A DNA stretch of 64,000 nt from Ulota crispa (lineage: Eukaryota; Streptophyta; Bryopsida; Orthotrichales; Orthotrichaceae), in assembly GCA_963920765.1 (NCBI GenBank), contig OY987243.1:7936001-8000000 (forward strand), written 5' to 3'. This document shows positions 1-64,000 of the stretch, one piece after another. The position numbers were made by a program, and so were the translations under genes. The stretch's first letter is position 1. The number at the start of each line of letters is the position of its first letter. The notes beneath the pieces are model-generated. The model made no database searches and was not told where the DNA came from. It saw only the letters and a program-made list of their open reading frames with translations.

Positions 1-1800
1 AAAAATTGTTTTTGTTTCATTTTGGGCCGTCCGCAAGAAAGGGCAGCGATTAGAAAGTGGTCGATTGGGCATTTAGGGGTTAAGGTGATCACCTCAAACC
101 GAGCTCCATTGTTTTTTTGGGTACACATGCCCTTACCTAAGAGGTCAAATTTGCAAAGTAAAAAATCTTAATGGCTCAAACTAAATCCAATACCTTCAAA
201 TCTGGTTTAAGGTAACTTTTTTGATTTTAGGTGAAGTACAACTTGGGAATTGCATTTTCCCAATTTGATGAATATCGTGTTAATGGGAAAATTTAGTGCT
301 GTGCTTATTTGGGATGGTACCGTTTATTGAATTTGTAAAAATCACTCATGACATTTGTACACGCCATGTGCTATATTTAAAAATGCTGTAGTACATGTTA
401 GTTACTAAACCACTATTTATGCACAATTTTGAAATCATTCATTCCTAGTATATCCAATTTTCATAATAAAAAACCACATGTCATTTTCAAACATGTGTTA
501 AATCTGTTTGTTCAAAAGAATATAGTTGTAATTTTTGTTCTTGCAAGTTTTTTATGTCCGTAGGTTTAGGAATATATACTATTTTACATAATTACATATC
601 CATTGCAAATAATTTTCCTTTACAATTGTCAGCATTTCATAATCAATCAACTTCGCGAGCAATTTCAATGGCACCCATTTTGATGGCATCATAATAAACA
701 AAATCTTGAGTTTAATTCGTATAAGCTTAGTCCTAGTAAAAATCAGTCTTTAGGATTTGAACTGTTCAAGTGTTATTGAACTAACACAAGAAGCGGAAAA
801 ACTTTGATGGGTGTAAATTTCGTTTTGCAAGACAAAATGGATACCACTAAAAATTCCACCCTTCAAAAAATAAACTGGAGGTACTTAGAAGTTAAAGTTG
901 TACTAATAAATCAAAGAACACATGTTTCAGGGAGAATATTTAGTTTAAGAGTTTTTAACATTCATTGATATTATTTCTAGATGTATATATGTAGTATAAG
1001 CACTATTGCTTTGAATTTGTGAAAATGTAACATTCGAATGTGAAATTTTTATAAGTTAGGCTTCCGAAATTTAACCTCTAGCCAAGCAGTTGGATTTTTT
1101 GCCTCCAAAATTTCTCATTGTCAATGTCAACAAATCATTTCCATAGAAACATTATTTTTCCATAAAACACAACGCGCTTAAACACCTATTTTGTATACTT
1201 TTGACATAAGTTTTTTGGAACTTGAAAACGATAAAAAATGGAATTCAGTAAAAAAAATTTAAGGAGGCAGTCACTTACAATTTTGGTCACCAAGCAATTC
1301 TTTTCATGAATATGGTGTATTGCATAGTTGATGTTGTTACTTTGAAACTTGTAAAAAATGTTTTCATTTATATTTTTATTGATAGTTCACACTATATCTC
1401 ATGTCCTATGTCCCATTGAAATATGAGAATTTGATTGGTGTAAAGCCAAAGTTGGGACTTGACGCTTCAAATTACGTTCCAAGTCCCACAACCTGGTTGC
1501 TTATATAGAAAAATATTTTTGTAAATTTTGGCGTAAAAAAAGGTGAAAATGCATTTAAGATTTGGGTCAACCATTTGATTTTTGAAATTGATGTATCCAT
1601 TTTGGGCTAAACCCAACTTCCAACCCAAGTCTCACCAATATTTTTACCTAAAATATTCATGATTTCCTTAGTATTCTTTTTTGCCTTTAATAACCTAAAG
1701 AAGCTAGGATCTAGCAACCTTTAAAAATTTGGCAAATCTTTGCCAAAAACCTACCTCTGCAAGGCATAGGTGTATGGAGGTTTAGAAAAAATAAATAAAA
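1..1800. other. AT-rich non-coding flank
   Basis: No reading frame here shows a recognisable protein. The first ~110 bases include a motif around 70-100 (GGGCATTTAGGGGTTAA) that closely resembles the inner end of the inverted repeat arm at 63565-63945 read in reverse, so this edge probably holds a fragment of the same repeat family. The rest is AT-rich sequence with no other structure I could see. Confidence 0.4.
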
Positions 1801-2940
1801 AATCCGGGTGTTAGCCAGACACGTACTTTACTCCGGGTATTGATTGCCGATGTTGCGGATGCAACCGCCGGTAGTGGGCCGGCTGCGCTCCATCATCAGG
1901 GTGTCGCCTAGCCAAAAGGCAATTTGAAAGTGGAGCCTAGAGCCACCTCCCGCGCTTACAGGTGGCACCATCTTCTTCCTCCATTGCTAGATCTTCTTGT
2001 CCTCTTGTTGAGGTGGTGCCTGCATTGCGTCTCCCGCGTTGCAGTCCTCGCCAGTGGTATTTGTGGGTGTTTGAAGATTACTCCTTTGCTCTTGCCTTCT
2101 AACCTCATGCGGCGTGGCGCTCCCCCTCTTGCTCAAATGCGCTTCCAATGTGCTGATCTGCTCCGTTGCTGCTGAGATTGTGATTTCTAATTTCCAAGGA
2201 GTATGCTTCTCCAGTTCTTCCGGCACTGTCATTGTAAATTGTTTTTGTTGAGATGTCAATTTCTTGCAATGACGTGGTTTACTGGCATTGAATTTGCTGT
2301 ACTACATGGATTTTGCATTGGCGAGGACTGTTGCATTCTTAAGTGCGCAGCCAATTTTGTAAAGATTGTATGCAATTCAAAATGGAATTGTGCAGGGGTT
2401 GTTGCTGGAGGGTGTAGGGTTTAGGATTTTGGTGAATGTGGGAGGCGAGGGCTGTGGTGCCGTGGATGGAGCGCCGCAGAGTAGACTACATCATGGTTCA
2501 TGACCTTAAATCAGTGCGTTAGGGAGTTCCTCAACCTTGCTCTCTTAATTTTCATGCTTGTAGTCAATATTGTTGTCTTTGCTTTTGGTGTCACGTTGTT
2601 TGGTTTGAGATGTTGAAGTCCTTGGTGAAGACGCAGCTCAGTCTACGTAAGTTCATGTATGGATCTAGAGTGTCGATCGACCTAGATGACGGAGGATCAG
2701 GGTTGTTAACCAAATTGCAAACAATTGCCAATTCTTTTGCACGTCTTGTGAGTGTTAGTGTTGACAAGAGTGTCTCTGTGGAAGTGGATTGCAAGATTAT
2801 GGCTACATCCAGCGCTAAAAGGAAGGGTAAATTTGTGGAGGAGGATTGCGTGGTTGTTGCCGCTCCTTCTGTCCATAAAACTGCAATTGTAGGGTCCGAT
2901 GTTGTGCATGTGGGGTCCAATTCTGGCGCTCGCACTTCCC
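1801..2940. other. GC-richer segment upstream of the hAT relic, unassigned
   Basis: Base composition changes abruptly near 1800 from AT-rich to mixed sequence and stays so into the hAT relic. Short open frames exist on both strands (for example 2610-2945 +), but none shows a family motif. It may be the 5' part of the hAT element (untranslated leader or low-complexity N-terminus), because the composition matches and the downstream transposase frame follows directly. No terminal inverted repeat or 8-bp target duplication was identified. Confidence 0.3.
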
Positions 2941-2959
2941 AGTAGGATTTGGACAAGTT

Positions 2960-5146
2960 GAGGAAAAAATAGTATGAGTTGAACCGGTAGTTTCAAGATG
3001 GTTGAACGGCAAAGCTCCCGTGGGCAGAGAGTGTTGTAGAGGGTGATGGGAAAGTAAGTCAAGTTTGGTGCAAGATCTGTTCCAACGTGAAGGGAGAGAG
3101 AAACTTTTGGTTGCAAAGCTTGATTCCTTGTGGAAGCATGCAAGGCGCAGGAAGGCATTGGTGGACACAGACAAATACAAGCAAGGAGAGTACTTTTACC
3201 TAGGCAAGAACGCCCCCGTCAAGAACAAGTGCATATAGTACGCCAAGCGCGGTGACACGATCCTGGAGAAGGTGGCCAAGGACATTGTGATGGAGAGGAA
3301 GAAGAAGCTGGTTCAATTACGCATTTTGTTCCAGGTCCTTACCCAAGGACGTCCCATGGTTGATTATACGTGCATGCAACAATTGTTGCAAATGTTGGAC
3401 ACTCCTAATTTACCTTGAAAGCACTTGTCTGAGCCGTGCGGGTGGGAGTTGGCGGAGGCAATGAGATCTGTCATCTCAAACCGGGTGAAGGAGGCCCTTC
3501 AGAAGGTGTCGTGTATTTCAGTGTCGGCCGATGAGGTTACCTCAATCAATAACCAACTCTGGCTCTTGGTGCACGTTTACGTGCCTCACCTATTTGGGCG
3601 GAGGTCGCTTCTACTCTAGCTTGAGCAAGTGGTTGGTGGGTCAAATGCCGCCAACTTGCTGAGGATGATACATTTTGCTTTGATCTCCAATGGAGGACTT
3701 ATCGATGAGCAAATTGGCTAGAAAATGGTTTATTTCGGGGCCGATGGGGCTGCAATCTTCCAAGGTTGCAGGGCGGGAGTGACACAACAACTGGTCAAGA
3801 AGTATGCTCCATATGCCATTGGGGTCCATTGCATGGCGCATAGGACAAACTTAGTGGTGGAAGCTTTGTCCAACCTATCTCTAGTTCACAAACTAGAGAC
3901 ACTCTGCACTCAGCTACATTTCTACTTTGCTGCCTCTCCCAAACGGCACTTGGAGTTTACTAAACTTGCAGAGGTTGTGGAGACTAAGGGATTAAAAATC
4001 TTGAATAGGGTTTCCACCAGATGGATTTGTTTGTTGGAGCCAATGAAGCGCATCATAGAGAACTATAAGACTTTGATAGTCAAATTCAGCAAGGATGCTC
4101 AACAAGAGAGTGCTGCTAAACAAAACCTTTCCCTTCTTTATGATGTCAACACTCTTTTGGTGCTTCCTTGTTTGTACCCATTGCTAGAATGCGTTGAATC
4201 TTTGATTAAATTTGCGCAGTCTAGATCTGCTTATGTTTCTGATTACATTGCTGCTGTAAAAATATGCCAGGCGGAACTTTACCAAATCTATGTTTAATTG
4301 TCTACATCCTATTGAGCTATACATTTCTAGTTGTTCCTTGATGTAGTTGATGACCACTCTTACATTGTGAGCCAGGATTGGGTGACCAATCTAAACAATG
4401 GCAAGGAAAGCCTTTCCTTCCGTATGAACAATCACTCCTACCCAGCCCACCGCATTAGCATCGTAATTGGAGAGCGGCAGTTAGTGAGCCGTTTGGACTT
4501 TGCTGCGGCAATGACGTCTGTTAAAGGGTAGTGTTCATTAGCCGCAGAGGTCCTCATTGCTCAGCTTGATTGGAGGTTTCCTCACTCCAAGATTATGGAG
4601 GCCCTAGGAATCGTGTTTCCCCAGTTCTGGCTTGACCCCAGATGTGATGACTTGTTCCCTATCCACCTTGTAGTTCTGAAGAGCTGGTTCTGTGAGGAGA
4701 GGTTTGCACGGTCTAGGGAAGGAGTAACATTGGAGGTCAGGTAGTTTTGTGGTCTCCTAGACTCAAGGACCTTGGATCTGCAAATGTCATTTTTCAAAAT
4801 GACAATGCGTTTCCAGTCAGCCAAGGCTATGGAGCCACCTTTGGATGGCAACCCAATGACCAAGCTTTGGCAGAGATTGGGATGCAATGGTCTATTCACG
4901 AATAAGCTTAGAGAGTACATGAAACTTGTTGAAACTGTAGTGACAGCCGTGTTGGGCAATGTTGAGGATGAGAGAACCTTCTCAACCTTGAGCTTTTGCA
5001 AGAACAAGCTCCAAAATAGGCTTCAAGGTCACTTGGCAATTGTTGTTAACATGTACTCCCAGCCCTTTTACAACTTGGAGAGTTTTCCCTATGCTGAATC
5101 CTTTGACATATGGCGAGAGGCAAAGGCACGGCAAGGAGTGGACTAG
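2960..5146 (+). pseudogene. hAT-superfamily transposase relic (zf862/DUF4371-like)
   Basis: Degenerate + strand transposase spread over several frames. Around 3060-3130 is a BED/TTF-like zinc finger start (W-C-K-I-C-S followed by a K-H). At 3520-3600 lies the S-A-D-E-V-T block, and at 3725-4297 a long clean piece with the G-A-D-G-A-A block and an H-C-M-A-H-R motif typical of the hAT RNase H-like core. At 4772-5146 is the hAT C-terminal dimerisation region (G-N-V-E-D-E-R-T-F-S). The hAT family cuts and pastes DNA through a D-D-E core and dimerises through this C-terminus. The copy is dead: there are stops near 2943, 3237, 3417, 3617 and 3721 and several frameshifts. Which hAT subfamily it belongs to is a guess, but assignment to hAT is fairly secure. 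Confidence 0.8.
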
Positions 5147-5199
5147 TGACGCTCGTCAGTAAAGTAAGCTTGTAACTAGGGTGGGGGGTGGAGGGGATG

Positions 5200-5268
5200 G
5201 AGGGGGGATTGCATGCTGCGTCTGGACAGGCTCTAAGGAGCGGGGTTCAACTCCCCCATGCAATTGTG
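5200..5268 (+). repeat. tRNA-like Pol III promoter remnant (SINE head?)
   Basis: A good B-box match (GGTTCAACTCC at about 5247) lies downstream of an A-box-like stretch near 5212-5225. The flanks do not fold into a tRNA cloverleaf. It may be a tRNA-derived SINE head or the 3' edge of the adjacent hAT element. Evidence is short-motif only. Confidence 0.3.
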
Positions 5269-5310
5269 GTATGTTTTTCCTTTCCCATTTGTATGTTTTC
5301 AGATTTTGTT

Positions 5311-5645
5311 GTATGTTTCTCTTTTAAACAGTTGTTGAGTTTTTGTTCAAAGATTGATTCTTAAGCTTCTAAATATTCTTGCTGAGTATTGCTTGTATGT
5401 TTCTTTTTTAACCTTTCAATGACACTTGTTCTTAAGATTTTGTTGAAAATTTGTTTCTTAAGCTTCCAAGTATTATTCTTGAGTATTGCTGTATGTTTCT
5501 TCTTTAACCTTTAAGTGGTACTTGTTCTTAAGATTTTGTTGAAAGTTTGTTTCTTAAGCTTCCAAGTATTATTCTTGAGTATTGCTTGTATGTTTCTTCT
5601 TTGACCTTTAGGTGATACTTGTTCTTAAGATTTTGTTGAATGTTC
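5311..5645. repeat. Tandem repeat, ~96-bp unit, about 3.5 copies
   Basis: Units begin with GTATGTTTCT at 5311, 5395, 5491 and 5588. The first spacing is 84 bp, followed by 96 and 97 bp. Each unit contains an inner repeated phrase around TTCTTAAG. The array starts about 160 bases after the hAT coding relic and could be a subterminal repeat of that element. No protein-coding potential was seen. Confidence 0.85.
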
Positions 5646-5649
5646 TTTC

Positions 5650-7170
5650 TTTCATCTTCAACCTTAACTTGATGTTCAAAAGTCAAGTTTTCTAGAGGCC
5701 ACGTGCTTGTTGTTCATTTCTTTGGGGACCAAATAACCTGCTTCTAAAACCGCTGAGTTGCCACATGTTGCAGCTGATAAACTTGCAAGTAGCTAGATGC
5801 TGCCAATCAAAAAATTTCATTCGCCATCATGCGGCCCGTGTAAAAAAAATTAACTCGCCATACTCTCCCTCCGTATGTGCAAGAGGAGCCAGGAAAAAAA
5901 GGAGAAAAGAAAAAAAATTGCCACAACACGTACTTCCTTATCTGCCAGGTAGCCTATCGCCCTACCATCAAAAAACTTGGATTTATAGGCTAGGATGTAG
6001 CATTCCAATGGGACTTGCATAGATGGGAATTGGGACGTAGTGTAAACTACCCCTTTTAGTCTTTATGCATGGAACTGATGGAAGTGAATATATTGACCCT
6101 ACATGCCAGACGGGTAAGGGCTAATCTAACGAGGCTACAGTATTTGAGCTTATTTCAATTATTGTGCCCAGCAATGATAACGATAATTTGCACTAAATTC
6201 AAAGTTAATTGAATTTGCAAGGTACATATATGAGGAAGTTCATTATATTTTAATTGTAAGTTTGTAACCAACATCATGAAGTCTATACTAATTTCATGCT
6301 TTCTCAATTAGTGTGATTGTCATCTAATTGTCACCCAGCTTTCATCCAAGTCATATATTTTCATTTATTGTCATCCCGTTCAATCTTTTCATTCAAATTT
6401 AATCTAATCCAAGAGTCCACACAAATTAATTCATTTTGTTGAACTTAGTCTACATTAGCATGGAAGTAAATTGCACCTTTTTAACAATGTTTTCCATTAA
6501 CCTTAACCCCTCAACGCTCCAGCTATAAGAAAAAACACTGAAATGGGGCGCAATACATGCCCCTAGGGTGTTGAGGGGTTAAAGGACCAACTATCTCCTT
6601 GGGAGACAAGTGGTACTTTAGGCATGTTCTTTTGAATAAGCTACTTTTTGTAATTTTTTGAAATTTTTATTCAAGGTGAAAAAGTCAAAGACCTACGTGG
6701 GCATCTTTTTTTTTTTTTTTTCAATTTGACATTTGATGAAGAAGTTATGCATGAATTTATGAAAATTTGGGGAGGATTGCCTATTTGGGCAGCCCAAAAA
6801 ATTTCTTAGAAATTTACATATTTTTTAAATAAAAATTTGAAATTGGTTCTTTAGATTTTTTTAATATGTGGGAAGCTTTTGATCATTCAATTTCAATAAA
6901 TGAGATAAAAATTAGGAGGAGTTTTTGTTTGTGGGTAGTTATGGATTTTCTACTCTAAAATAAACTTTGAAGTCCTTTATTTTACTCAATTTTCAATGTT
7001 TTGGAAAAAAAATTAAACCAAAAGAAGTAGACAAGGAAGTAGATTGTTTATTAAAACATTATAACCATTGGGATTTGCATTTTTCATTTCAATAATTAAA
7101 TTCTTAACAATTTAATCTTTTGACTCATTCTCTATTTCTTTTTACTTACTATTTGTTTTCCCATGTATTA
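5650..7170. other. AT-rich non-coding DNA with a small hairpin
   Basis: No gene is visible. A short inverted repeat at about 6498-6585 has arms with the core AACCCCTCAAC and GTTGAGGGGTT separated by about 50 bases. It could be a tiny MITE. A run of 17 T occurs near 6705-6721. Confidence 0.4.
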
Positions 7171-7173
7171 TAT

Positions 7174-7540
7174 AGTTCCAACTAATTTGAAATTCTCACA
7201 CATATACCTAAATTGATCTACTACATGGAAACATAAAAGCTCAACTTTAGGTAGAGCAATTTTTTCATGTAAAGGTGGTCAAAGGCTTTTAAAATTTACA
7301 GATTGCAAGGGAAAAATCTTTGTTTTCTCACTTCAGATGTAAATATCTCCCTCCTCTCTCTCTAGAATGACCTCATTTTTCCGCTCAAGTACTTGTTTTA
7401 GTCTAAGGTAAGATCCTACAATTGGATTTCCAAAAAAAAAAGACTACCTTCTTACTCATCTCCTAGAAGTGACAATTTTTAGTGATTTTGGCTGAAAAAA
7501 GGACTTGGTCCTTTAGGGCTAAAATTAGCATCGCTGGGCA
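7174..7540 (+). repeat. Left arm of a diverged inverted repeat flanking the giant CACTA element
   Basis: This segment, read forward, matches the reverse complement of 63565-63945 along its length. Shared blocks in the same order include TCTACATGG-like, GTAGAGCAATT, GGTCAAAGGCTTTT, TTTCAGATGT, CAAGTAC and CCTTTAGGG. Identity looks like roughly 65-75% by eye with small indels. The likely meaning is an older host element, or two copies of one repeat family in opposite orientation, split by the CACTA insertion. Confidence 0.75.
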
Positions 7541-8472
7541 TCAAAAATGTATTATGATCTATGTGATGCTCAATGAAAAATAGTTAACAAAAAATTGGAA
7601 AATATAAAATGACAAGAGGTGTAGTATCGTTCAATAGCGTTGGAAGTTCTCTATACATTTATTAGTGTCATCAAAATTTGGGAGATAGAAATTATGTCAT
7701 ATGTAACCACTTATGGATTGTCCAAAGTTAGTAAGTGATAAATTTGATTTTGGTTGCAAACACAATTATTTTTGCAAAATATTGAGAGATATTTGTCAAA
7801 TTTTGAAAAATATAATCAAATCAAAAAATGCATGCAAAATTTGGGAGACTTCTACATGTTCATGAATACATAGAGACCATAATCATATGCCAATGGTTCA
7901 TTAGTAGATAAACACATCACATATGGAATTCAAGAGGTAGAAATTTTTATTTGTTGCTAGGATTTCAGAATTCAACAAATAGAACCAAAAAGAAAATATG
8001 TGGCCTTTACAACCTTGTGTGATTAAGAAAAACAAGAGCAAAGACCAGCAATAGGTTGAAACAAGACAATTAGTCATGTAAGAATGCATTATGAAAAATT
8101 GGTGTTTGTCTTTATTGGTGCAATTATCTTGCGCTTAAATCACACTTTCATGCCATTTTTAAATAACTATAAGGCCAAGTTCCTCTAAAATTTAAGGTCA
8201 TCAAAACTTGGAGCCATTTGAATCAAATCTTAAACATGTATGGCCTCTAAATTAGTAGAAGAGAAGTTTGAGTATATCAAAGGCTTCATATCTAATCTCT
8301 AAAGGATTCTTGTACTATGAGATTGAGGGCACAACTACAAGGTTGAATTTTCAAAAGAGAGTGCATGAAATAGACCAAAGAGAAGCATTTGAGTTTCTAA
8401 ATCTATCCTACAAAGTTGATTCTTTGGAAAAATATATTTTTTAAGCAGCCATTGTTTTTTTATTATATATAA
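7541..8472. other. AT-rich non-coding spacer before the CACTA element
   Basis: No gene is seen. It lies between the left inverted-repeat arm and the CACTA terminus. The last three bases (TAA, 8470-8472) are one copy of the CACTA target-site duplication. Confidence 0.5.
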
Positions 8473-8604
8473 CACTACAGGGACATTTTTGTACTAATTG
8501 ACATGAAATTGACACAGTTGTGTCAACTCTTGTGTCAATTAGGACGTGATGTTTCAGATAATTCATTGACATGACTATGTCAATTATTGGCACGATTATG
8601 TCAA
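8473..8604 (+). repeat. CACTA left terminal inverted repeat and subterminal TTGACA/TGTCAA cluster
   Basis: The TIR runs about 8473-8516. TTGACA occurs at 8498, 8509 and 8566, and TGTCAA at 8521, 8533, 8578 and 8599, which is seven copies of one hexamer in both orientations within 107 bases. In the CACTA family, short subterminal repeats of this kind bind the accessory protein (TNPA in En/Spm). That role is inferred here from position and density. Confidence 0.8.
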
Positions 8605-10640
8605 TTTTTTTTTAAGTGCACTCTTTCTATACAAAATTTCTATTCTCTCCATTTTACGTGCTCTTATTTGCATGTCTGGCAGTTATTACATTTTCTCAAG
8701 CTCTGCATTCACAACTGGCCTTACCGTAGACTCTACTATCCTCCAATATATACATGTAAACACTACAGGCTAGTACATCACAACTTAAAACAAATGCAAG
8801 TACATGACTTTCAATTCATACGTACAGACAGAGAAACACTTTTGCAAAAATATTGCATGGCATAAGGAAAACATAGAACATGCCCATACGACAGCACCCA
8901 CATGGCACCTGCAAAAATATTTAAAGCATCCAACACAACGCTTGCACTTTATTCACTTTGAGAAAGTCACAGACCAGTCACTACAGGAGTACAACACCTA
9001 CATAGCTTCTTATTGCAGAACCTATCACTCATGTTAGATCTTGCATACACACTGAATTCCCTCTAGATTCCAGATAACGTGCAAGGCTTCAATACCCAAA
9101 CAAACTATCTTCAACCCTTCATCTCTTGCCAAAACTTGCTAGGAAAGCTCCTACTGATTATTGATTGACCACATGCTATCCGGCCTTCAAAAATCAACAA
9201 CAACAATATTTAATCACAAGTTGGGATACTCATAACACATTCCAACACTAACACAACATTCACTATGTGAACTGTCCTTCATTCCTCCACACTCTCACAA
9301 ACTAAATAGATTTCAATCCAAATAAATACATAACTCTCTTATACACACTATCACAAATACTAGGTTTAGAAAACCAGTGAATTCACTTTGTTGTCTTTAG
9401 GCTCCATAACAGATTCCCGCTAAAATGATCTAGGCTTTTCTATTATTCAATGCCATGCACACATAACCTGGCTGCAACAACAAATAAAAAGCTCAGATTA
9501 ATACAAGAAGCAATACAACATTTTGCCAGCAAAAACCAATTCCAATCCAGTGTTCATTAACATAATACAACACATACTATACACACACATTACTGACACC
9601 CGCAATATGAAGAAGCTTCTACTCAAACAACCACTTCAATGTGTAATGCATTCACCCCCCTTTTGAAATTATAGCTGCCCCTGCTATCGTAATTCTTGGT
9701 ATGTACATATAGAATCTGGGCCTCCCTGTGATGTCAAGGGATTACATGGTTAATTACTGAACTTCCACGTGGGGACACTACCAACTATACCAAGAAGCCA
9801 ACATCACTAACACGCATACGAACTCTAAATTTTTGTTTAGAAACAACTTGTACATCACAAACCAATGTCACATATTCATTTGTAACAGTCAGTACACATC
9901 AAGGGAACTTCAAGAGGCATGCAACATAGTCCATACCACATCATGGCAAGTATAGGTTACAGCACTCGGGCACTCCCAGGCCTTCCTCTTCCATTCAAAT
10001 ATTTTGAACAGCAACTTCCTATGAGCACAAGAACGGTTCTACAAAAGAATCTCAACATCCAATCGTCAATCACATTAATCTCCACTACTATATTGGGTTA
10101 TGAGCACTATTTTGCCTCTTAAAAGAATAAAAACCAATTATTCTCCCCGTATGTTTTGCACACACCATAGAATCAGTGGCACTTGTAATATTCACTTCAC
10201 ACACTCCTCACATTCAACATTGCATTGACATGCAATTCTAGTTGGCAGAACTACAAACCTCTTCACTTATATAATAAAACCTTTTAATTGTAAACCACTT
10301 TCCTCCTCGTACTTTGAGATGAGCATGCACGTTCTTTTTCTTTTCCATTTTCATTGCTTGAATCGTCTTACACATGTACTTCATTTCATGTACTTAGTAT
10401 ATCCTACATCACTACTACTGCATCGGGCATTCTGAGTACAATAGATAGCACATGCTGCACAGAGCCGCAGTACCCAGTGCATATAATCATCAAGAGCAAG
10501 CAAACTAGCAAAGAATGGCCTCAGTGTCACTTGCCTAATTACTGCACTCGTCCTTTTCTTTATCTAGATCACAATCCTCGTTACTGTGAGACTCTGCCTT
10601 CCTAGTCTACTTTGCAATACTCTTGCTTTTCTTTGATGCA
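8605..10640. other. CACTA left non-coding region
   Basis: Short frames occur, but none shows a recognisable protein. The sequence is AC-rich on the + strand. It probably holds the 3' flank of the - strand gene that ends near 10646. Confidence 0.45.
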
Positions 10641-10645
10641 GCTAC

Positions 10646-12777
10646 TTATTCTCTCCTCTGATATTCCTCCAGCTTCAACTTCATCTCCATCACAATAGGG
10701 TGAGTGAAAACTTGATCATTTGACAAGTGATGCTGCTTCTCCACTAAGTCATCGCTGTTTACATCTTGCTCACACACTTTTGCTTGGAATTTCCCTGCTT
10801 GCTTGCTCATCTTGTCATCCTCATCCTCTCTTGCACTACCATTCTTGATTAGCAGAACCCGTGTGCCACCTCTTGCTGGGATATTGATTTTCTCTTTCTT
10901 TTTGTGAAGGCGACTGCCGTATCCTTTGTTACACCTCATCTCAGCATTAATTTCTTTTGGTTTTAGGGATCTCTTTAGTTTGTCCTGCAATCTTACCTTC
11001 ACACCAACCACCCCAGATGGGCCCATTCTTCCAAAATTAACTCTGCTCGCATTGGCCCGCTTGCAATCCTCTGACTTCCGCTTGTGAGCCGGAATGTCCT
11101 GCAATTTCACAAGTGTATCCCAGGTTTTCTTTGACAAATCCTCTAGCATTGACTCCTTGTTGCTGATGCTCTCTCAAATTTGAGAGCACCGGACCCTCAC
11201 TGCGCAAGCAATAATGCCCTTGACAATTTTAAAATGAACTGGTGCAATGTAATGCCATGTGTGCTATATCTACTCACCCACTTGTTCCACAGCTCCCACG
11301 GGTTGTTGGTTTATGTTGAGAATAGCTAGGTTCAGGTCTTTCAAAAGCAGCAACAACTCCCTCTTCAAATCCTCCACACCTAGACCATAAGGTTTACTAG
11401 TTTGCTCATTCATGGTTAGTACATTCATTGAGGAATCTGATTTTGGTATCCTTCTTTGCTCCCTCTTGCGTTTTTTTTGGGCCTTCCTCCTTTGCGCTCT
11501 CTTCTCTAACTCATTGTCGCCAATTAGGTCAACAAAATCCCCCTTCATACGCATTGACCATCAAATTGTCTTGGTTAGGGGGTATCTCTTCATCTTTAGC
11601 GCTATTGTAATCCTCATCAGAGTCATTGACGTTGCTATTGTCATCCAGGTCTACATCCGTGTTATACTCTTTGGCAGATTGAGTACTGTTTTGTCCTTTT
11701 GTTCCCAGAAATTCCTGAGGCCCCATCCATCCTAGTATTACATGTCATTAAAGAACCAATACTGCTGCAACACCAGCCTGAAATTACACTAGAAAAATTC
11801 TTAACCAAACTATACAAGGCTGAGAGTAAATGCCTATCCAGTTAAAGAAACATCCGTAACAGACTAATAGAATTGGTACAAAAGAGTATACACTGTCAGC
11901 ACTGTATTGTCTGTACATCTCAAGTGCGCATGACAAAACTCACCATGGATTTCTTTGGACTGGTTACTTTTTTCTCCAAAAGTACCAGTCTCCTTGCACT
12001 TTCTCTTACTTCAGTACGAGACACCAGCATGAAATTGCTTTGTTTGCCCTTACCTCCATAGCATTCTTTTGAAGAGGCCGCTTTTCCCCTCTTCCTTGAA
12101 GACTCTCATTGTTCCAAATCGTATGAGCCCTTGCCGTGTGAACGTGACCCCTCCTTATGTTCTGAGGTCCCTTTTGCTTTAGTTATCAGTGGTTTTGGGG
12201 GTTTCCTTGCTGTTGCCAGGAGCACATTTGTGCTATTGCAGACCCGCTGCCTTGGAGGTGATGCAAAGTTGTCATCTGTTTGCATAACAAAATCTCACGC
12301 AAGAAGAAAGGATCATCCACTTTTTGTTCTAGCGACAATGCAGTCTGGTAGACTTGTAAGAAGTAATTAAAACAAATCCTACAACTCAATGAACATTGAA
12401 TCCGCCTTAAACAAAATCAGAATTACTAACTTCAAACCCATTTTGATGAAAATACCTTTGTCTTCTGCTTCTGTTCTCTTCTCATGCATCAACTCTTTTT
12501 GTTTATAATTGAATTTCTAAGATGCCTTCTTCTTTGCCCTATTGGACAACTGCTCCAGTTGTTTAGCATGGGACATGCTATCTGTACGTGCCCTCCGTTT
12601 CTGCGGTTTGCAACTCCCTTTCCTTGCTTCCGTCACATTTACATTCATTGAAGCCTCTCCGCTGTTATTCTCTCCATCTAAAAAATATTTGTCCGCCAAA
12701 ATATTTTTTCTGTGCTTCTTCTTAGAGCTTGTCTCATCCCAAAGAACAAAATCCTCAATTGTTTTACAAGAGTTCAT
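10646..12777 (-). pseudogene. Unknown charged protein gene, multi-exon, possible second CACTA protein
   Basis: Several - strand pieces follow one another. At 12777-12517 (86 aa) the piece is Lys/Arg-rich, with K-K-K-H-R-K, Q-K-R-R-A-R and a terminal A-K-K-K-A-S. At 11726-11529 it is acidic. At 11554-11270 (94 aa) there is a basic run R-A-Q-R-R-K-A-Q-K-K-R-K-R followed by a leucine-rich helix. At 11149-10646 (167 aa) the piece is basic, with a Glu/Lys C-terminus. Charge and helix pattern suggest a nuclear DNA-binding or coiled-coil protein. It lies in the CACTA element, opposite in strand to the transposase, where an accessory (TNPA-like) protein could be expected, but no homology was recognised. 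Exon borders are unresolved and it may be broken. Confidence 0.45.
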
Positions 12778-15700
12778 GTTAATAAACAGACCTATACAAG
12801 TAAAATTACAATATAAGAACTATTATTATATACAAAATGATATCAACAACATTAATAGAGAACAACAAACCCAATACTGGAATAGTAATATTCATCTAAC
12901 ATATCTAATTTCAAGATAAAAAAACTCCTCACATAACTCTCAGATAATGTCAAAGTGAGATAGCTTCCAAGACCAAGCCAAAACTTAATGCTGCAAATGA
13001 CGTCAGAGAATGGGAACTCAACGTATGAGAATTTAAGACTACATGCACAACTATGAGAAACATAGTGATTGCGTTATTAATTTGCAGACACTGTAAATTG
13101 TTATCACTTTCTAGTTTCTACAACAACTGAAGAGAATGTATAATCTCTAGAATATGGTGAAATGGTTTGAAAAGAAGGCAAAATCAACTGAAATGAATCT
13201 GCCATTGTAAACATACACTAAAGCATTGTAATTATATTATTCATTATCATTCATATGCTCCATACAATTTATTGAAAACACTAATTGTTACCATAGCAAA
13301 CCGGTCATTGCTCCTCCACACCATAATATTCACAACGTCCTGCCTTTGGATTCAAACTTATGTCTATAGTGTTTTCCTCTTTTAAAATTCTATTACTTCC
13401 AAAAATAAGTTTTGACTATGAACAACATATTTGAGGATGCAAACATGTCTTCCAAGTGCAGTAAAATATTCCTTAATGTTACAGAGAATCATGGTGTTAT
13501 CAGTTAACAAATACTTATAAAACAACAACCTTATCAAACCTTCATATTTAATTTTGAATTAACTTGAAAACCCCAGCGCACTCTATTCCCACACTTCACA
13601 GTACCTACACTTCCGTTTAACAATCAACTTACTGATTCCTGTACTTCACACAAAAGTCCAAGTACCTCTCTCTTGAAATTTCTCTTGCATTTTTTACATT
13701 TAGATTTTGTTAGTCCAACAAGAAGTATTAGTAATTAAAGGCAACTACAACAAGAAATATAACAAACCGGCTTTCTTCAATGGCGTAACATTCGCTCAAT
13801 GGTTCCAAAACAGTCCAGAAATAAACATTCCAATAAGTAACACAAGTGTCAAAACTCCTGCCCTTGAAGTTGAACAATTTTGTAGTACTAACCTCCAATA
13901 TCACTACATCGGAAGACCATTGGAGATGACAATTACTGGAAATCAACGAATTTGGATGCCCATGTGTGCTATAGTTGAAGTTCTCCATACCACATTCTCA
14001 TTATATTCACAGACCTACTTGCAAAGATAATATTTAACAATATTCAAGCATCCATAATCCCGGTCTTTGCAAACAAGTGCAAACGACGGTCAATACAAAC
14101 TCTTCTTTTGGAACACAAGTGTATCTCATAATACAACAAGGTATTCCTTCACGCAAAAACTAATTTTCTAATTGTATTTTGGCATAATATTGTCCACGGA
14201 ATGCTTCATTTCTTTAGACCGCTAATTGCGAGTGACATTTACTTCTACTGTTACACGTTTTGACACACCATGATGGGGTTGTAAAGGTCCCTCATTCCGT
14301 GACCTTCCATGCGTAAGACACAAAAATCTGTCACACAGTGAACAACTACAATTTACATGCGATAGAACTGTTCCTTACAAAAGTTTGAATTTTCAACCAC
14401 CAAACCAGTTTGCATTATACCACGCTCAATTTAATTTTCAAATGTCATACAGCTAAGTTTTGTACCTTACTAGGTAGTGCAACAGCAAATCCTCTGTGTA
14501 CATAAAGATGAAGGCTTTGCCGTGTTTTGCCTTGATCTCTCACAGCTAGAACTGCACTTCCCAAAAGCTCCCCTGCAATCACATGCTCCCATAACACTTT
14601 GCCATTCAATGCTCACCCTAAAATGTTGCTATGTTTGCCACATTTTGTTAAGTGCATGAAAAAAATGGAAAGTACATCTGCAAAAGATTGCCCCTTCTTG
14701 AAATTTTGTACCTGTTCATGTCATGCGCGTGCCTATCCCATAGTAAGTGGAAGTTCCTCACTCACGGCACTGTCCACAACGGCCTTTTTCTATTTGCCTC
14801 AGCCTCCTTTGGCGCAATGCCAATTCTTGTGACAAATGCAATGTCATGGGCACCATCGCAACAGACAATTCAAGGAAAACAACAAAGTACGCTAGGAATG
14901 CTTCTAATTTTGAGTGCAACTCATAAGGCACTTTGTACGAGGTGAACAAATGGCATGCACAAGAAGAGTCTCTTTTCATCCATTCATGCGGTCATTGTTT
15001 TGCTGCAACGCTAGCTGTTAGCCTCTCAATGTAACTCACTAACATCACTGTTCATAATGACACAAAATCTCTTCCCATCACCGCACAATCAAATAAAACA
15101 AAATCAATCCAAACAACATCTTTGTTGTCTTCTACCAAAAAAATTTTGTCTGCAACTACAGCGCACAAATCACAAGCACAATTGCGGTGAATCCTCACAT
15201 TATGCATTTCTGTGTAGAAGTTCCTAGGTGCTGCACAGTTTCTATGACTAGTATTGGAAGCTCAGCTCCACAAAAACATCTACCACTTAATACTTCCTTT
15301 GGATGAATTGGCTTTTAAGGTATGGTTTTGCATTCTGTAGAGTTGTTTTCATATTCATATGTTCCTGCTTTAGAGATTCGTATTGTGGTCATTAAAAGTC
15401 GGAGTTTATACTAAAACATGTCAGCATTCTTGCATAGTACTTGTTACTTGCATGCTTCATTGCAGCACTACCATGATCATACAGGTTTTAGAATTTTCAC
15501 TTATGGCTTTACCATTCAAGCTTCCATTATCTTGGTTCTTTCAAATTACCTTATTTTGAAGGTATTAGTACTTCTAATGACATGAAAGAAACAAGGCTAT
15601 TTAAATCACAGAGACTTCCATCAAAGGAATTTTTGAAAATAACTTCAGGGACCCAGGACTTTCATTGCGATAATCAGTTCTTGCAACACACCCTTACTGA

Positions 15701-16960
15701 AACACTAGTGTCACTATGTATACAGATATGCATTGCAGATGTCCGAATGTATACCTAGGAATGGTCATGTGCATTTTAGGGCTTCTTTAGAACAATCGCT
15801 AAATATAGCTTTGTACTGCTGTAATGCATTACAGGTTGTTCTTTGCTTACTTATTGTGCAGTAATTAGCAAGGAGAGCACAAGTCCTCAAATTTTGGATG
15901 CAAACCAGAGATTGATTGCTTTGGCGACCAATTCTTCTATGGATTTGTAAGTTCCCATTTTCATTCAAAATTGCCAGTCGTTGCACTTTTATGTCAATGT
16001 ACAATGCCAATGCATTTCTCCTTCTGCTTCATGTGTGTCACATTTTTGGTGAGTTCAAATTTTCTTGTACCTGCACAAAACCTCTTTGAAAACTATTATC
16101 GGCTACGTAATGCAAATAACAGCAAGAGCGGCGTATCGAGATTCACCGGCAATTTCTCTGCCACCTACACAATATTCCGAGTATTATTTGTGAGTGCAAA
16201 AAAAATTCATGCCCTTCTCTTCTACTATTTCAATCTTCTGCACATTTTGTTCAGACAAAAAAAGGTACACGTTTGATAGAATAAACAACAAAAGTGTCAA
16301 AATAAAATTATGATTGAATTAAGAGAGTTTGATGATTGCATATCTCACTTTCCAAACTCTTTCACAAGAGTACATACATACCTTTTGTAGGTAGATAAAT
16401 ACTTGTGTAGCTAACCCTCTCATCAATTTCCTATTTATCCTAATGATCCAGCAGAAATTGAAAACCTTCCCCTCCATATCCAGTGCTTGCCTTGACAATA
16501 TGAAAACCTTTTTGAATTTCAAAATATATTTCAAGAAATGATTTTGTCCGTGTTAAAGGTTTGATAAAGACTGAAAAGTAAGATAGTCAAATGTTTTTAA
16601 ATATCAAATTTATAAGTAGTTGTCTTCAAATCTTTCTGATGTTATGTTTACATACGCCATATACTAAATAACTACTATAATACCAAGTTAATGTCAGTAA
16701 TTGCAACCACACTGAGAGTGGAACGACATCAATTAGTACATGTATAAGTCAATTTATGCTTCAACAATGTTTACTCTATTCAGTGAATGCATGATGTGTT
16801 TCACTTATTCCAAACAATATTGGAACCATGCTGTGGAATGGGTCGGTGATAGAACAATTCTTTCTCTCTGCCATTATGCTTCAATCTTCACAATATGTAT
16901 TATGAATTTTCAGGATATCTTATACCTTGCAGCCATTATGACAAGGGACAAAATGTCACA
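12778..16960. other. Non-coding or unrecognised part of the CACTA element
   Basis: About 4.2 kb without a convincing gene. Short frames occur on both strands (13707-14030 +, 14979-14758 -, 16010-15765 -), but none shows a motif or a consistent continuation. It could hold the promoter region between the - strand charged gene and the + strand transposase, which would then be divergently transcribed. Confidence 0.4.
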
Positions 16961-16974
16961 CGCATATCCACTGG

Positions 16975-18136
16975 AGAAAGAGATTGCAGCTTGTGAAGGC
17001 ATTTCAAGGTATTGTTGCGCATGTTGACGATGCCACGGTTTGAGGATTCAAAATGTCAATGTTGTAGAAACACATCACCGTCAATATGGTCAAGATCAGA
17101 GCTTGACGAAAATTATGGTGGTATGTCTTTTTCAATTCTCAGATTTTTTTTTCAATCATTACAAGGGCAGAACATACATAATACAGATTATGTTTCAATT
17201 TGTCTAATGTATAAACTAAATAACTTTAATTTTAGCATGCATTGCCTTAGTTACATGTAACAAATTGCACCCTACGCTTGGAACAATACATCCTTTGAAT
17301 AGCACATGAAAATGAGATCAAGTTTTTGTCACATGTCATATCCCTCTGACTACTCGTATTTTGTGGAAATGTTGTGAACAGAGTCCAGAGACAACAGAGA
17401 CTAAGGTCATAGATTCTGAGTACTCCTCAACGGATGCTACTAAAGAACGTTTTTAGGATGCAATGGAGGATCTTGATCTTCTCGAAGTGCTTGACAACGT
17501 GGAGTTTAATTTCAATGACATGGCCAAAATGTTTTTTGGGCGAGCAGACAACATATACCGTCAGGTTTCAGAATCAGAGGAGGAAGTTGAATATTCTTGT
17601 GATGCAATTCTTGAAGATATGGGAGGATTTAGCAATGAAGAAGAAGACAATGCAGACATACGCAATGATTTTCTAGAAGAAGCTGCAACACCACTCTTTC
17701 CTGGATCAAAGAGCAGCAGGTTACAATTCTGCATCATTCTAATGAACATTTCCACTTTGTTCTCTATAAGTCACCAATGTCTAGATGAGATTCTGATATT
17801 CTTAAATAGAAAGACGTCCTCCTTGATGGTAATAGTTGCCTTGTTAATTCGTACAAAATCAATAGACTATTATTCAAGTTGGGTCTGTCATACAAGAGTA
17901 TGTATTGTTGCGATTGTAGAAGAACGCTATATTGGAAGGAGAACTCCACATTGCAAAGCTGTCCGGTGTGCCAAAAATCTAGGTATATTCCTGGATCTAT
18001 TACCGTGCCAACACGCGTCCTTCAATACTTTTATTTGATTAAATGATTGCGTAGGATGTATAGATGTCTTCAAATTTTGAAACTCATGAGGTAGTATAGT
18101 AACGGTCATTCCACAGATGGGAAGTGTCACGCAAGT
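16975..18136 (+). pseudogene. CACTA transposase (TNPD/tnp2), N-terminal half
   Basis: The first segment (about 17010-17125) has a C-x-C-C cluster resembling the N-terminal zinc region of these proteins and ends near a possible GT donor. After an intron, 17463-17755 gives an acidic linker leading to the L-F-P-G-S-K block. From 17822 (another frame) come the conserved L-G-L-S-Y-K, the Y-W-K-E-N and the C-P-V-C-Q-K-S-R-Y blocks, then V-P-T-R-V-L-Q-Y-F. This is the standard opening of Transposase_21 (tnp2 family). There are in-frame stops at about 18039 (TGA, likely Arg CGA) and 18093 (TAG, likely Trp), plus a frameshift between 17755 and 17822. The coding match stops abruptly at about 18136 and picks up again at 52445, so this half was severed by insertion. 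Confidence 0.85.
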
Positions 18137-18555
18137 GGGGTGGCCACAACATTTGCATTGGCGCCAACAAGATGGAGCCGGCAAGGTGGATGAAGGTGGA
18201 GTGGAGGTCATCAAGGGCCTTGGCTCTTGGCCCAAGCCAAGGACTTGGCACCTCATTTGGGCACCTCAAGGCCCATGATCTCCACGTGGAGGTATGGAAG
18301 ACTCATCTTTCTCTAAGTTGAGTCTTCCACGTGATGGAGTGAGAGGCTGTTGCCTTGCAACTCTGTCTCAGCATGCACACATCCTTCAAGGATGGTGTAG
18401 ACTTGACTACTTGTGATCTTGTGAAGTTTTTTCAACTTCTTTAGGAGTTTTTCCTCACCTTTTATTCCTTAGAAAAAGATCATTTGTGCACATGGGTGTA
18501 AGCACGACGTAGTGAAAACACCTAAATTGCAGTTTGTAAGAATTTGTTGTGAGCA
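18136..18555 (+). repeat. LTR-like segment at the left edge of the 34-kb insertion
   Basis: It starts with TG exactly where CACTA transposase homology ends, and it ends in CA at 18555. It is followed by AAGAGCTATGG, a degenerate relative of the initiator-tRNA-Met primer site plus ATGG that follows many plant LTRs. It contains a perfect 10-bp hairpin (GGAAGACTCA at 18297, TGAGTCTTCC at 18319). I did not find a matching second LTR or a 5-bp target duplication, so the call is tentative. It may be the 5' LTR of an element whose 3' end is lost. Confidence 0.35.
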
Positions 18556-20279
18556 TTAAGAGCTATGGCAAAACAAGATAGGAAGTTTGTCCATGGTCTG
18601 GGTCAACTAGCTCATAGCCTCTCACTGTTGCAAGTTTTGATCGTTTTGTTTGGACGTCCCTGGAGTGACGACGCTGTTCATGAAGCAGCTGCTCGTTTGA
18701 TACTAGAATGTGCTAGATGTCTGCAACGGCACGCTTGTAGGCTTCAATGCTATCATTGCCAATAGAGCAGTTGTAGCTCCTTAGGCCAATGTACTTTGTG
18801 TATTTGGCTCCGTTTAGGTCTTGATCAATTTGAACTGCTCAGTTTACTGGAGGCTGGAACAACACTGCACATATAGACCGGGCTATACAAATGAGAGGAG
18901 AAAATCCGCAGATTAGAGTGCAAGATAGATCTTTGAAGCATCACAAGAAGCCAAATGTTCAGACGTGGCAAAGTCCAATTGGACCAACTAGTTGCGCAAT
19001 TGATTGCTGAGGAGGATTGGTGAAAATAGGTTCCGTCTCAGAGTTACAAAGATCCACATTTGGCCCAATGCTATGCTAGGGGCCGTGGAGACAAGATTTG
19101 TTGGTCAGTGTCTGTCACAAGAACCGATCTCAGGGCAGGGGTCAACGGCAATCATATCCTCATTTTTGGCCATCTTTGTTGTGTTCCTAGCATCTCTCCA
19201 ACTTTGACTAGTTGCACTTGTGTTTGTCAACGACCACAAACGCATTGGTTAGCATTGTATTTTGCTCACATGACGCAATAATATTGACGTTGTCTGGATA
19301 CATTTGGATAACAGTCTGTGCTGGTAGTGACGAGCAAGGAGAGGCAGACATGTAGAACTCATGGCTCACAATTTAGCTGAATTATCCTAGTACCACTAGT
19401 ACAAAATTGATCAGCATTGCAGACATGCCATGGGTGCTAGCAACTGGAATAGTGATTGGAAGCTGGAACATTGCAAACGAAGCTTGAGTCTAGTACTAGC
19501 AAGACCAAATGTGGAGGTTGTTGGTGCTCATTGTGACTATGAGGCATGTTGGCGGACTTACTCATACGAGTGACAAGGAGGTGAGAAACATGTTTAGTGC
19601 GCGTTCAACTCATGGTGTTTGTTGATCAGGAGCCATGATCGACGAGTTGTGAACGGGCTCGGAGGCAAGTTTGAGGGAAACGTACTTCTCTATTGCGTAA
19701 TGAGTCCATGCTTGGTATGGCACTGTCACAACAAGCTTTCAGAAGAGTTTGCCTACTTTGGAGCCTACTTGGTGCAGAGTAATTTTTGTATCATTGACGA
19801 CGAGGGCATTCCTTGTCTCACATTCCTCGTCCCACGCTTTGTGTTTCTTTAGAGATCAGGAATGTGCTGTGACAAACGGTGACTCTTGGGTGCACACGAA
19901 GCAGAGCTTGCAAGATGCTAACTGGAGCTGCTAGGGTATGAGCTGCATGGATGATTGACAACCACGGACTTGATCAAGATTCGAGACTACTGATGGTGCA
20001 ACAATCTAGAACGTGAGATTGGGAGGTCGAGTGGCGTCCAAAGCTGAAGTGTGTTCTGATCATCAGAATAGAGATGGCTGGAAGGCTCACGGCATTCTTG
20101 GCTTTGCACGTCAATATTGGTTGCTGATCATTGACCTGAGTGAGCTCGTTGGAGCTGGAGCTGCGCGAGGAGCGATCAAGATCAGGAAGAGACAATGTGA
20201 GGCTGTGGACATCCCAGACTATTGGTTGAATTGGTCACCACTTCCAAGTAACTTGCTATCATTGGTCAATTACTTTTAG
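18556..20279 (+). other. Degenerate transposon-like sequence, unassigned
   Basis: It follows the LTR-like segment. A short open frame (18565-18765) begins at the ATG just after the possible primer site, but its product has no family motif that I recognise. Short + strand frames continue to 20279 (19619-19852, 20013-20279). Composition is less AT-rich than the DNA after 20280. It may be the internal part of a non-autonomous or badly decayed LTR element. Confidence 0.35.
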
Positions 20280-22800
20280 TTAATCTGTTCAACTGGTCAT
20301 CGTAGGGAGCACTTTGATCCCAACTTTCGTAAAAAAAAAAGGCTTTTTTGATACATCCCAGAAATCTAGGCATATGTCCTTACTTTTTCAGGACCAAGCA
20401 TATTCTACAAGAATCTTGTCATCAAGCTTACTAACTCAAATATATAGGAGCAATAAGAATCATATTGTTTAGGAATATTTTCCTATCATCCTTTGTCAAA
20501 TCAAAACTAGGATATTGTCATTTATAAGGCTAGATTAGAATCCTTGTTAAGGTAGTCTAAGTATCAGTGCAGAACAATATACTTATGAAAACAAAGAGTA
20601 ATAGCTAGTGTAGCTATTTGAGACAATAAAAATCTCTCTTTCATACTGTGTTTGCTTTAATATTCTAAGAAAAAAACTTCTTTGGTGATACTCTTTTTGG
20701 CTGGCATTATAAAGAGCCATGTACCATGTATATGGTAACATAGCCGTGTAAGAGTATAAAGTAGCCTAAACAGCAGGTTTATATCAGCAATTTTACTGTA
20801 TATTATAGTTAGAATTTCCAATAGTGGGCCTCAAATTTTTTTGTCAAGAAGGCTGTGCACTATAATAGGCGCTCTTAGGTTAACCCAATAGCAAAAGCAG
20901 TAATAATAGGTGAAACTCTTAGCAGTAATTGACTATCTAGAGATCTAAAGCTATAAGACCATACGTGACCAGTACTAATACCACAATCAGATTGGCAAAT
21001 ATTCAATATTATCCATAGACAATACAAAGCCATGCATACAATTTATTGCTTGGTGCTGTAGCCATGTAAACCCTAAAAATATGTCCAAAACTTATAAGTA
21101 GCAGAATAGGTTTTTCATGGTAAAACAATCCAACTTGCATTCAAGATAAGTTTGCAAATATTGACCGTAAGGAGAGTAAAGCAAAAAACCCCCTGAAGCT
21201 TTAGAGATTTTACAGCAAATAGGCCATAATAGAAAGTATTTGCAGTTCATTGATTAGAAAAAAGTACTACTGGTGTATCCAAACCCTAAAATATTTTTTG
21301 TGAACCACCGTAAACTAAGAATAGTTTCTTCAAACAAAATATTTTGAGCAATTTGACAAAGCAAGAGTTTGAGGGGAGTAGCGCAAATCTGGAGTATTTG
21401 GTAGATCTTCCAAGAGACTTTAGACCTCACATGTGCCCATCCCAATGCACACAAAAAAGCCAACGTTATGTTAGAGGGGATGCATAAGGTGTCTTCAATC
21501 CAAACTATTTGTAATCATCTTCACGAGGATAATCATGCAACAACGCAAACAAGCAACTACTAAAAGAACACTCAAAACTCAAATAGAACCTATGTAGCCA
21601 TAGGTAGTATAGTATTCAAGCTCCAAAAAATTAGCCCCAGTGTCTGAGCAGTAGAGTATTCTAGTTACTGCATATACTATTGCTCAATGATCAAAAGTCA
21701 TACACATGCAGAGCTCAGAAACACAAAGCGTGCGTCTAGTATAGTGAAAGCACTATTCAGCATTACAGTGAGCAATCTCAGACTTGGGAGAGATGACCTA
21801 GCTGTCTAGTCGTTAGAGGTGCAACCCTAATCCTAGGTTTTGAGTCGTCCAAAATAAGTGATTGGCCATGTCAGAGTTTTAATTTGGCCCTAGATCTCAA
21901 TCTACTAAGGCACGTAGTCCTTAAGCAACCTCAATTTTTGAAAAAGTGAGGGAAACTCTTACTCAAAGTAACTCTATAAGACTAATTGTAAAGTATGCTT
22001 TTAACATTGCTATCATTAAGCAAGTAAATTAGAAAAGCAATAAGCTATAGTACTACCAGGGAGCAATAGAAGCCCTATATATTTCATAGTGTTATCAATA
22101 ACTTTGAAAAGTCACTTACTATATTTAAGTCATGGAGGATACTTTTAGGTATTTTATCTATGTAGTTTTTTAGTCAAGAGATTGGAAGAGAATCATTTTA
22201 CATGGTTATTATTAGTGTCTTTGCATTCCTAGGATTACTAGAAGTTAATAGTTTATTGAGCTGAAAGCATGTGCTTTATTTCCTAACATTTACCTTAAAA
22301 GACAAGGCTATATGCCAAGCATTAGCTAACACTACTATTCTTGTTGCAAGACTCTACAAGTATAGTACAAGGAACTGATACTTAAAATAGAATCTTGAAA
22401 AAATTTAAAAAAACCTAATTCCTAAGCCTTAATAGAATCTATTGAGAGCTCCATTTAACTTGTAAATGTGAGTTCTATGGGTTAGTAGAGGGATACGAAG
22501 TTGGTCTAAATGGTGTAATAGTGGATTTTGAGAGTTTTGCTTTTGCTTATTCACTTTATCATCTTGCCATTGAAGCTTCATGGGTTAGGGATTGTTTTCT
22601 TTTACACTCCACTGCTAGCAAGTTGGCTATTATGAAGCCAATTTGCATAGCATAAGTGGAAATCACAAGGAAACCTACACCATATGTGCAAATTGCACAT
22701 AAGTAGCTATTTTGGAGCTACTCATAGTGTTCAATTTAAACTATGTGGGTAGGTTAGCTAGGGTTACCTAGAGGGTGGTTGATTGAGTGATTCTACATTC
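20280..22800. other. AT-rich non-coding DNA
   Basis: No protein is recognised. Composition drops sharply at about 20280. This stretch precedes the gypsy element and may contain its unrecognised 5' LTR, but I found no copy of it after 30.9 kb. It holds one tRNA-like motif pair, listed separately. Confidence 0.35.
21785..21850 (+). repeat. tRNA-like sequence (SINE head?)
   Basis: An A-box-like TAGCTGTCTAGTCG at about 21800 is followed by TTAGAGGTGC. A B-box-like AGGTTTTGAGTCG (a decayed GGTTCGANNCC) lies about 25 bases later. The order and spacing resemble a tRNA-derived SINE promoter, but acceptor and T arms do not pair, so it is not a functional tRNA gene. Confidence 0.35.
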
Positions 22801-23878
22801 TTGTGGATACTCTAGAGGAGCCACCACATGCACATTGAGTGGGAGAAGGCCCAAGAGGTTGACAATATTGTTTCACTCATCCATAGTGACCATACCCAAG
22901 GTACAATGGTACCATGGACAAAAGCAAGGGAATTGATGAGCAGTTGGAGTAGTTGACCATTAGTTCTACAATAGAGCAAGGCACTCAAACCAACTTGAGT
23001 GGGAGTGACATTCGTGGCTATTGGACTCACTTCACACTTTGCAGTTGAGTACGTCTGGTCAAACATCAACAACAAGACCATCACCGTCGTTTGTTCTGAC
23101 TTTATTGGCGCTCGATTGGCTTGGGGTGCAACCCCTTCGACAGCCAGGTACTAAGGTTCTTAGAACACATGTTGTTCAATTTTGGACTCAACAAAGGGGG
23201 GTGCAGGTCATTTGCACACATTGATCGCAACGGCTTTCTATTCAATTGCCGTGGTGCAGAGTTTGAGGGAGGATTCAAGAGAAGGATTTATTAATACCAC
23301 GCTTGGCAGTGGTATTGAGGAACAAAGGCCATAGAAGAGAGGTAGTGCGACACTCCTTCTCAAGGCCTGTGCAGTTGCCCACGTTTTCTCTACTCCTTAC
23401 TGAGTTCTAGGTTGAAGGCTATTTATTCCACACCACATGGCAATGGAAGCAGGGATGGTGGTTGGAGAGAGCTTCTAGCGTTTGGGATGCTTTGACTCTC
23501 AACTTCATTGATTGGAAGGTGCCACACACCATCTACACTAAAGCTATGGATGAGACTCACAAGGCGTGGTGTTGGTATCGTTGAAGCTTGATCACGCCAT
23601 ATAACATTGGATTACTACGGCAACCGGGATATACTAGGATTGGATTGCTTTTTGCCAGCGATACAGTTTCTGATTCATTGGAGACAAAAAAAGTTGTGCC
23701 AGTTTAGCCTAGGAGTTGTTGACCTTTTATTGGTGGCAAAACTTCAAGGGAGCTAACTAAGGAGTGCTTGGATTGGGTGGATGATACCATCAGTGATGAA
23801 GGCGCAGATTTCTAAGTCATTGAGGTGAACCACAGGGTTAAGCCTTCTCATGCATAGTCTATTTTTAATTCGGACAAC

Positions 23879-25267
23879 ATGGCAATGTCATATGGAAGCG
23901 CCGACAGGGGAGTACAGAGTTTTTCAAGTGCCATAGGCACCATGGAGTGCGATGATTTCAGGAGGGAGTTCACCATGTGGTGTGAACTTCAGAAATCACG
24001 CAACGCTAGTTTCAACCTTTATATGGTATGGAGGGCATTGTTTGGGTGTCTAGATGGAGCACCACTCTCAGACTATGGAGAGTTTGAGCTTTGCTATGCC
24101 ACAGAGATTTTGGCATGGCGAAACTACTACGCACCTACCTACGCCCATGTGTAGGGAGAAGAGTCTAGCGTGGTGACTACAGTCAGCAAGGGCAAGAAGG
24201 AGGAAGGGACTTCAGTGGCAGAAAGAGATGTCTCCATCACCACCACGACTACTATAGTGGCTAGCTCGCCTCCATTCAACCCTATTGCCCAATTCTTTGC
24301 ACAATTGAAGCAGGATTACCAAAGACAACAAGCTGACAAGATGAAGTTGTTGCGGTCATTTGCTCGTGGGAGTGACAAATCATTGTAAGAGGCGCATTTG
24401 AGACTAAGGCAGTTAATATTTGCCACACATAGAGTGATTGAACAGCAAGCTATGCAGCAATGGTATTCTATTTTGGACAAGGAGCTTAAGGCCCTTGTTT
24501 GTGGAGTTGCTTTGAGGTTAGGTGTACCACCAACCTTGAGGTATGTATTTGAGACCTCAGAGAGGATCAAGATCAATCTCTTGGAGGAGAAGGCGGCCAT
24601 GGGGTTTCTACACAAGGATGAGAAATAGCATGAGAAACCTAAGGCTGCTAAAGTGAGCATTCCAGCCAACGTGGGCAACTCCAACAATGTGTATTTCAAA
24701 TGTGGAGTCGCAAGCCATTGCCAGAGTGACTGCAAGAAGCAGTCTAAGAAGGAATCTGCCAAATTTGGTGGATTTTGTTCTAGATGTGGTATCAAAGGCC
24801 ATCTAGAAGTGACTTGCTACAAGATTCATCCAGAACTCAAGCTCAATTGTTCTAAGGACACCAAGGGAGAGGACTCTAAGGAGTCTAAACCCATAGGTGG
24901 AGAGAAGAAGTCGTGGAAGGCTCGATTCACAGAGTTGGAGGCGAAGATGACCACTATGAGTGCCACTATCAACGCCAAGGGGTCTCCTTCACAGACAAAG
25001 ACCACATCCTTTTATGCGGAGGATGAGGACCACATGTTATGTGATATGGCAGATCCACATGGAATGCCAATAGATGGTTTTGTGACGATGCGAAGCAAGA
25101 CTGTGGTGCACAATGCGCCACAAGGGGCAAGCATAAGGTTGGATCCCCAACGCGGAGAGGCCAATTGTCAAGCCGGGCTACCTGAGTCTTTTACTTTGGA
25201 AGATGTAGTACCTACTTCATCAATGGTCCCACATGTACAAAATGTGAGTAGTTGGCAAACTACTTGA
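23879..25267 (+). pseudogene. gag-like capsid/nucleocapsid region of the gypsy element
   Basis: Three successive pieces follow: 23879-24154, 24170-24388 with a Thr/Ser-rich linker and helix, and 24398-25267. The last contains two CCHC knuckles near 24690-24825. The second knuckle is perfect (C-S-R-C-x4-H-x4-C). The first has lost its leading Cys to Tyr (Y-F-K-C). CCHC knuckles bind RNA for packaging. Stops at about 24152, 24386 and 24626 interrupt the frame. Coding-like but shattered sequence upstream (about 22950-23880) may be the gag N-terminus. Capsid assignment rests on position and knuckles, not on sequence similarity. Confidence 0.7.
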
Positions 25268-25599
25268 GTTCCACAAGTAGCATCTCATACCACAGGACAC
25301 TCCTTAAGGTGGCTACAGCTGTATGTCAAGCTCCTTTCTTTTCTGTGTCCATGATTGCATAGGCACAATTTAGTGCCACTACGGTGTTCCAGTTGGCGGC
25401 TACCATGTGTGAGGCGGATTCCTCAACAACAATGAGCGCCATGGACATTGTGCTCAAGCCTATGACGGTGACTAGTGGTGATGGAATTGAAGCAGATGGT
25501 TTGCTAGCAGTAGCTGCTCGATTGAAGACCATGCCAGCACGTTTGGCAATAGAGTGGTCATCCATCACTCTTGGAGTGGTAGTTCTTGACAACTCGTAG

Positions 25600-25944
25600 G
25601 GTATTTTCCAACTTGTTGGGCCCAAAGGGAGAGTTTTTACACCTCGGCGGGTACTATTAGATTCCGGTGCACAATCCTTGATGCTAGGCTTATCAGCCAT
25701 TGAAGGCTTGGGTTTGACCAAGGACACATTAGAGACGTGCTCGTGGACAATTAGCACTTCAATGGGAGGAACAGAGCAAGCAAATGGCATCATAAAGGGC
25801 GAGTTGACACTTGGACTTTGTCATGATCATGTTGAGGATGCTAGCTTCATGAAGGTGAAGGCCATAGTCACAAAAGCCAAGTCATATGATGTCTTGGTAG
25901 GTGCTATGGCATTGTACTCTATGGGTTTCACCTTGGACTTTTGA
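25600..25944 (+). pseudogene. Retroviral-type aspartic protease of the gypsy element
   Basis: The active-site motif L-L-D-S-G-A sits at about 25654-25671 and is followed by a beta-rich stretch with V-L-V-G-A-M-A-L, as in retropepsins. The family cleaves the polyprotein as a dimer, with one D-[ST]-G per monomer. The frame ends with TGA at 25942-25944, where a Trp codon (TGG) would keep the polyprotein open. Coding then continues in the same frame through a linker into the methyltransferase, so the domain was probably not separate originally. Confidence 0.75.
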
Positions 25945-26280
25945 AAGGAAACGGCATCTTACAGGCCAAGACAGCAAGCAGGAGATGGGTGTAAAGCCCA
26001 GCTGCCAGCTCATTTCATAAAAGTTCTTACCGGTAATCTTGCCAATCTCTATTGTTTCTCTGGGTTTGTGGCTATAGACTAGCCTTTGTTTGAGAAGGAT
26101 TTTGGAAATCCTTATACTACTGCATTGGTGGCCAAAGTCCAAGTAGATGACCATTTAGACAGCTTGGAGGTTGGGGGCAACGTTTTATATCAACCAGGCA
26201 TCGAAGCTGCATGAGAGAGTCCTGCCAAGCTACAACGAGCTGCAAAAACTGTCATCCAAGAGGCGTGGCAAGAACCTCTT

Positions 26281-27517
26281 TTGCCACAAGAGGAGGTCAT
26301 AACAAAAGGAGGTGCGAAAGATGCAGGCCCCCCTCTTGATATCTCTAAGATCCACTGGAAGCCACCTCACAAAGGTATTATTCTATTGGAGTTATTTGGT
26401 GGTATTGGCACTGGATTGGCTGCAGTATTGCAAGTAAAGGTGAAGGTGCAACTCTATGTCCATGTGGACAACGATGCTCTAGCACGTCAAGTGGCTAAGA
26501 GGCACGTTTGGCAATTGCATAAGGCATTCCAAGCCTTGCTGAGCACCCATGCCATCAAGGCCGCATTTTCTACATTACTAAGTGACATCACGTTTATATC
26601 ACGCGACGACGTTGTACGATTGGAACCTGTGGATTTGGTTATTGCAAGATGGCCATACCAAGGTCTATATATAGCGGGTAAGCAGAATGGTCTTAGAGAT
26701 GGACGCTCTTCTCGATTCCATGATATGGTGCGGATTGTGCGCCACATGTAGACGACATAGCGATAGCCACTCGATTATTATTGAGAACGTGCCGGTAATG
26801 ACTATGTCACGGACTCGGGCCCTTGAAAGTAGTTTCCGCTTTCATGAAACTCTTGGAGTTCTTGTGCTACTAGATACAGCAGCGGAGGGCTCAAGGGCTC
26901 ATAGACCACAACTTTGGTGGACCAACATGGCACCGGTGGAGCTATTGCAGGCGGCCATTAAGCGCATTCACCACCCCGATGCCTATGTCAGAGAGATTTT
27001 TGATCCTCAGCGGTTCCTTTGTCGAGTTTATCATGATGATTCGGCTCCTTTGGCAATGGTCAACTGCAAGGGCAAGCCTTAGCAAGCATTGCCTACATTG
27101 GTGAGCTTCTCATGCTTCTATGCATTCAAGGACAACGTTCCTAGATTGCTGTGGAATGCATACACTGAGGAGATGGTGGAGCTTAATACCAATGAGCAAA
27201 AACAAGCTATGGGGTTCCAAACCGGCGTCATTAAAGCACCATGCATCACAAAGTTCCAGAGGAAATACTTCATTGGCCAAGCCATGGACTTGAATTGTCT
27301 ATCATGGGTTATTTTGTTTGTGGTGGCCGAGCAAAGGCGGTTTGCTTCAAAGATGCCAGCACACTTTGCATTCTATGCGTGGCATGCGGCCATAAAATCA
27401 TCAAAATCTGCAGATTCAGATTTGGTGGTTGGAGGCGCAGAGGCCTTTGCAACTCATCCATGGAATTTTTGGAAGGATACTCCATTTTTCACTACTCCTA
27501 GAGTTACTTGGCTTTGA
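26281..27517 (+). pseudogene. DNMT3-like C5-cytosine DNA methyltransferase domain embedded in gypsy pol
   Basis: The domain transfers a methyl group from S-adenosylmethionine to C5 of cytosine. Visible motifs are: motif I, L-E-L-F-G-G-I-G-T-G-L (about 26385-26418); motif II, H-V-D-N-D-A (about 26460-26477); motif IV, D-L-V-I-A-R-W-P-Y-Q-G (26632-26664), followed by G-L-R-D-G-R-S-S-R-F; motif VI, I-I-E-N-V-P (26777-26794); a motif VIII-like A-E-G-S-R-A-H-R-P-x-L-W-W (about 26880-26918), as in DNMT3; and motifs IX-X, with M-G-F-Q-T-G and I-G-Q-A-M-D-L-N (about 27208-27300). Motif order is standard, not rearranged as in plant DRM. The nucleophile Cys of the P-C-Q motif is Tyr (TAC, 26656-26658), one G-to-A change, so this copy would be inactive. 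A frameshift lies between about 26740 and 26774, with stops at 26749 and 27080. It shares its frame with the upstream protease. Confidence 0.87.
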
Positions 27518-27539
27518 TGGGAAGAGCTGGCCAAGCCTA

Positions 27540-27850
27540 AACTTGAACTATAGGAGCAAATGGAGAGGCTATTAGCTGAAGAGTCCATATTGTGCCAAAC
27601 ATGTGAACTAGGGCAGATGGACCAAGTTGAAGGTCAATATAGTATGACTGCCATAGAACAAGATGAGTTTGCTCCAAGCGACGTGCAATAGCAACCAAAG
27701 GTGGAAAACTCTGCTTCAAGAGAATATCGGAAGGTAGCAGTGACCAAGGACACTTGGAAACCACTTGTGGGCTTGGAAGATGAAGTAGAGAGGATGGAGG
27801 AGCAAGAGTTCTCAAAGAGTATGTTGATTGCTTTGCCTTTGGCCTGAAGG
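27540..27850 (+). other. Linker between methyltransferase and reverse transcriptase
   Basis: Glu-rich coding-like sequence containing a C-Q-T-C-E pair and many Glu/Asp residues, broken by stops. It joins the methyltransferase to RT in the ancestral polyprotein. No domain recognised. Confidence 0.4.
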
Positions 27851-29470
27851 ACTTGAGAGTTTTGAAAAGACAAGAGGTACAGATAGACTTGATGGATGAT
27901 GCGCCTGTTTATTGCAAACTGTACAAGTATAGTGAAGCAAAACACAAAATGATACAAGATTGGACCATAGAGTTGTTAGAGACAAGATTGGTGGAGTTAG
28001 CACCACCAGATTGCAAATACACATTGGCGACAGTTATGCCATCTAAGAAAGATGTTTTTGGCAATTGGACCAAAAAAAGGATGTGTGGAGACTATTGGCA
28101 AATCAACAAATTCACGAAGTTTGACCGCTATGCTATGCTAATGCTAGAGGAGAACTTCAACGCCATAAGCCATACCAAGGTATTTAGTACTTTGAATCTT
28201 TGGTCAGGTTATGACCAACTTGACATTTGAGAATGTGACAAAAATAAGACGCCATTCTGGGGGATTGACAAAGATGGTAAAGACTGCCTCTATCAATGGA
28301 GGTTCCTTCCATTTGGTTCAAAGAATGCACCTATTGAGTTTCAAAGAATTATGGATTGTATCTTTTTTGTAATGAACTTTGTGAAATGTTATATTGACAA
28401 CATCATTGTCTATAGCATGAATACAAAGCAACATTGAGTTCACCTATAGGAAGTCTTCACTAGACTAAGGCTCCACGGTTTGAAACTACATCCAAACAAA
28501 TATAAATTTTACTATGACCGCGTGGAGTATTTAGGCCATATGATATATCCAGGAAGATTGGGAGTGGTTGCTAGCAAGGTGGCAATGATGATATCTATTC
28601 CAAGGCCAAAAGACATGAATAGATTGCAGGCATTCTTGAGATTGTACAATCAATATGGAAAATTTGTGAAGACGTTCAGTGGCATCACAAAGCCATTAAC
28701 CATGTTGACAAGGAATGATCAACCTTGGATTTGGGGAGATAAGCAAGAGGCAGACTTCTTACAGTTGAAAAAACGTTTATTATCGGCACCAATATTGAGG
28801 AGGCCAATTTTTGGTAGATCATACCAAGTGCACACCGATTGGAGCTCACTGGAGATTGGCGCGGTATTGACTCAAATGGACAATGATGGCAAGGAGTTTA
28901 TGGTAGCTTATGTTAGTTGCTCCAACAACAACGCGAAGGTACAGTATAATTTGTACAATGGAGAGTGTTTAGCAGCATTATGGGCAATTGCTCATTTTGT
29001 TGCTATCTATATGACAACAAATTCTTGCTGATGACAGACCATCAACCGTTGAAGTGGCTAATAGAGTCCGATAAGCTTACAAGAAAGCTTGCACAATGGG
29101 CCCTGATGCTCATGGAGTATGATTTCAAAGTTGTGCACCGTGCTAGTTTTATCAACATGGATGCTGACAGCCTCAACCACAATCTAAGTCTCAACCAAAT
29201 AGACTCTATGGGGGCTAGATGGCACCTAGAGGAGAGAGAAGATTTGTTATCAAGGTGGCATTTAGCTGCCTACTTGAACATACTAGCGACAAATAGAGAC
29301 ATCACCGAGAAAGTCATTGATGTCTTAGTAAATCTGGATGGTAGTGAGGAGTCTGAGGGCGCCAAAGACATCTTTGACAATGTGGAGGTGATAAAATACT
29401 TGAAGCATGGCGACTTAGCAATCAACGCTTTGGCCAAAGAAAGAGATTGGATTCTGCAACAAACCAAATA
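27851..29470 (+). pseudogene. Gypsy reverse transcriptase and RNase H
   Basis: RT spans about 27880-28620: the C-x-D-Y-x-x-I-N block (28087), the F-S-T-L-N-L-x-S-G-Y block (28180-28215), the L-P-F-G-S-K-N-A-P block (about 28303) and the catalytic Y-I-D-N-I-I-V-Y (28390-28413), then the Y-L-G-H-M-I block (28528). Two catalytic Asp positions read Asn: L-D-L became L-N-L, and Y-[IV]-D-D became Y-I-D-N. Both fit a G-to-A transition. RNase H follows, with V-H-T-D-W-S-S (about 28828) and the Y-N-G-E-C-L-A-A block. A stop at about 28228, one near 28436 and a frameshift near 29000 break the frame. The protein would copy RNA into DNA and degrade the RNA strand; this copy cannot. Confidence 0.85.
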
Positions 29471-29539
29471 GTTTGCATGAGAAGAGATTCATTTGCTTTA
29501 AATATAGTCGGATGGTAATAAAAAGGTGGTACCGGCACC

Positions 29540-30410
29540 TCATGAGAGAGTGAAATTAGTTATGCATGCTCACAAGGACTTAGGGCACTTTGGAGTGCGG
29601 AGGATTCACAATTTGCTATAGATTCACTATTAATGGCAAAGCATGCAAATGCAAGTCCAACAATTGGTAGCCAGGTGCACGGTATGTGACAGAGTATGGG
29701 CAACATTTAATGCCTCAATGCCTCAGTTGCAGCCATTATCAATCATGGTATTGGACTACAAGTGGAGTTTGAAATTTGCAAGACCATTGCCAGTGACCTC
29801 ACGACACAACAAGTACATGTTGGTGATGATTGAGCACTTTTTCAAGTGGATTGAATTGGTGGCCCTACCTGACAAGTTTAGCAAACATGCAGCTTATTCA
29901 TTCTTGGATTGTGTATTGAGTTGCTTTGGAGTTCTAGCAGAGGTGTTGACTGATCAAGGCCAAGAGTTCCTTGGCGAGTTCCAAGCCTTGTATGAGCAAG
30001 CAATGATCAATCACTGCACTACTTCAAGAAATCACCCCAAAGCGGATGGTTTGATGCAACGCATGGTACAAACCGTCAAGAGGAGACTTTGGAAGTATAG
30101 CTTGAAGAAGAGGCATCATGGAGATTAGGACTTGTAATTTCTGTAGATTGCTATGGGCTACCGATTAAGTAAGCAAACTTCTCTCGCTTCTTTTTCACCC
30201 TATTATTTATTATTTGGGCGTCATCTGGTTTTACCAATGGCAATCAAGCAGGATGCAGATAAGGTGCTAGATCACATGGATGATCCAGACACTTGGACTT
30301 GCTCATGCAAGCAACGGGCGGAATTGTACAAGAGGGAGATGTCGATGGCTTTGGAAAACCTTTCTATTGCGCAACATAGAGACACTCTGCAATATGCTAT
30401 GATTTGAGGA
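29540..30410 (+). pseudogene. Gypsy integrase
   Basis: The zinc-binding N-terminus is readable as H-x-x-x-x-x-H (about 29563-29590) and R-C-T-V-C-D (about 29673-29690). The core contains L-T-D-Q-G-Q-E-F (about 29946-29970), which supplies the second Asp. The first Asp position reads Lys in W-S-L-K-F-A, and the Glu of the third motif reads Gln in A-D-G-L-M-Q-R, so the D-D-E triad is broken. A Y-x-L-L-F-G-R-H block (about 30210) is typical of the gypsy integrase C-terminus. The family inserts the cDNA into the genome. Stops at 29619, 29634 and around 30126 interrupt it. It continues in the same frame (0 mod 3) into the PHD region. Confidence 0.82.
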
Positions 30411-30659
30411 GGAGGCTACAAGCCTCAAATGCAATGTTTTTTGCTTGGTGACTATGCATATTTATAGCAAACAACGCCCACCACCCTCAACGTCAAAGCA
30501 GGGCATATTATTCTACAAGTTCGCAAGGTGCTCAAGTCAGAAGTTTTGCTCTAGGAGGGTTGTGATAGCAAGATCTGAAAGGATCACACGCGCAATTGTG
30601 CGCCGCGTCATTTGTCACATATCAACAGCAATATTGATTCCAGCAGGTCATGCATCTCA

Positions 30660-30887
30660 GCAAGGCTAAAGTGCGTGTTATGTGGGAGCGCCAAAGGTGC
30701 TGCCACCGTAGTGTTGTGCAATGTCTGTTTGACTGGGTGGCACATGGATTGTTTGACTCCGCCGTTATAAGAAATTCCGGCGAGCCGCTGGGTTTGTTCC
30801 AAGTGTGTGTTGGGGCGCGGACAAGCAGCTTCATTTTTGTACGGTTTTCCATTGGATTCTCATGAGTTCTTCAGAGAAGGCCACTAA
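30660..30887 (+). pseudogene. PHD finger at the C-terminus of the gypsy polyprotein
   Basis: 30672-30806 spells a complete Cys4-His-Cys3 pattern: C-V-L-C, 11 residues, C-N-V-C, 4 residues, H, 2 residues, C, 14 residues (one of them a stop), C-S-K-C. The surrounding G-W-H-M-D-C-L-T-P-P-L, I-P-A and the final Trp two residues before the last Cys pair are the classic PHD signature. PHD fingers bind histone H3 tails. Placed after integrase, one could tether the integration complex to chromatin, as chromodomains do in chromoviruses; that role is inference. One stop (TAA, 30768-30770, one C-to-T change from Gln) interrupts it. The frame ends at TAA 30885-30887. Confidence 0.85.
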
Positions 30888-30919
30888 GTTCACCAGTGTG
30901 AAAGGAGCTTCAACATCGA

Positions 30920-30933
30920 CAAAGGGGGCAAGG
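30920..30933 (+). promoter_or_regulatory. Candidate polypurine tract of the gypsy element
   Basis: An uninterrupted purine-rich run (AAAGGGGGCAAGG) lies about 33 bases after the last stop of the polyprotein, the usual place for the primer of second-strand synthesis. Supporting evidence from an adjoining 3' LTR is missing. Confidence 0.4.
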
Positions 30934-32106
30934 ATATAAGTACACTAGAGGTATACCAATTTGGGTGTCACAATGCAAAAATGACCAAATATTGTTTTTG
31001 TACTTGAATTTATTAATAGTTTAAACAATTTTTTAGGGATTTTCTATCAATAAAGGGTTGACTACAAGTCTTAAGTTTATAGAATGATGAATGAAAAACC
31101 TAAAACCAATTTCAAAGACAATTAAATTTGTACTTTTCATTGATAGTAATAAAATGTCACAGTACTTCAAATTCAATAAAAGTAATTTTTTTTCTGCCTC
31201 AGAGAATCTAATTTCCTTTGGTTTGAATTTTGCAAATTTATTAGAGTTGGATCTACTTATATCTATAGCCAAATTTAAAAACAAATCTTACATTAAGCAA
31301 GGAAATACAAATTTGTAATGATTTTTTTGACATGGTATAACTTTTGGAATATAAACTTAATTTTAATTTTTTTTCCAGAGTCTACACAATTGTTGCAAGT
31401 CCCAGAATGGCTTCTACTTATAATTAATAAATCTCATTTTTTAGCATAAATACACTTAGGGTAACAACTGTAATTTTGACGTACAAATCCTTCAATAGTA
31501 CAATTGTAGTATTTCTAGAAGATCCGTTATTTAATGGCGCTGCCTTGTTTGAAGATACCTCTTTTTTAGATTCCCGCCAAGCTCTAATATTGGCACCAAT
31601 GTGGCCCTTGTTTATCCCCACATAGGGTTATATCTGCATTGTTGATAGATCTTTCCTGCATGCTTCCCTGTTTTGCAAAGGCGCCAAGATTTCAAATTTT
31701 GTCACCTTTGCAAATGCATGCTATATTTGGAGTAGTTGTTGTATCTCTTGCAACGTCACTTCCCTAGCAACGTGAACTGGCTAGGAACGGAAACTCTTTT
31801 GCAATGTCAACTCAATAGGATCAAAAACTCCTTTGCAACGTCAACTTGATACAATCAAAAACTCCTTTGCAACTTCAACTTGATAGGATCAAAAACTCCT
31901 TTGCAATGTCTATTTTTACCTAGCTTGTTTGTTTTCAGGGTTGATCTCTAAGTATCTAAGCTTGCTTATTCTGTATTTCTCTGCTCTGTCACTAAGTTTT
32001 GTGAGAAATTTGCCTTTCAAACTTCACTGCAAAAGAGTTATTCTAAAGGTCCCAACAAAGGCATTCTTGAATACTATTGCTTATTAGTTTTGCAGTGTGC
32101 TAATAG
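30934..32106. other. AT-rich spacer, possibly 3' LTR or flank
   Basis: No gene. If the purine tract is real, the gypsy 3' LTR should begin here, but I found no upstream copy. The last ~300 bases contain the 34-bp tandem repeat listed separately and lead into the three-gene block. Confidence 0.35.
31785..31911. repeat. Tandem repeat, 34-bp unit, about 3.7 copies
   Basis: Units containing ATCAAAAACTCCTTTGCAA start at 31819, 31853 and 31887, each 34 bases apart, with a more diverged unit at 31785. A weaker related piece (GCAACGTCACTT, GCAACGTGAACT) precedes it from 31750. It could be a subterminal repeat of the element that begins here. Confidence 0.85.
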
Positions 32107-32126
32107 TGTTCAATCTAGTTTGAAGG

Positions 32127-32429
32127 ATGTCATCGTCAATGATATCCTCTAGTTTGGTGCAGAAACTCATCACGACTAATTTCTCGCCAACTGAAACGGT
32201 GGACTCTACCTCAATTTGTGTGTCAAGTGGTCAGTCAGGGCCAGTTTGCTGTATGTCCAGTAGCGATTCTGGATACGTGTTTGAAACTCTTGTGTCTAAA
32301 CAAAGACATAGTGATTTTTACAAGGGTCTTTGCAACAACAAGGAAGAGTCTCCTCCTAGACGTGCACTATTTATGAGTGGATATTGTAGTATTGATAGCA
32401 ACCACCTGTATAGATCAAACGTTGGATGA
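32127..32429 (+). other. Possible first exon of the transposase-like gene
   Basis: A 100-aa open frame rich in Ser, with several Cys, sits just upstream of the recognised exons and on the same strand. No motif is recognised. Position suggests an N-terminal exon, since a plausible splice acceptor (ATTAG before 32691) opens the next coding block. Confidence 0.3.
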
Positions 32430-33449
32430 TGTACTGCTGACCTCTACTGATCCAACATTGGAAGTTGTATTGCTAATAGTTGTGAATCTGCAGTGTTGTA
32501 GAAGTTATAGATAACATTTTTGACAATTGTGAATCTGTAGTGTTGTAGAAGTTACAGAATACCTTGTTGTCATAACTTGAATATCTCTTGGTTTATCTAG
32601 AACTATTGTTGAACGTTTAGTTATGCTATAGTTCCCTCTACAGGTAGTGTTCACACTTGGTTGTAAATGTTTTTTTTAATTTGAAATTAGGCTACATCTA
32701 TGGGTAACTCTGTTAATAGGAAACATACAAGGTACGGGGTTCCTCGTCTAGGTCTTGCTGATAGGCTCACCTAAGCTTCCATTCATGAGGAAGCTTCAGT
32801 TGTTGCTAGAGAGAACGCTAGGGTGAGGAAAGCCCGTCAAAGAGCTCATGACAAAGAGATTTTTGATGAACCCGCGTCAATGGACGTTTGACCTGAAGAT
32901 CAAGACTGTACTGACTACTTATCGGAGAGGGAGTTGCGTTGTAGATTTGCACAGTTAGCACATGCTTTAGTAAACAAACTAGAAAGCTGTCTCAATCCCA
33001 ATAGTAAAAAGGATGTTATGGAGAGCTTTTTTGGTAGTGACACTGTTGCACCTTTGCTTCCTATGTATTACCCTAGGCTACAAGAAGCAAAGGTGATTTA
33101 CACATTTTTTCAAAATTATAAATACAAATTACAATTAGTTAAACAAGCCAATTTGAATAAGTTTTTAGCAATTACACTAGTAGAAAATTTAGCACAAAAT
33201 CAATAGAATTTTAACCAAAAACTGTTGATTTTTTCTGTGGATTTGGTCAAGTTGATTTGGATACTTTTCAACAAGAATATGTTGATTTTCTATTGATTTT
33301 TTGTTGATTATTTGCTGTTTTCTATTAATTTTCTGTTGATTTTCTATTACTTTTCACGTATTTTATGTTGTTCAATTCTATTTGTTTTTAATTTTTAATA
33401 TTTTTCTTTTCATAGAATTTTCTTTTTTTTCATAAAACAATGAAATTTT

Positions 33450-33600
33450 TTTAGGGGTTGGGCAGCTACCCACCGCGTTGGGCAGCTGCTTGCACCACTG
33501 GGCAGGGCTGCTAGTAGTGGGGTTTGATCCCCCACCTCCGGATTCACAAACCACAAGACTACCACATCATTCAAAACCACTAGCACGCATATACTTACAT
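33450..33600 (-). repeat. tRNA-like SINE head on the minus strand
   Basis: Reading the minus strand, an A-box-like TAGTCTTGTGGTT is followed about 17 bases later by a B-box-like GGATCAAACCC (one mismatch to GGTTCRANNCC). Upstream is GTGCTAGTGGTTTTGAATGATG. This is the arrangement of a tRNA-derived SINE promoter. No T-rich terminator or body was mapped. Confidence 0.4.
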
Positions 33601-34103
33601 ATGTGCACAATAGTATCATGATTGTATTTGTACATTAAATGTTTATGTTTTTAGTAATCCAGTAGACTTTGGAGGCTATTTTAGCCCATTAAAGGACTTT
33701 TTTCAAAATACTTAGAACTAAAAAAAGTTGGTAAATGTATTTTACTTTCACCTCCAACAATTTTTTTGGATTTCAATCTTTTTATCAAAAGTTATGAGCT
33801 AAAATCAGAGAAGGTGTTTAGAAATTTTAAACAAATTGTTTATTTCCATCCTTTTGATTTTGTTTGTAAATTTTTATTGGAATTCACAAATCTCAAAAGG
33901 ATTGTTGCAGGCAAAGGTTAGATTCATTAATAATTATTATTTAGTGCTAGTTTTTTTGTAAAAAGAACCTTATTTTGTTAAAATAGCCTCCATAATTTGA
34001 TAGCTTCAAATAACATGAAATTGTGAAAGGTTACAGAATTAAAACCTTGCAATTATAAAATCCAAATTCTATTGACTTTTGAATAGTTTCAGATATTTTG
34101 TAA

Positions 34104-34515
34104 GGGCATTAATATGTGAACCACACCCTTTGAACTACTGTACCACACCCCCAGGGTAAATTTTAGATTTCTATCATCAAAAATTTGAGTTTGAGAATTT
34201 TGAATTCAAATTTGGACTTAGAGACCATGATATTGTCTAGGACCATAAAAAAAGTTGCAATTCAACAACACCTAATGAAAAAGCTTGTCTTTCTTTATAA
34301 ACAAAAGTAAAATTAACAATTTTCTCCCTAACTAAAATTTTTCATTGGATGTTATTGAGCTGTAGCTTTTTTTATGGTTCTAAACAATACCATGGTTTCT
34401 AAGTCCAAATTTGAATTCAAAATTTTCAAATTCAGCTTTTTGATGGTAGAAATCTAAAATTTACCCCATGGTGTGGTATAGTAATTGGAAGGGTGTGATA
34501 CACATATCAATTCCC
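34104..34515. mobile_element. Foldback element (MITE-like) with ~190-bp arms
   Basis: The left arm starts GGGCATTAATATGTG at 34104. The right arm, read in reverse complement from 34515, starts GGGAATTGATATGTG. Both continue with near-identical sequence, including GGTAAATTTTAGATTTCTA, TTTTGAATTCAAATTTGGA and ACCATAAAAAAAG. The element folds into one long hairpin. It codes for nothing. No clear target duplication was seen. Confidence 0.85.
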
Positions 34516-35457
34516 ATCTTTTAAAGCTTATAAAAATATTATATAAGATTTTTTTTTTTAATTCATTTGGTTAGTAATAGAAGGAAAAATACTAAAAATA
34601 ACCTTTGAGTCTTTCAAAATATCAAGTTTACGTCAAAAATATTTGAAACATAAAAAATATTCCTTATTTTTTGTAGGAATATCAATTATACTCCTATTAT
34701 TTTGGAATAATAATAAAATAGCTCTTCTATTTTGAAATGTTAAGTATATCCTTGTGTTATTTGAAATGTAAAAATCACCTTTGGTTTCTTGTAAAAATTT
34801 GCATTAAACTATACACTTGGTTATCATATAACACAAAGATATAAATAATTTAAAATAGTTGAAGAGCATTTTTAATATTTTCCCAATATATTAGAAGCAT
34901 TGTTGATATTTATACAAAAAGGAAAGATATTTTTGGCACTTTTAATCCTTGAGGGACATATATGATTTTTTCAAAGAATTGAAGAGCATCTTTCATATTT
35001 GTTTGTAAAGAAATTTTGGTATTTAAAACAACAAAATGTTGTACTTTTTATATAAAATTTTGTTGAATTAGTGAAGTTGTGTCCAAAAGTGTTCAGATCA
35101 ACAGAAAACTGTTGATTTTTTTGTTATTATGGTCATGTTTTTACTTGACTTTAAAGGCTACTAATTTTGAATCTAACCAAATGGTGAAAAGTAAAGAAAA
35201 TAAAACCGATCAATGTACACTCAAACTTCTAAAAGATTCTATTTTTTTGAAAACTTCTTTTATTTTTTAAAACTCCAAACCATTTTAATGAGGTCCAAAA
35301 AGATTCTAGAAAGATTTCAAAAACAAACCTAAACTATTGTAATAGTTTTTTTATTAAAAATATTTTAAAGTATTTTGATGAATTACAAAAAGATTTCTAA
35401 AGGACTTTAATTCAGTCTAAGAGATTCTATTTCTATAAATATTTTGAAGTACTATAA

Positions 35458-36115
35458 CAAATTTCATAAAGATTTTAAAAAGATTTTCAAAGATTCCAAA
35501 AAGGTTTTTGAAAATTCTTAGAGATTCTCAAAGATTTTAAAATTTCCAAAAAGATTCTCAAAAGATTCTCAAAGATTCTTAAAGATTCTTGAAGCTTCTC
35601 AAAGCTTCCAAGAAGATTCCAAGAAGATTCTTAAAGGTTTTCAAAAATTCTCCAAAAATTTCAAAATTCCTAAAACATTTCCAAAGATTCTCAAATATTC
35701 CAAACTATTCTCAAAGATTCTCAAAAATTCTCAAATATTCCTAAAAGATTCTCAAAGATTCCAAAAAAACTTGAAAAGATTCTCAAATATTTCCAAAGAT
35801 TCTCAAAGATTCTCAAAGATTCTCAAAGATTCTCAAAGATTCCTAAAAGATTCTCAAAGATTCTCAAGGATTCTCAATTGTCCTCAAACATTCTCAAAGA
35901 TTCCAAAAAAACTTGAAAAGACTCCTAAAGATTTCCAAAGATTCTCAAAGATTCCTAAAAGATTATCAAAGATTCCAAGAAGATTTTCAAAGATTCTAAA
36001 ATCTTGAAAAGATTCTTAAATATTCTTAAAAATCCTAAAAAGACCCAATGATTCTCGAAATATTCTTAAAGATTCACAAAAAATTCCCAAAAGATTCCCA
36101 AAAGATTTCAATTTT
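35458..36115. repeat. Minisatellite, ~10-11-bp unit (TCAAAGATTC type)
   Basis: Dozens of variants of TCAAAGATTC follow one another with a period near 10-11 bp. The array is densest at 35790-35870, where the phrase repeats almost exactly, and degenerates at both ends from about 35290. An open frame across it (35771-36007) is just the repeat translated and is not a gene. It occupies the right subterminal part of the nested CACTA element. Confidence 0.9.
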
Positions 36116-36589
36116 TTTGTTGATTTAGATAATGGTGTCCAAATCAATAGAACGTATTTAGTTTTTTACAGAGTTCTCTTAAATTAGTCAATTAGAGTAG
36201 GCAAGTGTCCAAATCAACAAGAAACTATTGGTTTTTTGTTGTTTTGGACAGAGTTTTCTACTAGTGTTAAGAGTGCGTTATTAGATGCTGCTGTGAGTTT
36301 AGGAATGGAAGGCGTGAGACCATTGTCACTTGTTTTGGATACAACACATCAAAGTATAAACCACGCTTTGACAAGAAGGGTGTCTGCACTAGACAATGAA
36401 GACATTGTGCCTAGGTTGTGATTCCAATGATTGAAGAGATCAGGTTTGTCAGATTATGCAAAAAGTTGTGTGTTTGCTTGGTGGAATGGTTAGACCAAGG
36501 TTTCACCAAATAGAAAGGATATTGTCAAGTATAGGGTGGGCCGACTGCAATGGGCCGAGCCGCATCCTACGCACTACGTCTGTGAGGCT

Positions 36590-37909
36590 CAAGTTTGTTT
36601 TCTTAATTTTCTCTTTTCTACTTGTTATGGACTTTTGGGATCTTCCATGTTTACTTTAAGAGTATCAAATGCTCAATCAAATGTAAAAAAGATCAAGCTC
36701 AAAAGACATAACTGAACCTTTAGACACTATCACTAATATACGTGGATGTAGAGTAAAATGAAGATTACAAATGAGCAAAAACAACTATCTAAAACTAGAT
36801 TGCCATGCTTCTATCTATTCACTACTTACAGTACAATCATAGTTGAAATAGTGTGCTACTAAAACATTTAGATATAGGACTATATCAACAAACAAAGCAC
36901 GCATTGTGATTCTTGTTGTAATAATTATAATTTAGTTACCAATATTCTATAAGTCCAACTAGTGTCATTAATAATACAAACTAGCCAAAAGTATTTACTT
37001 CTCACTTCTGAACATTTGTGCATTGCCCCTTTTATACTAACAGCTAATGTCTTTGATACGCAATGTACCTTTCTTCATGAGTTACTACAGATAGAGAAAA
37101 TATATAATAAAATGTACTAATAGCCGTTTACCTAGTTTTATTTGACATACATTTCTGTAGTATCAATTGTACTTTACATACATTTATGTGGTATCAATGT
37201 ATTTTATATACTTTTTTGTAGTATCAATTATACTTTACAAACGTTTATCTCGTATCAATGTATTTTATATATGTTTTTGTAGTATCAATTGTATAGCTCA
37301 TTAATAATTTCAACTTTAATTGAAAGTTTCATATACTAATTGTACTATAGTAGTTACTGTCTTTGATACGCAATGTACTTTTCTTCATGAGTTACTACAA
37401 ATAGGAAAAATATATCAAAATTGTACTAATAGCCGTTTACCAAGTTTTATTTGACATACGCATTTGTAATATCAACTGTACTTGCCATACGTTTCTATAG
37501 TATCAATTGTACAATTCATTAACAATTTCAGCATTAATTCAAATTGTCATATACTAATTGTACTTTGGTAGTTCTCACTTTGTTACAAGTATAAATCAGT
37601 ATCTTTACCATTCCATACAGAAAGTGCTAGTAAATTTTTGGGTATCACATAGTACTTTAACTATGTTGAAATCAATATAAATAGATAGAAGTACACAAAC
37701 ATACTACTTTTTGTACTGTGGTGGTCATGAGGTTGTTTTGTATGTACTACAATGATGTATTTTCTAGTACAAGAAAGTACATTTGATATATTGTGGTTAG
37801 CATATAATTAAATTAGTACAAGTAATACAAGTTTGTTCAAATTGTACAACACTGCATATAGATAAGTATTTGTTTCTGACACTAATCGATTTTTTTGATG
37901 CTCTGTTTG
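36590..37909 (+). other. Intron of the transposase-like gene, with internal repeats
   Basis: It lies between a GT donor after 36589 and an acceptor just before the W-W-V-R-K-L-K exon (about 37913). It is AT-rich and non-coding, and it includes the local duplication at 37045-37562. Confidence 0.55.
37045..37562. repeat. Local tandem duplication with inner 30-bp repeats
   Basis: The unit starting TGTCTTTGATACGCAATGTA at about 37048 recurs at about 37358, a spacing near 310 bases. Both copies end in a shared ATATACTAATTGTA block (about 37332-37345 and 37550-37562). Inside the first copy, GTAGTATCAATTGTA-type phrases repeat roughly every 30 or 60 bases (37157-37294). Confidence 0.75.
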
Positions 37910-39691
37910 GTAGACTGGTTTTTTTTTGAGCTTCAAAGAGGCACATCTCGAGTGCAGTGTGCGTCAAAGGGCATTTGAACGGCTTAAGCCGTGGTGGGTA
38001 AGAAAGTTGAAAGAAAGAAACACTTGTTGCTGCATATATCATGTTGAGATGGACTTTATGAAAGATGCTCTAAGTAATTTAAGGGATAGAGTCAGGGTCT
38101 CCATGCATCCATAGATTGCACGTGCAAATGTGTCATATGTTTGGACAATGGTGAGGAAGGTTGCCAAGCCCATCAAAGTGTTTTCAAGAGAATAACGTTG
38201 TTGTGGAAATCATGCATGTGTGAAAAGGGGGAATATGATTCTTGGCACAGGTTGGAGTGTCTCATGGGTAATTGCAATGATTGCGGTTTCCATTTATTAA
38301 CATTTTGTGACTTGGAAGTGTGTAGCTCTTCTTTGTTTAACTTGAAATGGAAAGGCTTTGAGTATTACCAAATAGGGGTTGATGTTGAGACAGGCAATGC
38401 CAAGAAACGTTTAAAATAAGCTTTTAAAGAGACTTCTACACAAGTATTTCTGTCTTATATGGAGAAGACAGTTACCACGTTCATTAAGCACAATTTTTAG
38501 GCTAGGTGGTAAGACAAGCAATGTAAGCTCATGATGGCTAACATTCCTGAAGGAGTTTTGGTATCTCACATAGATTATGCTGAGAATTACTCCTTTGCCA
38601 TCCAAAACAAGGTTCACAATATGTATTATTTTACCACTTCAGTAACTATTCTAGTTCATATTACCATGTGGAGGGAAGGAATTGAAGTATTAAAGCAAAC
38701 CCACTTCAATATTTCAGATGATAAAGATCACAATTCTGCATTTGTTCAACACTACTTGCTATTACATTGGGTTTGGGTGTTAGATTTTGGATTTTCTGCT
38801 GAGGAACATTGGATATTTAGTGATGGCTTAGCGCACAATTTAAGTGTGCCACAGCCATGTACTTTGTGGCTAGATACCCTATGTTGATTGGGGGCTGTTT
38901 AATGCATTGGATTTTTTTTGAGTCAGCACATGGTAAAGGGGAGTGGAATGGTGCCGGCGTTGTTGTGAAGAGGGCGCTTGCAACTAAGCAAGTTCAAAAC
39001 CCATTGCATCCACTGCAAAAATGCGCAACAAGTTGAGAATTTTTTGGATGAGAAGTATCAAAATAGAGTTGTTAGTTCATATTTTGATACTAACATTTCT
39101 TCTTTGTGTAGAGTTTTTTGGCACATTGCAGAGGGGGAGGTGAATCATGGGGACATCAGTTTGAGATGCAATACAATTGTAGGTTCCAAGAGTCTGTATT
39201 TGATCATGGGATTTTTGCTAACTGACCCTACTCTACTAAAAATATGTGCTTTAAGTTGTTTTTGTATACCTTGTGTAGATCAAGACTGGGCCAATTGCGA
39301 GAGGCATAGCCATGTCCAGGAGTGGCAGGTTCAGAGGCTAGTACCAATTAGTGCCAATGCGGTTGCAAACCAAGCAGAGGAGATTGAGGAAGCAGATTTT
39401 TGGCTGCATGATGGCACATTGATGGAGATTAGAGACATGGTGGACGTCGGCAACAATTTCATGGTACCGGTAGAGGAAGACAACAAAGACGGCGTCTCGT
39501 TTTATATTCTCCAATGCCAAAAATCCAAGTTTGTTTTGACTGAGCCTCTGGTTTGTCTGTGGGGAGGGAATTTTATGGCTGGTGATTTTGTAATATGTGG
39601 CAAATACTACAAGAAGTATGGACGGTTAGATAAGTCATACCTTTTTTGTGACAAGGCCGTAGATGCTCACATAGATGCCCACCTAGTTTGA

Positions 39692-41866
39692 GTGTATAAG
39701 TTTCCAATGACACTTGCTTTGCATAGGGTTAAGGGAACAAAGGTTTATAACCTCTCTGCAGAATCCTAGCAGATGTGTAAAGAAGCGTTACGAAAATGGT
39801 GGGCATTTAATGATGATTAGGATTTAGTGTTTGCTAGTCAAGTCCTATTTTGTACTTGCTAGTATCATTAGATACTATATTAGCTTTATTTGTACTTTTC
39901 ATAGTATTTTAGATACTAAAAGTACAATTGATGCAAAACATGAGTATTGTAATGTTCATGTGGTATATGCTATCAATAGCACAGTTTAATTGTAACATAT
40001 TAATTTATGCATAATATAGTCTTTAATTTTTATCTCTGATTTCTTTCATTGTTGAATGATGAACTTGCTTGTTTTCATCTGAACCTTAACTCGGGCTCAC
40101 TCCCTGTTTGGCACAAGTTCTTCTATATAATCATGTAGGTTAGACTTTGCACTAGCTAAGTCATTGGTTAATTGCTATTTGAATATTCATTCAAACGCAG
40201 GTATGGTGGTGTTTCTGTAATTTTTAAAGAAATAAGATTAAATCTTTAAACCACATGGTAGGAAACTTTTAAAAAAATGACAGTTCACTTACTAACAATA
40301 AGTAAAGGCTGTATTCAAAATAATAGAAATAGTTTATATTATATTTTCCAATAATTGTTGTAGGCATATAGACCTTTGCCTAGTTCTGAGGTCAGTATAC
40401 CCTTCACTATCTTCTACATTGATCCTGCATTTGGTAGTATTGAATATTATTTGATAGTTTCAAATTTGGTCTGTAAAACTATAAGTTCACATATCTAATG
40501 ATAAACTAGTGCATACTATTAGTACGCCATATCTTTTCTATCTTGAAACCACGTAATGCTTATAAAATTATGAATATCATTGCAATCTATCCATTATTTA
40601 TTATACATTTTAGGTTCATCATATTAATTGGCTTCAATAGTTATTCAACAATAGATTTTGTGAAAACTAATATGATCCAATAGCCATAGCAACCTTCTAG
40701 AATTTTCACAAAAATTTAATTCCACTTCATTCATCATTCATACTTCAAAATTAAAGTGCACATGTCCATTAACATCCCATTTTTTTTCAAACCATGTATA
40801 TGAAAATAAACATCAGCATCTCAATCTCATAAAGACAAATTATAAAATTACTCAACTTACTGTCCTCAGTTTAGGTAAACAATTGTTGTCCATCCCATCT
40901 CAAATTGAACTCAATTTAATTCCAACAATAAATATCATCCACACTAATATCATTACGTCGTCTACTTGACAATGATCTTATACCTTCAACTTCCAATTTT
41001 AGGTATAAAACTCAATAGTTTTATACAAACACCCCCACATATGGAATCTTCATTAAACACCACTTATCCATACAAAATTTATTTGTACAATTAATAGTAT
41101 TCACTCTCACTAATTAAACTAAAGTTCACCTACACAAACAACAAGCCAATATATAATCATCACCATAAAGTGGTTCACATGCAATTCTACCATGGTATTA
41201 CAATGACTAAACCAACATCATAGATACTCCTATCACACATTTAGCCTATATAATCACATCAGCTTTCAAACACTACTAGACTTATTTTTGGTGAGGAGCA
41301 TTCAATTCCTCTCTAGAAACTTGTTATTGTTAGTAAGTCACCAATGATTCCAATCCATCTTGACCAATTAAATATAAAACAAAACCACAATGATTGTCAC
41401 TTCACATATTCCCTCCATGTGTCTATTGATAGTATTATTTGATCTAGAAAACCAAAATCGTGACAAAAAGGATTTAAACTCTCAATTGCATCTACATCAC
41501 AGACTTAGAAGAAAAGAAAAGGACTAAAATTTGAAATGTGCTTCTCTACATATTCTATGAGTGCATAGACCGTGTACAAATACTTATAAAAAATTTGGAC
41601 TATACTTTACAGTGTATAATATTATTGCCATTTATTATAAATTCTTTAGTTACTCTAGTCTGATTAAGACTACGTATTTGAACTTGGGTTTTAATCTAAT
41701 GGAATTCTTCAATGAATGTTTAAGGTTATGAACATATTTATTTCATAGATTATAAAGAAAATCTTATGATATTGTGTTATGATACAAAGTTAATTAAATG
41801 AGCTCTTCAACATGATGTACTAAGATATGCATACAATATATCATATAATTCAATTATTCTATGGTA
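39692..41866. other. AT-rich spacer between convergent genes
   Basis: No gene is seen. It separates the 3' end of the + strand transposase-like gene from the 3' end of the - strand SET gene, so the two are convergent. The first 300 bases are rich in AGTAC/GTACT words, as are the spacer at 44.5-45.6 kb and the intron at 37 kb, suggesting all three belong to one element. Confidence 0.4.
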
Positions 41867-44406
41867 TCAAATAGCATTTGTTTTTTTGTCTCTACACAAA
41901 TTACTATCACACTTACAAGTGAAGGATGGAAGTTGCAGGTCTTCATTGCTGAAATCAATCCCATAATCCCATGTGAGGCCCTCCTTAGATTGAATTGCCC
42001 TATTAGTGAAAAATGCAACATGGTACAAGCTCTTCCCTGTGTTCTCAATCTTGACAGGCATGTCAATTAGGTTAGCATCTCCACACCTGCACAACATCAG
42101 TGCAATCACATTTAGTAGATTAACATGCATTAAAACAAACATTGACCATTCAAAAGGATGTGGTACATGTCAAACCTATGATTGAGGAATCTTGCCACAT
42201 TGCCATAGTGAGTAGCATCCAAGCACAAAGCTGTGTTGTCATCTGCTTTTCTCTTAGTAGCCCAGTCAGCATCAAGCTGCAAACTATATGACAAACCATC
42301 CTAGACTACAAGGTTTCTAATCTCCATCTTTGCATTTGTTGAAATCTCTCTAGTCATTTCAAATACAAATGCACCTTTGAGGATATGCTGACCAGCTCGA
42401 ATCTTCCATCCAATGTGCGCTGTATGATAGACTTCTAGCAAAAACCTAATCCCTTGCTAAACCACACGATTCCCACATTTATTGTGGCACCCACACTTCA
42501 TATCACACTCCTTGATGAAACTGAATTGCATATTACCACTACGTAGTAGAAAAGGACTCTTCAACAACCCACGTGAGTTGTAGGCAATCACCATTAGTGC
42601 CCCTTATACAATGACAAGGCACCCCTACAGTTAGACAATTATCTGCGCTACACAAGCAGAACTCACCAACTCCTAAACCAACAATAGAGGTATGGACAAA
42701 GCCTTGTTATGGACCAAATTGATAGTTATGTATTTGAAAGGACTGATTGGTGAATCATGTGGGAAAACTCAAATAGGGATTGCCTCCAATCCCCTCTAAA
42801 GATAAGTCTTTGGCATTGAATTTAGCCTATATGAAACACAACCAAGCAAACCACATCAGAATGACATAATCATCAATAAAAATGGTTAGATCATGATAAA
42901 CTGTGTTTTTTTCAGTGACCTCTAGTCACAAGGCTATATACATTAACTGCTACACTACATGGTACTAGGCTGCAAAACATTAATCAACACTACAAATTGC
43001 CATAAATACTCTAAACCATAACTATATATTCAAAACATAATGTGAACAACATTAATGAACATATACAAAAACCAACACTTGCTACGACTTGCTACGCTTC
43101 CTTGTAGCAGCTATATCTACTTGCGTAGACATGGATACAGTCCCTTGCTGCAACCTCGTAGTTCTTGTGCCAGGGGGTGAAAACACTCAAGAAGGATCAT
43201 GGATGTGGGCCTCTACTTTGCCATTGTCATCACCCACATTTACTACTACCTTGCTCAATTCTGTAATGGAATTGGGCTCTAATCTAACAAAGTCCTCTTG
43301 GAATGCCGAGGCACCTTCATCCTAGAATAACGCTTCTTTCATCTTCTTCCCCTCCTTGTCCCTCCTCTTCATCTTCTTTGGCGTCACTAGGATTGGTGCC
43401 TCCTCTTGAAAGCTGTCCCTCACCCTCTGAGATTCTGGGAGCTCCAACTCTTGGAACACTACCTTGAACCCCTCTACGTCATGAGGAGTCTTCCCTTTCC
43501 CTACATCTCTTCCACCCCCACCCTTTTCCTCAGCATCAAAGGCCTCATGTATAGTTTGTACCTGCTCCCCATTTACATCATTTAGACCCATGGCTTCAAT
43601 GACAGGGCCCTCACTAATGCCTTCACCCTCCTCAATTGAAACCTCTCCTTTTACATCTTCCATCCCAACAAATGTCTGACCATCTCCTTGGACCTCCCTT
43701 ACATTTGCAGGTTCTTGAACTGTAAGTTTGGCTGTCAAGTCCATTGTTTGAGTGGAAGGGGTGATCTTAACGATCACTTCTCGGATGTCAACCCCCTCTA
43801 TAGCAAGCACTTCTTTGGCAACATCTCCACCATGTGCATGGAAGTCCTTTGTAGCCTGTCCATGAAGTGCTCCTAACACCTCTATAGCATGCAGCAGTGC
43901 TACTTGCTTCCCTGCCCTAGATAAGCCAAGAATTTCTCCAATTGGATTCTCCAACAGAATTTGTCCTTGTGATTTTTGATCATGAAGTAGCACACACATT
44001 AGCATGAACATCATACAGAATAAGTGAATGTCACGAAACATGTATTCCAACACTCCCAAACTGGTAATAGCCATACCTCAAGAGCCCCTTCCTCTTCACC
44101 CAAATGAAATCCACCTAAATCGCCATCACTACTCTCATTTGGATTGTTAGAAACAGTTGTACCAAAGCTGAAGGGGAGGTTCAACACCTTCAATGCAAGC
44201 CTATCCTTGCTTGACTCCAATTACAAGGTGAATTCAGTTTCACCATCGCTTTTGTATTTTCTCAAAGGCCTTTTAGCCTTTTTCTTCTTTCTTCTTGCAT
44301 TCACCTTTGAAGCAGGGCTTTCAACTTTTGACAAAGCTCTTTTCTTTGAGTCCGTTGGATTTGTGACATTGTCTGGATCAATGTCACCCTCTAGAACTTG
44401 AGACAA
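41867..44406 (-). pseudogene. SUVR-like SET-domain histone lysine methyltransferase
   Basis: The C-terminal domain is clear. Exon A (about 42838-42176) carries the pre-SET region: F-K-Y-I-T-I-N-L-V, then C-L-C-S-A-D-N-C, P-C-H-C, R-G-L-L-K, and E-C-D-M-K-C-G-C-H-N-K-C-G-N-R-V-V. It then enters SET with K-G-A-F-V-F-E, D-A-D-W and D-A-T-H-Y-G-N-V-A-R-F-L-N-H. An 89-base GT-AG intron (42175-42087) follows. Exon B (42086-41867) has G-D-A-N-L-I-D, the A-F-F-T-N-R block, L-T-W-D-Y-G-I-D-F and a post-SET C-x-C-x4-C. This is the architecture of plant SUVR proteins, which methylate histone H3 lysine 9. Upstream - strand frames (44406-43322) are disordered and charged, with a K/R-rich patch, and are probably the N-terminus. 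TAG stops at two Gln/Trp-like codons and one frameshift in pre-SET show decay. It is embedded in transposon DNA beside a transposase-like gene. Confidence 0.85.
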
Positions 44407-45620
44407 TCTAGGTCCTCTCCAGTGAGTTGCCTTTGGTGAGCAAAAAATCTGGCTTGCGGCGCCCTCCGTGAAATTTGCTAGAGAGTTTGCTGGATGCGCA
44501 AATGTCTAGCTAGCTATTGCATAACAAAAGATAAATTTGTAATTAGTTTGTTGCACATATCATCCTCTCCATGTACATAAAACTCGAGTGTCAATCATAG
44601 TCAATAATAATCAAGAAAAGAGTGAAAATATCCAGAAGAGGAGATCATGAATTTTCGAAACAAACTAAACTGAAAACCATATGATTAGCAACATGAAAAT
44701 TGAAATAAAAAACAATAATGCGTATTGGAATAGATGTTGAAAACAATAATGCATCTATATGACGAATTTAAATTTAAAAAAAATTCTAGCAACCACTTTA
44801 AGATAATGAAATCCAATTTCAAACATTGCATGTATCATATCTTTTGTACAATTTTGGACTTCTATGTACTATTGAAGTATTATAAATACAAAATTTTGTA
44901 CACTTAGAAATATTACAGATGAACATACAAAAGTATGTACAATAAGTACATTAAAATAATAAAAAGTACTATGGGTAATGAAAAATGAAGGTAGTAACTA
45001 CTATAGGATACTATACTTACATTTAAAAAGTACTTGAAACTCATGCAATAGGTAAGAAGTACAAATTATATCAAACCACATACATTTAGTGAGTGACAGT
45101 GTGATCAAACTTTGCCTGCACTAATGTATATTTCTGTAAGTAGTACTTTAAACTACAAAATACATTGCAAGAAGTCCAAGACACGTGTAGAGAAGTACTA
45201 ACAATTCTATTAGTATTTGGAAAGTACTCTAGTGAATAGGACTTTAGTTAAGAAGAACAACCCTGAACCTCAAAGTGAAAAAAACAAGTTCAGAGAATAG
45301 AATATGCACATTTCAAGCAGTTGAAGTTTCTATAATGGTATAATGTCCTAATTTACTACAATACATTATATACTTCATGATGTGAGCACATATGTTGTAA
45401 AAAATGTTGCACACCATCACAATAAGTGTACAGACATCATCTTCAGTTTTACAAGAACATTGCAATCAAGTAATAAGTGCAAATCAAAGGACATGTACAT
45501 AAATATACATAGACATACTCACAGGACAAGCTGCTAAAGAATGTCTTGCATATGAATTTCAAACATTATCAAACTCCTAACAAAAACCTACAAAGCTTTC
45601 CAATTTATGGAACTTGTAAT
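44407..45620. other. AT-rich spacer between the SET gene and the RING gene
   Basis: No gene is seen. It holds many AGTAC/GTACT words, about a dozen between 44.87 and 45.25 kb. It may contain the SET gene promoter and the 3' end of the RING gene. Confidence 0.4.
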
Positions 45621-47560
45621 TTAGAGAATGTTAATGAAAAACATACTTGCAAGTGGACATTTGGCCTTTGCTACTTCTAGACGGTCTTCAAGGACTCTCC
45701 TCCTCTCATCAAATAGACCTAACATTATTGATTTCTCCGTAAGATCTGAATTGGGCTCCCCCCCACCTGTAACTCCGATGCCATTCAAGATGTGGCAAAG
45801 AATTACATGCAACAATCTTGCACCTACGGCCTCTACCAAAAACAGTGGATGCACAGAATGGGTGATACAAATGGTTACATGAGGAAACAAGTATGTCCCT
45901 ATGAGGAAAAGGCAATGAACATAGAGAACAAACCATAACCCCATGTAAATCATTTTCATTGCCAAATGAATTAATTATTGTCGTTGTGTCTTCTAGAGGG
46001 GCATAAGCCATGGGTGTTGGAAACATGGTTGCACCCACCTTTCTTCTCTACAATGACCACAATTGAGCTAACACCGCATCAAACTCCATGCGGTGGCAAA
46101 TAATCCTTTGGGCCAATTTGGTCGTGGCAATCTCCACCCCTTCTGCCTCAAAGTTCACATCTTTGAGGCGTTTCTCTTCTGATTGGAGCTGCTCCTGATA
46201 AACCTCAAGCTTCAGTAACTCACGCTCCACATCTGCACTAGCATCCTTCATTTCCTAAATAAACTCAAGCTTCCCTTCCATGAGTCCCTTAAAGGTGCTT
46301 ATAAGAGACTAGAAACTTCTTTCCTCTTGCACTAAAATATCTCCAATTTGGACTCAGCCTCCTTGTGCTAAATCTTCAAGGCCTCCCCTTCCATGTGCAA
46401 CACGGCCATCATCTTCTCCACCTCCAACATGTACTCCACTAGAACTTCTTTGTTCAAATGTCCACCTCCTCCTCTGAAGTCTTTGAAATCCGCTGACACC
46501 ACGGACTCCCCTCCAATTTCTCCATGCTTTGATCGGGAAAGTGCCGGCACCTTTTCCAAGGTGAATACATTACCGCTAACTCCTCCTCCTTCTACCTTGA
46601 CACCTCACTCTAGCTTGATAGACCTCCAGTCCATCCCTTGAAGCTTCACAAGATTAGATGAGGATGTTAAAGAACTTCTCAATGTTTGAAGTTTCTTAAG
46701 GTCGTGCTCATGCCGATGTCTCTGTAGCTTGTTTGTTTCCTCCCCAAACAAGCACCAATTAACCTCATGTGCCCCCTTGTGAAACTCCAAGGCCACTCCT
46801 TTGGCAAAATGCATTTTCAGCAAATTTGGTACCTCATTGGGGTCATGCTGATACAGGATAGGATGCAAATACTTGATCCTATCCCTCATTTTTGCATGCT
46901 CACATTGCTGCCAGTAGAATCCGTTTCTACCACCTTTGCTCGATGGATCTCCAAAAAATTGCTTGACTATCTTTGTTGGCAGGGACCCCTTCCAAAATCG
47001 ATGAGGGTTCTGACCTGGTCCATCTTCAAGCCCATACTTGCTGGCAAAATACTCTTGACGGAGTGTCCTAGGGGGTGCCTTCAAGTTTGCAATCTCAGCG
47101 TTGACATTTGCCACAATCTTGTAACTTTTAGGCTTTCTTCCCTTTGATGGTGGCTTCTTATGAGAGCTACGTTGTTCTTCCTTGCAATGGTCTCTCTCTT
47201 CTTTGCTATTTTCTTCCTTTTCATTGCCGCAATTCCTCCCCCCCATTTGTTGATCTTTGTCTTCCTCGTCGATCTCTTGAGGGGTCCTCCCCTTCTGCCA
47301 TCTAGTGTCTTTATCATCGTTGTTGTGGATGGCCCCCTCCAACTACTGCCTTTGATTGCCGTTGTATCTCCCTTAAGGACCTAGCCCCTTTTGATGTCCG
47401 CCAATGAGCTTGTCCTTCCTTGAAGCCTCCAATGATTTTTTTGCATCCTGCCTTCCCTTCCGTCCAATCTGCTTAGCTTTCACCGCACTGAGCCTACTAG
47501 TCCCAAATTTTTCCTTGCCTAATTGCGTTCCACTTGAAATCTCCATCGCATGAACCTTGT
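45621..47560 (-). pseudogene. Gene for a large protein with conserved middle, coiled coil and RING-like finger
   Basis: Reading down the - strand, the product starts near 47545 with a basic segment. Next comes a long open piece (47342-46605, 245 aa): a charged, Lys-rich start, then a well-structured region with R-Q-E-Y-F-A-S-K-Y, F-W-K-G-S-L-P, Q-F-F-G-D-P and W-Q-Q-C-E-H-A-K. Coiled-coil-like Glu/Leu/Lys pieces follow (46559-46368, 46251-46048). Last is a finger at 45930-45803: C-S-L-C, 13 residues, C-N-H-x-x-H-x-x-C, 10 residues, C-x4-C, where the last pair is spaced wider than in a textbook RING. It ends near 45621. RING fingers usually act as ubiquitin ligases; function here is inferred from the finger alone. 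The middle domain is not recognised. Stops near 46605, 46368 and others imply decay or unmapped introns. It lies upstream of the SET gene on the same strand. Confidence 0.6.
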
Positions 47561-48224
47561 AACCACAAATAAACACAAAGCAAGTATTGAATCTAATAAT
47601 TGGCCGCAAAAATTCACAAAACGTAAGAAACGGCAGTACTGGTGAGCTGAAAAGAAGTATGAACACTTACAGCAGAAAAAACAAGGTATTGCCTATGTAG
47701 ATAGTGCACAAACTAAGGAAACAGAAAGCTATGAGTAAACTTACAAGATTTTGCGCTCCCAGAAAAGCGAAAGGTGTAGACTTGATAGCAGCAAATACCA
47801 AAAGATTCACAACAATTTCAATGCACCTATGCCGTGTAGTGAACTGCAAATTGAATACAAATTTTCAAGTGTGACCAAAATTGAGCATTTTGCAGTAGCA
47901 ACTAGCCTCTCTAAGTTGTGCCAATCGCAAAATATCTCATTGTAAGCTTTGTGAGATGAACACGCTCGCCTAGTTGAAATGCTCAACACATTGTTTGAAT
48001 CACTAAAGAGAATAATGATACGTTAATCTCTATTGTAATGGCAAAACAAGTATGAAGAGAACGCGCCTAGAACTCTATCACGAGCAACAGCACTTCCCTT
48101 TGCAAAATCACGAGTAGAGCACAAAAATTCAAAACAAGTTGAGTCACAAGTCCCCCCCAGAAAGGCGTGAGACGACGACCAAAGACTTGATAGTGAGGCG
48201 GATTTAATCATTGGCCATCACTGA

Positions 48225-48306
48225 TTTCCAAGCATTGGGTGCTGAAGGTAACCTCCAGTCACCGGTTTCCATGCAGTGGGTACTGAAAGTAACCTTTGGT
48301 CACCGT
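48225..48306. repeat. 41-bp tandem duplication
   Basis: Two adjacent 41-base units starting TTTCCA (48225 and 48266), each containing a TGGGT-x-CTGAA-x-GTAACCT phrase and ending GTCACCG. Only two copies are present. It lies upstream of the RING-type gene. Confidence 0.8.
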
Positions 48307-51005
48307 TTGCAAGGGAGTGTGACTGGATTAATGCTAGAGAAGACTACTTAGATTTATTGATTGCTTTTAATTAATCACTTGTCTGTTAATTGTACGATGA
48401 TCTTTTACACTAATTACTAGCCTTGAGCGTGTGTGGTGTTTGTTAATCATCTGCAATGATCAATGTAGAACATACATTATGTTTAAATACACATATTTTA
48501 GAGGATTCACAAAATATTCATTTTTGTACATCATGCTTTTGTGTTCAAATGTATGTAACTATACACTTCAACTGATTTGGAATTTTTGACATAGTATAAA
48601 TTAATATATATGTATATATATTTCGTTTCATACTTAGAAGGGTTCATAGTAAGTCAATTTTATGGCTAGTAGTGTTTGTATTATTCCTTGCTAAAATTAA
48701 AGTGTGAAAACTTGCAAATTTAAATAATATGAAGTTGAAATTCAAATTTGACCGCAAATGAAAATGTTGGTATTTTGATTATTTAATTTATCATGTACAT
48801 ACCTAGTTAAAATTTGAACTATACGTATACCTTAAATTATTATTTACAAACTATTAGATTCTATTAAGTGCTAGAAATATTTGTGATGACCATTTGTAAT
48901 TAGACTCTAAGACGTACTATGATTAAAATAAATTGAGAAATACTACTATAAATGCTATTTCTATGTTGTTTAAGTAATATTGAAGCAATGATTTAAGGAA
49001 CATTCAAAGAATAATTATAAACTATCACTTACCTTTTTAGAGTTTTTGAGAGAATTATGGAACTTGTGATAAACAATAGTAAAATCCTAAACACATGGCT
49101 ATATGAAAATGTAATGATTGTATTTCTAATGAATAAAGATTGTGTGAACCTGCATTACAAATACAATAACATAACAAAACAAATGTTCACTTGACAAAAT
49201 GTCTTGCAAAGCATGTGTTATATTAGCATTAGTGTCATAAAAAATGTCGATTTATTCATGATGGGTAACTTTCAATAAATTGCATGCATTAAATGACAAT
49301 GAGTAACACATTGTTGTACGCAACATTTCCATGAAAGAGATTTGATGTTTTACTTAAATTTGTAATTATTTGCTTGAATAGCTAGTGAATTTTAATTTTG
49401 ATATGATCAATAATTTCATTGATTATAAGGTGTGGTCAATGATGTTCAATAGAATCTTCTAACTGTGTTGTTACCAAGTCCCAAATATACTAGAAGAAGA
49501 ACTTTATAACATCCAAACCCTCTAACTACATATTTAGAAATTTTGTATGAATTAGTTTATAAATGCATAATGTTATTAGATTTGTCTAAAAGTATTACTA
49601 CACATCTTAAATTAGTTTTAGTGATTGCTTGATGATTTTTTGTTTTAGTTTAGAGATATGCAAAAAACTTTAATTTGGTTTTAAACACTTATGTAGAACC
49701 TTATTTGTGCACTCATAGTACATTAATTTCATGATTTTTAGAAGATACAAATTGTTTGAAATGAACAATCTATTAGATAATCCTTATGTCATCATTGACA
49801 TGTAAATTGTAATATATCAAATGGATTTTACGCTTACTTTAAAACCCTAAATCCTAGACCTTCTGAATTTTATAAACCATAAACCCTATCTAATTGGTAG
49901 ATTATGATGTATGAATTTCATGAAATGTTTTGAATTGTTTGTTACATGGACATATATGTCCGTTAGCATGCTAAGTGCCAATTAATGTGAATATCTAGGT
50001 TGATATTTTTATTCTTCATATGCATAGTATATGAAAAGAACAAGTTCATGTGATTGCATGACCCTAAACTTTCAAGACTATTTGTTATTTCTTATTGTAA
50101 TTTAGTTATAGAATTGAAGGGTTTTGAGTGCAATGGTTTAAATATTGAAACTAGATATTTGCATCCATTTGAACAAAAAAATTATCCAAAAAACCATAAT
50201 ATCTATTGGAAAGGAAATTGTAAAGTTTATTTGAAATACAACTTCATCACTAGTTTGCTTTCAAAATTAAATCCATAATAACTTAAAAATTGTAGAGAAA
50301 ACAAATTGATTCTATGTTACCCAACTACCTATAAGTTTTGGGTTCAATGTAAATACAAGTTTTAGTTGTTGAAGAAGTAATTTTTGGAGTGTTACAAAAG
50401 CTTTGTATTTGGTAAAGCACTCTATATTACACATTATGTTTGTAGATTTAACAGTGAATTTAAGTAAATAATTGTGCTTCAAAGGTATTTTTTGATCAAG
50501 AAATGTGTGAAATGTCATGAAAACATTTTTTAAATTTTTTTCCTAATATTTTTGAGGTCATAAAATATTCTTTGATTCTAATAAACATTGATTGACCATT
50601 TAAAGTCTCATTATGAACTAAATATTCTATGGTATAAATTTAATTCCACCAATGAATTTAAACCCAAAATATTGTAAATTTAAATTATTTATAGTAAATG
50701 TGGTTGCCTCTAACCCTAAACTCTAAACCATTAGATGTTTATGGGCACATAAATATCTATGTTACTATATTAAAGGTGGCAATAAAAAAATCACTAAACC
50801 TAATTTGTATAATGTAAAGTATGTAAGGTCAAAAACAAAAATAACATACAAAAATGTCTACCTCAATCATAAAGCTATAGAACGGCCAATTCCCAATCAT
50901 CCTTACGTTGTCAATTCATCTCACTAAGATTTTTGTATATTAGTTGAACACACAAACACCTATTGTTATGGGATAGGCAAGGGTGAAAATCTTAGAGTTC
51001 AATAT

Positions 51006-51321
51006 AAGGTATGTACACCCATAAGCATTAGTGCCCCCATAACCTTCACCTCTGAAATCCTGGAAAATTTGTGGAATGGAATAGATGTAATGACAAGGAC
51101 GTACAACATGTGAACATGAAATCTTGGAAGTGGTTATGGGTGCAATGGTAGTTTGCTCTGTAGAAATTCACAACTTACTCTCACACTTTCCAAATAATAC
51201 ATTTGAAAGTGCAAACTTATTATTTTTCTGTTCCTAATAGGATCCTATAATTGGGTAGCTATTTATTGATACTCATCATGTTCAAACCCCTTAGATTGAC
51301 GCTTATGGATGTACATACCTT
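51006..51321. repeat. Short inverted repeat bounding ~316 bp
   Basis: The 21-base left arm (AAGGTATGTACACCCATAAGC) and the 21-base right arm in reverse complement differ at only one or two positions. A smaller inner pair, CCATAACC/GGTTATGG, lies between. This resembles a small MITE. No target duplication is evident. Confidence 0.55.
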
Positions 51322-52444
51322 ACTTGTAAACCTTATACATACAAAGGTAGTATTTTGAATTTTACATTTTTCTTTGTAAAATATTTGTGTATTCTACTTG
51401 TTTTATTATCTTCAAATCTCACATTGAACTTTACCATAATTAAAAATCTCATAATATGATAACAACCTAAACAATATTAATTTATGATGTATCCAATGTG
51501 GCTTATGCAATTTATATTTTATTATACTACAGAGTTGTAAAAACAGCTATACTTTGTATGACCCTAAACCACCCTTTTCTTCCTACATTTTTCATATATC
51601 ACGTATGAATAGGTAAGAAAACAAACTTTCATTCCATTTTCATCCAAAATAATGGTGCTAGCAATAAAATTACTAAGGTTTTGTTGTAAGACCTAAATCT
51701 CGATGCCAAATAAGAGATGACATCCGTGCTTTGAATGAAAATTGTGCGGTCGGGAAGAAGCTCAAAGGATGCCGTGCTTTATTTTAAAAACAAGATTCCT
51801 TGCAGCCTAGCATAGAGGCCAAGAATTGCGGCGGTGCAATTTGTGTATACCAAATCTGGTATGAGCCATGTCAGAGCTAGATCATGACAAGCCATGTGTA
51901 CGATTCTCTCAAACTGATTTGCATGCCATTGGTCTAACCAAATCCTCAATTAGCAATTGTCCGCTTAAAATAGTAACATTTTTAGTGCAGAGGATGACCT
52001 CAAAAGTACAGAAAAAGTAGCATTTATATTTTTTGTATGTTTTTGTACACTCCAATTCTGCCAAAATTGGTATACCTCTAGCATACTTACACCCACGAGT
52101 AAAGAGGTGGTTATCAACCACTTTCTACACTTGGCTATAGTTGTGGGGTAATTATTTCTTTTTATTTGCTTTGAGATGTCGCAGGTGTTTATTGCTTGAG
52201 ATGGTAGGATGTTTTTGCATTTTGCTCATTGCTTGCAAGATTTGGCGTGACTGCGATAACATTGCAGCCATGTGGCGTTTTCCCTATGACCACGGTACCT
52301 ACCGTTGGTCATGAGCTATAGAGTCCTAGCGTAGTTAGAGTTCTCGCTATTTTAGGGCTCACAGTTACATGGCACATTCACTCATGTGGTTAGCACAATA
52401 GTATCTAGGCACGATGTATTTGTGCATGACAAAAACTTAGATCT

Positions 52445-55400
52445 ATGGTAGATAGTGAGCAATGGAATTTCATTGATAGAAGTTTTCCTAATTTCAACAG
52501 GGACCCTAAAAATATTAGAATGGGACTAGCCCTAGACGGCGTAAATCCCTATAGCCTGCAATCTAGTCGACACTCAGCGTGGTCAATAATGATAGTTTTT
52601 TATAATCTCCCCCCTTACCTTCTCACAAAACGTTTCTTCATAAGCCTTAGCATGATCATTCCAAGACCAAACTCACCTAATGAAGAAACAATTGACGTGT
52701 TCTTACAACCATTGGTACACGATCTCAAAAGATTATGGAGTACGGTATCAACAGTTGATATGTCACATATCGAAGATGAAGATTAGTGCTTCAAACTTTG
52801 TGGTATGCTAATGTGGACCATACACAATTTCCCGGCATACACCCTCATTGTAGGCTTAGTTGGTAAAGGATCTAACGATTGTCCAATTTGTGGGGAAAGA
52901 ACAGGCGGTGAACATTCTAAAGAGGCAAATAAAACAATATACCTTGGTAACCAACGGTGGTTGAAAGCTGATCATTGCTGGAGATTTGCAAAAGCAACTT
53001 TTGATGGTAAGCATATCCTTCTACTAGCACCTCCACGACAATCACGATTCACTATAAAAAGTCATGGAGAACATAGAGAGACGTACCTCTTGGGCGGCGG
53101 ACAACACAATGGTCAAGGCGATCCAGTCAAGCAAACTGGAGTGAAGAAATTGAGCAGTCTTTACATGCTACTATATTGGGAGGTATGGTCTCACCCAGTA
53201 CTCTTTATAATAATGTACCGTCTTCTATGCATAACAAAGTGAAATTCCAATTTAGTATTTTAATGTAGTTCTCAATGGTTGATAGAGTTAATCGGTTTGT
53301 AGATAATGCTCTGCAGTAAAACCCTAATACATACATTGTCCAATATGTATGTCACAAGTACAGAATATATACCCTAACATTTAAAGCATTGAAGTCCTAC
53401 AAGAGTGCTTATATTATAATGGAAGACACAAATGTAATTGTACATTGCAATAATGCAATCAATACCTAGTTTATAGTGGGTTCTTGAAGTAATATAAAAA
53501 ATAACAAGTAACTGTCCAGCTCATATGACTGTGGAGGTCCACAAAGAGTTCAAAAAGCCTGAAAGGATTTTGGAGAAAACTCTATGAAAGTAGAGACCCA
53601 TTTTTCTTAGACTTATCATTGAAGATAAAGAACAAATTATTTGTTGGTGAGAAAGAAGTAAAAATATGTATATGATATGGATGAGAGTGGATGATAGTTT
53701 GATGTGTTGGTTACAACACATTTCCTTTCACTCTTGCATTTGTAGCTTCATTGAGTGCAATGTTTAGTCAATGGATTCCGTATGCGTTGCATAAATTTTA
53801 AAGCGTGTGAAATTCTCTATCTTTAATGAATCTCAGGAGTTAACCTCTTGACAACAATCATGAATGTTTTGTATTTGTGTTTACTAATTCAATTAATTTC
53901 ATAATGTTTTTTGTGTTAATGGAAGTAGAAGTCATGCACATTGTAGTCGCACCTTCTGAAATTGGAAGTTTTATCCGGATTTGTCACTGAATAAAGGTTT
54001 CTTTTAACCATTTAACATAGTTGTTAATGTCTAGTCCTGTAATTCTACCAATTGTAACAGTATTTCACTAAGAATGATTACTGTGCTAGAGGGAACCTTG
54101 GTTTCACAGCATTGAATAATCAACTTGACAAAGCCAGCCATAATAGTTTGGATTTATTTGTAGGAGTGTACATTAATTTGGAAGTGGTCTTAGATGGTTT
54201 AGGTGTTGCAGAAAGAGCATTTTCATTACCTCCTTGTGAAATTTACAAAAATCTATCTTTTCAATATATTTAATCCATAAATAACAAATTGTATTCCCTA
54301 AAAATTTTTGTATATATGTTCATTGCATTGTGCTACAAAATTAGTGGAATATTTTAGAAGTTACACCATATTGAATTTTTTTTTTTGTAAATGAAGTGTT
54401 TGAAGAGTCATTTTCATAGATGTTGATGTTCATTGACAAAAAATGAGATTGTACATTGAAGGACATAGGAAATTGTTGTCTCTAGAGCGTATGAACATAG
54501 TAATTGCCATTGAATTTGTTTTATGTCCTCCTTCTCTGGGTTGACTAGCTCAGAGAGTAAAGATAATATTAAGTAATTGTGACAAAGTATCACATTTTGA
54601 GGGTAGTTAGTATTGTTTTTTGTTTGTCTTCATTCCAGTATTCGTTGTAATGCTGCGATATTGTAAGCTCTAACGTCAAAGGACACTATCGATGGGTACA
54701 TTTTTTAAATTGTAGCTTAAAAGAATGCAAGATTAATTTCATAGACCAAGAACTCAAAATTCATTGATCTCCCGTGACCTGCATTTCTTGGTTATGTGGG
54801 TCTAATTTTTTATGAAGAGGAAATATTCTTTCCTTTACTAACATCATAAAATCTTAACATTGTACAGCTGTAGTAGTTATCAATGTACTGAGCATAGCTT
54901 GTCAAGTGAATTTGGTATTCATTTGAAATGCATGTCATTGCTAGTGTGTAGAACGTAAATATCTGTCATTTTTTATTAAAAAGCATCCATGTATCTATTT
55001 CTTTAAGCGGTGGTACTGTATGATCATGTTTTTCCGTGCCCCAATGAAGTCAGCATTTCTAAGGAGAGGACACATTGAGATCAAATTGTTGGTTGATAGT
55101 TGCATAAAAATCTTAGAACAGTTCATTAGCACCAAATTTTCTTCAAAGGTTGGAATGGTAGCCATAACATACGGTTGAACATGGCCAAAGAATTGGGTTT
55201 TTTTTGTGTCATTCAAGCCAAGTTCTTTTTTGTTTACCACTCATACATGACAATGTTGTTTGTAAGCATATATTCATAAATGAAGAATTGTCATTCTTTG
55301 TTGCAGTGAATTTTTGAAAACAGATAGCTATGTCATTTTATATTTTTGATTAATGCAAGAGTATTAAGGCATATAGCCATCAAATAGCACGGTGAACAAA

Positions 55401-57720
55401 TAAATTGTTCTCATTTCTGATTGGCTAGGCTTTGAACTGACATACATTATTATTGGTTGTGCATAGATGTTGCCAGTGCGGCATGTATTAGATCCCATGC
55501 ACATTGAGAAGAATGTTTGCAAAAACATAGTTTGCACTCTACTAGGTGAGACAGATAGTGTGAAGTCTAGGGAGGATCTACGCGCACGGGGTATTCGTCT
55601 ACACCTCCATCTCTAAAAAAATGCAGATGGATTAACCTATTTTATGCTAGATGCACCTTACATACTACGAAAAAGCAAGAAGGAGGTATTCTTGAACACC
55701 TTGAGGGAATTGAAATTTCCAACTAACTACGTTGGAGCCTTGAAGCAAAAAATACTAGATGGTAGAATTGGAGGATTGAAAACACATGATTTTCATGTGT
55801 TGATGCAACAAGTTCTTCCTATTGCTCTGAGGAACATAGGGTCTCCTAATGTTATTGGCGCAGTGATGAGGCTAAGTAGGCTATTTCAAAAAATTTGTGC
55901 AAAAGTCATAGATGCCAAAAAGAAGGAGGAAATGATGCATGAAGTGGCTAAAACCATATGTGCATTGGAGAAAGAGTTCCCTCCTTCCATTTTTGTTGTC
56001 ATGTTGCATTTGCCAATACATTTAGTTGAAGAAATCTTCTTGTGTGGACCGGTTCATACTCAATGGATGTTCCCCTTTGAGCGCTATATGAAAGGATTGA
56101 AAGGGTTTGTGAAAAATAAGTCCAAACTTGAAGGCAATATGCCTAATGGCTACATGAAAGAGGAGTCGGTGGGGTTTTTAAGTGAATTCCTTTTAGATTA
56201 CACTCCCACCAATCAAAGAGCTTGGGATGTGGAAGATGAGCCTACTATAAAAGATGAAGTAATGGAAGGTGTGAAGAGAAATAGGAAAATGTCATCACAT
56301 TTCCTGAAGGCAGCGCATGGTTTTGTACTGGAGAACGACTTCAGAGCACACGCAGCCCTACAAGAGGTAAGTGTTCCTTTAGAGAAATTGATATTTGCAT
56401 GTTAGATAATTTGAGAAGACATGATATTCATATTGTTGACTGCATTAAATAGAAAGTGACAGTTTGAACATATATTTCTTCTGCACTAGTACCTTCAATT
56501 GTTGTTACCATCAAAATAGTAGCCTTTAATTACTACTACCCTTTCAAGTTGTTAGTGTTCAATGACACTTACAGAAGTAGGTCTTGTTCATTTAGCACCT
56601 ACCTTATCTAAAGGAAATTGATGCTTCATGTTCTAAGAGTTTTGAAGAGGTCTTTGAAGGGAGATTTAGTCATTTATTAGGATTGATAACAATCCATGGA
56701 AGTGATAGAAAAGAAGGCCGTGGACATGTAGGATTCTTATCATTGGATGACTATAGGTATCTTGTATGATGTGCTGGTTCACACATGTTGCCATAGCCAA
56801 AGTCATTGTAATCAATCAGAACTGATGCTAATGCAAAGTGGTGTCTTGCAGGAGATATGATGATGCTCTACAGTGATGCAACAATGAAAGAACCAATTTT
56901 CAACATCAACAACAACAAAGAGGAGATTGAAGAAATTTTATTTATCCGCCTCAATTGCATAGGTTGTCAAATTTTCAAGATTAGATATTGGAGGAAGTGC
57001 TACAAAAACAACGTTTGGGAGTTATTGTGCCAGATGCTGTAGTGGATAGTGCTAGAAGCCCCATGGAAACAGCGACGGCATATAAATCTATGTACGCCTA
57101 CGAAAACCACTTTTGACCTTTACATGCAGAGAAATCGCTTAAAATGTCGGATAGTAGAGTTTCTACTACTTTTAGTCAACTTTGCAGAAGTGGAGTACAT
57201 GACCAGAACCCAGTGGAAGCAAAAGTTGAGTACATTGGGCACATACAAGAAATCCTTGAATTGAATTATAGGAGGTGTTGCGTGAAAGTATTTGTGTGTG
57301 ATTTTGTGAAACCAAACTATAGAGGGGACAATGCCACAATTAGAAAAGATAAGTGGGGCTTAACTTTAGCAAATTACAAGAGAAGGCCTAGTGCTATTTG
57401 CAAAGATAGTTTTGTATTCTCTAAACATTCTGACTAAGTTTTCTATTGTAGTGCTGCTGAGGCTCTTGGATGGAGGGTGGTGTTGAGGAAGGAAGTTAGG
57501 GCAAGAAGGGTATTGCCCCAGAATGAAAAAAAAATGGAAGTATTGGCCTTTACTATAGAGGACAACGAACAATTCAAGGGACTATGCCCAGACCAGAATG
57601 TAGAAGAGACAGCAGAACCCAAAACTTTGTCAGGGCAAAATGTTGTTTACTATAGGGAAATTTCTGGCAGAAGAAGGCGTGCATCTGTTTGGGGTCGTGG
57701 ATAAAGAGCCCGACAAAGGA
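52445..57720 (+). pseudogene. CACTA transposase (TNPD/tnp2), C-terminal part
   Basis: The first exon (52445-53182) resumes Transposase_21: R-M/I-G-L-A-L-D-G-V-N-P, I-V-F-Y-N-L-P-P, F-L-Q-P-L-V-H-D-L, M-L-M-W-T-I-H-N-F-P-A-Y and C-P-I-C-G-E. It ends at a G|GTATGG donor. After a 2.3-kb intron, the second exon (55467-56366, donor GTAAGT) gives L-D-P-M-H-I-E-K-N-V-C, H-D-F-H-V-L-M-Q-Q and the DUF4218 block W-M-F-P-F-E-R-Y-M-K. A third segment (from 56852 after CAG) continues to a DUF4216-like end at about 57240-57500, with N-Y-R-G, K-D-K-W-G-L-T-L and D-Q-V-F-Y. A low-complexity tail follows. Known role: cuts CACTA ends and joins them to new sites. Stops at 52784 (TAG), 55611 and others inactivate it. 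The N-terminal half is at 16975-18136. Confidence 0.87.
53183..55466 (+). other. Intron inside the CACTA transposase gene (2284 bp)
   Basis: GT at 53183 and AG at 55466 flank it. Joining the exons gives the family's expected L-Y-W-E then L-P-V-R-H-V-L-D order. It is AT-rich, with no gene seen inside. Confidence 0.75.
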
Positions 57721-60700
57721 ATTCTGTTGTTTGGGAGAGAGGAATGGCAATTGAGAGGAGCAAATTACAACCACAAGTGGCAATGGATTCCGTAGGAAGA
57801 AGGAGTGGTGGAGGAGTTCCATCCTGCTCAACGCACGCAGCAGAGCATTTGTCTATGGACAGGAATGTAAACGAAGAGGACAACAACGAGGAGCATAGTG
57901 ACAATACCACCTCCACACCGCAAATGAGGAGCAATGGGAGAAGAAAAGCCATGGAGATGGGCGGCACTATTGTGGGGAGGAGGAGCCATCGTTGAAGGAG
58001 ATCTGCAATCACCGATGGAGATGGTCATGAAACTTCAAGAACAAATAGGAGTGCCAGCACGGCATGCTGTACTTCATCATCTTCTGCAAATTCCAAGGGG
58101 GGTTTTGAGTTGTCAAATTTGGATAATTCCAGTGGGGACTGAAGGGCAGGACCTTGTTCAATGTGAGAAGTAAGTACTGGTTAGGTAAGATTTGTCATGT
58201 GGAAGTTGTATTGGTTTAATTTTTGTTCATCATTTACCTACTTTGCTATTGTGTATAATATAATGGACAGATACAAATGCAGAGTGAATTTTTGTAGTTT
58301 GTGCATTTGACATGTGTTGTTCATTGTGTACAAAGTGGTTAACAAAGTATTATTGAAAAGCAAAGAAATTTATACAGAATTGGAGATGTTGCAATGGTTT
58401 TGTTGGATTACAAGTATGGAGATTGTACATGGGAGAGGAAAGCTATAACCCAAAAACGGTGTGCCATGTATGCAGATGATGGTTTTTTGTGCAAAGGTAA
58501 TTCCAACTTAGGCTTCACAATTTGGATGTTCTCTCACATTTGTAGATGATGTGGAACTATATATGTGGGGGATCTGGATCCAAATATAGGTTTTTGGGGA
58601 TCACTGATTATTCAGAGCAATGGTATTGACTGTCATTGTTGTCCGGTTGAAGAACTGTGAAGGCAAGTTCTTTTGTAATGCCAAATCTTCTCGTTGTTCA
58701 ATTACATTTTATTGTTCAAACAAAATAGATGTGGGGGTTGTATGTAGAGGACAGCAAAAGCTACAGTGAATTCTATTATGGCATTTGGTAGAAGTGCTCC
58801 GACTAAAGCTTTTATATGTACGGGAGTTGCAGTCATTGTAGTCAAGTTCAGTAACAAAGTCATTTTTTGTAATACAGTGTGAGAGCAGAAGGTGCTGTTG
58901 TGTAAAGAAGGTGTTGTTTGTCTATATAGGTAATTAATTGTATATGGCATTTGAGTTTGGAACTAGCAAGGCTTGGAAGGTGTAAAATAAATGCATGCGT
59001 GCTCTTATGTTTCATACAATATTGTCATTGCTTATATTTTTTTTTCAGCAATATTGAAATGCAGAGTTTAGTGATTCTTGGATGTGCAGACAAGGCGGTT
59101 GTAGATACTCTATTTTTGAGGTTTGCTATCAAACGTCACAAACAAAGTACAATGACATTGTTAGTTTATGAATGGAGAATGACGTTCCAAGGTTGTTAGG
59201 TTAGCAGTACCATAAAATACTATGATGTATGCAGTTGTAGTGTGTAATAGTCATATGTGAGTTAGGCTGAGAATAAATGGAGAGCAGAGGGATTGAAAGG
59301 TGATTACACCTACTGTTATTTGCTTGCACGGCTGAACATGAAGTTTGAGTTCTATGAGGAGCTTTGATATAGTATGGAAGATGGGCTAGAGTACTGAAAG
59401 CCAGCAGATGCGGTGGTGGACAAAGAGTGCTTATTTGTGGCGTCAATGTTATCTGTCAAGAAGCACTGGTACAGGACTATTCCTGTAACGCATGAGTATG
59501 TTCTCTTCATTTTGAGAATGTTGTGTCTAATCCCTAGGGGAATGAAATTGCACTGCAAAATTGTACAAATGTAAGGGACAAACAGTGAAGAGAATGCATA
59601 ATGCAATACTTATAATCAAAGAGCACATTACATTTTGAAGATTGAATTATTTGATTGGATGTTGACCTTGCCAGAATACTATTGTTTTAGTAGCATTGAG
59701 GAATTTGACTTGTGTAGTAGTGGAATTCATTGTAGTGAATATTTTGTGGTGGTTGGTACTTGGGTTATAGTTTTTAAATTAAGAATGATTGGTTTTTTTG
59801 CAGGATGACATTGATGGAAGATGGGAAAGGAAAGGTTAGGGGGGACATTCAAGTTTTACCGGAACTGGGTAGACCTAGGAAGGTATGCAATGGTTGTGCA
59901 TAATTGCACCGAGTCATTGATTGTAAGAGCAGGAGGAGAGGGCGTCGATGCTAATGTTTAGTTCTGAAGGGTTTTGCACAAGTAAAGTTTAAAAGGTATA
60001 AGATAATGTTCATTACCTATGGGTTTTCCTAGCTATGATGCTTCATTTTTGAAGAGTGTTTCTTTGAAGATTTCAGAGGTTTTATACAATAAGTCTTTGT
60101 TGTGTGGTAGATCTGTTTCAACAGTGTTTGTGTTAATATTCCTCCAAAATTGTGACGGACCTTGTGTGTATTCTGAGATGTTGTAGATTGCTGAAATTAA
60201 AGCACATTATCTTTCATCATGGAAAATCTAAATTTTTATTCCTAATACTCCATACATAGTTTGTGCTGCATAATAACACGTATGTGCATGCCAATGCGGT
60301 TATGTGACTGTGATTATCAAGTACTGTAAGGCCTGAGTCTGTCCTATTTTTTTCTTATGTGCTGACTTTCATGCTAGATTTGTGAATTTCATTTGATGAT
60401 TTAGCAGGCGATACTACACATCTATATCAAATGATTTTTCAACCAATCAGTGATTTCATTACTTTGGCTATGTCCGTACTCAATAGCAGGGACTAAATTC
60501 TTTGCATTGTGTACGGTTTATAGTTTGTTGACTTGGGAAGCATATCTAACAGTGTATGTGTGTATGACTGAGATGGTGTACTGCTCAATTGCTTATGTAT
60601 GTCTGTGTTTCTGATGTTTGTGTTTCCTGTGTTGCCAGATATCTAGTGATGACAAAGTCAAGTGAGGGAGTTGAGTTGTAATCGTTGGTCGTGCACAATA

Positions 60701-62197
60701 CAAAGCGTCCATGTTAAGCATAATCTCTTTTTCATTGTAACTTCACAATTTTAAGAAGCGCCTGCAAGGAGGAGGTGTTGCAGGAATAACCATGGCCTTC
60801 AACCCAAAAGTCCAGTGTAGCGTGGGGAAGGTGTGTTTGGTTTTCTTCAAGAAAAAGATGGTAGGAGGTATTTTGTACTGATAGTATTGTAGAAGCGCCT
60901 TAGTTTTTTTAAGGAAGTAATCGAATACTTGGTAACACTGAGGTGGTAGGAAGTTTTTTTGTTATTACAGTGAGTGTGAAGTATTTATGTTTGAAGAAGT
61001 GCATGTTGATTGCAAAGAGGAGTGAAACAACGAAGAGTAAATAAAGCAATGGCAATGAAGCAAAAAATAGGCGTTGATGTTTACAAGAAGTTGTAGTGTA
61101 TGATGTCTGGCTACTTTTTTTTTGCGTGTTCTTTACTACATGCCAGAGATTCCTCTGCTAAATCGATAATGGTTGGCAGTGCTGTTTGATGAAATGCACA
61201 ACATCTTTGAAACATGAAGGTAATTTATGTTGCATATGGACTGCATGGTAGGACTCTGTAATGTAATGCCTTGAAGAGATAAGTAATCATGAAGGAACCT
61301 TTTTTTGTATTGCCATGACTTGTGTGTGTCTAATACTCATTCTGAGGAAATGCGTGTTACTAGTCCAATAAAGGTGGTATGTGTGGGGATATCACCGTAG
61401 AGGTATCCATCACTACAGTTCTATATAATTGATATAGTGTTGTAGATATCAATATGTAATTATTATATTGATTGATGTGCGTTGTGGTTTTTTTGGTTTA
61501 TGTTGTCATCACAATAGTTCTGTCAACAGATTTTGTGAGTGGGGATCTAGAGGTTTTCAGTGGTAACTGGATGAAGTTGTTGGTGTTAACAATGAGGAGC
61601 TATTTATTGATGAGGAGATGAACTTTTGTGAGGATAATTAGTTGAAGACCTTGTGAGTGATTAGCAGGTGGATTTAATGGAATGAAGGATGACAATCTTC
61701 TTGGTGAATACTGATTACCAGGCACTAGTTGAATATTGAGGAGGGAAGGATGAAGGCCTCTTAGTGACAAGCAGCTCAGTTTTCGGAGGGAAGGATGTCC
61801 AAAACAGTTAGTTGAGAACAACATTGTGCAAAGTGTATGATTGTTTTTTTTTTCTCATAGCTCATTGTGGATAAAGGTGGACAGTAGAAATGTCTTTATG
61901 TTTAACATACAGAAACTTAGATAATTAGTTGTCGTGGTTGTAGAACAGAGGAGGATTACCTTCTCAAGAAGCATGCACGTGGCATGTATTGTGATTAAAT
62001 TTGCAACTAAGCAGTGTTTACCAAAGTTTAATATGTTGTTTTGCATGTGTGTCATTTGACTTAGGAAATATCCATTATAGTAAACCCATGATGTGAGAAA
62101 CTATTAAAATCTGATGCTCTAAAAACCGGAAATTGACCTTTGATTGAAATCTGTATATTCATTTGTTATAAGTGTAATAATACTTGGAATTTCACTG
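57721..62197. other. CACTA right non-coding region
   Basis: The region starts with the low-complexity transposase tail (to about 58170) and then about 4 kb of DNA without a recognisable gene. Short open frames (58951-59199 +, 59606-59352 -, 61824-61600 -) have no motif. The + strand is T- and G-rich here, the mirror of the AC-rich bias at 8.6-10.6 kb. Confidence 0.45.
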
Positions 62198-62209
62198 ACA
62201 TTCTTGCAA

Positions 62210-62393
62210 TTGACATAAAGTTGACACTAAACCAAGAAAGAAAGCTGAGATGACATAGACATAGGAAAGAATTGACACAAACTTGTGTAACAGATGGAAA
62301 TTGACGAGATGGAAGGAATAAACCGCAGGTCACGTCAACTCGGACATTGTTGTCTCAATTTTGTGTCAATTAGGACAGGTTTCTCCTGGAGTG
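62210..62393 (-). repeat. CACTA right terminal inverted repeat and subterminal TTGACA cluster
   Basis: The TIR occupies about 62351-62393 and, in reverse complement, starts CACTCCAGGAGAAAC. TTGACA occurs at 62210, 62221 and 62272, with TGTCAA at 62364 and near-matches (TTGACG, CGTCAA, TGTCTCAA) between. TAA at 62394-62396 repeats the TAA before the left end. Confidence 0.82.
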
Positions 62394-62396
62394 TAA

Positions 62397-62686
62397 CAGC
62401 AAGGAGCCAAAAGAAATGAATTGGCCTTCAATTTTTGAAGATCCTAATCTTTGAAATTAGGATGTGTTGGATGCTGTTTTTTGAGCATTATGTTCTAAAG
62501 TTATGCTCTTGAGCCACTACTAAATTATAAAAGGTTGGGCTAATTTCAAAAATTTAATTAGTGAAAACTACGTAGGAATTGGGACCTTCTTGGGCTCCAT
62601 TATTTCTATTTGAGGCCGTACAACTCACAATTGTTTTTAAATTTTGCAATTTTTTTTGCCTAAAGAATATGCATGTTATAAAAAAC
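62397..62686. other. Flanking DNA right of the CACTA element
   Basis: Short AT-rich stretch outside the target duplication, with no gene. Confidence 0.4.
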
Positions 62687-63003
62687 AGGGAAAATTTCAT
62701 GGATACCCTTGAAGTTTGCAATATTTGCATGCATGCTTTTTCAAAAATTACACAAATGCGCTTGGATCAAAAATTTCAAGCATTTGTTTTGTTGTGCATG
62801 TCACTTCCCTTTTTCCTTTATGTACACATAGCTTCTTTTTAGTTTCATAATATTCCCTTCTTCAACATTGGTCATGAAGGAAATACAAGCACAACAAACA
62901 AATGCCTGAAAATTTTGGTCCAAGGGTACTTGTGTAGTTTCTAAAAAAGCAAGGATACCTATGAAAATATTGCAAACTTCAAGGTATCCATGAAATTTTC
63001 CCT
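62687..63003. mobile_element. MITE-like foldback element, 317 bp
   Basis: Its two halves are reverse complements. The left starts AGGGAAAATTTCATGGATACC; the right, read in reverse complement, starts with the same phrase and continues with CTTGAAGTTTGCAATATTT. Similarity runs over about 130 bases to a TTTGTTTTGTTGTGC-like centre. No coding. No clear target duplication. Confidence 0.85.
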
Positions 63004-63564
63004 TAAGAAAAAATTGGACACATCATAAATGTCATATTTGAAAGTTTATCACACTTAAGACGTCCCCAATCTAGTCAAAACCGAGGCTCCAAAAAAGCTG
63101 TCAAACAATGCTTGACCACGTGCTAGTTCTAGAGCAGGGCCATTTCCTAGCTTTCCGACCCCCAATGCACACACTTTATGGCACTCATTAAACACAGTTT
63201 TTTAATTATTTATGTCTTTTTAAGTATTTAGGTGAAGAGATTCATGTTAGAAACATCTGAAATTGTGTCAAGTCAAAGAATTAGACACTTTGAAGTGGTA
63301 TGCAGGACTCTCCAAATAGTACAAATATGCAGGGGAGGGGCTCTTATGTGGGAGCTTAGAAAATTGCAATTGCAAGTAACTGCTGCATTAGAGCCCATGT
63401 TTATACTAAAACCCAATTTAACACTTTGTACAAGCTTTTGCCTGCCTGTGTTATGATTGGATTGGGGATGCTCTTACCAATGTTTGTAGTCAATGTATGG
63501 GGAGTACCGGCATTTAGTTACAAGCTAGCCGGTTGATTTTGAGAATTGCCAAATTGAATTTTGA
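63004..63564. other. Non-coding spacer
   Basis: A 74-aa frame (63232-63456) has no recognisable motif. Nothing else is seen. Confidence 0.4.
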
Positions 63565-63945
63565 AGTTTAGGAAAAAAGCCGACCATTTAACCCCTAAAG
63601 GCCCAATCCTTATTTTTGTGAAAGTCATTGAAAACTGCCACTTTTGGGGGAATAAGTAGAAAGGTAGGATTTTTTTTCTCAAAAATCCAACCATAAGATC
63701 TTGCCTTTGACTATGGGAGGTACTTGTGGGAAAAAAATCAGCTCATTTTAGATGTTGAAGAGTGAGATATTAACATCTGAAATGAAAGAAAAAGTTCTTT
63801 CCTTGCTGCCCAAAAACTTCAAAAGCCTTTGACCACTCCTATATCAAAATAATTGCTCTACGCAAAAATGAGGGTTTTTTTTCCCATGTAGACAACCAAG
63901 TTAGGTATGTGTGAGAGAGTTTTCAAATGAATTGGAGGTGTGAAT
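63565..63945 (-). repeat. Right arm of the diverged inverted repeat
   Basis: In reverse complement it matches 7174-7540 block by block (see that entry). The similarity appears to run on toward the window end, so the arm may be longer than given. Confidence 0.75.
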
Positions 63946-64000
63946 CATACTTTGTAAAATCTTGCAATGCTCTAAGGTCATAAAATTTGCATATATACTA

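Follow-up and report, generated by a model that had tools for sequence, protein, structure and literature searches.

A cytosine-5 methyltransferase (MTase) that lies among retrotransposon domains in a moss genome raises the questions of whether it is a regular part of the element and of what use it could be there. We examined a stretch of 64,000 nucleotides from Ulota crispa (contig OY987243.1, positions 7,936,001 to 8,000,000; C2:7936001-8000000 in our numbering), hereafter called the window. The original prediction had placed a DNMT3-like C5-MTase with canonical motif order downstream of a retropepsin and upstream of a gypsy RT. This was borne out by Pfam PF00145, a profile of the family, tblastn and the relatives of the element. 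The N-half of the MTase in the ORF at 26281-26751 matched PF00145 above the cut-off (E = 7.7e-5). The family profile located the N-half in frame 1 and the remainder in another frame, the MTase of the window being split over two frames, across which motifs I, IV, VI, VIII and IX-X are readable. When the intact relative L066 was used as the tblastn query, Gag, protease (PR), MTase, RT, RNase H, integrase (IN) and a PHD finger were found in this order from 23921 to 30806 (Table 1), with matches at 25303-26742 (PR/MTase N-half), 26777-27340 (MTase C-half) and 28965-30806 (RNase H/IN/PHD). The gypsy domain order PR-RT-RNase H-IN was detected using both Pfam and tblastn. The MTase lies where it had been placed (26281..27517), but the element is wider, extending from 18125 to about 30941, and includes a previously unlisted PHD finger downstream of the integrase. 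We regard this anatomy as well supported, with little room for doubt.

Table 1. Features of the element copy in the window (window positions)
Feature	Position	Strand	Evidence or remark
Terminal repeat A1, 5' end of element, starts TGTCAC	18125..18466	+	boundary common to other copies
Gag remnant, frame 2	23921..25351	+	tblastn, L066 ORF1 residues 70-580, E 4.6e-17
CCHC zinc knuckle within Gag remnant	24776-24817	+	read from sequence
Retropepsin-type protease (D-S-G-A), frame 1	25600..25941	+	PF13650, E 3e-5; at least 61 own-genome matches
MTase N-half, motifs I-IV, frame 1; PCQ to PYQ	26281..26751	+	PF00145; 71 homologous proteins; at least 94 own-genome matches
MTase C-half (VI, VIII, IX-X) and linker start, frame 2	26777..27517	+	tblastn, L066 ORF1 residues 1065-1253 against 26777-27340
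Conserved stop TAG-CAA-CCA (type UAG-CAR-YYA), between MTase and RT	27689..27697	+	homologous in 30/30 copies
RT and RNase H, frame 1	27811..28998	+	tblastn, L066 ORF2, E 1.6e-134; PF17919, E 2.8e-22
RNase H end and integrase, frame 3	28965..30128	+	tblastn, L066 ORF2; rve, E 6.5e-10
PHD finger, C-terminus of integrase ORF, one internal stop	30672..30806	+	PF00628, E 1.2e-5 (window), 4.3e-10 (L066)
Purine-rich tract	30921..30934	+	directly 5' of repeat B start in other copies

The window copy is dead. The frame of the MTase changes near 26750, a TAG interrupts it at 27080-27082, and the codon of the catalytic Cys at 26656-26658 has become TAC (Cys to Tyr). Further, the third catalytic motif of the integrase reads MQR (Q) in the window versus AER (E) in the copy C5:2214517 (comparison with L041). 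Terminal repeat A1 is directly preceded by GAAG (18121-18124) and shares 84% identity with A2, the internal repeat, in the copy C5:22168539. At the other end, homology to other copies stops at 30932-30942, where the purine-rich tract would pass into repeat B; repeat B is lost, and no target duplication is recognizable. About 2 kb of the window copy (20341-22397) has no counterpart at the homologous place in C5:2214517 and is probably a later insertion. Tandem arrays with periods of about 10 bp and 34 bp lie 3' of the element at 35463-36056 and 31744-31930.

The U. crispa genome (274.8 Mb, 157 contigs) was searched with separate pieces of the element as queries; all counts are lower bounds. At least 94 matches were found to the MTase N-half, at least 69 to the C-half (stretch 27089-27514), at least 61 to the protease and at least 82 to the PHD finger, and 150 of 679 candidate RNase H matches were scored. 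Merging of the pieces yielded at least 90 MTase loci. RNase H was present downstream of the MTase at 80 of these 90 loci (73 of them at +1.8 to +2.4 kb), protease upstream at 58, the PHD finger downstream at 69 and the MTase C-half at 63. PR, RNase H and PHD occurred together at 40/90 loci, and only one locus had none of the three; they always lay on the same strand as the MTase, with no case on the opposite strand. Conversely, among the RNase H matches, an MTase lay 1-9 kb upstream of 74 of the 81 top-scoring ones and of none of the 42 weakest (29-34% identity) of the 150 scored, indicating that the trait belongs to one clade of gypsy-like elements, other copies of which carry the MTase as well. 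Protein and own-genome searches identified other copies of the element, and no host gene at this locus, as the closest relatives of the MTase.

The suggested search of the source genome for intact copies of the same order recovered the order, which recurs over the 90 loci; all the genome copies examined were decayed, and intact ones came from environmental sequences. Across the decayed copies, the reading-frame relation was clear only for PR-MTase (39/58 in phase) and for the two MTase halves (38/63). Two head-to-head inverted pairs of copies with identical scores, C3:32753925(-)/32773842(+), about 20 kb apart, and C4:9403126(-)/9413237(+), about 10 kb apart, represent large palindromes or assembly artefacts.

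The relatives found in protein searches extend beyond this moss. Among 71 matches to the window ORF, the best environmental protein was 60% identical over 99% of its length, and the whole ORF of another genome copy was up to 70% identical to an environmental protein. Two relatives, P0072 (637 aa, PR-MTase) and P0106 (943 aa, Gag-PR-MTase), are free of stops and retain motifs I, IV, VI, VIII, IX and X. L066 (CADCWO010000201.1) is a 9,285-bp contig whose 127-base terminal overlap makes it circular, with 9,158 bp. Its ORF1 encodes 1,346 aa of Gag-PR-MTase and is followed by TAG-CAA-TCA, after which the same frame continues for 1,047 aa of RT-RNaseH-IN-PHD. The named eukaryotes among the matches listed were liverworts, Calypogeia fissa and Marchantia polymorpha, the latter with a gene model of 961 aa (P0114) that is a Gag-PR-MTase (best 120 of 129 matches). 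Family sequence also occurred in bacterial MAG records, namely L066 (a contig of a Synechococcales MAG) and P0074 (Obscuribacterales, 'DNA cytosine methyltransferase'), which are apparently mis-binned plant DNA. Two scans of viral contigs found no relatives of the family, and prokaryote genomes, scanned once with one pattern, yielded only one contig, seemingly mis-binned. No Klebsormidium sequence was among the matches listed in the protein searches, whose length and number of candidates were restricted.

The broken state of the window copy would speak for a chance insertion of an MTase, or a pseudogene fusion, at this locus alone. This explanation is refuted by the same-strand RNase H downstream (80/90) and protease upstream (58/90) of the MTase loci, by intact relatives in other samples, by the environmental protein with 60% identity over 99% of the ORF, and by relatives in liverworts. 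The recurring PR-MTase-RNase H order likewise upholds the earlier argument against a chance insertion. We conclude that the window copy belongs, in decayed form, to a Ty3/gypsy-like family of a bryophyte (moss) genome that has stably retained a DNMT3-like MTase.

The proposal of one ancestral polyprotein held only in part. The PR-MTase-RNase H order recurs genome-wide, but a conserved in-frame UAG lies between Gag-PR-MTase and RT-IN-PHD, and the coding region is therefore not one open polyprotein. We aligned this region in 30 copies (27 of the 30 loci L009-L038, without L016, L027 and L031, plus L003, L004 and L039), in which the members of the identical inverted pairs L024/L025 and L036/L037 are not independent. 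A stop codon was present after METHYLTRANSFERASE at the homologous place in 30/30 copies, and the full context UAG-CAR-YYA in 22/30. The departures were YYG (L013, L019 and L028), TAA (L024, L025, L035 and L004) and a change of CAA to TAA (L030). CAR-YYA after a stop is a readthrough signal of plant viruses (PMC2194720). If the stop is leaky, each initiation would yield the upstream MTase together with Gag and PR, and RT-IN-PHD would follow on readthrough only; from this sequence context, we infer readthrough and a Gag-level dosage and packaging ratio of the MTase.

To classify the METHYLTRANSFERASE, we compared a profile built from 14 family proteins with solved structures, which gave DNMT3A as the best match (E = 4.8e-18), followed by HaeIII (4.5e-8), DRM2 (1.2e-7), HhaI (2.7e-7) and DNMT2 (1.2e-3). 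The motif order is canonical and unpermuted, with I before IV, VI, VIII and IX-X, and the family MTase is therefore not a DRM. Motif VIII of the family, AHRxRxxWxN, is of the DNMT3A type. Animal DNMT3 has ADD or PWWP as a companion domain (PMC12344493). No Pfam match to either domain was found at E 0.01 in L066:15-3488 and 3504-6632, a scan that begins after the first 188 residues of ORF1. A DNMT3A fragment used as the query did not recover a host DNMT3 gene; the best matches were DRM-type exons, which are separate loci (L002 and L005). Host C5-MTases of another type (VDLVVGGFPCQDLS... and VDLLVGGFPCQDLS...) were noted at L006/L064 (C4:24075336) and L007 (C7:7376917) and apparently belong neither to DRM nor to the element family.

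Phage enzymes resemble the family as well. Phage records matching the family MTase numbered 296, with about 25-32% identity and annotation as C5 MTases, where annotated, in 15 of them. It is possible, at less than even odds, that the captured MTase was a C5 enzyme of phage or bacterial type and not a host DNMT3. The match of phrog_116 to P0072 (E = 2.5e-22) agrees with such an origin, as do motif IV, which is PCQ in the family and in six phage MTases but PCN in DNMT3A and two host DRM exons, and identity over motifs I-VIII, which for five family proteins was 26-37% to the six phage MTases and 30-32% to the DNMT3A fragment. In contrast, DNMT3A ranked clearly above HaeIII, DRM2 and HhaI among solved structures, motif VIII agrees with DNMT3A, and the single-pattern scan of prokaryote genomes yielded only the one seemingly mis-binned contig. 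Few phage enzymes are represented in the PDB. In an unrooted tree of 163 columns from motifs I-VIII, the family was set apart (99.9/100), DNMT3A grouped with the DRM exons (76/83), and the phage MTases stood apart. We call the MTase DNMT3-like by its best solved-structure match, but phage C5 MTases are about equally similar, so that capture of a host DNMT3 is only one possible origin.

By its dN/dS values, the MTase is under purifying selection. Compared with L066, dN/dS of the MTase in six genome copies was 0.165-0.209, near the values for RT (0.135-0.207, six copies), Gag (0.20-0.28, five copies) and PR (0.07-0.14, six copies); that of the PR-MTase linker was 0.31-0.43 (six copies). These comparisons all contain the L066 branch and are thus not independent, dS is high (0.4-1.4), and the values are too high because the genome copies are dead. 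The catalytic Cys is retained in 22/30 copies and replaced by Tyr in six (including the window) and by Arg in two. Singleton changes were mostly C-to-T/G-to-A (313 versus 61 T-to-C in one subfamily; 405 versus 154 and 269 versus 125 in two others) and hit CG, CHG and CHH sites. Such decay is as expected from host silencing alone and is no proof of activity of the element. CpG o/e in the coding region of the intact contig L066 was 0.78, and there is thus no strong sign of long self-methylation. Depletion of CpG as proof of self-methylation was rejected, as the flanks were equally depleted in two of three comparisons.

A PHD finger (PF00628) occupies the place after the integrase in the window and in L066. 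Chromoviruses carry a chromodomain at the integrase C-terminus; they, including moss clades, are thus similar to the moss family in having a chromatin-reader module there, but the moss family has a PHD finger instead, an extra MTase and different termini. The top matches of one PHD finger of the family to solved structures (best 60 of 90) included PHF12, CHD4, DPF3, KDM5, BHC80 (PHF21A), ATXR5, UHRF1 and AIRE. Several of PHF12, CHD4, KDM5, BHC80, ATXR5 and UHRF1 are readers of histone H3 with unmodified (unmethylated) K4. DNMT3 pairs with its ADD domain, and the combination of a DNMT3-like writer with a PHD reader recalls this pairing, although in the element the two are split over two parts of the ORF.

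The ends of the element differ from ordinary LTRs, with repeat A at the 5' end and repeat B at the 3' end. In both main subfamilies, repeat A begins with TGTCAC and repeat B ends with (G/A)ACA, with some decay. Among 22 3' ends (17 + 5), 12 were B1-A2-B2 and 10 had a single B, giving the layouts A-coding-B-A-B (12/22, in both main subfamilies) and A-coding-B (10/22). A1 and A2 within one element were 92% identical, and B1 and B2 were 81-91% alike in six copies. The B1|A2 joint was CGACA-GC-TGTCAC in better-kept copies and in the intact contig L066. The termini are TG...CA, and 19 elements with both ends (those of four A-type copies set by eye) were scored for a 4-bp target duplication, which was perfect in 10, had one mismatch in seven and was lacking in two. 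Repeat B did not abut A1 at the 5' end in any of 21 copies tested; one of them had a weak 45-base match to repeat B on the other strand, some 900 bases from A1. Neither ungapped repeats nor blastn revealed a direct LTR pair in the window, and C5:2214517 had no terminal pair. A 168-bp inverted repeat (C5:2208356-2208523 and 2219503-2219668, 90% identical), one side of which abuts the C5:2214517 element, was rejected as its terminus, lying outside the element ends by comparison with other copies.

Could these ends derive from an ordinary LTR element by rearrangement? As B1 and B2 form close direct repeats (81-91% alike across the six copies), recombination between them would produce single-B copies and spare the target duplication, and it is a good explanation for these copies alone. 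A-coding-B-A-B would then have to be a tandem artefact, yet it makes up 12/22 of the 3' ends and occurs in both main subfamilies, its B|A joint CGACA-GC-TGTCAC is also present in the intact contig, and A1 lacks an adjoining repeat B in 21 copies. We therefore consider rearrangement quite unlikely. A purine-rich tract lies directly before B1 in ten sequences, of which one is degraded and one (the window) is without B. If this tract is the polypurine primer, the equivalent of the LTR is B-A, and integrated copies resemble the DNA of an LTR element cut at the LTR-internal joint. A circle as the integration substrate would explain both end forms, B1-A2-B2 and single B. A pattern search within the element found no tRNA-iMet primer-binding site.

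What, then, might the MTase do? As part of the Gag-level product, it would be in excess over RT and would be packaged in the particle, where cDNA of the element would become its substrate, either while reverse transcription is under way or once it is complete. With the PHD finger as a tether to histone H3, the integrase would then insert a pre-methylated copy, which may be tolerated as silent or not be sensed as foreign DNA. This explanation, comprising a selected MTase, its Gag-level dose, methylation of own cDNA and PHD-tethered insertion, has a probability of roughly 0.6 in our estimation; within it, self-methylation of element DNA by Gag-level MTase is our best guess at the function, at slightly better than even odds. 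It is supported by the same-strand arrangement of PR, MTase, RNase H and PHD, by intact ORFs in environmental DNA, by the Gag-PR-MTase gene model of Marchantia, by the homologous stop with its readthrough context, by the dN/dS values and retained Cys of the MTase and by the PHD matches; the C-to-T decay, the CpG o/e of L066 and the eight of 30 copies that depart from the full stop context speak against it. As a precedent, de novo methylation of CG is on record for some retrotransposon DNMTs (PMC5890265).

Alternatively, the MTase may act on host chromatin and not on element cDNA, either by de novo methylation of loci of the host, of competing elements or of viral DNA that enters the cell, or by dampening the element itself, a self-restraint that spares the host. 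The high dosage implied by the Gag-level position would suit this role; an antiviral function of transposon methylases has been proposed (PMC6338049) and slowed retrotransposition discussed (PMC5890265). However, selection on the MTase is near that on RT and Gag, which suits a cis role in the replication cycle, and there is little sign of a domesticated single copy, with only 1/90 loci lacking PR, RNase H and PHD. We thus think a host-chromatin role unlikely. The fullest version of the cDNA-methylation explanation is doubtful as a whole: a land-plant element with its own silencing kit, consisting of a methylation writer at Gag dose, an H3 reader on the integrase and a circle opened at B|A by a DDE integrase. 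If this were true, two-LTR circles would give A-coding-B-A-B and one-LTR circles A-coding-B, both with target duplications, and the element would be methylated before it settles in silent chromatin.

Capture of MTases by retrotransposons, cited in the original prediction, is indeed known from dinoflagellates and Klebsormidium, with SymbioDIRS-Dnmt3, SymbioLINE-Dnmt and KnitGypsy-Dnmt3 (PMC5890265), and a 2025 survey of DNMTs cites that article for retrotransposon DNMT3s (PMC12344493). The closest known system, compared here by its published description, is KnitGypsy-Dnmt3 of the alga Klebsormidium nitens. The moss family has its defining trait, a C5-MTase inside the coding region of a gypsy RT-RNase H-IN element. 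In KnitGypsy-Dnmt3, too, the ORF of the element (Pol) joins a DNMT3-like MTase to gypsy domains, its repeats are described as DIRS-like in the legend of Fig. 4, and its Ka/Ks, below 0.2, is similarly low (de Mendoza et al., 2018; PMC5890265). Unlike the moss family, it resides in a charophyte alga and not in a land plant; 'phd' never occurs in the main text of that article, whose passages on this element mention neither a leaky stop nor target duplications (PMC5890265). SymbioDIRS-Dnmt3 and SymbioLINE-Dnmt are also retrotransposon-borne DNMTs under purifying selection (PMC5890265), but have DIRS (tyrosine recombinase) or LINE backbones, whereas the moss family has a DDE integrase and a gypsy RT.

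The A-coding-B-A-B order is shared with DIRS/Ngaro elements (split direct repeats), which use a tyrosine recombinase (PMC5890265), in contrast to the rve integrase, TG...CA ends and 4-bp duplications of the moss family. In L066:15-3488 and 3504-6632, Pfam matched no tyrosine recombinase and an rve integrase instead. To our knowledge, DIRS/Ngaro elements make no target duplication. Ty3/gypsy elements of orchids reportedly carry an m6A RNA demethylase domain, the acquisition of which is called recent in the title of the report. They too are land-plant gypsy elements with an acquired nucleic-acid-modifying enzyme, but enzyme and substrate differ, and the moss family has relatives that include liverworts.

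As originally predicted, no land-plant report of an MTase-bearing retrotransposon was among the matches listed in searches of the open-licence PMC literature, and a 2019 article states that land plants lack transposons with methylases (PMC6338049). New in this family are its hosts among land plants, a probably leaky stop downstream of the MTase, the PHD finger, and split repeats that end in the DDE manner; the Klebsormidium element may share some of these features. Because plants silence transposons by methylation, it is paradoxical for a transposon to maintain a methylation enzyme by selection. Hitherto, this paradox came from algae and dinoflagellates; the family brings it to bryophytes, which offer genetic models in a moss and in the liverwort Marchantia, and corrects the printed claim that land plants have no such elements. 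With the leaky stop, the PHD reader and gypsy ends on a DIRS-like layout, the bryophyte setting makes the use of the enzyme to the element directly testable.
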